A stretch of 40,102 bases of DNA from a virus: positions 1-40,102 of IMG/VR virus record IMGVR_UViG_3300044726_000141. One strand, 5' to 3'. Below, in pieces: positions 1 through 40,102 of this stretch. The notes beneath the pieces are model-generated. The model saw only the letters and a program-made list of their open reading frames with translations. It did not search any database and was not told the DNA's origin. Each line of letters begins with the position of its first letter. Within the stretch, counting starts at the first letter, position 1. The translations under genes were made by a program, and so were the position numbers.

Positions 1-555
1 GGCTCTATCGGAGCCGCGAACCTGGTCGATGTCGGCAAGTATGCGCCTGTGATCGGAGATGAGACAACCGCTACAGCACTCAAGGCATCTTCGTTCTATT
101 TGGAGATGTACCCAAAGGCTGTGCATGTTTGGTGGGGCGCAAACTATTACACCGACGGGCTAACGCCTTCCTCCTGTTGGCTGGTCTGGGACAAGGAAAC
201 GACGGGCAACTTTGCCGACTGTGAACTGGCCTGGACGAATCAGGACAAGGCGGCAAAGCTCTTTCGCCATCAGTGGAACGGGATGTTGCGGGACAGTGAG
301 CGTGAGCGGCGTTGGCATCCTACCCAGAAGCCCGCAGCGTTGGCGGCTTGGGTCTTTGATGAGTTTACGGATTCCGGCGCTATTATCCTTGACCCGTTTG
401 CGGGAGCGGGCTGGTCAATCCTGGGCGGCGAAACAGCCGGGCGCAAAGTGAGGGCGATCGAGATGAGCGAGGAATACATTGCCATCATCCTGCAACGCTA
501 TTTTGATGCCACGCAGCGCACGCCTGAGCTTATACAGGATGCGGTGACGACATGA
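1..555 (+). CDS. DNA methyltransferase, C-terminal part (5' end outside window)
   Basis: The frame is open from base 1, so this is the 3' part of a longer gene. It matches the C-terminal half of beta-class N6-adenine/N4-cytosine methyltransferases, which methylate duplex DNA using S-adenosylmethionine. Visible elements are the target-recognition stretch with WWGANYY, the HPTQKP motif, and the AdoMet-binding motif LDPFAGAGWS followed by the acidic EMSEEY segment. There is no DPPY motif here; it lies in the partial gene at the window's right end (39754-40102), and the two look like halves of one protein. It is followed 28 bases later by the small terminase. The role is probably self-modification of phage DNA against host restriction; the target sequence cannot be read from the sequence. 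Confidence 0.85.
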   Translation, partial: GSIGAANLVDVGKYAPVIGDETTATALKASSFYLEMYPKAVHVWWGANYYTDGLTPSSCWLVWDKETTGNFADCELAWTNQDKAAKLFRHQWNGMLRDSERERRWHPTQKPAALAAWVFDEFTDSGAIILDPFAGAGWSILGGETAGRKVRAIEMSEEYIAIILQRYFDATQRTPELIQDAVTT

Positions 556-583
556 ACATTTTCAGGTTTATCGCGATTGACTA

Positions 584-1021
584 ATGGCTAAACAAAAGTA
601 CACCGTAGAGCATGTAATTTCTGCTCTCAGAGAAACAAAGGGCATGGTTTATCTAGCCGCTGACCGCATCGGCTGCCATGCCGATACCATCCTCAACTAT
701 GCCAAGCGTTACAAGTCGGTGCAGGATGAAATCGATTCGCAGCGTGAAAAAGTCGTTGACATTGCCGAGCTAAAACTCTACCAGGCCATCATGGACGGCA
801 ACGAGGGCATGGTCAAGTATCTCTTAAGTACACGCGGCAAGAAGCGCGGCTATACGACGGGCACGGAAATCAGCGGGCCGGATGGCGGGCCGTTCACGGC
901 GAAGGTAGAACATGCAATCAACAGTGAAACCGCAGCAACCATCTTTGACATCCTTGCGGCGGCAGGTGCGCTTACAGCCGTCGCTGATGATGCCGAGGAT
1001 GACGGCGTACATTCCACATAA
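584..1021 (+). CDS. terS: terminase small subunit (putative)
   Basis: A 145-residue protein directly upstream of, and overlapping, the large terminase. The N-terminal 60 residues form a helix-turn-helix (AADRIGCHADTILNYAKRY), followed by an amphipathic helical stretch and an acidic C-terminal tail. This is the usual layout of small terminase subunits, which bind the packaging site and recruit the large subunit. The call rests on position, size and the N-terminal HTH, not on a diagnostic catalytic motif. The last 23 bases or so overlap the large-terminase start region in another frame, suggesting coupled translation. Confidence 0.75.
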   Translation: MAKQKYTVEHVISALRETKGMVYLAADRIGCHADTILNYAKRYKSVQDEIDSQREKVVDIAELKLYQAIMDGNEGMVKYLLSTRGKKRGYTTGTEISGPDGGPFTAKVEHAINSETAATIFDILAAAGALTAVADDAEDDGVHST

Positions 1022-2267
1022 GCCGACGCCGAAGCAATCGGCTTTTTTGCTGCTACCGCATCTGGAAGCCTTTTACGGCGGTGAACCGGGTGGCGGCAAG
1101 AGCGACGCCCTGCTGATGGGCGCATTGCAATATGTGGACGTGCCGAGCTACGCGGCGATCCTCTTTCGGCGCACCTACGCTGACCTCGCCTTGCCCGGCG
1201 CTTTGATGGACAGGTCTAGGGAGTGGCTGATGGGCACAGATGCGCGTTGGAATGAGCAGCGCAAGACGTGGACATTTCCAAGCGGCGCTACCGTCACCTT
1301 TGGCTATCTGGAGAGCGAGAATGATAAGTACAGGTATCAGGGCGCCGAGTTCCAGTTTTGCGCCTTTGATGAAGTTTCGCAGTTTACCGAAACGCAGTAC
1401 AGCTATCTGTTCTCACGCCTGCGTCGTCTGGCCACGTCGACGGTGCCGCTACGCATGAGGTCGGCCAGCAACCCGCCCACGACCAGCGATGGCCAGTGGG
1501 TCAAGGGGCGCTTTGTCTTGCAGCGCACGCCCGACCGTCCTTTTATTCCGGCCGGTCTTAGCGACAACCCACACCTCGACAAAGGCCAGTATCTCGCCAG
1601 CCTAAGCCACCTCGACGACAACACGCGGCGCGCCCTCTTTGACTGGTTCGCTTCGGTGGAGGGCTTGGTCTTTGCCGACTTCAACGACGACAATCTGACC
1701 GACGAGGAGCCTGACCCCAATAAGCCCATCGAAATCGCCATTGATGACGGCTACTTTCCCGACCCTAGAGCGACGCTCTTCATCCAAAACAAGGGCACGC
1801 ACATCCTGGTCTTTGCCGAATTGCGCCAGCTCAAGACGCTGGAGGAAACGACCGTTGACGACATCGTAAGGTTATGCGAGGTCAACCATTGGCCTAAGCC
1901 CGACATTGCTGCCGTCAGCCATGAAGCGCCTGCCCTGCGTGAACGGCTACGCAAGGCCGGTATCGCTGCCCGCAACTGGCTGAGTACCAAAGTGACGGGC
2001 GGCGAGAATAGTACGCGTGTGGCGGCGATTAAGGCGACGCGGGCGCTGATTAAGGATGCTAACGGCGTGCGGATTCTTAAAGTCAACCGCCGCTGTACGC
2101 ATCTGGTGTGGGAAATCACGCAGGGCTATCGCTACCCGGAGGGCAAAAAGAGTAATCCGGATGACAGGCCGGATGATGGCAATGACCATCTCAGCGAGGC
2201 ATTGGAATCGTGGGTGTGGATGCGCCATAGCCATCGTGGTACTTCGATGGCCTGGGGCGACGAGTGA
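999..2267 (+). CDS. terL: terminase large subunit
   Basis: ATP-driven DNA packaging motor and headful/cos nuclease. The ATPase domain shows Walker A GGEPGGGKS near residues 27-35 and Walker B CAFDEVSQF near residue 115, with the later motif SASNPP. The C-terminal half has RNase-H-like acidic residues (IAIDDGYFPDP, then DDGNDHLSEALES). The start is uncertain: the longest frame begins at 912 inside terS, but family members start a few residues before the PTPKQ motif. ATG codons at 987, 990 and 999 fit; 999 follows a GAGG. Length (about 422 residues) is normal. This call anchors the left end as a packaging module. Confidence 0.93.
   Translation: MTAYIPHKPTPKQSAFLLLPHLEAFYGGEPGGGKSDALLMGALQYVDVPSYAAILFRRTYADLALPGALMDRSREWLMGTDARWNEQRKTWTFPSGATVTFGYLESENDKYRYQGAEFQFCAFDEVSQFTETQYSYLFSRLRRLATSTVPLRMRSASNPPTTSDGQWVKGRFVLQRTPDRPFIPAGLSDNPHLDKGQYLASLSHLDDNTRRALFDWFASVEGLVFADFNDDNLTDEEPDPNKPIEIAIDDGYFPDPRATLFIQNKGTHILVFAELRQLKTLEETTVDDIVRLCEVNHWPKPDIAAVSHEAPALRERLRKAGIAARNWLSTKVTGGENSTRVAAIKATRALIKDANGVRILKVNRRCTHLVWEITQGYRYPEGKKSNPDDRPDDGNDHLSEALESWVWMRHSHRGTSMAWGDE
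1021..1048 (+). terminator. terminator-like hairpin in the start of terL
   Basis: AGCCGA (1021-1026) pairs with TCGGCT (1038-1043) over an 11-base loop and runs into six T residues. It begins at the small-terminase stop codon and lies inside the first codons of the large terminase. The stem is only 6 bp, so it may be a weak terminator that tunes the terL level, or chance. Confidence 0.35.
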
Positions 2268-2461
2268 AGCGGCTACCCTTGCGCCCACCCGCCGACGGCT
2301 GGCATGATCTGCGTGATGGCGACGGCAAACTATGCGCCCGCCTCGACACAAAGCGTATGGTGCTGGAGATTCGCCGCAGTGACCGCCGCCAAGTTGAGCG
2401 CTTTGACTTGCGTAAGATCATGGACGAAATGAAGGCAGCTAAGGTACAATCCGAGGCATGA
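2264..2461 (+). CDS. small hypothetical protein after terL
   Basis: A 65-residue basic protein starting at a GTG that overlaps the terL stop (GTGA). It has alternating charged residues (GDGKLCARLDTKRMVLEIRR) and resembles no family I can name. Tight coupling to terL on one side and to the next gene (ATGA overlap) on the other supports it as a real gene in the packaging operon. Confidence 0.6.
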   Translation: MKRLPLRPPADGWHDLRDGDGKLCARLDTKRMVLEIRRSDRRQVERFDLRKIMDEMKAAKVQSEA

Positions 2462-2772
2462 GCGACCACAGCAGCGACACAAAATTTACGGCAAAGATTG
2501 AGTCTACTGATGTCTCCGTGATTAGTGACATTCTTGTTCTCTACGACATCCTGAAAAATGGCGATGATGCAACCGTCCACGATACACAGGCAGAGCACGC
2601 ATTTCGATTGCTTTGTATCCATATGCAGGATTATATGGACAATTTCGCAGATGATTTACCTGGTTTTTGGCATAGAGACGATCCAAGATTCGCACCGGGA
2701 ACCGTTGAAGTTTTGGAAAGATTACTAAAAACATTTCAGCGCGCCAAAGGTGAGCAGGCCGCTGACACTTGA
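2458..2772 (+). CDS. hypothetical protein, 104 residues
   Basis: Starts with an ATGA overlap on the previous gene. The product is acidic and mostly helical, with no recognisable motif. The base composition is visibly more AT-rich than the flanking terminase and portal genes, which suggests a later acquisition. It closes the terminase cluster and is followed by a promoter-like site and a strong terminator. Function unknown. Confidence 0.65.
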   Translation: MSDHSSDTKFTAKIESTDVSVISDILVLYDILKNGDDATVHDTQAEHAFRLLCIHMQDYMDNFADDLPGFWHRDDPRFAPGTVEVLERLLKTFQRAKGEQAADT

Positions 2773-2797
2773 AATCAAAACAGATATAGAGTAGGAT
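2769..2797 (+). promoter_or_regulatory. sigma70-like promoter candidate before the portal operon
   Basis: TTGAAA (2769-2774), a 17-base spacer, then TAGGAT (2792-2797). It lies just upstream of a small GATATAG/CTATATC stem (2795-2801 with 2816-2822) and of the terminator at 2836, so any transcript would meet a terminator within about 70 bases. The -10 match is imperfect. Confidence 0.4.
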
Positions 2798-2835
2798 ATA
2801 GCGGACAGGACAATCCTATATCTTAGAGGCGCAAG

Positions 2836-2880
2836 ACGCCCTTACTGGTCAGCAATGACCACTAAGGGCGTTTTTCTATT
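2836..2880 (+). terminator. strong intrinsic terminator between terminase and portal genes
   Basis: A 16-bp stem with one mismatch (2836-2851 with 2856-2871), a GCAA tetraloop, then TTTTT and a T-rich tail. It separates the packaging genes from the head genes and would stop read-through on the + strand unless antiterminated. Confidence 0.9.
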
Positions 2881-2895
2881 TCTGGGCCAAAGCAC

Positions 2896-4347
2896 ATGAA
2901 CCGTTTCACCCTCTATGATGGCGCATCTCTCAAATCCAAAGACCTCTCCGCCTGGACTGCCGATGAGTGGAGTACCGTCTTTGGCAGTTATTTCGGCAGC
3001 CAGGACGAATCGCCGCGCTCTCTCTACTCCGCCGTCGGCTGGCTCTATGCCTGCGTCAACCTGCGTTCTGACCGCATCGCCTCGATGCCGTGGGCACTCT
3101 TTCAGGGCGAGAAACAGATTGTCAGTGACGAAGATGACCTGACCCGTTTCGGCTATCTCGACAACTTTACCGATATGCTGGAGCTAACCGAGGCGTCGCT
3201 GTGCATCTGCGGCTATGCCTACTGGTTTAAGCAGCGCAATCTCCGCAATGTGCCGTTGGCGATTAGATGGTTTGCGCCCGATACGGTCGAGCCGGTCTAT
3301 AACTCGTTGGTGGGGATAGCGGGCTTTAAGCGCCGCGTAGGTGGCACCTCTATCGCCTATCCTGCCGCCAGCAATGCCACCGTCACCTACTCGCCGGAAG
3401 ATATTGTCTACTTCAAGCTGCCCAACGTTTTTAGCGAGCTAGAGCCGGGTGTGCCGCCTGCCCGCGCCGCTATGTCGGATAGCCAAGTGCTCAACAATAT
3501 GAACGAATTTAAGGGGCAGTTCTTCGCACGCGGCGCTATCAAGGCCACGGTGCTATCGATTGACCCCGACACGCAAGATAGCGAGATGGCTAAGATTGAG
3601 GCGTGGTGGAAGCGTTTCTTTAGCGGCGTCAGAAAAGCGTGGTCTACCGCTGCTATCCGCGGCAAGCTGGAGGCCGTAGTGGTCGGTGAGGGGCTTGAAT
3701 CGCTGACCAATAGCGAACTGACCATCGAGAGCCGTCAAGCCATCGCTACGGCGCTTGGCGTGCCGCACAGCATCGTCGCCGCCGATGCCGCCAACTTTGC
3801 CACGGCGCAGCAGGACGAACTCAACTTCCTCAACAACTGCATCATCCCCGAATCCAAGCTGATTGAGCGCACGCTCAACCGCCAAATGTTTGCGCCGGTC
3901 GGCTTGCGCTTTCAATTCCAGCCGGATCGCCTCAGCGCCATGCAAGAGGATGAAGAGCAACGCGCCCAGTCTTACGCCACCTACGTCAACGCCAAGATTA
4001 AGCCAAGCATCGCCGCCCAGTTGGTGGGTCTGGCGCTGCCCGACGGCATCACCTATGAGATGTTGGATGAGGAGATGCAGATTGAGCGCGAGCGTGCGGA
4101 CGCGCAGGCACAGGCACAGATAGCCCGCCTGGAGCAGCCACGCCAGCTAACGGGGCCGGTGGATGACAGAGCGCAGCGCGACGAGGAAGTACGGCGCTTG
4201 AAACGGTGGGCCAAAGGCAAGAAAGCGCCCGACGTTGACCACTTCCACAGCCACCTATTAGACCGCGCCGAGAAATTAGCCGCCATTGGGGCGGCGTCAG
4301 AATACGAGGTCGCCGGTGGCGAGGATGCCACCTTTCCCTATCCCTGA
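2896..4347 (+). CDS. portal protein, HK97 family
   Basis: A 483-residue protein forming the dodecameric ring at the head vertex through which DNA is packaged. Typical signs are the N-terminal SAVGWLYACVNLRSDRIASMPW stretch (shown here only in part as YACVNLRSDRIA), the central wing region, and a C-terminal LNNCIIPESKLIERTLN helix of the Phage_portal family. Length is slightly above the HK97 portal. It follows the terminator at 2836 and has only a weak ribosome-binding site. The last 22 bases overlap the next gene. Confidence 0.92.
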   Translation: MNRFTLYDGASLKSKDLSAWTADEWSTVFGSYFGSQDESPRSLYSAVGWLYACVNLRSDRIASMPWALFQGEKQIVSDEDDLTRFGYLDNFTDMLELTEASLCICGYAYWFKQRNLRNVPLAIRWFAPDTVEPVYNSLVGIAGFKRRVGGTSIAYPAASNATVTYSPEDIVYFKLPNVFSELEPGVPPARAAMSDSQVLNNMNEFKGQFFARGAIKATVLSIDPDTQDSEMAKIEAWWKRFFSGVRKAWSTAAIRGKLEAVVVGEGLESLTNSELTIESRQAIATALGVPHSIVAADAANFATAQQDELNFLNNCIIPESKLIERTLNRQMFAPVGLRFQFQPDRLSAMQEDEEQRAQSYATYVNAKIKPSIAAQLVGLALPDGITYEMLDEEMQIERERADAQAQAQIARLEQPRQLTGPVDDRAQRDEEVRRLKRWAKGKKAPDVDHFHSHLLDRAEKLAAIGAASEYEVAGGEDATFPYP

Positions 4348-5080
4348 TGAGATTACGCCGGCTTGGTTTAAGGCAATGGTCTTGCAGCTTACGCCGGAAG
4401 ATGGCGACGAAAGCGATGCCGAGCAGAAGGTACGCGAGCAGTTAGAAAAGAAGTTTACGCGTGAACTGGACAAGGCCTTTGGGGAGCAGCTAGACACGCT
4501 CATCCCGTCTGGCGCTTCCGACGACGCCATTCGCAATGCGCCTTACCAGGTCAATGCTACCAGTGAGCCGGTGCGTGAGGTGCTACGCCGCAATCTGGAA
4601 AGCGGGTCAGAGTTGGGTGTGAGCGTGGCCTTTGACACCTTAGAGCAGATTGGCATGGCCTTTGACTGGACTTTGGCGCACGAAGAAGCCGCCCGTTTTG
4701 CTAGTACCTATTCTTACGAGTTGATTCGTGGCATTAACAACACGACACAGGCGCGTATGCAAACGGCGGTTAACGATTGGTTCCGAGAAAGAACGACCCT
4801 GCCTGATCTCATCAAGGAATTAGAGCCTACGTTCGGACGCAGGCGCGCGAAAAATATCGCGATCACGGAATCGACACGTAGCGCCACAGAAGGTAGCCGC
4901 ATCGGTTATGAAAAATCTGGGGTTGTATCTGAGGTGATGATCCGCAACGCAAACGATGAAAAAGTTTGTCCAATTTGTGGCCCAAAAGGTGGAACAAGGA
5001 CGCCATTACGCGGCGGCGATCATCCGCCCTACCACGTAAATTGCCGATGCTGGATTTCTCCTATCGTTGAAACGCCTTAG
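4325..5080 (+). CDS. MuF-like head morphogenesis protein
   Basis: About 251 residues from the ATG at 4325, which follows GGCGAGG and overlaps the portal end. The C-terminus carries the MuF signature: a Cys-x-x-Cys (CPICGPKGG), PPYHVNCRCW, and the preceding ITESTRSATEGSR segment. MuF proteins are minor head components encoded next to the portal and can be injected with DNA. The region upstream to 4286 is also open, but that start lacks a ribosome-binding site. Confidence 0.85.
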   Translation: MPPFPIPDEITPAWFKAMVLQLTPEDGDESDAEQKVREQLEKKFTRELDKAFGEQLDTLIPSGASDDAIRNAPYQVNATSEPVREVLRRNLESGSELGVSVAFDTLEQIGMAFDWTLAHEEAARFASTYSYELIRGINNTTQARMQTAVNDWFRERTTLPDLIKELEPTFGRRRAKNIAITESTRSATEGSRIGYEKSGVVSEVMIRNANDEKVCPICGPKGGTRTPLRGGDHPPYHVNCRCWISPIVETP

Positions 5081-5877
5081 CCGATTAGGGGCAATTGCAC
5101 GTGAGTACCAGGCATCTTAACAAACTCAAGTATCTGATTCTCGGCAGATAGTGGCAATCGATTTCTGTCGTCACCCTGCAAGCGTAAAACCTTGTAGCCG
5201 CGTGTTAACAAGTAGGCGTTTTTTCGTGCGTCACTCACTTTTACCTTTGGTAGCTTGTGGTGATAAAAGCCATCGGCCTCAATTACCGCAAGGTGTTTTG
5301 GCAAGTAAAAGTCGCAAGCGTATCGACCGATAGGATGCTGCTCAATGTATTCAATCTGGAGTGTATCGAGGATATGAGCAAGGGATTTTTCGAGCGTGGT
5401 TCGCTCTTTGCCTTTGATTTTGCAACCCCAAGAGCAATAGGTATCGCCGCCGCGCTTTATGGTAGACGGTCTCGCCACAAATGTCTTGTGACAGACCGGA
5501 CACTCTTTCTCGAATCGGATGTCAATAGCTCGGCTGTGGCACTTGTGAGAGCAGAATTTATGCGGCTGATTTTCTCTCGGCTCGCTTCGTCTCTCAAACG
5601 TTATTCCGCAATATTCGCACTGGTATTGGATGCGTATGTTGTGCGATTGCCGATAAAGAGTTTGGCACTCCGCAGAGCAAAAGTTTTTGAGGTACGCCTT
5701 CACTCTGCTGGAGCGTCTTACAAAGCTACGCCGGCATTGTGGACAAGTGGCCTGCGTGCGGCCAAATCCATTAAAGCACGCACGGCAACAGAAGTGGCGG
5801 TCATTGCGTTGCGCCTTGTATTTGGTGGTCTCAAAATCGCGTCCGCATGTGGCGCAATTGACCATAACGTGTGCCAT
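5077..5877 (-). CDS. free-standing endonuclease: zinc-finger array plus Vsr-like nuclease
   Basis: A 266-residue protein on the strand opposite to all head genes. Residues 1-150 hold four consecutive CxxC...C-x(3)-C type zinc modules (CATCG...FCCRAC, CPQCR...FCSAEC, CEYCG...FCSHKC, CPVCH...YCSWGC). Residues 165-260 form a Vsr/DUF559-type PD-(D/E)xK nuclease with LEKSLAHIL, YACDFYLP and IEADG plus a histidine. Such proteins act as homing endonucleases in phages. The ATG at 5877 is preferred because GCAGGAGAC lies 8 bases upstream; a longer frame to 5931 lacks one. The stop overlaps the MuF stop on the other strand, marking it as an insertion between MuF and the gp10-like gene. Confidence 0.82.
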   Translation of the reverse strand: MAHVMVNCATCGRDFETTKYKAQRNDRHFCCRACFNGFGRTQATCPQCRRSFVRRSSRVKAYLKNFCSAECQTLYRQSHNIRIQYQCEYCGITFERRSEPRENQPHKFCSHKCHSRAIDIRFEKECPVCHKTFVARPSTIKRGGDTYCSWGCKIKGKERTTLEKSLAHILDTLQIEYIEQHPIGRYACDFYLPKHLAVIEADGFYHHKLPKVKVSDARKNAYLLTRGYKVLRLQGDDRNRLPLSAENQILEFVKMPGTHVQLPLIG

Positions 5878-5883
5878 AAAAAA

Positions 5884-6000
5884 AGTCTCCTGCTTTGAAA
5901 CGGTTGGCTGTTCTTGTCTAGGGAACGCCACGCCAAAGCAGGAGACTAAGCAACTATATCAGTAGCCAGTTCCAACCGTCAATGTGACATTCCCTAGACA
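5884..6000 (-). promoter_or_regulatory. structured leader of the zinc-finger endonuclease (three crossing inverted repeats)
   Basis: Three perfect inverted repeats interleave here. A: 5884-5897 with 5934-5947 (14 bp, AGTCTCCTGCTTTG). B: 5900-5907 with 5972-5979 (8 bp, ACGGTTGG). C: 5915-5925 with 5990-6000 (11 bp, TGTCTAGGGAA). The order is A B C A' B' C', so every pair crosses the others. On the minus strand, repeat A contains the endonuclease Shine-Dalgarno and is followed by TTTTTT and then the ATG, so it can act as a terminator or as a stem hiding the ribosome-binding site. An AT-rich -10-like stretch (minus-strand GATAAAAT) lies just upstream near 6006-6015. Confidence 0.75.
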
Positions 6001-6034
6001 CCTATATTTTATCACACTTGAACGAGTAAATCTA

Positions 6035-6424
6035 ATGCCAATAGTGATTAAGGGACTGGAACCGCTATATAGGAAATTGGGTGTGGTTTCGGCCACCAAG
6101 ATATTGGAGCCAGCGATGAGTAGGAGTTTGTATCGCCTACAAGCGGCTATGCAAATTTATCCGCCGCCACCCGCCGAGAGCGAATACCGAAGAACCGGCA
6201 CACTCGGCAGGCGTTGGACTGTTCGCATAAATCACTCTAGCGGGGGCTTATCCGGTGTTGTGGGGACAAACGTACCATACGCCCCATATGTCCAGAGCCG
6301 CATGTTTCAGACGGCAGCGCACCGGCGCACAGGCTGGACAACCGATGCCCAGGCGGTGCAGCAACACGAGGCTGCGATTGTAGCCGATTTCCAGAGCGCC
6401 ATTGATAGGGCTTTGGCGAGTTAA
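6035..6424 (+). CDS. HK97 gp10-like putative neck/tail-completion protein
   Basis: About 129 residues from the ATG at 6035; an in-frame GTG at 5984 is less likely because it falls inside the inverted-repeat leader of the endonuclease. Features resembling the gp10/virion-morphogenesis family are the central EYRRTGTLGRRW, NVPYAPYVQ and a C-terminal helix after TGWTT. Such proteins sit at the head-tail joint. It lies between the endonuclease insertion and the protease-capsid gene, as expected for this module. Confidence 0.65.
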   Translation: MPIVIKGLEPLYRKLGVVSATKILEPAMSRSLYRLQAAMQIYPPPPAESEYRRTGTLGRRWTVRINHSSGGLSGVVGTNVPYAPYVQSRMFQTAAHRRTGWTTDAQAVQQHEAAIVADFQSAIDRALAS

Positions 6425-6428
6425 ATAA

Positions 6429-6475
6429 CGCCCGCCGCAAGCAAGTTTGCGTAGCAGGCGGCGGAAAGAAGGAGT
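6429..6475 (+). repeat. GC-rich leader hairpin, copy 1
   Basis: CCGCCG (6432-6437) pairs with CGGCGG (6459-6464), enclosing a small GCAAGTTTGC stem-loop, and ends at the AAGAAGGAG ribosome-binding site of the protease-capsid gene. A closely similar element (CGCCCGC, AGCAAG-TTGCG, GGCGGCGG, AAGGAG) lies upstream of the gene at 24526, so this is a repeated leader element, probably stabilising or tuning translation of abundant transcripts. Confidence 0.6.
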
Positions 6476-6481
6476 AACACA

Positions 6482-8212
6482 ATGGACGAAAACGAGCTTG
6501 TTTATGTCGGAGATGAAGTCAAGGCGCTTGACGACAATGGCCGCGTGGGTGGCTATCTGGTGCGCTATGGGTCGCCGGACGATGTAGACCTGACCGGCGA
6601 TTACTTTGACGCCGCTACCGACTTTGACGTGGACGAATGGCCGCACAAATCACGTGTCTATTACCAGCACGGCATGGATGAGCGGCTTAGAAACCGCAAG
6701 CTAGGCAAGGCCGAAATGCGCCAGGATGAGATCGGCGTGTGGGTCGAAGCGCAGCTTGGACTACGCGACGAATACGAAAAGGCCATCTTTGAACTGGTCA
6801 AACAGGGCAAGATGGGCTGGTCAAGCGGCACGGCGGGCCATCTGGTTGAGCGTGAGCAAAAGGGCGCCGCCCACCAGATTAAGCATTGGCCGCTCGGTCT
6901 TGACGCCTCGATTACACCCACACCCGCCGAATATCGCAATTCGGCTATGTCACTCAAATCCCTAGCACTCGTTGACGCCAGTTATGAGGCGCTTTTGCCG
7001 GAGGACGCAAGGCCTGCGTCGGTGCAGAGCGTAAAAACTGAACCAGCGGGGGCGACCACCATTTCCATACTAGAAAATTCACAGGAGACAAGCACCATGC
7101 CTGAAGCAATTAGCGAGGTCAAGGCCTCCGCTATTGACCAACTTGACCCCAAGCTGTTAGAGACCATCACGCATCACACCATTGAGGCGTGGAAGAAGGC
7201 ACAAAAGGACGAGCAAGAGGCGAAGGCGGTCAACCACGCCTTTATCCAGACGCCTGAGACCGATTCTATCAAAGCCATCGAACTGCGCCAACGGCGTGAC
7301 GAGTTGGCCGCCCTCAAGCAATATATTCGTGACGCCGACAGCCGCGCCTATCAATCTTGGTTTGCCGACCAGCTCAAGGCCAGCAACGCCACCGACATGA
7401 ACATCACCACAGCGGCAGACGGCGGCAATCTCGTGCCCGTTGGTCACTACCAACGCATCATCGCCAAGCGTGACGAAACGGCGCTCGATACGAAGGTGGG
7501 CGTCCTCAACATCCCCGGCAAGGGAACAACGGTCAACGTGCCTTACGAATCGGGTACGGCCAATGTCTTTATCTCTACGGCAGAGGCGGTCGCCTTTGAC
7601 CTCGATGCACCGGCGGTGGGCCAACGCGTGATGACGCTGGTCAAGTACACCAAGAAGATCCAGCTCTCGGTGGAACTGATCGAGGATGAGGATAGCCAGC
7701 TCATGCCCTTCCTGGAGGAATATGTAGGGCGAGCGTTGGCGCTAACGCAAAATACGGCGCTGATGACCGAGGTCTTAGCCAACGGTACCACCGTCGCCCT
7801 GACCGGTTCGGCGGCGGCAGCGGGGCATATCCCGGCAATGGTCTATGCCTTGCCCGACGAGTACGCCGATGGCGCTCAATGGGTGATGCGCCGCGCCACC
7901 GAAGGCCAGTACCGCGCTTTGAGTGGCAACAACTGGCAATTTGCGCCAACGCCTCCCGGTGGCACCACTGACAGCACCCTGTGGGGCTTTCCCGTCAATC
8001 ACTCTCAATTCGTACCCGCCGTCGCTGCCTTAGCTAAAGCGGTTGTGCTGGCCAACTTCAACTATGTCGGCAAGCGTCAGGTTAACCAATTGACCTTCCT
8101 GCGCGACCCCTATTCGAGCGGCGGCACAGGGCAAGTCAACCTGCTCTACTATGCGCGCTTTGTTTACAAGGTCTTGCAGGCCGCACCTGTGCTCTACGGC
8201 ACACTCGCCTAA
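6482..8212 (+). CDS. prohead protease-major capsid protein fusion
   Basis: A 576-residue polyprotein. Residues 1-170 match HK97-type prohead maturation proteases (GYLVRYGSPDDVDLTGDYF, YYQHG with the catalytic-type His, GWSSGTAGH with the Ser, and TPTPAEYRN). Residues from about 206 match an HK97-fold major capsid protein: a charged helical delta/scaffold-like stretch (to about 300), then GGNLVPVGHYQRII, the E-loop/P-domain region and a C-terminal LLYYARFVYK. In most phages these are separate genes. An in-frame ATG at 7097 with a strong upstream AGGAG would make the capsid part alone (371 residues). The fusion would deliver protease into the prohead at low copy number. Confidence 0.88.
   Translation: MDENELVYVGDEVKALDDNGRVGGYLVRYGSPDDVDLTGDYFDAATDFDVDEWPHKSRVYYQHGMDERLRNRKLGKAEMRQDEIGVWVEAQLGLRDEYEKAIFELVKQGKMGWSSGTAGHLVEREQKGAAHQIKHWPLGLDASITPTPAEYRNSAMSLKSLALVDASYEALLPEDARPASVQSVKTEPAGATTISILENSQETSTMPEAISEVKASAIDQLDPKLLETITHHTIEAWKKAQKDEQEAKAVNHAFIQTPETDSIKAIELRQRRDELAALKQYIRDADSRAYQSWFADQLKASNATDMNITTAADGGNLVPVGHYQRIIAKRDETALDTKVGVLNIPGKGTTVNVPYESGTANVFISTAEAVAFDLDAPAVGQRVMTLVKYTKKIQLSVELIEDEDSQLMPFLEEYVGRALALTQNTALMTEVLANGTTVALTGSAAAAGHIPAMVYALPDEYADGAQWVMRRATEGQYRALSGNNWQFAPTPPGGTTDSTLWGFPVNHSQFVPAVAALAKAVVLANFNYVGKRQVNQLTFLRDPYSSGGTGQVNLLYYARFVYKVLQAAPVLYGTLA
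7083..7099 (+). promoter_or_regulatory. internal ribosome-binding site and start of free major capsid protein
   Basis: AGGAG (7083-7087), 9 bases, then ATG (7097-7099), in frame with the long open reading frame. The predicted product starts MPEAISEV, at the boundary between protease and the delta-like region. This would give many copies of capsid per fused protease-capsid copy. Confidence 0.75.
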
Positions 8213-8225
8213 CGATTAGAGATAA

Positions 8226-8247
8226 GGGCGGCGCGCAAGTGCCGCCC
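8226..8247 (+). repeat. leader hairpin before the 8266 gene
   Basis: GGGCGGC and GCCGCCC (7 bp) around a GCGCAAGT loop, just before the GAAGGAG ribosome-binding site of the next gene. It has no T tract, so it is more likely an mRNA leader or processing element than a terminator. Position relative to the ribosome-binding site resembles the hairpins at 6429 and 24474. Confidence 0.5.
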
Positions 8248-8265
8248 TCCAAGAAGGAGATAGCA

Positions 8266-8508
8266 ATGGAACGCGAAGAAGAAACTAAAGTCACTCCTGC
8301 GGTAGAGCCGGAAGCCGAGCCAGTAGCCAAAGATACTGTCACCGTCACCGCCAAAGAGGATTGCAGCCTGCTGATTGACGGCGTTAGCGTGACCCTAGCG
8401 GCAGGCGACACGGCGGAGATGACGCCATCCGAGGCCGCCGCTTACGCCAACCTGGGGCTGGTCGAACTCAGTGGCAAGGCAGAGCGCGCCGTACCCAAGA
8501 GGAGATAG
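8266..8508 (+). CDS. small acidic protein after the capsid gene
   Basis: An 80-residue protein from the ATG at 8266, chosen for its AAGGAG at 8 bases. The N-terminal 25 residues are Glu/Pro-rich and disordered; the rest (CSLLIDGVSVTLAAGDTAEM) looks like a small beta domain. It is followed by an abundant-gene style ribosome-binding site for the next gene. Position immediately after the capsid gene fits a decoration or head accessory protein, but no family is recognised. Confidence 0.6.
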   Translation: MEREEETKVTPAVEPEAEPVAKDTVTVTAKEDCSLLIDGVSVTLAAGDTAEMTPSEAAAYANLGLVELSGKAERAVPKRR

Positions 8509-8512
8509 CACG

Positions 8513-8773
8513 ATGTCTGACCCATTTGGCTCAACATCACCCGACCTGGAATCACCGGCAGCGCACGCCTTTCTGATCACGCCGGGCAGCTCGCCGCTGG
8601 CCGTCTATCCTCGCGGCCTCTATATCGGCGGCGCGGGCAATATCAACGTGACTATGGTCGGCGGTGAAACGCTGGTCTTTACGGGCCTTCCGGCGGGGGC
8701 ACTCTTGCCGATCCGCGTCTCGCATGTACTCGCCACCAATACGACAGCCACGGCGATCATAGGACTGTACTAG
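8513..8773 (+). CDS. spike-base-like structural protein (RCAP_rcc01079-like)
   Basis: An 86-residue protein from ATG 8513 with GAGGAGA upstream. The pattern of an N-terminal HAFLITPGSSPL, LYIGGAGNINV, a central VFTGLPAGALLPIRV and a C-terminal TNTTATAIIGLY strand resembles the small beta-sandwich proteins called spike base proteins in gene transfer agents and many phages. These attach head spikes or fibres. This agrees with the fibre and glycosidase genes that follow it directly. The family assignment is from remembered sequence pattern only. Confidence 0.6.
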   Translation: MSDPFGSTSPDLESPAAHAFLITPGSSPLAVYPRGLYIGGAGNINVTMVGGETLVFTGLPAGALLPIRVSHVLATNTTATAIIGLY

Positions 8774-10939
8774 ATGCGTATCGGACTTAGCCTATCTACG
8801 GTGAATAGAATAGGTACAGGTGTCGGCGTGGGCGGCGGCCCGACCTTTTTGCTGCGTGACGACTTCACCACCGATCGTAACCCACTCTTGGGCCGACTCG
8901 CAGAGCCAGGGCCAGGGACGCTGACGCTCTTGGATACAAATGCCAAGTTGTCCATAGCATCAGCGGCATTGTCCTTCGCTACGGGTGGCGTTGGTGCGGG
9001 CGACCCTAGAGCGTGGGGGGCGATTCAAAATCGTTTAGCGGGCAGGACTGTTGTCGCCATATCAACGATAACTACATCTGTTCTTAGCCTCGGTTGGGAT
9101 AGCGATACGTCATCTATCATCCGCGATGGGTTCAGGTTATCAGCTTCATCTAGCACCACTTACGACAACGGTACGACGATTGATACCGATACACTAGCGG
9201 CAGGAACGGCTTACAGACTCGCCACTGTTATGCGAGGAACGGGCTTCTATACGTTCGTCAAAGGCGGGGCGTTTACCAACTGGACACTTTGTTGGGTGAG
9301 TGCCACAGGAACATCGAGCATGTACCCTGCTGTGGCTGTTGCAACAAGCACAGTAGTCGGCACGCTCGACTCTTTCCGCGTCCTTGACCTGGCTGCTCCG
9401 TTTGACACGGACTACGGCTTGGCGACCGACCGCAAGGCTGGCAGTGTGGCACTCGCCACTACGTTTACCCACGAGGGTAACGCTGTCATTGAGTTTACGA
9501 ACACAACATTGCCATTGGGCAACTTCAACTGTGTTGACTTCAGGATACAGGATTCCAATAACTACTGGCGCATCCTGATTGGTTCAACTGGCGCATTTGA
9601 CTTGCAGGAGTATGTTGCAGGGAGCCCAACGTACAGGGCACAAGTACCAGCCGTTGTTTCTTCGGGACACAGAGTTGTTATCGTGGCAGACGGTACGACA
9701 ATACGTGGTTACTCCAACAATGTACTTCGTTGGACGTATTCAAGCGCAACCAACTTCCAGACCGCAACAGGCGGCAAACTTAGTTCGCTAGGCTCAAGCG
9801 GCGGCGTTGTCTCCGACATCGTATCCTTCCCACGCACCATCACAGGCTCCGCTGCCACCCTCCTCGACAATGCGGCGGCTGGCACAGCGAGCACGTACTT
9901 GCTGAACGACGAGTTCACGACGGACGATACGGCCCCGCTGGACTACTCCACGCGCACCGCCGAGCCGACAGGGACGCTGACGATTACGGATACAGCTAAA
10001 GTCCTCAGTGTTGCGGGTGGCGCACTTGTTTCATCAGCCAAGACAGGCGACAACAACCCTAATCTTCAGTCGGTCACACAGTTTGCACGCTTGGCGGGTA
10101 GGGCGTTTGTCTCAACGGTAACTGATAACACGTTTCGGCAACGGCATGGATTCTACACAACGGCGGCACTAGATAGTTTCACTCAGGTAGCTATCTTTGA
10201 CTTTACGAGTATCTATCTTGGCACGACAAACATCGACACCACGTTTACAGCGGTCAATGGCACTAAATACAGCTACGCTATTGTATTGCGAACAAGCGGG
10301 GCTTTCTATTTTGTCAAGGGCGGCACGTACACAAGTTGGATGCTCGTATGGGTGGATACCACTCAGACAACTGCCACGCTGACGCTTGGGTTATCCGTCG
10401 TTGGGGCAAGCACGCTCCTGAATGTAGATATGGCCCGCGTCCTCGACCTGCCCGCTCCCTACACCGACTCGTACGGCCTCGCCACGCAGCGACTCGCTGG
10501 CGCAAGGGCGGCACTCGATACGTTCGTGCATGAAGCGAACTGTGTGATTGAGTGGACGCAGACGACCTTGCCAGCATCGGCGGCAATCAACTTCACCTTC
10601 CGTCAGCAAGACTCAAGCAACAAGTGGCAGATAAACATTAGCAGCGGCGGAACCATCGACCTGTACGAGATTGTCGCTACTGTCGCTACTCTACGGGGTA
10701 ATTCCGCCAGCGTAGTTAGCAACGGGCATCGAATTGTCGTTGTCTGCGACGGTTCAACCATTCGCGTGTACTCCAATAACGTGCTGAGAATTACCTACTC
10801 GTCTGCCTCTAGCTTTGCAACGTCTACAGCTGGAGTGTTGCTGTCACTCGGCACAGGCGGCGCAGTCTCCGACATCGTATCGTGGCCCAGGACTTTGACA
10901 GGGGCCGCAGCCAGCTATCTTGACGGAGCAGTAGCCTAA
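8774..10939 (+). CDS. fibre-like protein with two tandem homologous halves
   Basis: A 721-residue, Thr/Ser/Ala-rich, beta-strand protein. Two repeats of about 350 residues can be aligned by eye: FLLRDDFTTD...LAEPGPGTLTL near residue 25 and YLLNDEFTTDD...TAEPTGTLTI near residue 375; VLDLAAPFDTDYGLATDRKAGS and its second copy VLDLPAPYTDSYGLAT; SNNVLRWTYSSA and SNNVLRITYSSA. The shape suggests concanavalin/LamG-like carbohydrate-binding domains, but this is inference. The start ATG lies 2 bases after the previous stop. It probably forms a surface fibre, possibly on the head, given its place between capsid and connector genes. Confidence 0.65.
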   Translation: MRIGLSLSTVNRIGTGVGVGGGPTFLLRDDFTTDRNPLLGRLAEPGPGTLTLLDTNAKLSIASAALSFATGGVGAGDPRAWGAIQNRLAGRTVVAISTITTSVLSLGWDSDTSSIIRDGFRLSASSSTTYDNGTTIDTDTLAAGTAYRLATVMRGTGFYTFVKGGAFTNWTLCWVSATGTSSMYPAVAVATSTVVGTLDSFRVLDLAAPFDTDYGLATDRKAGSVALATTFTHEGNAVIEFTNTTLPLGNFNCVDFRIQDSNNYWRILIGSTGAFDLQEYVAGSPTYRAQVPAVVSSGHRVVIVADGTTIRGYSNNVLRWTYSSATNFQTATGGKLSSLGSSGGVVSDIVSFPRTITGSAATLLDNAAAGTASTYLLNDEFTTDDTAPLDYSTRTAEPTGTLTITDTAKVLSVAGGALVSSAKTGDNNPNLQSVTQFARLAGRAFVSTVTDNTFRQRHGFYTTAALDSFTQVAIFDFTSIYLGTTNIDTTFTAVNGTKYSYAIVLRTSGAFYFVKGGTYTSWMLVWVDTTQTTATLTLGLSVVGASTLLNVDMARVLDLPAPYTDSYGLATQRLAGARAALDTFVHEANCVIEWTQTTLPASAAINFTFRQQDSSNKWQINISSGGTIDLYEIVATVATLRGNSASVVSNGHRIVVVCDGSTIRVYSNNVLRITYSSASSFATSTAGVLLSLGTGGAVSDIVSWPRTLTGAAASYLDGAVA

Positions 10940-11130
10940 TGACAACTTACCTAGTGACAATTTCAGCACCAGACAGTTACCCCGATGCCGACGAGAGACT
11001 GTGGTCAGCGCGCGTTGAGGCAGAGAGCGCAGAGTTGGCAGAGGAAGCGGGGAAGCGCCGCTTCATTGAGATGGGTGCGCCCGATGACATTGATTGGGAT
11101 AGATGGATAGTCACAGTGACGGAGGCTTAA
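10939..11130 (+). CDS. small acidic hypothetical protein
   Basis: A 63-residue protein starting with an ATGA overlap on the fibre gene and ending with a TAATGA overlap on the glycosidase. It has a beta-alpha-beta look (TTYLVTISAPD... then EAESAELAEEAGKRRF) common in small phage proteins that resemble an input-processing fold. No function assigned. Confidence 0.6.
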   Translation: MTTYLVTISAPDSYPDADERLWSARVEAESAELAEEAGKRRFIEMGAPDDIDWDRWIVTVTEA

Positions 11131-11939
11131 TGACACTCGTCCTCTTATCGGCAATGCTAACGCTCGTCCTGCCGACGCAACCGCTACCCAGAGAGTTCGG
11201 TGTGAGTGTGGCTTGGCAACGTGGGGATGAATGGTCAGCGCAGAGCTTGGCACTCCTAACGCCGCCGCTTTGGATGAATTGGATATATGACCACAACGAC
11301 GATCCATCCTACGTACCGATGGCGTACTCGCTTGCAAGCATTGACCCGTATCTAGACGCAGCGAAAGCAGCTACCCATAAGACTTGGTTGATAGGAAACG
11401 AACCAGATATTTCCAGTAGCTACGTTTCCCCCACAGACGCCGCCATCTTCACGCAGCGTTGGGTTAACGAAGTAGGTGCGGCAATGGCCTGTTGTGGCGT
11501 GATTGTCCACCATAGCTACGACGGTGGCTTGCAATGGCTGAGCAACTATCTCGCTGCTGGTGGTGTAGTACCTGAGTACTGGCAAATTCATATTTATTTC
11601 GTGCCGACTGCCTTCGAGTGGCAACTATCACTAAATAGCTTTGTGGCATGGATGCAAGCCAACGACGTAGTACGGCCCATCATTGTCAGTGAGACAGCCA
11701 TGACAGAGGGTGGCGATGCCTCTGCACTACTGGAGTATGTGGCGGATAGGGTCGAGGATGGCACGCTCTATGCCGCGATATTTTATAGCGATAACGATTA
11801 TTGGAATTTATGGCCTCAAAGCAACTTGAGGAATTTAGACGGTACGTTGACGCCTTTAGGGGAGCTTTACATCGAGCTAACTGAGGTGGAGCAACCAGTC
11901 GAGTCGTTTACATTGTGGCTACCAGTGGCGGGGTACTAG
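11130..11939 (+). CDS. TIM-barrel glycoside hydrolase, possibly exported
   Basis: A 269-residue protein from ATG 11130. The first 25 residues (TLVLLSAMLTLVLPTQPLP) look like a signal peptide or membrane anchor. The body has glycosidase-type (clan A) motifs: WLIGNEPDI with the acid-base Glu, WQIHIYF, and IIVSETAM with the putative nucleophile Glu. It resembles the GH128-like/Glyco_hydro_cc type, which cut beta-glucans. The C-terminus has an unusual FTLWLPVAGY end. It may degrade host surface polysaccharide from the virion or be secreted by the lysogen; I cannot decide between them. Confidence 0.65.
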   Translation: MTLVLLSAMLTLVLPTQPLPREFGVSVAWQRGDEWSAQSLALLTPPLWMNWIYDHNDDPSYVPMAYSLASIDPYLDAAKAATHKTWLIGNEPDISSSYVSPTDAAIFTQRWVNEVGAAMACCGVIVHHSYDGGLQWLSNYLAAGGVVPEYWQIHIYFVPTAFEWQLSLNSFVAWMQANDVVRPIIVSETAMTEGGDASALLEYVADRVEDGTLYAAIFYSDNDYWNLWPQSNLRNLDGTLTPLGELYIELTEVEQPVESFTLWLPVAGY

Positions 11940-12524
11940 ATGAGCTATGCAACTTTGGCCGACCTGAAGCGGTATCTCGACATCGTCGTTGGCAACGTCA
12001 TCGACGATGACCTCTTGACGGCGGCGTTAGAGAGCGCATCCGCCATCATCGACAACGAGACGCACCGCACCTTTGTAGCGGCGTCTGACACGACGCGCTA
12101 TCTGGATGCCATCAAGGATGTGGACGGGCGCCGTCTTTGGCTAGGTGGCGACCTGGCGCAACTCACCAGCGTCACCAATGGCGACGGCGCTACGATACCC
12201 CTCAACGCCATTCTCTACGAACCCGACGAAGTGGGTGAACCCGACTACGCCCTCATTCTCAGAGGTAGCAGCGGCCTTTCCTGGACGTATGACCAGGACA
12301 GTGAGGGTGCTATCGCCATCGTGGGGCGTTGGGCCTGGAGCGTGACGCCACCGCCGCCCATCCAGCAAGCTACTAAGCGCCTAGCGGCGTGGCTCTATCG
12401 CCAGCGTGACAACGCGCTCGACCTCGACCGTACCGTGATTGTCGGCACGAGCGTGCTGACGCCGGCGGCGATACCGGTCGATGTGATGACCATCATTCGC
12501 CCCTATATGGCGCGGGTACGCTAG
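11940..12524 (+). CDS. head-tail connector protein (gp6-like)
   Basis: A 194-residue protein. The N-terminal SYATLADLKRYLDIVVGN, followed by DDDLLTAALESASAIIDNETHR and a central beta region, is the pattern of HK97 gp6-type adaptors that bind under the portal. The ATG lies 1 base after the glycosidase stop. It overlaps the next gene start by 1 base. In most phages this gene follows the capsid gene directly; here about 3.7 kb of other genes come between. Confidence 0.8.
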   Translation: MSYATLADLKRYLDIVVGNVIDDDLLTAALESASAIIDNETHRTFVAASDTTRYLDAIKDVDGRRLWLGGDLAQLTSVTNGDGATIPLNAILYEPDEVGEPDYALILRGSSGLSWTYDQDSEGAIAIVGRWAWSVTPPPPIQQATKRLAAWLYRQRDNALDLDRTVIVGTSVLTPAAIPVDVMTIIRPYMARVR

Positions 12525-12931
12525 TGTTTACCTCTTTGGGCGCATTGGTGGCTACGGCCTCCGCCCTGCCGGTGGCGGGCATCAAGAAGGCCGTCGCCTA
12601 CCGCCCCAGACGCGTCAGCGCCGCCGACCTGCCGCTGCTCTATACGCGGCTACCCAGAAGCGAGCGCGGGCTGGCGACCTTGACCTACGGGCAGGATTTG
12701 CGCCACGGCACGCTCGAAATTGTCGTGCTGGTGGAGATGCTGGCCCTGGACACACAGGCCGCCAATGACGCCTTGACGGTGGTCATTCTCGACAATTTGG
12801 CAATGGCCTTAGAAAGCAACGCCGAGGCGCTGGGCATGGATAACTACACGCTGGTGACGGAAGAGGACAGCATGGGCGACGGTGCCACGCCGGTACAAGC
12901 AATTATAGCGACAGTGGAGGTATCAGGATGA
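12524..12931 (+). CDS. putative tail terminator / tail completion protein
   Basis: A 135-residue protein with a GTG start overlapping the connector stop. It has an alpha-beta pattern with LATLTYGQDLRHGTLEIVVLVEM and a helical region (TQAANDALTVVILDNLAMALES) that fits the tail-terminator position between connector and tube proteins. Assignment rests on gene order and size. Confidence 0.5.
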   Translation: MFTSLGALVATASALPVAGIKKAVAYRPRRVSAADLPLLYTRLPRSERGLATLTYGQDLRHGTLEIVVLVEMLALDTQAANDALTVVILDNLAMALESNAEALGMDNYTLVTEEDSMGDGATPVQAIIATVEVSG

Positions 12932-13662
12932 TGGCAGTAAAGGGAACTTTGGCGAGGCTGCTGGTTGACCAGTGGGATTTCTCTTGCAAGACATCGGGGC
13001 TGGATGTGAGCCTCGAAATCTCCGAGGAAGATATATCCAGCCTATGCGACACGGCGGCGGCCTATGCGCCTACGCTCGCCGCCATCAGCATCGAGCATAA
13101 CGGCTACATGATGGCGCCGCTCGGTGTGGCCGGCAGCATTGAGCAGGAAATGAACGCGCGTATGGGCGTACAGAACAGTATGGTCGCCGCCATGTTTGGC
13201 ATCGACCTGCCGGCCTGTCCTGTCTATGTGATCGACAACACCTTCGGCGCCACGATGGAAATCAACGCCCCTGCCGATGGCATTCTCACGCTCAACGGCG
13301 CCTGGGGACAGGGCGGCGGCGGCTATCGGGGTATCCGCATCTTTGATGACAACGCCGTTGCTACGGGCAACCAGACGGCGGTCGATATGGGCGCTATCGG
13401 ATCGCGCGGCGGCGAGGCGTTTTTGTTCCTGCAAAACGTAACGGGGACGTTGGGCAGCGCCACCGTCACGGTCGGTCACTCTACCACCAGCGGCGGCAGC
13501 TATACCACACTGGGTACTTTCACCTTGACGGCAAAGGGCGCGTACAAGGTGCTCTTTAGCGGCACCGTCAACCGCTGGATTCGTTTGGGCATTACCTCAT
13601 TGGGCGGTACTACAGGATTGGATATGGTCGCTGTGGCGTGTGTGCGCGGCGTTACAGAATAA
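12928..13662 (+). CDS. tail-tube-like protein 1, with extra C-terminal beta domain
   Basis: A 244-residue protein with an ATGA overlap at its start. Residues 1-100 have the feel of a tail-tube fold (LLVDQWDFSCKTSGLDV, then ISIEHNGYM). The rest is Gly/Thr-rich beta sequence (SATVTVGHSTTSGGSYTTL) like an Ig-type or carbohydrate-binding domain that decorates the tube surface. The next gene is a shorter tube-like protein, so one may be the main tube and the other a variant or cap. Confidence 0.55.
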   Translation: MMAVKGTLARLLVDQWDFSCKTSGLDVSLEISEEDISSLCDTAAAYAPTLAAISIEHNGYMMAPLGVAGSIEQEMNARMGVQNSMVAAMFGIDLPACPVYVIDNTFGATMEINAPADGILTLNGAWGQGGGGYRGIRIFDDNAVATGNQTAVDMGAIGSRGGEAFLFLQNVTGTLGSATVTVGHSTTSGGSYTTLGTFTLTAKGAYKVLFSGTVNRWIRLGITSLGGTTGLDMVAVACVRGVTE

Positions 13663-13678
13663 TTAAGGAGATAAAGCA

Positions 13679-14083
13679 ATGGCAGCAATTAAGGGAGCCG
13701 GAAACGCGGTCGTCACCTACAACGCCGTGGACATTTCGCAGTATATCAGCAGCGCCGATATGACGAACACCATCGCCGAACTGGAGGCGACGGTGTTGAC
13801 CAGTACCGCCGAACAAACCATCGCGGGGCTAGGCAGTTATGAGATGCAGCTAGAGGGCGATTGGGCCAAAGTGCTGGATGACTCGTTGGGGCCGGATAGC
13901 GTCAGCGGCACCCTACGCACCGCTAGCATCAAGTATGGCTCTGGGGCGGGGGCGATGGTGACGTACACGTGGACAACCAACGCCTTTATCACGTCGTACA
14001 ACATCACCACCGCCGCCAGTGAGAAGATAGGTTTCGCCTGCACCTTGCGCCTCAACAACGCACCGACGCGAACGGTCACCTAA
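13679..14083 (+). CDS. tail-tube-like protein 2
   Basis: A 134-residue protein with a good AAGGAGATAAAGCA leader. The beta pattern NAVVTYNAVDISQYISSADMTNT..., a central YEMQLEGDW and the C-terminal SEKIGFACTLRLNNAP resemble small major tail proteins. It sits directly before the tail assembly chaperones, the classical place of the major tail protein gene. Overlaps the next gene by 1 base. Confidence 0.6.
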   Translation: MAAIKGAGNAVVTYNAVDISQYISSADMTNTIAELEATVLTSTAEQTIAGLGSYEMQLEGDWAKVLDDSLGPDSVSGTLRTASIKYGSGAGAMVTYTWTTNAFITSYNITTAASEKIGFACTLRLNNAPTRTVT

Positions 14084-14460
14084 TGAGGTACGACTGTGAT
14101 GAGCCTGCTTTCGAGGGCGACTTTGTGGAGTTCAGCGATTCGTTCAGTAGAGCGCAGCAGCGTGCTATTTGGGCGGCGGGCGGCGAGGATGAGGAACTCT
14201 TTCTGTCACTCTTGCGCGCCAAGATTGTCAGCCTGCATCTTAGCTGTCTGGATGCGCCGCCCATCCTCAAGGCTGATGATTTAGTACCGGATCGTGTCGA
14301 GGCAATGGATGTCAGGCTGTATACCTGGTTTTCATATGCGTGGGTGGCGCATTTGCGAGGTCTCAGTGACCTGGGAAACGCCATCGGCAGGAGATTGTTC
14401 AGTACCTCCGCCACAATCGCGACGATGGAAGCCGACCCCGTGAGCCTGAACCACTCCTAG
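14083..14460 (+). CDS. tail assembly chaperone, zero-frame product (G-like)
   Basis: A 125-residue acidic, helical protein between tail-tube and tape-measure genes, the position of lambda gpG. It contains the slippery site G GGA AAC at codons 98-99; most ribosomes would read on to the stop at 14458-14460. The chaperone binds the tape measure during tail assembly. Confidence 0.75.
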   Translation: MRYDCDEPAFEGDFVEFSDSFSRAQQRAIWAAGGEDEELFLSLLRAKIVSLHLSCLDAPPILKADDLVPDRVEAMDVRLYTWFSYAWVAHLRGLSDLGNAIGRRLFSTSATIATMEADPVSLNHS

Positions 14461-14672
14461 ACGCGTGGCTGTTGGAATTATTTCCAGGTCGCACGCTGGA
14501 GGAGCTTGACCAGATGGATTTGAACCGCCTCTATCGTGCCAAGATTGCGGCGCGGATGCAAGCGACTGAGTACAGGCGCAAACGATTCCTAGAGGGCAAG
14601 ATCAAGTCAAATGATATTGAGCCGGACGAGTGGAAGCTAATCACGCAGATGGACGAATGGGCGGAGAGCTAG
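14083..14672 (+). CDS. tail assembly chaperone, -1 frameshift product (GT-like)
   Basis: Slippage by -1 at 14373-14379 joins the first 99 codons to the overlapping frame starting at 14379, which is open through to the stop at 14670-14672. The fusion is about 196 residues. The second part includes LLDAWLLELFPGRTLEELDQM and a basic helix (YRAKIAARMQATEYRRKR). The G-frame alone and the fusion would be made in fixed ratio, as in most long-tailed phages. The downstream part has no good start of its own, which supports frameshifting. Confidence 0.8.
14373..14379 (+). promoter_or_regulatory. programmed -1 ribosomal frameshift site G GGA AAC
   Basis: GGGAAAC is in the correct phase: zero-frame codons are GGA (14374) and AAC (14377), and -1 frame codons are GGG and AAA. 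It closely matches the lambda G/T heptamer GGGAAAG. Downstream is GC-rich sequence able to fold. Confidence 0.85.
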
Positions 14673-14989
14673 TGCACATACTTGGCGTTGACATGGCCGT
14701 AGACGTGGTTGCAGTTCAGGTAATAGTAGTCCACGCTGCCGCCCTTGACCGTGATCGTCTTGGGGCCAAATTCGACGCTACATTGCGTCTGGTCAGGGAA
14801 TACGGTGGTCTTGACATTGGCCGAATCACTCACATAACCGCCCGGCAGATAGCCAAACATTTGCACGCTATCCCGACCTGGTTCCGCCGTCAACGTGACG
14901 GTGTTGCCGGTGCCAGGGCCAGCGGAGACGACGAACAATATGCCGGCGCCGACGATGACAACCGTGAGAGCAATCAGAAATACTTTCAT
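14669..14989 (-). CDS. reverse-strand moron: small membrane-anchored or exported protein
   Basis: A 106-residue protein read against the tail operon. From the ATG at 14989 (AAGGTG upstream) the first 23 residues (MKVFLIALTVVIVGAGILFV) are a signal peptide or anchor; the rest is a beta-rich domain with three Cys (CSVEF, LNCNH). An upstream extension to 15103 is open but would run through a leader hairpin. Its own promoter, leader hairpin and reverse orientation between chaperone and tape-measure genes are the marks of a moron expressed from the prophage. Function unknown; superinfection exclusion or host surface change would fit. Confidence 0.65.
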   Translation of the reverse strand: MKVFLIALTVVIVGAGILFVVSAGPGTGNTVTLTAEPGRDSVQMFGYLPGGYVSDSANVKTTVFPDQTQCSVEFGPKTITVKGGSVDYYYLNCNHVYGHVNAKYVH

Positions 14990-15008
14990 CTTTAATTCAC
15001 CTTGAAAT

Positions 15009-15027
15009 AAAAAACTCCTACCGGAGT
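15009..15027 (-). terminator. terminator-like hairpin in the moron leader
   Basis: On the minus strand ACTCC-GGTA-GGAGT is followed by six T residues. It lies about 40 bases downstream of the predicted promoter and 20 bases before the start codon, so it could attenuate the moron transcript. Only a 5-bp stem. Confidence 0.5.
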
Positions 15028-15039
15028 GACCATGCAGCT

Positions 15040-15121
15040 TGTCGAAGGCGCATCGGTTCCAATAGGAGAGGTACACAATATCAAATTGAGTGCTGACGGT
15101 CAATTTACCACGCCTTCGACA
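15040..15121. repeat. 11-bp inverted repeat flanking the moron promoter
   Basis: TGTCGAAGGCG (15040-15050) and CGCCTTCGACA (15111-15121) enclose the moron promoter. They may mark the end of the inserted segment or be binding sites of a regulator. Confidence 0.6.
15075..15103 (-). promoter_or_regulatory. moron promoter
   Basis: On the minus strand, TTGACC (15103-15098), a 17-base spacer and TATTGT (15080-15075). This is a good sigma70-type match pointing at the 14989 gene, in otherwise coding-dense + strand tail genes. Confidence 0.65.
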
Positions 15122-15176
15122 TAGATAAGCGTATCACGCTTTTTGACTAGGCAATCTTTCAGAAACTTGACACTTA

Positions 15177-17306
15177 ATGGCTAACGCAACCTCACGCTTA
15201 CAAATCCAAATAGACGCCAAGAATAACGCCTCCCCTGCCATCAAGGGCATCACCGGCGACCTTAAGAGCATGGACAATGCCGCCAGTACGCTTTCGGGCG
15301 GCTTAGGTGGCTTGGCAGCAGCGGCGGGCGTGGGCGGTCTCCTGGCGATTGGCGAGGCGGCGGTCAGCGCGGCGGTGGATATGGCCAAGACCGCCGCCGA
15401 AGCCGAGCGCCTGGGTACGGCCTTTAACAGTCTGGCATCGTCGGCGGGCGAATCAGGTAACGAAATGCTGGCCGCCATGCAAGAGGCGAGCAACGGCACC
15501 ATTTCTAATATGGAGTTGATGGCCTCGGCCAACCGCGCCATGATGCTCGGCGTGGCGGACTCTGCCGACGAAATGGCGCAATTGCTGGAGATTGCCGGCG
15601 CGCGTGGCAAGGCAATGGGCCTGTCGATGTCGCAGGCGTTTAGCGACCTCGTGACCGGCCTCGGTCGCCAGAGCGCCATGATCCTCGACAATCTGGGCAT
15701 CACCGTGGACGCCGAAGCCGCCAACGAAGCCTACGCCAAGCAACTGGGCGTCACGGCGGCCAGTCTCACCGACGCCGAAAAGAAACAGGCGCTGCTCAAC
15801 GCCGTCATTGCCGATAGTACCGATATTCTCAACGCCAATGCTGACGCCGGCGAGGATTTGGCTACCAGCTTTGAGCGTTACGAGGCGGCAGTCACCAACG
15901 CCCAAGTTGCGCTCGGCGAGGCCTTTGGCGGGCCGGCGGCGATGGCGCTGACGATACTGACGGGCTATCTCCAGAGCCAGATCGGGCTGCTGGAGGGCGA
16001 AAAGCAAGCCGCCGAAGCTGCCGCCGTCGCCCTCAAGAATTTGGCGACCGGTTCGCATGACGTGACGAGCCAAACGCAGGCCATGGCCGAGGCCGAGGGC
16101 AAGGCCGACGATGTCACGCGGCGTCTGACCTTTGGCCTGGGCGCTCTAGGTGAGGCGGCGCATAGGGCAGGCGACGGCATGACCGCCGCCGAATTGAAAG
16201 CGTCCAATCTAGAAAGGACGCTGGCAGGTCTCAAAGCACAATCCGATGCCACCAGCGCCGCCTTAGCCGGCATCAGCAGCGCCGCCATTGGTGCATTGCA
16301 CTCCGCCGCCAGCGCCGCCGTCGGCATCCTGCCATCGGGCGAAATCGCCAAAATCTATGGCCAAAACGCCAAAGCGTTAGAGGCACAGCAAAAGGCAATG
16401 GAAGCGGTCGGCATGACGACCGAGGATATTGATTTCCGGATGCAAGAGTTAGCCAAGAAATCGGCGCTACCTTTTGACCTTGCCGTCGAAGCGGCCAGAG
16501 AAGCCGAGAAAGCCAACAAAGCCACCGCCACCAGCGTGGAAAAGTTGAGCGAGGAATACAGCAATTTGCAGGGCAAGGTGCAGAGCGTGCTCGCCGGTGC
16601 GCTTGACCCTGGCGTGGGCGTTGACCCTGACGACGTGCTGGAGGCAATGGGCTTCCCCAGGGAAGATGTCATCAACGAAAATGCGCGCCGTCTGGCTGAC
16701 ATCGCCAAGAACGGCCTCATGGGTCAGGAGTGGTTGGACGAGTTTCAAAACGAAGTGCCCGACATTTGGAAGATGATACGGCTGGCGCAGAATCCCCAGG
16801 AGGAAGCGGCACGCTTGCTCAAGGACTTTCAGGATGGCCTCTTGACCAGCCCGATTGACAAGGGCATGGCGAAGGAAATCATCAAGCGCCAGATCATGGG
16901 CGACCAGAACATGGCGGCCTTAGCCAACGAAATCGCCACCGAGTTAGCGGCGGAGATGGGCATCCCCATGCAGCAGGCATTGGCGGCCACCAGCAGCACG
17001 TTAGGGACGGGCAGCGGGGCGGGCAGCCAAGCGGCGGCGACCTTTAGCGAGGCGGCGGTGGCGGGATTAGAGGAGGAAAACGGCGGCAGCGCCTTTGTTA
17101 GTAAGTTTACCGACCAGATGCGGGCGTCTTATTCGCTTTTGCAGACGGCGGGGCGTGATGCGGGCAAGATGTGGGGCACCGAATTTTTGAGCGTGGTCGG
17201 CGACAATGTACCGCCTGGATTGATTGACCTGCTCACGCAGCTCGTAACTCCGGGCGTGATGGCTAAATTTGCGCAGCAAGGCACGCTGCAAGGGACGGCA
17301 CCGTAG
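15177..17306 (+). CDS. tail tape measure protein
   Basis: A 709-residue protein, the longest helical protein of the tail cluster, following the frameshifted chaperone. It is rich in Ala and has long heptad-like stretches (LQIQIDAKNNASPAIKGI at the N-terminus, EAERLGTAFNSLASSAGES, AEAEGKADDVTRRL). The N-terminus matches the TP901/lambdoid tape-measure start. At about 1.5 angstrom per residue the tail would be near 105 nm, an estimate only. It ends 1 base before the next gene. Confidence 0.87.
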   Translation: MANATSRLQIQIDAKNNASPAIKGITGDLKSMDNAASTLSGGLGGLAAAAGVGGLLAIGEAAVSAAVDMAKTAAEAERLGTAFNSLASSAGESGNEMLAAMQEASNGTISNMELMASANRAMMLGVADSADEMAQLLEIAGARGKAMGLSMSQAFSDLVTGLGRQSAMILDNLGITVDAEAANEAYAKQLGVTAASLTDAEKKQALLNAVIADSTDILNANADAGEDLATSFERYEAAVTNAQVALGEAFGGPAAMALTILTGYLQSQIGLLEGEKQAAEAAAVALKNLATGSHDVTSQTQAMAEAEGKADDVTRRLTFGLGALGEAAHRAGDGMTAAELKASNLERTLAGLKAQSDATSAALAGISSAAIGALHSAASAAVGILPSGEIAKIYGQNAKALEAQQKAMEAVGMTTEDIDFRMQELAKKSALPFDLAVEAAREAEKANKATATSVEKLSEEYSNLQGKVQSVLAGALDPGVGVDPDDVLEAMGFPREDVINENARRLADIAKNGLMGQEWLDEFQNEVPDIWKMIRLAQNPQEEAARLLKDFQDGLLTSPIDKGMAKEIIKRQIMGDQNMAALANEIATELAAEMGIPMQQALAATSSTLGTGSGAGSQAAATFSEAAVAGLEEENGGSAFVSKFTDQMRASYSLLQTAGRDAGKMWGTEFLSVVGDNVPPGLIDLLTQLVTPGVMAKFAQQGTLQGTAP

Positions 17307-17675
17307 ATGGCCGCCGCTACCATCCCGACCTTAGGAGGCGTTGCACTCCCCGCACCCAAAGCGCAGGACTATACGCGCCTCTATCGGGGCGGCAGCCTGG
17401 TCATGGCCAACGGCAAGACCATCCATGATTTAGTGGACGCCACCGCCCGCCACAAGTTCGCCCTGCGCTTCGAGTACATCAACAATACGCAGCTTGGCAC
17501 CATTACCACCGCCTGGGATGCCATCAAGAACGCTACCGCTACTTACGTGAGCGTGCGCAATACCAGCCATACGGTCACGCGGCCCGAAGATGGCGAGTTG
17601 GATATTACGCCGGTGGTGACGGGCGGCGGCGATCTCAAATTCCATGTATCGATGGAATTGATTGAGGATAGCTAA
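17307..17675 (+). CDS. tail protein following the tape measure (distal-tail-like)
   Basis: A 122-residue beta-rich protein directly after the tape measure. The YRGGSLVMANGKTIHDLV, FEYINNTQLGTITTAWD and final LKFHVSMELIEDS strands look like a small tail-tip or tube-related domain found at this position in siphoviruses. No catalytic motif. Function inferred from order. Confidence 0.55.
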   Translation: MAAATIPTLGGVALPAPKAQDYTRLYRGGSLVMANGKTIHDLVDATARHKFALRFEYINNTQLGTITTAWDAIKNATATYVSVRNTSHTVTRPEDGELDITPVVTGGGDLKFHVSMELIEDS

Positions 17676-17676
17676 A

Positions 17677-17988
17677 ATGAGCCGTTCACCTCTAGACGTA
17701 TATCTATTTGGCCGCAATTGGCAGCGAACATGGGCAGATGTCCATATTGACATGCCTCGCTTGTGGCAAGTCATTGATAAATTGTCGGAAGATGAATCCA
17801 AACTACTCTATCTGTTGTGGGATAAAGACGGTTTTGCGACAGAGCTAACGCAAAAGGATGCAATCGCCCAGCTAGGTGTAAATCGCTATTGTTTAGAGAA
17901 AGCTATTCGTCGCCTACGTTACCCAGAACGGCGAAAATATTATGTGCTTCGTGATTCAGTGAGATCGACCGAGTACGGCTACGCCTGA
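17677..17988 (+). CDS. sigma-region-4-like HTH protein inside the tail operon
   Basis: A 103-residue protein from ATG 17677. Residues 36-95 read like sigma region 4: LSEDESKLLYLLWDKDG, then LTQKDAIAQLGVNRYCLEKAI (helix-turn-helix), then RRLRYPERRKYY, as at the end of sigma factors. Sequence is more AT-rich than the surrounding tail genes. It overlaps the next gene by 1 base. Such proteins often act as late-gene transcription activators (ArpU/RinA type), but those usually sit at the end of the early region; this location is odd. Function inferred. Confidence 0.55.
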   Translation: MSRSPLDVYLFGRNWQRTWADVHIDMPRLWQVIDKLSEDESKLLYLLWDKDGFATELTQKDAIAQLGVNRYCLEKAIRRLRYPERRKYYVLRDSVRSTEYGYA

Positions 17989-19508
17989 TGCCGCGCGTGA
18001 TTAAGTTTGACCTCCGCATCGATTGGGCCTTTAGCGGCTCCTATACCGACGAGTCAGCCCGCCTGGTCTCCGCCAATGGCACGCTGCGCTTGGCAGCGCC
18101 GGAGTCGGGCATCACCTCACCGCGTGGCACGGTTGACCAATGCACCTTGACCTTAGCCAACCAGGATGGGCGCTATAGCCCACTCAACACTTCCAGCCCC
18201 ATCTACAGCAGCATTGCCAATGGCGGCGCCTACCATGCGCCGATGTACCTGCGCGTGAGCATCGACAACGGCGCCACCTATCAGCGCGTGTTTACCGGCG
18301 TCATCAAGATACCCACCGATGCGCCGCCGTACCCAGGCGTAGCGGGACAGGTGACGGTGGACTGTCGCAGCCGCGATGAGATATTGCTCAATAAACGCCT
18401 CTCTACGCTGATTGATGAGTTTCGGGCCTTACATGACGGCGGCTCCACCGAAAGCGTCGCTATGGCCTCCTTTTTGGCCTCTGCGGGGCTGGCACCGTCT
18501 GATTACGCTTTGGATAGCGGCCTCTTTGTCATTCCGTGGGCGTGGCTGGATGATGAAAGCCCGATTGAGGACATTTGGCAGATGGCGGCGGCTTGCGGCG
18601 GGCGTTTCTACTGTGACGCTGACGGCATCTTTCGCTACGAGAATATGACGCACTGGCTATTCTCGCCGCACAACACGAGCCAGGAAACGTTGCTGGATGA
18701 CGGCTACGGGCAGATGGACGGCCCTACCTATGACGACCGTGAGCTATACAGCGGCGTCACCGTCATCGCAAGCCCACGTGACTTTATGCCCGAGGGGGCG
18801 ATGTGGTCGCCGGAGTCAACGGTGACGGTGCCGCCCGCCTCCAGCATCACCTTGACGGCACGCCTGCGCCAACCGGCCTACCGCTTGACGAGCGTGACCT
18901 TTAACGCCGCATCAAGCGGTGGGCGCAACATGAGCGCCGACATCGCCATCGGTACGCAGCAGTATGCCCAACGCTGCGAGATCACGCTCACCAACAGCAG
19001 CGCCACCTATGCCGCCGAGCTGGTGGATATGGAACTGACGGGCATCGCCGTCAATGGCGGGCCGGTGGTGGAAGAGGTACGCACTTCCAGCGCCGCCTTT
19101 TGGACAAGCCATCCTGACGAGCGCCCTGGGCGTACGCGCCTGGTGCGTGGCAATGTGTACGTGCAGACGCAGGCACAGGCAGCAGCGTTAGCCGAGTTCT
19201 TGCGCGACCGCTACCAGACGCCGCGCCTCTCCTATCGCCTCAAGAATGTGCCGGGCGTCCCCACGCGCAGATTGGGCGACAGGATTACGGTCGGCAATTC
19301 GCAGGTCATGAGCGCCGATAGGCAGGGCTTTATCACGACAATCGTTTGGCGATTGAGTGATAGAGGATTCGTGCAGGACATCGAGCTAATCGATGCCGCC
19401 GGCCTCTATGCCTACGGCAATCCGGGCGATGCTACCGGCTACTTTGCGATAGGCACTTCATTATTGGGCGCGGGCGCAGGCTCCGGCCATGCAGTAGTGT
19501 TTTACTAG
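17988..19508 (+). CDS. tail tip / hub protein
   Basis: A 506-residue protein after the distal-tail candidate. It starts with a beta-rich domain (LRIDWAFSGSYTDESARL, CTLTLANQDGRYSPLN) seen in many siphovirus tail-hub proteins of actinobacterial and Chloroflexi-type phages, has an internal FYCDADGIFRYENM segment, and a long C-terminal region (LGDRITVGNSQVMS) typical of a gp27/hub type fold. Start ATG overlaps the previous stop. Confidence 0.65.
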   Translation: MPRVIKFDLRIDWAFSGSYTDESARLVSANGTLRLAAPESGITSPRGTVDQCTLTLANQDGRYSPLNTSSPIYSSIANGGAYHAPMYLRVSIDNGATYQRVFTGVIKIPTDAPPYPGVAGQVTVDCRSRDEILLNKRLSTLIDEFRALHDGGSTESVAMASFLASAGLAPSDYALDSGLFVIPWAWLDDESPIEDIWQMAAACGGRFYCDADGIFRYENMTHWLFSPHNTSQETLLDDGYGQMDGPTYDDRELYSGVTVIASPRDFMPEGAMWSPESTVTVPPASSITLTARLRQPAYRLTSVTFNAASSGGRNMSADIAIGTQQYAQRCEITLTNSSATYAAELVDMELTGIAVNGGPVVEEVRTSSAAFWTSHPDERPGRTRLVRGNVYVQTQAQAAALAEFLRDRYQTPRLSYRLKNVPGVPTRRLGDRITVGNSQVMSADRQGFITTIVWRLSDRGFVQDIELIDAAGLYAYGNPGDATGYFAIGTSLLGAGAGSGHAVVFY

Positions 19509-19516
19509 GAGATACG

Positions 19517-20173
19517 ATGGCCTATGTAACCATTCCGACCGTTTCAGATGGGGCGACCCTCAGCGCAAGCTATCTCAACTTAGTGGCCGCCAATATCGGC
19601 TTCGTCTACGGCGTAGCCAACCAATCGAATCCGCCCTTTAACTCGTTCCGATCCACGCATGTCACGCTCGACAAAGACATTATGATTTGGGCCATCCGCC
19701 ACAAAGTGCAGTATTTGCATTGGAAGATCACCAGTCAAGGCGGAGCGTGGAACTATGCGCGGCTGTACATGGATGGTCTTGGCGGCAACGGCCTCAAGTT
19801 GGGGCAGGGCGCGGTGGGTACATCGTGGCAGGGCGTCTTTAACCTGTGGCAATTTGCCGGTCTGCCCAATCTGGTCGGCGCCTGGGCGTCGGGTGTGGCC
19901 TACGATGACGACATTAACGGCGATGGCGTTGGTGGCAATAGCGACGATGGCGCTGTGGTCAGCGAGGCGGGCAGTTATTATCGCTGCCGAGTAGCGCATA
20001 CGTCATCTGCCGCCACGCGGCCTAATAGCGGCGCCTCCTGGACTACGGTTTGGGATGGCCTCATCCTGCCGGCGGTTAACACCATGCACAACGTGTGGGC
20101 TGATGTGAATTTTAACAGCGGTACCGAAGTCACCGTTGAATTTATCTTAGAAACAGATGCGCCGAGTTTTTAA
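19517..20173 (+). CDS. tail protein with a carbohydrate-binding-like C-terminal segment
   Basis: A 218-residue protein with GGAGATACG before ATG 19517. The N-terminus (TIPTVSDGATLSASYLN) is shared in style with the next gene and other tail appendage proteins. Residues 130-180 contain an Asp-rich loop DDDINGDGVGGNSDDG, like a calcium-binding loop, followed by YYRCRVAHTSSAATRPN and W-W spacing as in CBM5/12 chitin-binding modules. Likely a receptor-binding accessory. The CBM call is by eye. Confidence 0.55.
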   Translation: MAYVTIPTVSDGATLSASYLNLVAANIGFVYGVANQSNPPFNSFRSTHVTLDKDIMIWAIRHKVQYLHWKITSQGGAWNYARLYMDGLGGNGLKLGQGAVGTSWQGVFNLWQFAGLPNLVGAWASGVAYDDDINGDGVGGNSDDGAVVSEAGSYYRCRVAHTSSAATRPNSGASWTTVWDGLILPAVNTMHNVWADVNFNSGTEVTVEFILETDAPSF

Positions 20174-20176
20174 CCT

Positions 20177-20545
20177 ATGGCTCTAAAAACCTGGCAACAC
20201 GGAGACTATCCCACCGCCGCCGACTTTAACGCAATCAAAGCCGCTTTGGATGCACTCTACGCGTTAGTAGGCAGCGCCGAGGTTAACGCCGCCGTCTGTT
20301 ATCGCCGTGAGACGGTACAAGGATTCTACTTTGTGCATAAGCTAACCTATCTCATCTACCTCATCCAAGCGCCGGAAACGGATGGCAGCATCGAAGACCC
20401 GGCGGGCGTGGGCGAAACAGTGTCTTTACCCACCGGGGCGGGCTTTCTCTACTATGACCTGTCAGCGGTAGATTGGCTCTATCCCGGTAAGATATATCAA
20501 GTGCAGGGCGTGACCACTTGCATAGAGGATATGGTGAGCCTGTAA
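20177..20545 (+). CDS. small tail appendage protein
   Basis: A 122-residue protein. The N-terminal KTWQHGDYPTAADFNAIKAAL motif is common at the start of small phage tail proteins that precede fibres. Middle part beta-rich with aromatic residues (VCYRRETVQGFYFVHKLTYL). It overlaps the fibre gene start (TAATG). Confidence 0.5.
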   Translation: MALKTWQHGDYPTAADFNAIKAALDALYALVGSAEVNAAVCYRRETVQGFYFVHKLTYLIYLIQAPETDGSIEDPAGVGETVSLPTGAGFLYYDLSAVDWLYPGKIYQVQGVTTCIEDMVSL

Positions 20546-23500
20546 TGCCTAAGCACTCACCGGAGTTAATTATAGATTCGCCCTACGTACGCGGGACGGG
20601 CGGTGGAGGTGGCGGTGGCACAGGCGGCGGCGGTGGAGGTGGCAGCACCTACACGGCGGGTGACGGCATCAATATCGTCAGCGATGTCATCAGCGTTGAT
20701 GTAGCCGACCTCATCGCCAGCGGTGCGCCGCTTACGTTGTCGGCGGGCAACCTGGATTTACTTCTACGCAATCCGAGCGGTCTGGTCAAAGACGGTACGG
20801 GCTTAGCTGTGCAGCCTAAGAGCAACGAGGGGCTGTATATCGATGGATCCGGCACGGCTGTGCTGCGTGACCCCGCCGGCGCTATCACGTCAGGCGTCGC
20901 CGGTTTAAGCATCCTCAAGCCGACGGTAAGCGGCCTCAACCTGGACGCTACGGGCTTGTGGATTGGGGCGGGCGACGGTATTGACGTTCTCAACACAACC
21001 GTAGCGGTCGATGTCACCGATTTTATTGACACGGCGCGCGGGCTGTACGAGCCGACGACCAACGACATTGGCGTGCGCCTGGAAGCCAATAGCGGCCTCA
21101 CCTTTGGCGGGGCCGGCGGCGTCACGTTGGGCACGCCGTCCACGCTCTCCTATGCGTCAACCAACAACGTGACCAGCACCGCGCACGCCCACGCCATTGA
21201 CTCGTCATTCGATGTGGGTAGTGTGCCTGCCGCCGCAATCCTAAGATCGGATGCTTCCGGGCGCTTCACCACAGCGCAACATACGATCTACGGCAACCTC
21301 GTCTTTACCGGCGGCGACCGCAATATTAACGCCTCCAACAACCTGACCCTCTCGCCCACGACCGACCTCATCCTTGACCCTGCGGGGCTGATTGTCCTGC
21401 CCAACGCCCAGGAGCTGCGCACGGCGACCATTCAGGACTTGCCCACCGGCATTTTGGGCATCAGGTTATGGGACAGGGGCAGCAACTACCGTCAGTTGAC
21501 GATGGGTGCGGGCAAGTTTGACGAGCTATACGTGCGCGTCTTTGTCGCCGATGAGGTACGCATTGACAGGGGCGAGGAATATTGGTCAAAGTCTTACGGC
21601 ATCGTGGAGTCAGACTTCACGATGCCCGCCGACGAGGGCGATGTCGATGTCTGGTTTGAAAATTCCCCAGGATTGGCCGCCGCCAATATCTTTACTGTGG
21701 GCGACTGGCTACTAGCGCGCACGATAGATTGGGATACCAGCCTGACGATTGAGAAGATTTGGCTGCAAGTGGTGGCTTTGGTGACGGCGGGCAGCGTGGA
21801 CGGCTACCGCCAACAGTGGACGATTAAGCGCAAGAATGGCGGTACAACAGGAACAGTTGTCAAAAAGGGCAACACGCTGCTGGACACCGGCGTGGTCGGT
21901 CAGGGCTGGATACACTTAAGTGCGCTGCAACAGGACGGCGGGCCATTTATCCAGGTCGGCAAGATGACCAGTATCGTCAGCGATACGCCGCTCTTTACGA
22001 ATTATGCCCGCTTCGGCAATCTCAATGGCACAGTGGACTACAGCAGCGACGCCTACGGCATGGCGGCAGGAACCGTACTGGCGCCGTCGGGCATCGGTGC
22101 TACGCCGTCAACGGGCTTTAGCGGTTTTACGGTGGATGGCAATGCGGGACTCAGGCTTTTTAACACTGAACTCCTTATGTACCAGGGCAGCACGATCACA
22201 ACCAAGCTGGACATAGACGATGGGCTGGTCTTCGCCTGGGACGCCAACTTAGGCGACAACTGGGGGCGTTATGTTCGCTGGCAGGATAGTCTGACGACCG
22301 TAAGCCCAAACGACCATGCCCACGTGGGCGGTTATATTTCGGGGACAGATCGTATTCTTGCGATGAGAATCGTGCGCACGACACCGAAACCCGTTTTACT
22401 GCTTGAGACCGAGAAGTTTGGGGTGGGTCAATCGACCCTTCATCTGTATCACGATCATCTCGAAATTCTGACCGGTCTTAACGGCTTCGCTCATATGTCC
22501 ACCTCCGGACTCTTGATCTCTGAAACTTTTAGCGCGACGGGCGCAGCTTCAATCCTGCATCTTCACGAAGATAACTCGTCAACAGGAACAGATGCGGGCG
22601 TCACCATCGAGCAGGCCGGTTCGGGCGATGCGCGGTTGAACTGGCTCCTGATCACTAGCGGCGTTACCTATTCAATGGGCATTGACAACAGCGACAGTGA
22701 TGCTTTCAAGATTTCGCGCAACGCCACATTGGGCACGACTGATATTTTCGGCACTTCTTCATCGCTCACTTTTATACGTGCTGGCGGCAGCGGCGGTCTG
22801 TACCTGCAGGACGCCGCCACCACGACCGCTATCTTCATTGAGAATGGCGGACAAGTCGCCTTTGGTGGCAGCACTGCCCCAGATGCCCTTGTCTACATTT
22901 CGGGCCATACGACCGACCTGCTGCACATCCACAATACGGGCAGCGGGGCAACGGGGGCCGACTTCAGCAGCTTTTACTTTAGCAACCCCAATCAGGTGTG
23001 GTCAATTAACGTCGGCGCGCATGGTCACCCGACATACCTGGATAAATTCTATATTCACAACAATACGTTAGCCACTACGATCCCTATGTCGATTACGCCG
23101 TCGAATAATTACATAGGTTTTGGTACGATTACACCCGGCGTAGACATTGCCGGCACGTGGGATTGGACACCGGGAAACCTTGTTCACATTGACGCCACAG
23201 GCGAGGCGGGGCTGCTGGTGCGCGGTTCGACAAAGGCAACGATTGACCTGATTGACAGTGGTGGAAGTGCCAACGCGCGTCGCTTCCGTATTCAAGAGGA
23301 CGGTGGATACGCATATATTTCCCACATGGATGATGCGGGATCGAATATGGTATTCCCGGCAATTATACTGGGGACAGGTGGCTACGGTATCGGTTGGAAC
23401 GGCGTGCCCATAAACGATGCGGTGAGCGTTATGCACTCAGGAGGGTCATACGGAGGGCTTACCATCAATAACTACGGTACCGCCCAGGCTCATCTCCGTC

Positions 23501-24129
23501 TGCGTCGCTCGGTCGGCGGCGAGGGGGCGGAGTCGCCACCGGCTGCGGGGTCGCTTCTTGGCACGATTATGGCTAGTGGCTGGACATCGGGCGGGTGGGC
23601 GACTGTGGCGAGTGGCGAAATTGATTTCCGTGCCACCGAGGATTACAACACCGGCGTCAGCGGCAAGGGTGGCGGCGAGATGCTTTTCTTTACGCGTGCC
23701 AATGGCGCCGGCGGCGTGACCGAGCGTTTGAAGATTGGGCAGGATGGCACCTTCACGGCGGCCACTGTCTACAGTCAAGCGGTTGGCGCTACCAATCGAG
23801 CCATGTATGTCGATAACACCGGCAAGATTGCCAACCTCACCAGCAGCCTGCGCTTTAAGACCGACATCCGTCCTTTGCCGGATGTCTACGGAGATCATCT
23901 CTTCGAGAATCTGCGGCCTGTCATCTATAAGCAGAAGGGCGAGAGCGTTGACCAACTGGGCTTTATTGCTGAGGAGATTGACGCCTTAGGTGCGCGGGAG
24001 TTGGTGTCTTATGAGGAGGACGGCATACAACCGCACTCATTACATTACGAACGTTTCATCGTGCCATTAGTGGCGACGGTACAGCGGCTTATGGCGCGTA
24101 TTAGCGAATTAGAAAAGAGGACAAATTGA
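20545..24129 (+). CDS. tail fibre with glycine-rich hinge and Peptidase S74 chaperone domain
   Basis: A 1194-residue protein, the largest in the window, from ATG 20545. Residues 17-34 are almost all Gly (a flexible hinge). The long middle has beta-strand repeats of trimeric fibres (GLNLDATGLWIGAGDGIDV, GLAVQPKSNEGLYIDGSG). The last 95 residues are the S74 intramolecular chaperone (SLRFKTDIRPL with the cleavage Ser and nearby Lys, YGDHLF, LGFIAEEID, LMARISELEK). This domain guides trimer folding and then cuts itself off. It is the probable receptor-binding fibre. Confidence 0.85.
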   Translation: MPKHSPELIIDSPYVRGTGGGGGGGTGGGGGGGSTYTAGDGINIVSDVISVDVADLIASGAPLTLSAGNLDLLLRNPSGLVKDGTGLAVQPKSNEGLYIDGSGTAVLRDPAGAITSGVAGLSILKPTVSGLNLDATGLWIGAGDGIDVLNTTVAVDVTDFIDTARGLYEPTTNDIGVRLEANSGLTFGGAGGVTLGTPSTLSYASTNNVTSTAHAHAIDSSFDVGSVPAAAILRSDASGRFTTAQHTIYGNLVFTGGDRNINASNNLTLSPTTDLILDPAGLIVLPNAQELRTATIQDLPTGILGIRLWDRGSNYRQLTMGAGKFDELYVRVFVADEVRIDRGEEYWSKSYGIVESDFTMPADEGDVDVWFENSPGLAAANIFTVGDWLLARTIDWDTSLTIEKIWLQVVALVTAGSVDGYRQQWTIKRKNGGTTGTVVKKGNTLLDTGVVGQGWIHLSALQQDGGPFIQVGKMTSIVSDTPLFTNYARFGNLNGTVDYSSDAYGMAAGTVLAPSGIGATPSTGFSGFTVDGNAGLRLFNTELLMYQGSTITTKLDIDDGLVFAWDANLGDNWGRYVRWQDSLTTVSPNDHAHVGGYISGTDRILAMRIVRTTPKPVLLLETEKFGVGQSTLHLYHDHLEILTGLNGFAHMSTSGLLISETFSATGAASILHLHEDNSSTGTDAGVTIEQAGSGDARLNWLLITSGVTYSMGIDNSDSDAFKISRNATLGTTDIFGTSSSLTFIRAGGSGGLYLQDAATTTAIFIENGGQVAFGGSTAPDALVYISGHTTDLLHIHNTGSGATGADFSSFYFSNPNQVWSINVGAHGHPTYLDKFYIHNNTLATTIPMSITPSNNYIGFGTITPGVDIAGTWDWTPGNLVHIDATGEAGLLVRGSTKATIDLIDSGGSANARRFRIQEDGGYAYISHMDDAGSNMVFPAIILGTGGYGIGWNGVPINDAVSVMHSGGSYGGLTINNYGTAQAHLRLRRSVGGEGAESPPAAGSLLGTIMASGWTSGGWATVASGEIDFRATEDYNTGVSGKGGGEMLFFTRANGAGGVTERLKIGQDGTFTAATVYSQAVGATNRAMYVDNTGKIANLTSSLRFKTDIRPLPDVYGDHLFENLRPVIYKQKGESVDQLGFIAEEIDALGARELVSYEEDGIQPHSLHYERFIVPLVATVQRLMARISELEKRTN

Positions 24130-24470
24130 GCGAAATTCCCGCCGGTGAAATCCCACCTCCGTTTCCTGACATGGCGAATGTGGACATGGACAAGACGCGC
24201 ACGGTGGCCGCGCTCATCCGTAATGGGCAGGCCTTCATCCCTGTGGCCGAAAGCGCACAAACGCTCTTCCAGGAGTATTGGGATGTAGTAGGGGCTGAAG
24301 CACTCAATGAGGATGAGCTTGGCTATCTGGGCGTCGATGCCGAGACGGTAAGTAGTGTCGTCACGCTGATGGAAAACATCGGCAAGTTTGTGCAGGGCGA
24401 AGCGGTCACGCAAACCATGTACCGCATCACGCTGAATCAAATTCGACGCTTGAGCATGAGTGGAAAGTAA
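24126..24470 (+). CDS. hypothetical protein after the tail fibre
   Basis: A 114-residue protein beginning with a TTG that overlaps the fibre stop (TTGA), preceded by AAAGAGGA. It starts with a Pro-rich segment and continues as an acidic helical protein. No family recognised. It closes the tail operon with the next gene, and might be a fibre assembly factor, by position only. Confidence 0.55.
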   Translation: MSEIPAGEIPPPFPDMANVDMDKTRTVAALIRNGQAFIPVAESAQTLFQEYWDVVGAEALNEDELGYLGVDAETVSSVVTLMENIGKFVQGEAVTQTMYRITLNQIRRLSMSGK

Positions 24471-24473
24471 TTG

Positions 24474-24519
24474 CGCCCGCGCCTAGCAAGCTTGCGACGG
24501 CGGCGGCGGAGAAAAGGAG
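24474..24519 (+). repeat. GC-rich leader hairpin, copy 2
   Basis: A GCAAGCTTGC palindrome (24486-24495) nested in outer GCGCC/GGCGGC arms, ending in the AAAAGGAG ribosome-binding site of the 24526 gene. It is closely similar in sequence and layout to the element before the protease-capsid gene at 6429-6475. Confidence 0.6.
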
Positions 24520-24525
24520 AAGATC

Positions 24526-24768
24526 ATGGCCAATATGGATGAACGGATTTTTAGCAAGGCCGAAGGGGAGTTGTTTCTTTCACGCTACGAGGTCTTTCAA
24601 GCGGCACAGAAGGCCCTAGAGGAGATTGTCGAGTTTTTACGCAAGCAGCACGCCATTGAGGGGACAGGCTGGCAGGTCGGGCAGAATGGATTCTTCAAGA
24701 TGAAGGAAGAAGCGCCGGAGAGTGTATCCAACGGCTCGGCCGGCGGCAAGCAGGCGAAACCACACTAG
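24526..24768 (+). CDS. small hypothetical protein, end of rightward late operon
   Basis: An 80-residue helical protein preceded by AAAAGGAGAAGATC. The first 50 residues (FSKAEGELFLSRYEVFQAAQKALEEIVEFL) look like one long helix. Last gene before the convergent terminator. Function unknown. Confidence 0.6.
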   Translation: MANMDERIFSKAEGELFLSRYEVFQAAQKALEEIVEFLRKQHAIEGTGWQVGQNGFFKMKEEAPESVSNGSAGGKQAKPH

Positions 24769-24807
24769 ACGTTAGCACCTGGCCTCTTCCTTTGGCGGGT
24801 GTCGAAA

Positions 24808-24839
24808 AGAGAGCTACCAACGGGCATTGGTAGCTCTCT
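24808..24839. terminator. convergent terminator
   Basis: A perfect 13-bp stem (AGAGAGCTACCAA with TTGGTAGCTCTCT) and a 6-base loop between the rightward late operon and the leftward early operon. On the minus strand it is followed by TTTTC, so it mainly ends the leftward operon, and probably works in both directions. Confidence 0.8.
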
Positions 24840-24887
24840 CCCCCACTCTTGACCTCTGTGCCACCCCACCCCCAGACACCCACCCCG

Positions 24888-25619
24888 TTACGGCATTAAG
24901 GCGCTGACATAGTGACGGCGGGGGAAGCGGGCGACATTGAGACTGTAGCCGCCATCCACGCGCACGATGATTCGTTGGCGCAAGAGCCATGCACCTGCCT
25001 CCCGATTGCCGCCTCCCCGTTTCGACCCGATAACTCTTATCCTGAGTTGTCCATTTGGATGCACCTTACGCGGATCTATTTCGCCATTGCCATCGTAGAG
25101 CTTCTCCGCCCAGGCTATGCCTTCCAACGCGGCGCGCTCCTCATTGGCATACGGTTCTACAAACGTCGTCAAGGGGCTAAGACGCTCGGCAGGGACGGCA
25201 GGGGGTGCGTGGGGGGTCTGTACCGTCTCGGCCTCAATGGTGCGGTTACGCTCGACTTCCATGCGCCAGCGCAGGGCCATCGTGCCGAGGGCCAGGTACG
25301 CGGCGACGCGCCTCCTTTCGGTTTGCTCTCTTTGCCATGAATTTACAATGCTGGTGAGCGTCCCCGTCGTGACGACACTAAACACAAAGCTGCTGACGCC
25401 AAAGTACGCCGCGCCGACGACGATGGCGGTGCGGGCCTGCGTGCCGTCTACGAGCATGGCGACGATGATGATGGTGGTAATGAGGATATTGGCGGCCAGG
25501 GCGAAGGTGCCGAGCGTGGCATCTGAGACAATGGCCTGTTGGGGCGTATCAATGGGCGTGGGTGGCGGCGGGTATTCTTCGTAGGTTGCGCCGTACTCTT
25601 GACGCGGTACAATACTCAT
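24888..25619 (-). CDS. two-transmembrane-segment membrane protein of the leftward operon
   Basis: A 243-residue protein with a strong AGGAGGT site. Residues 35-60 (LGTFALAANILITTIIIVAML) and 66-95 (AIVVGAAYFGVSSFVFSVV) are membrane segments, followed by a basic stretch and a cytoplasmic domain ending in a winged-helix-like part (REAGAWLLRQRIIVRVDGG). Membrane-anchored DNA-binding proteins of unknown function occur in phages. Last gene of the leftward operon before the terminator; could be lysogenic. Confidence 0.6.
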   Translation of the reverse strand: MSIVPRQEYGATYEEYPPPPTPIDTPQQAIVSDATLGTFALAANILITTIIIVAMLVDGTQARTAIVVGAAYFGVSSFVFSVVTTGTLTSIVNSWQREQTERRRVAAYLALGTMALRWRMEVERNRTIEAETVQTPHAPPAVPAERLSPLTTFVEPYANEERAALEGIAWAEKLYDGNGEIDPRKVHPNGQLRIRVIGSKRGGGNREAGAWLLRQRIIVRVDGGYSLNVARFPRRHYVSALMP

Positions 25620-25630
25620 TAGTCTTTGAC

Positions 25631-25688
25631 CTCCTGTAAAGGTCAGGGATTAGCCGCCGTTAGCATCTTGGGGGAGACTAACGGCGGC
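25631..25688 (-). promoter_or_regulatory. leader hairpins before the 25619 gene
   Basis: GCCGCCGTTAG (25653-25663) pairs perfectly with CTAACGGCGGC (25678-25688). Nearer the gene, a smaller TGACC/GGTCA stem contains part of the AGGAGG ribosome-binding site. On the plus strand the large hairpin is followed by TTTTG, on the minus strand by none, so its orientation of action is unclear. Confidence 0.5.
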
Positions 25689-25695
25689 GCTTTTG

Positions 25696-25926
25696 TTAAT
25701 CTTCGGGCTTTTCGCCTTCAAAGGGTATGCCGTGCTTCCACCGCGTTAGCTCGGCCTCTAACTCAGCAATGCGCCGCTTGTCCTGCTGGCGTGCGGCTTC
25801 GTATTCATCGCGCATGTGACCAAGTATGCGCTTGGCAGTAAACAGCGTCATGGTTCCGTAGTCGTTTAGTTCTTTCAATGCGCGTGCGTCTACCCTCAAG
25901 TCACTCCACAACGGTTCGTCGCTCAT
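25696..25926 (-). CDS. small coiled-coil-like protein downstream of ERF
   Basis: A 76-residue protein with an ATG/TGA overlap on the ERF gene. The C-terminal half (AARQQDKRRIAELEAELTRW) is a predicted coiled coil. It could partner the ERF annealing protein; there is no direct evidence. Confidence 0.6.
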   Translation of the reverse strand: MSDEPLWSDLRVDARALKELNDYGTMTLFTAKRILGHMRDEYEAARQQDKRRIAELEAELTRWKHGIPFEGEKPED

Positions 25927-26603
25927 GCTGCAACTTTATGGCCGTTGCCATTGACTGGCTTGCGCTTGGCCTCCAGGTCGCTAATCAGGGCGACAGCTTC
26001 TTTCGGCGTAAGGTCTTTGGTGCTGGTCTTGCCGTTGCTAATCTCACGTACCATCTTCGGCCCTTCGATTGACCATGCCTCGGCATAAATTTCTTTGCCA
26101 AGAATGTGAATGCGTGACAGTTGCGCCGCGCTCAAGGTGTCGGGTTTCTTGGCGTGGGCGGCGGGTGTGTCCCACATGGTCTCATCTGTTTTGCTGGCCG
26201 CAGGTTTCTTGTCCCCGTACTGACCTGCTACGCCGTCATCGTCGCCACCGACCAGGCCGAGCGCAGACACCAGCGCATACCGACGCGCGTAAGTTATAGT
26301 GCTGCCGACCGTCTGCGGCTTGAGGTCGGCGGGCTGCATGGTCAGCGGGGCAAAGTCGATTGATGCGCCGGAACTGTGCAGGAGCGACGTAGAGACACCG
26401 ACGCCGAACTCGTTGCTGGTGGTTTCCTGCATCACGACCAGGTTATGATTGAGCAGGACGCCAGTGATTGACATCAGCACATTGGCGAGGGTGGGATAGG
26501 TATTGCGGTTGGCAGTACCGTCTTTCTCTAAGAGTGTTTTAATTTCCTTGCGAGCGGCGACGTAGGCAGCGGCCACGTCTGTGGGATTACCGGTTATGTT
26601 CAT
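25923..26603 (-). CDS. erf: ERF-family single-strand annealing recombinase
   Basis: About 226 residues. Family signature: YPTLANVLMSITGVLLNHNL, VVMQET, HSSGASIDF and above all GSTITYARRYALVSALGLVG with a following acidic GDDDG. ERF proteins anneal single strands in phage recombination and genome circularisation. The start is taken at 26603 (ATG, GGGG 9 bases upstream); an ATG at 26612 overlaps the previous gene's stop. Residues after 150 are charged with AAKKP repeats, a usual ERF tail. The genes around it lie in an early leftward operon from the promoter at 27205-27233. Confidence 0.88.
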   Translation of the reverse strand: MNITGNPTDVAAAYVAARKEIKTLLEKDGTANRNTYPTLANVLMSITGVLLNHNLVVMQETTSNEFGVGVSTSLLHSSGASIDFAPLTMQPADLKPQTVGSTITYARRYALVSALGLVGGDDDGVAGQYGDKKPAASKTDETMWDTPAAHAKKPDTLSAAQLSRIHILGKEIYAEAWSIEGPKMVREISNGKTSTKDLTPKEAVALISDLEAKRKPVNGNGHKVAA

Positions 26604-26605
26604 CG

Positions 26606-26905
26606 TTAACATCCCCTTCGGATAAATTCTTCATCGTCCATCGCATCCTGCAACTCTTGCAGCTCGGCAGCGTAATCAATCAGCAGTTGCAAGGGCGGCA
26701 GCGTCATCACGACAATCGCCGCTTCGTCCCAGCCGGCTTCCTCATCCTGATTGCGGCAGGCTGACCGTGATACGCCTTTCTCAAACAAAGCCCTACCCCA
26801 ACCGATGTCGGTCAGGATGATTGCTTCGATGGGCGGGCAGGCGACTCGCATAGTTAGCTCTCCGCCTACGATTTTACCAGAACACCAAATTAGTGTGCTT
26901 GCCAT
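26606..26905 (-). CDS. hypothetical protein upstream of ERF
   Basis: A 99-residue acidic protein in the leftward operon. The N-terminus (STLIWCSGKIVGGELTMRV) looks like a strand-rich start, and the C-terminus is Asp/Glu-rich. No family recognised. Separated by 3 bases from the next gene upstream and next to ERF; could be an ERF partner or anti-host factor, which is guesswork. Confidence 0.6.
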   Translation of the reverse strand: MASTLIWCSGKIVGGELTMRVACPPIEAIILTDIGWGRALFEKGVSRSACRNQDEEAGWDEAAIVVMTLPPLQLLIDYAAELQELQDAMDDEEFIRRGC

Positions 26906-26908
26906 GAC

Positions 26909-27112
26909 TTACGCTCCCTTCGCCGTGACGTAGGCCAGCGTGTAATCGCCTTTGAGATACGAGCCGTGGATGCTGTTGGCATCGGCGTAAGCGTAGGCGT
27001 CGGACTGGCAGCGATTGCCGTGTTCGGCGTCCCAGCGGCCCATCTCTTTGGCCTCGTCGGACGTGGCGAGGAGGGTTTTTACTTCGGTGAGATTCGGGTG
27101 TACAATTTCCAT
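26909..27112 (-). CDS. first gene of the leftward operon, small protein
   Basis: A 67-residue protein with AAAGG 9 bases before its ATG. It contains NRCQSDAYAYADANS and a probable beta-hairpin at the end. Directly downstream of the strong minus-strand promoter at 27205-27233. No family recognised; early anti-host or regulatory small protein is possible. Confidence 0.55.
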   Translation of the reverse strand: MEIVHPNLTEVKTLLATSDEAKEMGRWDAEHGNRCQSDAYAYADANSIHGSYLKGDYTLAYVTAKGA

Positions 27113-27204
27113 GTTATGAACCTTTCTTGATAGAGACGGGTGACTGACCGTGAGCGGGACTCTTCGTAGGAGTTGCCGCTCTTTTTGTTTTCTTACTTGA
27201 TTGT

Positions 27205-27233
27205 ATTCTAATGTATTTGACTATCAATGTCAA
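27205..27233 (-). promoter_or_regulatory. leftward early promoter
   Basis: On the minus strand TTGACA (27233-27228), 17 bases, TAGAAT (27210-27205). Near-consensus sigma70 site driving the ERF operon. It overlaps the palindrome at 27211-27239. Confidence 0.8.
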
Positions 27234-27239
27234 ATACAT
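27211..27239. promoter_or_regulatory. palindromic operator-like element
   Basis: ATGTATTTGAC and GTCAAATACAT, 11-bp perfect arms with a 7-base centre, covering the -35 of both divergent promoters. A dimeric repressor bound here would shut both directions. Candidate binder unknown. Confidence 0.75.
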
Positions 27240-27244
27240 ATAAT
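27217..27244 (+). promoter_or_regulatory. rightward promoter 1
   Basis: TTGACT (27217-27222), 16 bases, TATAAT (27239-27244). Back to back with, and sharing bases with, the leftward promoter. Drives the excisionase-like gene. Confidence 0.75.
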
Positions 27245-27252
27245 GCCATTTG

Positions 27253-27280
27253 TTGATTGTACTTGATTGTATGCTATACT
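27253..27280 (+). promoter_or_regulatory. rightward promoter 2
   Basis: TTGATT (27253-27258), 16 bases, TATACT (27275-27280), 38 bases before the excisionase-like start. A second, weaker-looking start for the same gene. Confidence 0.55.
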
Positions 27281-27317
27281 AATCTCGTATCAATTAATAG
27301 AGAAAGGAAGTTGTAGA

Positions 27318-27518
27318 ATGGCTCAAGAGTTTATGACAGTGGAAGAAGTAGCGGAATATCTGCGACTGAACATGCAGACAGTTAGCAGGATGGCGCAGCG
27401 TGGGGAGTTACCGGCGGTGAAAGTAGGCCGCCACTATCGATTTCGCAAGGATGTACTTGACCGTTTCTTGGACGCCCAAGCTGCAAAAACATTAACCGTT
27501 GCCGGAGTAATGACCTAG
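27318..27518 (+). CDS. excisionase-like helix-turn-helix protein (MerR/HTH_17 type)
   Basis: A 66-residue protein from ATG 27318 (GAAAGGAAG upstream; an upstream frame to 27267 lacks a ribosome-binding site). FMTVEEVAEYLRLNMQTVSRMAQRG followed by GELPAVKVGRHYRFRKDVLDRFL is the classical HTH_17 excisionase or DNA-binding domain (shown here in two parts). It lies between the divergent promoters and attP, opposite to the integrase; probably directs excision and may regulate the promoters. Confidence 0.8.
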   Translation: MAQEFMTVEEVAEYLRLNMQTVSRMAQRGELPAVKVGRHYRFRKDVLDRFLDAQAAKTLTVAGVMT

Positions 27519-27655
27519 AAGATAGCGACGACACGGCCACCGGTGACGGGTAAGCAAAACGCCCCGACCCGTGTGAGCCGAAGCGTTTCACCTGTTATTG
27601 TATCGCCGCCGGAAGTTTGGCGACAGAGGGCGACGATACACGTACTTTAACAACA

Positions 27656-27706
27656 GAGCGGGCGACGGGATTCGAACCCGTGATGATAGCTTGGGAAGCT
27701 ATCGTG
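27656..27706 (-). other. attP: attP core: 3' half of tRNA-Gly(CCC)
   Basis: On the minus strand the sequence contains an anticodon stem-loop ATAGC TTCCCAA GCTAT (anticodon CCC), a T arm with GGGTTCGAATCCC, and the 3' acceptor strand CGCCCGC. There is no 5' acceptor strand or D arm, so this is not a complete tRNA gene. It adjoins the integrase stop codon (27707). Identity to the 3' end of a host tRNA gene is the usual phage attP, so that integration restores the host tRNA. Confidence 0.87.
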
Positions 27707-28693
27707 TTACCGCGACAAGAGCCTCACGGGGGAAACGATGTCCGCTCGGATGTCGTCAATCTCGTAGAGCGTGTACTCCGCTGTCTGACTGTACTCCGAG
27801 TGTCCCAACTGGCGACGGCGTAAGTCGGCTGAATCAGCACCACCCTTCTGCCTTGCCCAATAGGTTGTAAACGCCCTGCGCAGGTCGTGACAGGCCTGGA
27901 TTTGCCCCTCAAGCCCTGCCCTCTTAATCAGCTTTTTGACAATGCCATAGAGGGTGTACGTTGCCACAGGCACACCTCGGTAGGAAACAAAGAGCGGGCC
28001 TTTGCTAGTCCCCTGTGCGGTGATGTGGTCGGCAATCAACTTGCCGGTCGCCACATCAAAGGCAGACTCACGATAGCCATCTAAGCACGCTTTGGTGCGC
28101 TTGCCCCACACATCAGCGTGTCCGCTCCCATCCTCGGCAAAGTATATATCCTCAACTTTCAAGGTAGTGACCTCAGCACGACGTAAGCCCATGCCGATAA
28201 AGACGGCGACGATGGCCCTGTCACGCACGCGGCGCGGGGAGTTGTCGCACTCGGCTAAGAGGCGGAGCAATTCGCTTTCATTGGCAGCACGGCGTTTCTT
28301 TTTGCCCCCCTGAGCGGCGGGAACCCAACTGCTGTAATCGTTGCGGATATAGCCATTCTCGGACGCCCAGCGCAACACCTCGCGCAAAGACTGGAGGATG
28401 CCCGCTCGATACGTGTAGGAGAGGGGATTACCGGAATTTGCTGACGGCCTTTTACGAAGATAGCGCTCGAATCCTTCAAGGTCTTTGGCCTTTAGTTGCC
28501 ACTCTTGCGCGGGGCCGACCCCTTGCCACCATTCGATGACGATGCGCAGGCGGCACTCATAGGCGCTGTGCGTTTCTGATTCCACCTTGTCACGACGGTC
28601 ATCTAGGTACTGGTCAATTAGCCAGTCTAGGTCGTGGCCGTGAATGGATGGCACAGCGGGCAAGCGGGTAATACGGTCAGGTTCAGCGGGCAT
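27707..28693 (-). CDS. int: tyrosine-type phage integrase
   Basis: A 328-residue protein. N-terminal SAM-like core-binding domain (residues 20-130); catalytic domain with Arg in GMGLRRAEV, HDLRR for the His-x-x-Arg box, QLGHS, and a Tyr near the C-terminus in the TAEYTLYE segment. ATG at 28693 has GGAGG 9 bases upstream. Its stop codon touches the attP tRNA fragment, so integration would occur just downstream of the coding sequence. It inserts the phage at a tRNA-Gly. Confidence 0.95.
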   Translation of the reverse strand: MPAEPDRITRLPAVPSIHGHDLDWLIDQYLDDRRDKVESETHSAYECRLRIVIEWWQGVGPAQEWQLKAKDLEGFERYLRKRPSANSGNPLSYTYRAGILQSLREVLRWASENGYIRNDYSSWVPAAQGGKKKRRAANESELLRLLAECDNSPRRVRDRAIVAVFIGMGLRRAEVTTLKVEDIYFAEDGSGHADVWGKRTKACLDGYRESAFDVATGKLIADHITAQGTSKGPLFVSYRGVPVATYTLYGIVKKLIKRAGLEGQIQACHDLRRAFTTYWARQKGGADSADLRRRQLGHSEYSQTAEYTLYEIDDIRADIVSPVRLLSR

Positions 28694-28705
28694 AGAAGCA
28701 TCCTC

Positions 28706-28768
28706 CGTTGGGGCAGTCCGTTGTTGGCGGACATCGTGAGAGTGTTACCCGCGAGGGTGCGGGTAGCA
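28706..28768. repeat. hairpins in the integrase/replication divergent gap
   Basis: In the 198-base gap upstream of integrase, GTCCG/CGGAC (28706-28724 region) and GTTACCCGC/GCGGGTAGC (about 28744-28767) form short stems. No convincing sigma70 site is visible for the rightward replication operon, whose promoter must be in this gap or within 28770-28890. Nothing else was recognised here. Confidence 0.45.
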
Positions 28769-28891
28769 ATGTAGACGTAAAAGGCACTTGGAAAGAACTT
28801 AGCAAATGGTGGCCTGGCATGGGCCTGTATATCGATCTTTTGTCGCTGCTTTGCAGGTCTTTTGTCGAAAAGGGGTACAGACACGAACGAA

Positions 28892-29167
28892 ATGAACCAA
28901 ACGAATACCAACGGGGCAACGAAGCCATCCGAATCATACAGCCGCCGCGAGGTGGGAAAAGTGGCATGGAGGAACGTGATAAACGAACTGTTGGACTCAG
29001 AGAAGGAAGATTTATGCGACCTAAAAATGCTTAGGCGCAAACTGACTGACGCCGAAAGCCTGAAGCTAGTAGCGGCATTGCTTGAGCGCAAGACAGAGCG
29101 CGTCATTGAGTTGACCTTGCTGCTCAGATACAAGGAAAAGCATCAGGACATCGGCGAGGATAAGTGA
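28892..29167 (+). CDS. first protein of the replication operon, helical
   Basis: About 91 residues from the ATG at 28892; a TTG at 28862 is an alternative and no strong ribosome-binding site helps to choose. The C-terminal 60 residues are strongly helical (KEDLCDLKMLRRKLTDAES). It ends with GATAAGTGA, overlapping the next gene's GTG. No family. Confidence 0.5.
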   Translation: MNQTNTNGATKPSESYSRREVGKVAWRNVINELLDSEKEDLCDLKMLRRKLTDAESLKLVAALLERKTERVIELTLLLRYKEKHQDIGEDK

Positions 29168-29265
29168 CGACCTCACCCGGCGAGTGGTGGGTAAGCCTAT
29201 CACTCGTTAGCTGGCTGGCGCTGCTGATTTGGCTGACGGCTTTGTGGGTACGACAGAACTGGTGA
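29164..29265 (+). CDS. 33-residue single-pass membrane protein
   Basis: Starts with GTG overlapping the previous stop (GTGA). A short N-terminal segment, then LSLVSWLALLIWLTALWV as a membrane helix, with a terminal RQNW. Too small for usual ORF lists. The tight overlap supports translation; function unknown. Confidence 0.5.
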   Translation: MTTSPGEWWVSLSLVSWLALLIWLTALWVRQNW

Positions 29266-29282
29266 CTAGAAAGGGGATGAGG

Positions 29283-29399
29283 ATGATGATTACGCCGCAA
29301 TATGGACTACTCATGCGCCGCCTGTTGGGGTATCTCCTCATCATCGGAGCAGTCGGATTGGCGTTTTGGCTAACGGCGCTACTGAGAGAAGTGTATTGA
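29283..29399 (+). CDS. 38-residue single-pass membrane protein
   Basis: From ATG 29283 with GGGGATGAGG before it. Central LGYLLIIGAVGLAFWLTALL membrane helix between basic and acidic ends. Follows the 33-residue membrane protein; the two may act as a pair. Function unknown. Confidence 0.5.
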   Translation: MMITPQYGLLMRRLLGYLLIIGAVGLAFWLTALLREVY

Positions 29400-29409
29400 G
29401 GACGATGAG

Positions 29410-30150
29410 ATGAGTATCAAATTGATGGGCCAGGTATGGGAGTGTCAATTCACCAAAGCCGAGCAATCGGTGATGTTGGCGATGGCTGACCATGCCCAAG
29501 ACGACGGCTCCAAATGCTTCCCGTCTGTGGATCGCATAGCCTGGAAAACTGACTATTCTGCGCGCCAAGTGCAGCGCACGATTAAGGAGTTATGCGGGCG
29601 TGGCATCTTAGTCGCTGTCCATAAGGCCGGTCGTGCCCGCGCGGTTGAGTACCGGATCGACCTTAAGCAGGCCGAACCTAAGCCGGAGTTTCAATCCAGA
29701 AAGGGTGACATGGTGTCACCTTATCAGCCAAAGGGTGACATGGTGTCACCCCATAAGACGAAATACGACACCATGTCACCCATAGATGAGCGCGAAAGGG
29801 TGACATTTGATGGCCTAAAGGGTGACATAGCTATGTCACCCGAATCATTAACCAATAAAGGGATAAATGGTAATGGTATTGATTCTTTAGTTTTGGAATC
29901 CGATATTTGGGAAAAGTGCAAAAACGAGCTACTGCCGTCCTTGCCCGGTGTCGCCAAGACATTCCTAGATGGCAGCGTCCTCGTTGCCGACAGTGACCTT
30001 GAATACCGCGTTGTCATCACAGAGCACAACGCACGCGGCCTCGGTTGGCTCCAGGTGCAGGCAGGGCCAGCCATCAAGCGTAAGTTGACCAGCCTGCTAA
30101 AGAAGCCGGTTAGCGTTGAAATTGTGTGCTTAGAAAAGGAGTTAGCATGA
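29410..30150 (+). CDS. replication initiator-like protein with winged helix (HTH_36)
   Basis: A 246-residue protein. Residues 15-75 are a winged helix of the HTH_36/phage replication O-like type (FTKAEQSVMLAMADHA, CFPSVDRIAWKTDYSARQVQ, LCGRGILV). Residues 95-145 encode the repeats KGDMVSP, KGDMVSP, DTMSP, KGDIAMSP, which are the amino-acid shadows of DNA iterons. The C-terminal 90 residues form a separate small domain. By analogy with lambda O, it binds the iterons inside its own gene and loads a helicase. Confidence 0.75.
   Translation: MSIKLMGQVWECQFTKAEQSVMLAMADHAQDDGSKCFPSVDRIAWKTDYSARQVQRTIKELCGRGILVAVHKAGRARAVEYRIDLKQAEPKPEFQSRKGDMVSPYQPKGDMVSPHKTKYDTMSPIDERERVTFDGLKGDIAMSPESLTNKGINGNGIDSLVLESDIWEKCKNELLPSLPGVAKTFLDGSVLVADSDLEYRVVITEHNARGLGWLQVQAGPAIKRKLTSLLKKPVSVEIVCLEKELA
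29703..29841 (+). repeat. origin-like iterons in the initiator gene
   Basis: Copies of GGGTGACATGGTGTCACC at 29703-29720 and 29733-29751, an inverted copy GACACCATGTCACCC at 29767-29781, a half copy at 29798-29806 and a perfect palindrome 29820-29841 (GGGTGACAT-AGCT and its complement). They are nearly identical in DNA, which is not needed for the protein. Strong sign of a replication origin inside the gene. Confidence 0.8.
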
Positions 30151-30374
30151 TGGCTAAGTTTCAGAAGTTACGTTCGGCGTTGGGCAAGTCTAATTTCAGG
30201 TGGCTGTTAAGTGTGGATGAGGAAGTGGCGATTGCTCTAGAGGAGGAGATTGCCGCCGGCAGTGACCCGGAGGAAGCGGCGCGTTGTGTGGCGAATGAAC
30301 TAGGCGAAACGCGTAGAGGGGAGATTAACCGTATCGCCAGCGCCGCGCGTTATCTGCAAGGGCGGGGGAAGTGA
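30147..30374 (+). CDS. small helical protein of the replication operon
   Basis: A 75-residue protein from ATG 30147 (ATGA overlap, AAAAGGAG upstream; an earlier TTG start lacks a site). Two amphipathic helices (DEEVAIALEEEIAAG, GETRRGEINRIAS). Between the initiator and the HNH protein. Function unknown. Confidence 0.6.
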   Translation: MMAKFQKLRSALGKSNFRWLLSVDEEVAIALEEEIAAGSDPEEAARCVANELGETRRGEINRIASAARYLQGRGK

Positions 30375-30577
30375 GAACGCTGCGGAGCAAGAAGCAGCGG
30401 GCGCTTCTTTATTACAGTCAGGAGGGCAAGTGCGCTATTTGTGGATGCGAATTGCCGGACGACTGGCACGCCGATCATGTGACGCCTTTTGTCGTCAGCC
30501 AATGGACAAATGTCTTTGAGATGCAGGCATTGTGTCCCAAATGTAACTTGAGTAAAGGAGCCAAGACGAATGTTTAA
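30371..30577 (+). CDS. small HNH nuclease-like protein
   Basis: A 68-residue protein with GTG start (GTGA overlap). It has the compact zinc-bound HNH motif: CAICGCELPDDWHADHV with HADH, then NVFEMQALCPKCNLSKGAK with the conserved Asn/His-type end and second CxxC. This is the size of the free HNH of phage and helicase-linked operons. Its last 8 bases overlap the helicase start, so the two are co-translated; in other genomes these two domains are often in one protein. Confidence 0.8.
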   Translation: MRTLRSKKQRALLYYSQEGKCAICGCELPDDWHADHVTPFVVSQWTNVFEMQALCPKCNLSKGAKTNV

Positions 30578-32489
30578 AATGAAGTTTGATGTTTATCGAA
30601 CGGGGCAATTGGGCGCTCATCAGACCATCCTGAGCCGCGTCCTACTAAAGATTGTGTCTATTGTCCTGCCTACTCGGTACGGTAAAAGTGATGTGATTCG
30701 ATGCAGTTTCTTGGATATGTATTATCAGGGCTTGGTTTCTTGTGGCGTCGTTCTGTCGCCGGCAATCAATCTCCAGCGGCAGATGGTCAAGAAATATAAG
30801 ATAGCCGAAATGCTCAAGCGCTACGGTGTGCAGATGGCGGATTCGTTGAAGACGTTGCGCCCTACCGTCGGAGGAACGGCGGCGTACACCTATTGGAAAT
30901 CTCTCCTGCATACGTCAATCGCCGGCAATCCTACGCTAATCTCATCCACTCAACAATTTGGCGTCTTGCATGGATTGGGCGACACGGCTTGGTTAACACT
31001 ATGGGTTGAAGATGTGATCCGGCAAACAGGAAAGCCGCCGGTGTTTTATATAGACGAGTGTCATCTGGGCAGCTATTCAAACCAGATAGGCAAGTTAGCG
31101 CAGGCATTATTTGAGGCCGGCGCTTATGTTGTGGTGCTGACGGCAACTCCGTTCCGCGCTGATGGTGAGCGTATCCCTGGCTTTGACTACGTGCTGATGG
31201 ATTACGAAGTCATTGAGCACGCCATCTTCAAGCATACCGGCGACCCGACGCTGCGGCTTATGGAATTGCGCGAGACGCTAAAGGGCATCTATCAGATGGT
31301 GCCGGACTATGGGTATAGTTTTGCCGATGCCTGGGCTGAGCGTCCATCCCCGTTATCAGACATTGACATTATCGAAATTGACGCCGATGTTACCAAGTAT
31401 ATCGGGGCCAGTGGCAACGCCAAGCAAAAGACGTTAAAGGAACTCAGCGGCAATGAATCACAGCGCGTCCTGGGCAAATATGTTGTGCGTAATTGGGATG
31501 TGCAAGTCAAATGCGTCAAGGAGGCTATTCGAGAAGTGAGGCGATTGAGGCAGACAGGTACGAACATCGGTATCATTGTTTTTGTTGGCAATGACACCGA
31601 AGACGAAGACAACCACGAAGCGAAAACGGTGCAATCAATCTTCAAGAAGTATGCGCCCGAACTCGTCGTCGTCATTGCCACCTCGACAACCGATAGCGCC
31701 ACAGACACAATTGAGGGATTCGTTGAGGGGCAGGGCGATGTATTGATTGTGAAGATGATGGCCGGCCTGGGCTTGGATTGTCCGCGCCTCAAGGTCGGTG
31801 TGGATTTATCCCCAATCCGAACAATCGCCAGTTACGCGCAGCGTCTTATGCGTATCGCCACGCTCAATCCTCTGTGCAATGTTGCGGTTTGGATAACGCC
31901 TGCCGATGCGATTGGTTTGGGGCTTTTCCACATGATTGTTACATCAGCCGGCGGCCACCTGAAGCGCACCGAAGCGAGCCGCGTCCTGGAGGAAAGATTG
32001 GTGCAGCCCAACCCTTCCGACCAGGATGAGTATATTGTTGCTAATCCTAAGCAGGGCGATGTTCGTAACAATGCACAGCATCTAGGAAAGGCCGAATACT
32101 GGCCGCAACTCGAAAAGTTTATCGCCAACGCGCGAGGTATTACAAATCACATGAGCCGCGCTACCTTGATGCACGCCTTCGAGAGTGCGACCGTAGGCGG
32201 CGCGACTGTTGACCATGAAGACCTAAACGAAACGATAGATGAGCTTCGTGCCAGTATTCAGAACTGGCGCAATGAATGGGTGAATAATGTTCTGCGCGGC
32301 AGGCGTGGCGCCGGCTATCAAGGCCCAAACGATAAGGAGTTTGCGACTGTACATCAGCAATGTTGGGGGCAGATGTTGAGTGACCTGAGCATTCCGCGCG
32401 GATGGGATGTCAAGGTCGAAACTGATACCGCCCTACTTGAGCGCGTTAGGGACTATTTCCAGCGCAAGGCATCGGGCAATAATGGCTAA
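30570..32489 (+). CDS. SF2 DEAD/DEAH-like helicase
   Basis: A 639-residue protein. Walker A as LPTRYGKSD near residue 33, Walker B as YIDECH (a DECH variant) near residue 160, motif III LTATPF, and motif VI YAQRLMRI. The C-terminal 170 residues have no clear motif. Typical for phage or mobile-element helicases that unwind DNA in replication or repair. The overlap with the small HNH protein suggests a two-subunit helicase-nuclease. Confidence 0.87.
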   Translation: MFKMKFDVYRTGQLGAHQTILSRVLLKIVSIVLPTRYGKSDVIRCSFLDMYYQGLVSCGVVLSPAINLQRQMVKKYKIAEMLKRYGVQMADSLKTLRPTVGGTAAYTYWKSLLHTSIAGNPTLISSTQQFGVLHGLGDTAWLTLWVEDVIRQTGKPPVFYIDECHLGSYSNQIGKLAQALFEAGAYVVVLTATPFRADGERIPGFDYVLMDYEVIEHAIFKHTGDPTLRLMELRETLKGIYQMVPDYGYSFADAWAERPSPLSDIDIIEIDADVTKYIGASGNAKQKTLKELSGNESQRVLGKYVVRNWDVQVKCVKEAIREVRRLRQTGTNIGIIVFVGNDTEDEDNHEAKTVQSIFKKYAPELVVVIATSTTDSATDTIEGFVEGQGDVLIVKMMAGLGLDCPRLKVGVDLSPIRTIASYAQRLMRIATLNPLCNVAVWITPADAIGLGLFHMIVTSAGGHLKRTEASRVLEERLVQPNPSDQDEYIVANPKQGDVRNNAQHLGKAEYWPQLEKFIANARGITNHMSRATLMHAFESATVGGATVDHEDLNETIDELRASIQNWRNEWVNNVLRGRRGAGYQGPNDKEFATVHQQCWGQMLSDLSIPRGWDVKVETDTALLERVRDYFQRKASGNNG

Positions 32490-33096
32490 GACAATTATCC
32501 CTAAGCCTACCTATGATGAGATGGCGACCGTTGGTTCGATTGCCAACAAGCCAAAAGATATGGCCGCAGCACATAGAGCCGTTGTGCTTCGCAATAGTTG
32601 GCAGCGCGTAGATACGACCTGGCATCAATGGCAGGAGCAACTCTCCGAGGCCATGAAGGAGCGCATTTGGGAAGAATATCCAAAAGAAGACCCCGCCGGC
32701 GACTTGACCAAGTTACTCGAAGCGTTGGAGATCGATCCGAAATATGCACTAAGCAGAGACAAGTTCAGTGATAGGCCGATACGAAAACCAGGAAGACCGC
32801 GCAAGGAAGAAAAAGGTTATGATCATAACCTTTTTACTGGCAAGCGCGGAGATGGTACGGACTACTTAACCGCTCGCATTGCCCGCGACCGTCCTGACAT
32901 CCTAGAAGCCATGAGGCGCGGCGAATATGATAGCGTACGTCAAGCGGCTATTGCTGCCGGTATCGTCAACCCAAAGACACGTTACAGCCTACCAGATGAC
33001 CCCATCGCCGCCGCCCACTACCTAGCACAGCGCGTTGATAGGGAGTGGTTTCTGGCGATGGTAGATGAGTACATGAAAGCGGCAGCCAATGACTGA
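32482..33096 (+). CDS. AT-hook-containing DNA-binding-like protein
   Basis: A 204-residue protein from ATG 32482, overlapping the helicase end. Residues about 95-110 contain an AT-hook-like basic segment RKPGRPRKEEKG. The C-terminal part (LTARIARDRPDILEAMRRGEY, QAAIAAGI, DWFLAM-like end) occurs in phage and plasmid proteins of unclear role. A perfect palindrome (32810-32835) lies in the gene right after the AT-hook codons. Probably binds DNA. Confidence 0.6.
   Translation: MAKTIIPKPTYDEMATVGSIANKPKDMAAAHRAVVLRNSWQRVDTTWHQWQEQLSEAMKERIWEEYPKEDPAGDLTKLLEALEIDPKYALSRDKFSDRPIRKPGRPRKEEKGYDHNLFTGKRGDGTDYLTARIARDRPDILEAMRRGEYDSVRQAAIAAGIVNPKTRYSLPDDPIAAAHYLAQRVDREWFLAMVDEYMKAAAND
32810..32835. repeat. 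perfect 26-bp palindrome inside the AT-hook gene
   Basis: AAAAAGGTTAT, GATC, ATAACCTTTTT: 11-bp arms around a GATC centre with A and T tracts at the ends, in the coding sequence just after the basic AT-hook codons. On RNA it forms a terminator-like stem with T5 tail; on DNA it is a possible operator, autoregulatory site or methylation site (GATC). Confidence 0.75.
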
Positions 33097-33328
33097 ATCC
33101 GAACTACGCCAGAAATTCGAGACAGCGTACCGCATCATCCAACGCGAGCGCAAGATGCGCGTGTTTGTCTTTCGCCACGACCCCACTACGTGCGCGCAGA
33201 AGCTGGCCGAAATCGACAAGCTGCTGGAAATCGTGACCGAGCTTAAGGATTTTTGCAAAGAGCATGTTGAGGCGGGCTATGAGCAGCCGCTCTTACTGGA
33301 TGCGCCAAAGAAGGCGGATTACCAATGA
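33089..33328 (+). CDS. small helical protein
   Basis: A 79-residue protein from ATG 33089, overlapping the previous gene by 8 bases. A basic N-terminal region (RIIQRERKMRVFVFRHD) and an amphipathic helix (LAEIDKLLEIVTELKDFCKE). No family. Confidence 0.55.
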   Translation: MTESELRQKFETAYRIIQRERKMRVFVFRHDPTTCAQKLAEIDKLLEIVTELKDFCKEHVEAGYEQPLLLDAPKKADYQ

Positions 33329-33492
33329 GTGACATTACCATCCCCTTCCTGCTCATCTTCCTCTGCGCCATCATCGCCGTCTGCTCGTGGGCGATTCTAC
33401 ACACGTTGGAAGAAGTACGCATGGAACTAACGGAGATTCGCAGCCTGCTAACGGCATTGGCGGATGAGTTGATTAAGGAGGTGACGCCGTGA
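33325..33492 (+). CDS. 55-residue membrane protein, Rz-like in shape
   Basis: Starts ATGA overlapping the previous stop. N-terminal membrane helix (PFLLIFLCAIIAVCSWAIL), then a periplasmic-type charged coiled stretch (EEVRMELTEIRSLLTALADE). The shape resembles a small spanin-like or membrane-anchored protein, but its position in the early region makes that doubtful. Confidence 0.55.
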   Translation: MSDITIPFLLIFLCAIIAVCSWAILHTLEEVRMELTEIRSLLTALADELIKEVTP

Positions 33493-33716
33493 CGAACAAA
33501 GAAGCGCCCGTTATGCCCAAGGACTTGACGGCTGCCGGCTACCGACTGATTGACACCATACCTGGCCCTGGTTGGCGTTGGGCGCATGGTGTACGCAACA
33601 GGAAAATCACGGGGCCGTATTGCAGCGTCGCACCAACGCCTGAGGCCGCTATTGAAGATGCACGCACCCATTTCGAGCGGTCTATGCCCTTGTTTCGGCA
33701 GAAGGTGACGCCATGA
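33489..33716 (+). CDS. hypothetical protein, 75 residues
   Basis: GTG start overlaps the previous stop. Basic and aromatic-rich (GYRLIDTIPGPGWRWAHG) with a C-terminal helix. No family recognised; tight coupling on both sides. Confidence 0.5.
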   Translation: MTNKEAPVMPKDLTAAGYRLIDTIPGPGWRWAHGVRNRKITGPYCSVAPTPEAAIEDARTHFERSMPLFRQKVTP

Positions 33717-33910
33717 CCTTCGTGATGTGCATCAATAACAAGCGTTATCGCCGCCGTCTCAAGCTGCATGTGGTCTACAAGGCGACGCCGAGCAAAAGCG
33801 GCGGTTGGTATCTGGTGGACGAATCAGGCGTGCAGCGTGAATATGCCGCCAAGTATTTTTCGCCGGTCAAGTTACCGCCTGAAGGCGCTGCGCTTTTCGA
33901 TAATCGTTGA
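33713..33910 (+). CDS. hypothetical protein, 65 residues
   Basis: ATGA overlap with the previous gene. Short and basic at the N-terminus with a beta-like C-terminal part (GGWYLVDESGVQREYAAKYF). No family recognised. Confidence 0.5.
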   Translation: MTFVMCINNKRYRRRLKLHVVYKATPSKSGGWYLVDESGVQREYAAKYFSPVKLPPEGAALFDNR

Positions 33911-33947
33911 CAATCCGTACCTTGGGCTATATCCTAAAGGGGATGTT

Positions 33948-34142
33948 ATGAGCAACGCTCCACCTGAGTTAGCCGCCATCATTGATCAGGTCGCCGCCGA
34001 AATTGCGGCGATGATGGCAGTCGGTGAGAATGGGACGGTGACAATCCACGTTGGGCGCGCTGACCTACACGTAGAGGTGGAGCGCAAACGTCGTCACCCG
34101 ACCGTGAAAATTGAGCGCACCAAAGCGCATGAATCTAACTAG
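33948..34142 (+). CDS. hypothetical protein, 64 residues, last of the operon
   Basis: From ATG 33948 with AAAGGGGATGTT before it. A helical N-terminal part (PELAAIIDQVAAEIAAMMA) and a beta-like basic tail (HVGRADLHVEVERKRR). Followed by a terminator; an end-of-operon gene. Function unknown. Confidence 0.55.
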   Translation: MSNAPPELAAIIDQVAAEIAAMMAVGENGTVTIHVGRADLHVEVERKRRHPTVKIERTKAHESN

Positions 34143-34156
34143 CTGGCCCGCGTAGG

Positions 34157-34193
34157 GAGGCAATCAGTCGTTGACTGGTCGCCTCTTTTTTTT
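34157..34193 (+). terminator. intrinsic terminator of the replication operon
   Basis: A 13-bp arm pair (34157-34169 with 34173-34185, one mismatch and one G-U) around a three-base loop, followed by a run of eight or more T residues. Confidence 0.87.
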
Positions 34194-34206
34194 GTGCGAG
34201 GAAATC

Positions 34207-34293
34207 ATGGAGCACGCCGAAATCGCTTTCTATATCGCCCTGGCCCTACTCGGCGGCATCTTAGCCAAGTTCTGTATGGTGCTGCGTGATTGA
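34207..34293 (+). CDS. 28-residue membrane peptide
   Basis: GAGGAAATC before ATG 34207, with a short membrane helix (IAFYIALALLGGILAKF). It lies between the terminator and the reverse HNH gene. Its own ribosome-binding site supports translation. Possible small toxin or holin-like peptide; no family. Confidence 0.45.
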   Translation: MEHAEIAFYIALALLGGILAKFCMVLRD

Positions 34294-34324
34294 GTGGCAG
34301 TGGGCAAGTTTTATCCAGCGGAGA

Positions 34325-35140
34325 TTACTCGACATGCTTCCATGTTTTGCGATGGGCAATATGTTTCACCGTAGAACGGTTCAAGCCAATGTCGCGGGCG
34401 ATAGCGGAGATTGTTTCGCCGGCAGCAAAACGCACTCGAATGATTCTTACCTGACTCTCATTAGCTTTGGCGAGATTAGACCGTTCGCCGCGACGAGTGT
34501 TACGCGGCGCCTCTCTCGTCACGCGGTTTCTGTCTTTAGCTATCATATCCTGTGTATTATCTTTTGGCGTGCCCAGAAACAGATGCGCCGGATTGACACA
34601 CAGCGGAGTATCGCACTTATGAAGTACCCAAAGACCATCGGGAATTTCGCCATAGTGGAGTTGCCAACTCAGGCGATGCGCGCCAAGTCGTTGCTTGCGG
34701 ATTTGTGCTTGCCCATAGCCGGACGGATAGCGGGTTCCTTGCCACAACCAACATTCGTCAACCGCACCTGGCGTGACGTTTTTCCAAAGTGCCGTTTCCG
34801 GCGTGTTTCTTTGGTGGCCGTGAGAACGAATATAGCGCAAAGGTTGACCCCTAACATCGCCCGTTTTACTGTTGGAAGCAGGCGCAAGATTTGTTTTTTG
34901 GCCGCAACCACACATACACAGCCCGCCAGGATTAGGCGCTACCTCAGGAACACCTACCAAGCGATCATGTCCCTTAATGAAGCGCAAAGGCTGCCCTATG
35001 ACATCACCCCTTTTAGTATTGGACTGGGGCGCAAGGTTTGTCTTTTGACCGCAGCCGCACATACACAGACCGCTTGGATTGGGGCCAGTTTGAGGAAAGG
35101 GAAGTTGGGATTGAGTAAACTCTGGGGTATGCTCAGTCAC
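34325..35140 (-). CDS. free-standing HNH homing endonuclease with duplicated N-terminal module
   Basis: A 271-residue protein with GTG start and a perfect AGGAGGT. Residues 24-110 carry two copies of a motif reading GLCMCGCGQKTNLAP..SN..GDV.GQPLRFI.GH, probably DNA-binding. Residues 120-195 are an HNH_3-type nuclease (ECWLWQGTRYPSGYG, AHRLSWQLHYGE, VLHKCDTPLCVNP, AHLFLGTPKDN). The C-terminal 60 residues form a helix-turn-helix (AGETISAIARDIGLNRST). Antisense to all neighbours and set between unrelated small genes, it is a mobile insertion. Its leader is shared with the HNH at 37466. Confidence 0.87.
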   Translation of the reverse strand: MTEHTPEFTQSQLPFPQTGPNPSGLCMCGCGQKTNLAPQSNTKRGDVIGQPLRFIKGHDRLVGVPEVAPNPGGLCMCGCGQKTNLAPASNSKTGDVRGQPLRYIRSHGHQRNTPETALWKNVTPGAVDECWLWQGTRYPSGYGQAQIRKQRLGAHRLSWQLHYGEIPDGLWVLHKCDTPLCVNPAHLFLGTPKDNTQDMIAKDRNRVTREAPRNTRRGERSNLAKANESQVRIIRVRFAAGETISAIARDIGLNRSTVKHIAHRKTWKHVE

Positions 35141-35154
35141 GTCGATTACCTCCT

Positions 35155-35232
35155 AAGGGTATCGGCCAAGCCTGGGACGGTTGACGCCGTTGCCAGGTAC
35201 TTTGTATTGGGCTACTCGACTAAGTATAGCTC
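35155..35232 (-). promoter_or_regulatory. HNH-1 leader: conserved hairpin plus -10-like site
   Basis: Hairpin 35171-35197: CCTGG, one-base bulge, ACGG, 6-base loop, CCGT, two-base bulge TG, CCAGG. Flanks on the plus strand are GCCAAG before and GTAC-TTT-TATTG after. A minus-strand TATACT (about 35224-35229) lies further upstream. Its architecture is the same as the HNH-2 leader at 38151-38215, with compensatory changes in both stems. Confidence 0.7.
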
Positions 35233-35249
35233 AAAACCGCTCGTTTGTC

Positions 35250-35480
35250 ATGTCCACCCTTGACCTTTTTGGCCTTTTCGCCGGCTACGTGACCATCGGC
35301 TCCGTTGCGCTCTATCTCCAGTTTCGATCCAATGTCGCCGCCCTGGACAAGTTAGCCGCGGCGCATGAGCGGCACACGGCAGATTTACGCATGATGATCG
35401 AGGTGTTGCAGCTCATGATTATGCAGGGACAGGAAACGGCCAGACCCAACCGGGCGACCCATGCGGAGATGGAGCTATGA
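35250..35480 (+). CDS. 76-residue membrane-anchored helical protein
   Basis: ATG 35250 (no strong ribosome-binding site; the upstream DNA is the HNH leader, so the native 5' region may have been changed). N-terminal membrane segment (LFGLFAGYVTIGSVALYL) and a coiled helix (LDKLAAAHERHTADLRMMIEVLQLM). Probably a lysis-region or accessory membrane protein. Confidence 0.55.
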   Translation: MSTLDLFGLFAGYVTIGSVALYLQFRSNVAALDKLAAAHERHTADLRMMIEVLQLMIMQGQETARPNRATHAEMEL

Positions 35481-35668
35481 ACGAATACCTGTACGAATAC
35501 CGCCTTGATCATCGCGATCCCAGAACTGTGCAAGTGAGGCGCATCTATGGCACGGATGAGAACCCGCTCAACTGGCGGCTCTATCTTGTCTGTGACTCCG
35601 AGGAGCACGCTGAGTATGTCTTGCGTCTGTTGCAACTGACCGAACAGATTGAGACGGTGAGGGAATGA
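35477..35668 (+). CDS. hypothetical protein, 63 residues
   Basis: ATGA overlap with the previous gene. Acidic, rich in Tyr and Arg (YLYEYRLDHRDPRTVQVRR). No family recognised. Part of a run of four overlapping genes ending in the endolysin. Confidence 0.5.
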   Translation: MNEYLYEYRLDHRDPRTVQVRRIYGTDENPLNWRLYLVCDSEEHAEYVLRLLQLTEQIETVRE

Positions 35669-35901
35669 CGATCGACCCGAAAACGCAGGAGCGCCTCGAT
35701 TGGCTGGCAATCAACGGGATTTGCACGTCCATCACCTTTGGCCCATCGGCAGGGCACGGCATTATCTGGACGGTTAACTGTCTGTCGCCCATTTATCTGG
35801 ACTTCGAGCGGCCATTGCAAGCTCATTCATTTGACCATGCCGTAGAAATTGCCGTCAAACATTCGATTAAGCTCAAGTTTGTTGAAGGGCCACCGCCATG
35901 A
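35665..35901 (+). CDS. hypothetical protein, 78 residues
   Basis: ATGA overlap. Beta-rich middle (GHGIIWTVNCLSPIYLDFE) with a following helix. No family recognised. Confidence 0.5.
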   Translation: MTIDPKTQERLDWLAINGICTSITFGPSAGHGIIWTVNCLSPIYLDFERPLQAHSFDHAVEIAVKHSIKLKFVEGPPP

Positions 35902-36098
35902 CCATCACCTCAATAGCAGGGCGCCGCAAATTCCGGGTGAATCCTGATGACCATTGCCAAGTAGAAATGCAGCCCAAACACGGCGCGCAATGGGTCGAGT
36001 ACGCCAAAGTGGGTAGTTGGCTGGAGGCGAGCAAGCTGGTCTTTGCGCTGGCGTCAAAGCGGGAAGAAGAGACGCAGGAATTGCCGGTGAGCGAGTGA
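35898..36098 (+). CDS. hypothetical protein, 66 residues, before the endolysin
   Basis: ATGA overlap with the previous gene, and its stop overlaps the endolysin GTG. N-terminal beta part and a C-terminal helix (EASKLVFALASKREEETQ). No family recognised. Confidence 0.5.
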   Translation: MTITSIAGRRKFRVNPDDHCQVEMQPKHGAQWVEYAKVGSWLEASKLVFALASKREEETQELPVSE

Positions 36099-37447
36099 CT
36101 AATCCCATTGGCGTCTACTGGTCGGTCATGCACCGCAGGCCGCAGGATTACACCTACTTCCGGCGGCTGCAACCGTCCATCTTCAAGATCATGGATGGTG
36201 GCGTCCCTGACTATCAATGGGCCAAAGACAATCTACACGATAGCCTGGTCGTTGCGCGGGACTGGGCGCTTTCGGAGCAGCATAGCGACATGCTCAAAGA
36301 CCCTGTTGCCACCGGCAAGCGTCACGCGCAGGAGTGGAACCAGCATCAGCAGCGCCTAGGCTTTAACAAGGCCAAGACGCTTATCTGTGGTATCAACGAA
36401 CCCCAAATCTGGAATCCTGGCGTAGCGGAGGCCTTGCGCTCCTATACGATTGCGCTCTGCAATGAGGCGACCGTTTACGGCTTATGTGTCGGTGCTATGC
36501 AACTGTCCGTTGGCTGGCCTGCCAACACCGGCCCGGATACGCCGCCCGACTGGTCGCCCTTTCACGGGGTAGATAATGCCATCCGCCACAACAACGGCGC
36601 GCTGATTGTCCATGAATATTGGGCCGACCGCGGGCCAAAGGAAAACTGGGGATGGTGGGGTGGACGTGCGCTTAAATGTCCCTGGCAAGTGCCGATTGTG
36701 ATTGGCGAGTGCGGCGTGGATATGTTCGTCAGAGATGCCAGCGTGCTGCACCAGGCACGGGGCTGGCGTGGACGCATGGAACCGCAGCGTTACGCCGCCG
36801 AGTTGGCCGAGTATTGTAGCCTGATGAGCGTGGACAGCCGCTTTAAGGGCTGTGCCGTCTTTGCCTCTGACTATGCTAATCGCGAATGGTTTTCGTTTGA
36901 CGTAGAGCCTGCCTACGATGCGATTCTGGCCACGCCGATACCACAGCCGCCCAAGCCGCAACCGCCCAACCCTGGCCCCACGCCGCCACCCACGACCGAG
37001 CTGGTGCACCCACTACCCGGCAGCAGCATCACGCAAAATTTCTATGAGGAAAGCGACGCCTACTTGCAATACGGTTTCCGCGCTCACAATGGCACAGACC
37101 TCGGCGGGCAGCCCTTACGCACCCCTGTGCGCAGTATAGCGGCGGGGATTGTTGTCTGGTCAGACTTCGATCCTGGCTACGGCCACTATGTGCGCGTTGC
37201 CCATGATTATCTTGATTGCTACGTCATGTACTGTCATTTGGATGAGGCTGGTGCGACGGTAGGCGCGCCGCTAGGGGCGGGCGACACGGTTGGACTCTTA
37301 GGCTCCAGTGGCAACAGCACGGGCGCGCATCTGCACATCGAGGTTCGTTTGCAGAACAAGGACGGCACGTACCGCGAAGATTGCCCGATGTCGAAGGGTA
37401 GAGTTGATCCAAGAACCTGGGCAGCAATGTACGGGCTGAAATTATAG
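36095..37447 (+). CDS. endolysin: TIM-barrel glycosidase plus M23 peptidase
   Basis: About 450 residues with a GTG start overlapping the previous stop (a longer frame from 36017 lacks support). Residues 1-275 form a glycoside-hydrolase barrel (ICGINEPQIW with the acid Glu, and VIGECGVDMF with a second Glu). Residues 281-302 are a Pro-rich linker. Residues 310-440 are an M23/LytM metallopeptidase, with HNGTDLG near 330 and HLHIE near 411 as the metal ligands. The two catalytic domains attack glycan and peptide bonds of the cell wall. No signal peptide visible, so a holin would be needed; candidates lie at 38250. Confidence 0.87.
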   Translation: MTNPIGVYWSVMHRRPQDYTYFRRLQPSIFKIMDGGVPDYQWAKDNLHDSLVVARDWALSEQHSDMLKDPVATGKRHAQEWNQHQQRLGFNKAKTLICGINEPQIWNPGVAEALRSYTIALCNEATVYGLCVGAMQLSVGWPANTGPDTPPDWSPFHGVDNAIRHNNGALIVHEYWADRGPKENWGWWGGRALKCPWQVPIVIGECGVDMFVRDASVLHQARGWRGRMEPQRYAAELAEYCSLMSVDSRFKGCAVFASDYANREWFSFDVEPAYDAILATPIPQPPKPQPPNPGPTPPPTTELVHPLPGSSITQNFYEESDAYLQYGFRAHNGTDLGGQPLRTPVRSIAAGIVVWSDFDPGYGHYVRVAHDYLDCYVMYCHLDEAGATVGAPLGAGDTVGLLGSSGNSTGAHLHIEVRLQNKDGTYREDCPMSKGRVDPRTWAAMYGLKL

Positions 37448-37459
37448 GAGATTGCTATG
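37445..37459 (+). promoter_or_regulatory. orphan ribosome-binding site and ATG at the endonuclease junction
   Basis: TAGGAG (37445-37450), six bases, ATG (37457-37459), directly after the endolysin stop. The open frame that follows runs antisense to the HNH gene and is not a credible product. The site may be the 5' end of a gene (possibly the 38250 membrane gene) that was split when the HNH gene inserted. Confidence 0.45.
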
Positions 37460-37465
37460 GAAGGT

Positions 37466-38134
37466 TTAGCGTATTCGCCTGGGTCTGACCTTCGTGGTGA
37501 ATACTCGTTCCATTGTCCACCCTTTTTTCATTCTGCGGAGAACCGTCTGCGGACTCATTCCAACAATTTTCGCCCATTCAGCCAGGCATTTGGTTTCTCC
37601 ATTATAGGTAATCATGTGGTTATTGCGCTTATTGCGGCCTTGCTCAGTCTTAGTTGCAAAGCGAACGTTGCCAGGGAAATAGCCGAGGTCATTGTCGATG
37701 CGGTCGAGGGAATAGCCTTTGTCGTCAAAATGGGGAAGTTGGGTAACGTAATCATAGAACGATTGAAAATCATGTTGCCAGTCATCGCAGACGGTTATGC
37801 CTCGCCCACCGTAGCTCTCGTATACATTGCGCGCTGGGTTAATGCAGCGGCTAATCATTTCGTGCCAGACGTCGTATAGGCGAGTGTCGGAAAGACCATG
37901 CGTCCTGATTCTTGCTCTATTGATATCGGCCAATAAGCATCCGCAGGAGGTCGTGTTATGGGATCGCAAAGACGATGTAGCGACAATTCTTTCTGTGCCG
38001 CAATCGCAGCGGCAATGCCAAAGAATTTTGCCATTTTTGGAACGTCCAGCGATACCAAGAGTGATCAGGCGACCAAACCTTTGGCCTGTAATATCTTTGA
38101 ATCTGTGACCGGTGGGAATATACTGGGGCTGCAT
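37466..38134 (-). CDS. free-standing HNH-like homing endonuclease of the GRGI type
   Basis: A 222-residue protein from ATG 38134 (AAAGGA 8 bases upstream; an extension to 38191 would start inside the leader hairpin). Motifs: WHCRCDCGTERIV with CGCLL (zinc-like), MISRCINPARN, YGGRGITVCDDW, SLDRIDNDLGYFPGNVRFAT, NKRNN, and a C-terminal repeat region (LAEWAKIVGMSPQTVLRRM, GWTMERV). It belongs to a different family from HNH-1. It runs antisense, between the endolysin and a membrane gene. Confidence 0.85.
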   Translation of the reverse strand: MQPQYIPTGHRFKDITGQRFGRLITLGIAGRSKNGKILWHCRCDCGTERIVATSSLRSHNTTSCGCLLADINRARIRTHGLSDTRLYDVWHEMISRCINPARNVYESYGGRGITVCDDWQHDFQSFYDYVTQLPHFDDKGYSLDRIDNDLGYFPGNVRFATKTEQGRNKRNNHMITYNGETKCLAEWAKIVGMSPQTVLRRMKKGWTMERVFTTKVRPRRIR

Positions 38135-38150
38135 GGAAATTATCCTTTCA

Positions 38151-38215
38151 TGCCAAGCCCAGGGGCGTCTCCAAACGCTGCCTGGGTACATTTATTGTAG
38201 GACTTCATTATAGCA
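38151..38215 (-). promoter_or_regulatory. HNH-2 leader: conserved hairpin plus extended -10 promoter
   Basis: Hairpin 38158-38186: CCCAGG, one-base bulge G, GCGT, 6-base loop, ACGC, two-base bulge TG, CCTGGG. Plus-strand flanks are GCCAAG before and GTACATTTATTG after. On the minus strand TATAAT (38212-38207) with TGC before it is an extended -10. Same design as the HNH-1 leader. Confidence 0.7.
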
Positions 38216-38249
38216 CAATTGAGCTATAAGGGCTAAGAAGGAGCAGCAA

Positions 38250-38438
38250 ATGGATGGAATCGATGGACTGGTACGACTCTTGATCTATCTCGTTTTGGGC
38301 GGGCTCATTATTTGGATTGTCTATTGGATTGTCGGCATGTTGACCCTACCGCAGCAGGTCAAGACGGTCATCCTGATCATCGTGGCCGTCATCGTCCTGC
38401 TTTGGCTGCTCAGTACTTTCGGCATCTTTACCTTCTAA
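38250..38438 (+). CDS. holin-like protein with two membrane helices
   Basis: A 62-residue protein with AAGGAG before ATG 38250. Two membrane helices: LIYLVLGGLIIWIVYWIVGM and KTVILIIVAVIVLLWLLSTF, with a short LPQQ turn. Small, two-helix, next to the endolysin: a plausible holin. It also resembles the Thivi_2564 membrane-protein family. The HNH insertion separates it from the endolysin. Confidence 0.7.
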   Translation: MDGIDGLVRLLIYLVLGGLIIWIVYWIVGMLTLPQQVKTVILIIVAVIVLLWLLSTFGIFTF

Positions 38439-38439
38439 C

Positions 38440-38523
38440 ATGCCGCAGAGCGACAAATGGATTGCCCTGGCCGCCCTGGGCATCATCATCATGGCCTTAC
38501 TCGTATTCGCAAGTTATGGATAG
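38440..38523 (+). CDS. 27-residue membrane peptide
   Basis: ATG 38440, 1 base after the holin-like stop, with no separate ribosome-binding site visible. A single helix (WIALAALGIIIMALLVFAS). Possibly part of the lysis set (antiholin-like) or a chance ORF. Confidence 0.4.
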   Translation: MPQSDKWIALAALGIIIMALLVFASYG

Positions 38524-38526
38524 ACT

Positions 38527-39069
38527 ATGCCGACACAAGATATACCGTTAGCCGACCTAAAAGGGCATGAGCGTAATTACAACGCGCACAGCGACGCCCA
38601 AATCGCACGCATCGCCAGGAGCCTATCTACCTTTGGCCAGGTGCGGAGTATCGTCACGCGACAGAACACCATCCTGGCGGGGCATGGCGTCGTCTTGGCG
38701 GCACGTTCGTTGGGGTGGGAGACCATCCGCGCCGATGTGCAAGACCAACTCAGTGAGGCGCAAGCCCTGGCCTACGTCGTGGCCGACAACGAACTGGCGC
38801 GGCAGTCCGACCCTGACCAGGCGCAACTGGCGGCCATCCTCGAAGAGTTGCAAGCGAAGGAGCCGCTATTGGTGGAGGCGGCGGGGTATACCAGTATGGA
38901 GTTGGAGCAGTTGCTTAGGCTGGTCAATCCAAAGCCGGCGGTCGATGCCGAGCCGCAAATCGACAGGGCGGCTGAGCTGCAAGTCAAATGGTCAACAAGT
39001 ACGGGACAGCTCTGGGGCCTGGGCAAGCATACGATTTGCCCGAAATGCGGGAAACGCCATGATCTGTGA
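38527..39069 (+). CDS. ParB-like domain protein upstream of methyltransferases
   Basis: A 180-residue protein. Residues 5-100 are the ParB/Srx-type domain (PLADLKGHERNYNAHSDAQI, VRSIVTRQN, ILAGHGVVLAARSLGW, VVADNELARQSDPD). The C-terminal end (GQLWGLGKHTICPKC) is the linker normally found where such a domain is fused to a DNA methyltransferase; here the fusion has been split, and the stop overlaps the methyltransferase start by 11 bases. Probably helps target methylation. Confidence 0.82.
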   Translation: MPTQDIPLADLKGHERNYNAHSDAQIARIARSLSTFGQVRSIVTRQNTILAGHGVVLAARSLGWETIRADVQDQLSEAQALAYVVADNELARQSDPDQAQLAAILEELQAKEPLLVEAAGYTSMELEQLLRLVNPKPAVDAEPQIDRAAELQVKWSTSTGQLWGLGKHTICPKCGKRHDL

Positions 39070-39757
39070 TTGCGGCTGCACCTTCGAGCCAAAGGTCTGC
39101 TATGACCATCATTTGCTGTGTGGCGATTGTACTGATCCAGATGCGGTGGCCTTGCATCAGCAAGGCCACCGCGCAACGCTTGCGCCTGTCGATCCGCCTT
39201 ACAACGTGGGCTTTGACTATGATGGCGAGACAGTTGACGACAATAAACAGTCGGAAGCATACCAGGATTTTAGCCGCGCTTGGTTTGCGCTGTGCCAATC
39301 TGTCAGTGAGCGTCAAATTGTGACGCCAGGTTGTTACAACCTGGCGTCATGGCTACGCTGGTTCGATGCCAAGCATTGGGCCCCATGGACAAAGACCAAT
39401 AGCATGACGAATGGCGTCGTGTCTCATTTCTGGTGTTGGGAGCCTGTGCTTTTCTTTGGCGAGAAGTGGCCGCGCCGCAGGTCGAATGATGTATTCGACT
39501 TTCCGATTGGGCAGCAAAGTGGCGTGGAGAACCATCCGTGCCCAAAGCCGCTCAAGATGTGGGCTGATTTACTTGAGAACTACAGCGAAGAGGGCGACCT
39601 GATTTATGAGGCATTTAATGGAAGCGGTACAACGCTCATCGCCTGTGAGCAGTTGGGCCGCCGCTGTCGCGCACTGGAAATCTCGCCCGCCTACGTCGCC
39701 GTCGCCCTGGAGCGCTACGTCACCGCCACGCACAAGACCGTCGAGGTGCTGCCATGA
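39059..39757 (+). CDS. DNA methyltransferase 1 (N6-adenine/N4-cytosine, beta class)
   Basis: A 232-residue protein from ATG 39059. It starts with a zinc-like CDCGCTFEP...CGDCTD module, then DPPYNVGFDYDG (catalytic motif IV), PCPKPLKMW and, at the end, YEAFNGSGTT and LEISPAYVAVALERY (AdoMet motifs). Order IV before I is beta class. Frame upstream of 39059 is antisense-shadow of the ParB gene and is excluded. Contains perfect hairpins at 39143 and 39321 in coding sequence. Overlaps methyltransferase 2 by 4 bases. Confidence 0.9.
   Translation: MICDCGCTFEPKVCYDHHLLCGDCTDPDAVALHQQGHRATLAPVDPPYNVGFDYDGETVDDNKQSEAYQDFSRAWFALCQSVSERQIVTPGCYNLASWLRWFDAKHWAPWTKTNSMTNGVVSHFWCWEPVLFFGEKWPRRRSNDVFDFPIGQQSGVENHPCPKPLKMWADLLENYSEEGDLIYEAFNGSGTTLIACEQLGRRCRALEISPAYVAVALERYVTATHKTVEVLP
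39143..39172. repeat. perfect 13-bp hairpin in methyltransferase 1
   Basis: GCGGTGGCCTTGC (39143-39155), loop ATCA, GCAAGGCCACCGC (39160-39172). Sits in the variable linker between the zinc-like module and DPPY. A smaller GCGCAA-CGC-TTGCGC stem follows at 39171-39185. Confidence 0.85.
39321..39349. repeat. second perfect 13-bp hairpin in methyltransferase 1
   Basis: TGACGCCAGGTTG (39321-39333), loop TTA, CAACCTGGCGTCA (39337-39349). Codes for VTPGCYNLAS, a normal part of the protein. A weaker GTCGAAT-GATGT-ATTCGAC stem is at 39481-39499. Confidence 0.85.
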
Positions 39758-40102
39758 AATGCGACTGCGGCCATAGCTTTGAGCCGGTCATCCAGTACCA
39801 GCACCGCCTCATCTGCGGCGACTGTACCGATGCGGCGGTGGTGGCGAGGGTGATGGGGGATGACACCCCAAATCTAATTTTGGCCGATCCTCCCTATGGT
39901 GTAAATATCGTCGCCGCCAACGGTTACGTTGGCGGCGGTGAAGGGCCTAACGGCATGATTCCCTTTGGCGGTAAGAAGCGCGGCTATGTGGGTGGCGGTG
40001 ATCGGATAAAGGCCAGTCCTGGCCTTTATCCGATTGAAACCTTCTGGCTTCCAAACGGCTTGGCTCCTCCAATGGAGCCAAGCCGTTTGGAAGCCAGAAG
40101 GT
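39754..40102 (+). CDS. DNA methyltransferase 2, N-terminal part (3' end outside window)
   Basis: Starts ATGA over methyltransferase 1 and is open to the window end (116 complete codons). MKCDCGHSFEP...CGDCTD, then LILADPPYGVNIVA (motif IV). The C-terminal half, including motif I, is most likely the partial gene at 1-555 (GSIGAANLVDVGKYAPVIGD continues such proteins after the YVGG segment). A direct join of 40102 to 1 is one base out of frame. The last 100 bases hold two large hairpins and give an unusual peptide (DRIKASPGLYPIETFWL), so this end could be atypical or an assembly effect. Confidence 0.75.
   Translation, partial: MKCDCGHSFEPVIQYQHRLICGDCTDAAVVARVMGDDTPNLILADPPYGVNIVAANGYVGGGEGPNGMIPFGGKKRGYVGGGDRIKASPGLYPIETFWLPNGLAPPMEPSRLEARR
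39912..39937. repeat. perfect 11-bp hairpin in methyltransferase 2
   Basis: CGCCGCCAACG (39912-39922), loop GTTA, CGTTGGCGGCG (39927-39937), just after the DPPY codons. Confidence 0.85.
40001..40034. repeat. perfect 15-bp hairpin near the window end
   Basis: ATCGGATAAAGGCCA (40001-40015), loop GTCC, TGGCCTTTATCCGAT (40020-40034). Confidence 0.87.
40039..40102. repeat. 29-bp perfect inverted repeat ending at the window edge
   Basis: Arm 40039-40067 (starts ACCTTCTGGC) is the exact reverse complement of 40074-40102, with a six-base loop TCCAAT. The second arm ends at the last base. Either a long natural hairpin, or a fold-back effect at the sequence end. Confidence 0.85.

Follow-up and report, generated by a model that had tools for sequence, protein, structure and literature searches.

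Restraint of nuclease and replication genes in known systems

Restraint of free-standing phage homing endonucleases is mainly known from T4-like phages and involves promoters, autorepression and hairpins that sequester the ribosome binding site (RBS). Such RBS-sequestering hairpins have been described for the T4-type homing endonucleases I-TevI, segB and mobE (PMC2988022). In E. coli the promoter of SymR is located inside symE, and SymR represses symE translation (PMC1891008; PMC3874152 (review)). Reverse promoters in the endonuclease genes of the EcoRI and Eco29kI restriction-modification systems give rise to antisense RNAs restraining expression (PMC3874152). Antisense control of Rep leaders is well established, an example being RNAII of pMV158, a short RNA that inhibits rep translation (PMC4485353). 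In the literature searched, which took in few of the subscription journals, no antisense RNA was found in such an arrangement with homing or HNH endonucleases. Here we describe a portable module at phage HNH endonuclease genes, which probably encodes in cis a terminator-ended antisense RNA predicted to repress HNH translation.

The two HNH genes and their leaders

The window, i.e. the whole stretch of 40,102 nt that was analyzed, comprises positions 1-40,102 of IMG/VR virus record IMGVR_UViG_3300044726_000141. It harbours genes for a terminase, a portal protein, an M23 endolysin, an ERF recombinase and an integrase. The portal profile had matches in 3 of 400 Chloroflexota genomes and, because copies of the module fall in Chloroflexota genomes as well, Chloroflexota are the likely hosts of this phage group. 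The record closes with two successive near-perfect inverted repeats (40000-40102), which have the look of an assembly fold-back.

Two HNH genes are located on the minus strand (Table 1). A preliminary description had assigned their proteins to different HNH families and had reported a shared leader hairpin with compensatory base changes and a -10-like site at similar distance from both genes. These observations hold. The first protein belongs to HNH_3 and the second, which has no Pfam match, to phrog_374. On the plus strand copy 1 of the hairpin (35165-35209) reads GCCAAG CCTGG G ACGG TTGACG CCGT TG CCAGG TAC TTTGTATTG and copy 2 (38152-38197) reads GCCAAG CCCAGG G GCGT CTCCAA ACGC TG CCTGGG TAC ATTTATTG, with one additional G in the first bulge region of copy 2. 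The preliminary description is accurate for the stems, bulges, loop lengths and flanks, and pairing is kept in both leaders. A motif pattern spanning both copies had exactly 2 matches in the window and 0 in 100 dinucleotide shuffles, a result that measures rarity and not discovery, since the pattern was written from these two copies. An Rfam scan of the element gave no family at gathering score, neither HEARO nor another known family, and two focused low-threshold Rfam scans yielded 1 sub-threshold chance match and nothing else.

Table 1 Features of the two HNH units and of an empty junction in the window; RNA ends are predicted
Feature	Position	Strand	Remarks
HNH endonuclease gene 1	34325..35140	-	271 aa; HNH_3 PF13392 (6e-13); GTG start
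HNH-1 mRNA promoter -10	35223..35228	-	TATACT; -35 ATGACA, 17-nt spacer
Antisense -10, unit 1	35128..35133	+	GGGG-TATGCT; inside HNH ORF
Predicted antisense RNA, unit 1	35140..35212	+	~70 nt
Hairpin A, unit 1	35141..35166	+	anti-SD CCTCCT in loop region
Hairpin B, unit 1	35171..35197	+	terminator hairpin, then TACTTTGTATTG
HNH endonuclease gene 2	37466..38134	-	222 aa; phrog_374 family (5e-70)
HNH-2 mRNA promoter -10	38207..38212	-	TATAAT, TGTGCTATAAT; TA...T at same place in 10/10 units
Antisense promoter, unit 2	38097..38124	+	TTGAAT-16-TATACT, -10 at 38119-38124; inside HNH ORF; consensus scan
Predicted antisense RNA, unit 2	38131..38200	+	~70 nt; from fold and coordinates
Hairpin A, unit 2	38131..38153	+	GCATGGAAATTATCCTTTCATGC; anti-SD (TATCC) in or beside loop
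Hairpin B, unit 2	38157..38187	+	intrinsic-terminator hairpin, the hairpin of the preliminary description; then T-rich ACATTTATTG
Empty junction after the 6482-8212 gene	8213..8260	+	L229 has here an HNH gene of a third family together with this module

Some further features were observed near these genes and at another nuclease gene. A palindrome (AGCTCAATTGTGCT, GCACACCTGTGC or similar), possibly a repressor operator, adjoins the HNH -10 at 38207-38230 and at the same place in L178, L406 and L372; in the window a weak divergent -10 (GCTATAAG) for the phage gene that comes next can be read in its right side. The motif GGAGATT(A/G)CT lies at or just past the 3' end of both HNH genes (~34320-34332 and ~37446-37457) and may be an insertion-site trace or a chance occurrence. 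A different, long leader (5875-6025, minus strand) was found upstream of a DUF559/EDxHD gene (5077-5931, minus strand). It contains three mutually crossing helices in the order a-b-c-a'-b'-c' (GTCTAGGGAA/TTCCCTAGAC, ACGGTTGG/CCAACCGT and GTCTCCTGCTTTG/CAAAGCAGGAGAC), the last followed by T7 and ATG. In the L230 homologue (7154-7300, minus strand) all three stems are altered while pairing is kept, and no confident Rfam match was obtained; this leader is a candidate complex attenuator or pseudoknot at another nuclease gene.

Further copies of the module

Relatives of each window protein, L123 and L160 (HNH_3) and L178 and L230 (phrog_374 type), were found to carry the same leader hairpin, and a pattern scan that used no protein detected it in L229, where the gene downstream encodes a third HNH type (PF01844, C-terminal). 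A covariance-model search, as proposed in the preliminary description, gave additional copies upstream of HNH genes of three families. Model R1, built from four copies with window copy 1 left out, detected the omitted copy with a score of 33.6 bits and, with 40.6 bits, also L372, which is in front of an HNH gene. Thirty contigs were chosen by portal similarity alone; among those not searched before, R1 found a single carrier, L434 (55.5 bits), again in front of another HNH gene. The L372 contig also has a divergent copy, L124, in front of its second HNH gene, so that here, as in the window, there are two HNH genes with a module each. Two copies from Chloroflexota genomes, L442 and L443, were detected by models R2 and R3; they are located before HNH_3 genes and show the same anatomy. 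In total, the module was found at no fewer than ten HNH genes from three families, two of them in Chloroflexota genomes; these ten units, of which 4 are of the phrog_374 type and 5 of HNH_3, do not represent ten independent events.

R1 gave 0 matches in 349 Pseudomonadota genomes, in a search run without a positive control. A loose pattern scan of viral contigs returned chance matches only, and a scan of the genome collection for CAATAAATGTRCC...CTTGGC returned no convincing structured match. The idea that the antisense module is general to Chloroflexota HNH_3 genes was rejected, as only L442 and L443 carried it among the 21 examined. The hairpin before seg43(25) of Aeromonas phage 25 was considered as the same element; by eye it has no T-rich antisense tail and therefore appears to be a different thing.

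The functional strand of the hairpin

The preliminary description had placed the hairpin in the leader of the HNH mRNA, and this was also our earlier working view. Indeed, the predicted HNH mRNA has the hairpin at its 5' end, with compensatory changes, and this speaks for a stabiliser, a translational operator or a riboswitch-like element. When the alignment is oriented as the HNH mRNA, 96% of the cells pair and all exceptions are A-C or C-A. On the opposite strand the terminator helix extends to 12 pairs with 132 of 132 cells paired (100%), including 19 G-U wobbles in the same 19 cells that are A-C mismatches on the mRNA strand. Because the antisense strand was used to choose the 12-pair structure, complete pairing there is in part built in, which does not apply to the one-sidedness of the wobbles; a structure fitted on the mRNA strand likewise failed at A-C cells only. 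Compensatory changes were found in 5 of the 12 pairs on the antisense strand, with a covariation score of 0.503 against 0.228 +/- 0.033 for shuffled alignments (0 of 500 shuffles). In all ten units the antisense strand is the more stable one, both for the hairpin, designated hairpin B below, and over the entire leader (mean -5.6 kcal/mol; G-U 28 vs 8). Furthermore, a T-rich tail follows the hairpin on this strand in 9 of the 10 units (5-7 T in 11 nt, compared to 0-4 on the other side). The mRNA-leader placement was dropped on the A-C/G-U asymmetry and the opposite-strand -10; with an mRNA strand that is the less stable one throughout and that has no Rfam match, a sense-strand leader element is very improbable. 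The asymmetry, the T-rich tail and a conserved -10 together argue that the functional strand is likely the one opposite to the HNH mRNA.

The predicted antisense RNA

On the antisense strand a -10-like TAnnnT was found at codons ~3-6 of the HNH ORF in 10/10 units (TATACT in four, TATGAT in two, and TATTCT, TATGCT, TAGGAT and TACGCT). In each unit it occupies one of two in-frame offsets, its last base being 7 or 10 bases short of where the start-codon complement ends, in HNH families unrelated in sequence. The N-terminal likeness of the HNH proteins (QYIPT, KYTPS, DHIP, EHTP) is in part this -10 box. All ten units also have a facing HNH-mRNA -10, the two boxes being 78-94 nt apart; good -35 boxes are present in some units only. 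The RNA predicted from these positions is ~60-75 nt long. Its first hairpin, A, is joined to hairpin B by a linker that reads CCAAG or CCACG in most units, and the T-rich tail follows hairpin B. The RNA start is predicted at the start codon and, because the RNA overlaps the target leader, complementarity to that leader including the Shine-Dalgarno sequence (SD) is full; the RNA of unit 2 is complementary to the start codon, the SD and most of the HNH-2 leader. An anti-SD is located in or beside the hairpin A loop in most units. This anatomy and its conservation can be read directly from the ten units. Among 73 other phage HNH genes, for which up to six possible starts per gene were tried, an antisense -10 was found in 8, an antisense terminator in 3 and both in 0.

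Termination at hairpin B could be partial, since the T-tracts (ATTTATTG) are moderate, and 8 of the 10 units pass a strict terminator test that L442 and L443 fail. L443 has a weak antisense -10 (TACGCT) and a poor hairpin A. It might be argued that hairpin B is a terminator and nothing more, keeping late phage transcripts that traverse the HNH gene in antisense direction off the HNH promoter. The functional strand and the T-tail agree with such a role, and the HNH genes of the window, L229 and L372 are indeed oriented opposite to their neighbours. However, a terminator without a dedicated RNA leaves the -10 in codons 3-6 of 10/10 units and the anti-SD loop of hairpin A unexplained, and it would halt transcription immediately upstream of the following phage gene. 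Moreover, in similar RNA loci elsewhere a -10 places the start 72-85 nt before the end. A role as terminator only is thus considered rather unlikely.

In the preferred reading, that of a cis-encoded antisense RNA, every HNH gene would have its own control module, in which a conserved -10 promoter would give the HNH mRNA. A facing promoter in the first codons would produce a ~60-75 nt antisense RNA running back across the start codon, the SD and the leader, with the conserved hairpin as its intrinsic terminator. In this two-hairpin RNA the anti-SD in the first loop would face the SD of the mRNA in most units, and pairing of mRNA and antisense RNA may block ribosome loading, with convergent transcription as a possible added repression. 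The DNA-cutting enzyme would then stay low until the mRNA outruns the antisense RNA. Firing of both promoters, an RNA end at the hairpin and repression are predicted in this mechanism from sequence features.

Mobility of the HNH units

At an endolysin/holin-like junction the HNH unit is present in the window, L230 and L406, and the junction is empty in L374. Conversely, the junction after a capsid-region gene holds an HNH unit in L229 but none in the window (Table 1). The HNH units thus show the presence/absence polymorphism at one site in related phages by which free-standing homing endonucleases are recognized. The empty sites are without the hairpin, which indicates that the hairpin arrives with the gene. 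It had been suggested as an alternative that the hairpin is a DNA-level insertion or recognition motif travelling with the endonucleases. One site being occupied or empty among related phages, and the same motif occurring at differing sites, are in keeping with this. However, the motif is absent from the compared empty sites, and neither the G-U-biased covariation nor the promoters are predicted by a DNA motif, which makes this suggestion barely credible.

Related RNAs outside endonuclease genes

R1 matches were found in 3 of 400 Chloroflexota genomes. Most genome matches, when read on the antisense strand, are RNA loci of ~72-85 nt with a TGTGC-type -10, a hairpin, a GCCACG-like linker and a terminator. 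Such sRNA-like loci are present in Chloroflexota plasmids and integrative elements: the elements of L438 and L439 are flanked by duplicated tRNAs, L447, L451 and L452 adjoin integrase- or primase-like genes (named by eye), and L440 maps to the leader of a plasmid gene for RepA (RepA_C 7e-26). Homology of these RNAs to the HNH modules is plausible. R2 and R3 were trained partly on R1 genome matches, by which their scores are inflated, and the link to the stand-alone RNAs is therefore weaker than the link among the HNH units. Three R3 matches (L444, L445 and L450) were set aside as chance-like; two overlap ORFs and none has a clear target.

As separate observations, L438, L439, L441, L446 and L448 (loci L464, L467-L469 and L456) are stand-alone Chloroflexota RNA loci of ~75 nt, with hairpin, GCCACG-like linker and terminator, that adjoin tRNA or att-like sites of small integrative elements; duplicated tRNA-Arg genes flank two of the elements. 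Two related RNA loci, L462 and L463, directly follow an XRE-type repressor gene near TnpB-like genes (by eye).

The preliminary description had spoken of a portable regulatory RNA element that travels with endonucleases. A structured and portable element with real covariation, associated with unrelated HNH genes, was indeed found; it is not exclusive to endonucleases, because Chloroflexota plasmids and integrative elements contain RNAs of a similar kind, including one at a RepA leader. As a tentative idea, which we hold to be possible but not probable, a single two-hairpin antisense RNA lineage may serve as an exchangeable cassette of Chloroflexota plasmid rep genes, integrative elements and several phage HNH families that acquired it independently.

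Comparison with known systems

If the antisense reading is correct, a portable antisense RNA would be an additional mechanism to restrain free-standing phage homing endonucleases, akin to SymR and to plasmid copy-number control. It could also allow unrelated HNH genes to become established, as any nuclease joined to the cassette would begin repressed. The analysis supplies a testable RNA and a covariance model for searches in a poorly studied phylum.

With the T4-type endonucleases the module would share a restraint of phage endonuclease translation via RNA structure at the RBS. There, the SD is held in a stem of the mRNA itself and freed by a late promoter. Here, in contrast, the SD is not sequestered in this way; it is mostly located in the loop of the second hairpin of the leader (partly paired in unit 1 and L372), and an RNA from the opposite strand is predicted. 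The short antisense RNAs of plasmids target rep, whereas the target here is a phage endonuclease; nevertheless, the related match L440 is at a plasmid RepA leader. EcoRI and Eco29kI likewise have a reverse promoter within the endonuclease gene and an antisense RNA, but no such two-hairpin RNA, and their nucleases have a partner methyltransferase and are not of the homing type. Another close counterpart is SymE-SymR. Like other cis-antisense regulators, the module has an opposite-strand promoter, here predicted from the DNA, in the 5' part of its target. As in E. coli, the predicted cis-encoded antisense RNA would have its promoter in the target ORF and overlap the 5' region with the SD, and translation of a nuclease-like protein is repressed there and predicted to be repressed here. 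SymE, however, is an AbrB-fold RNA-endonuclease-like toxin, in another host and with another RNA, whereas the targets here are phage HNH endonucleases, and one type of predicted RNA is found on three HNH families.
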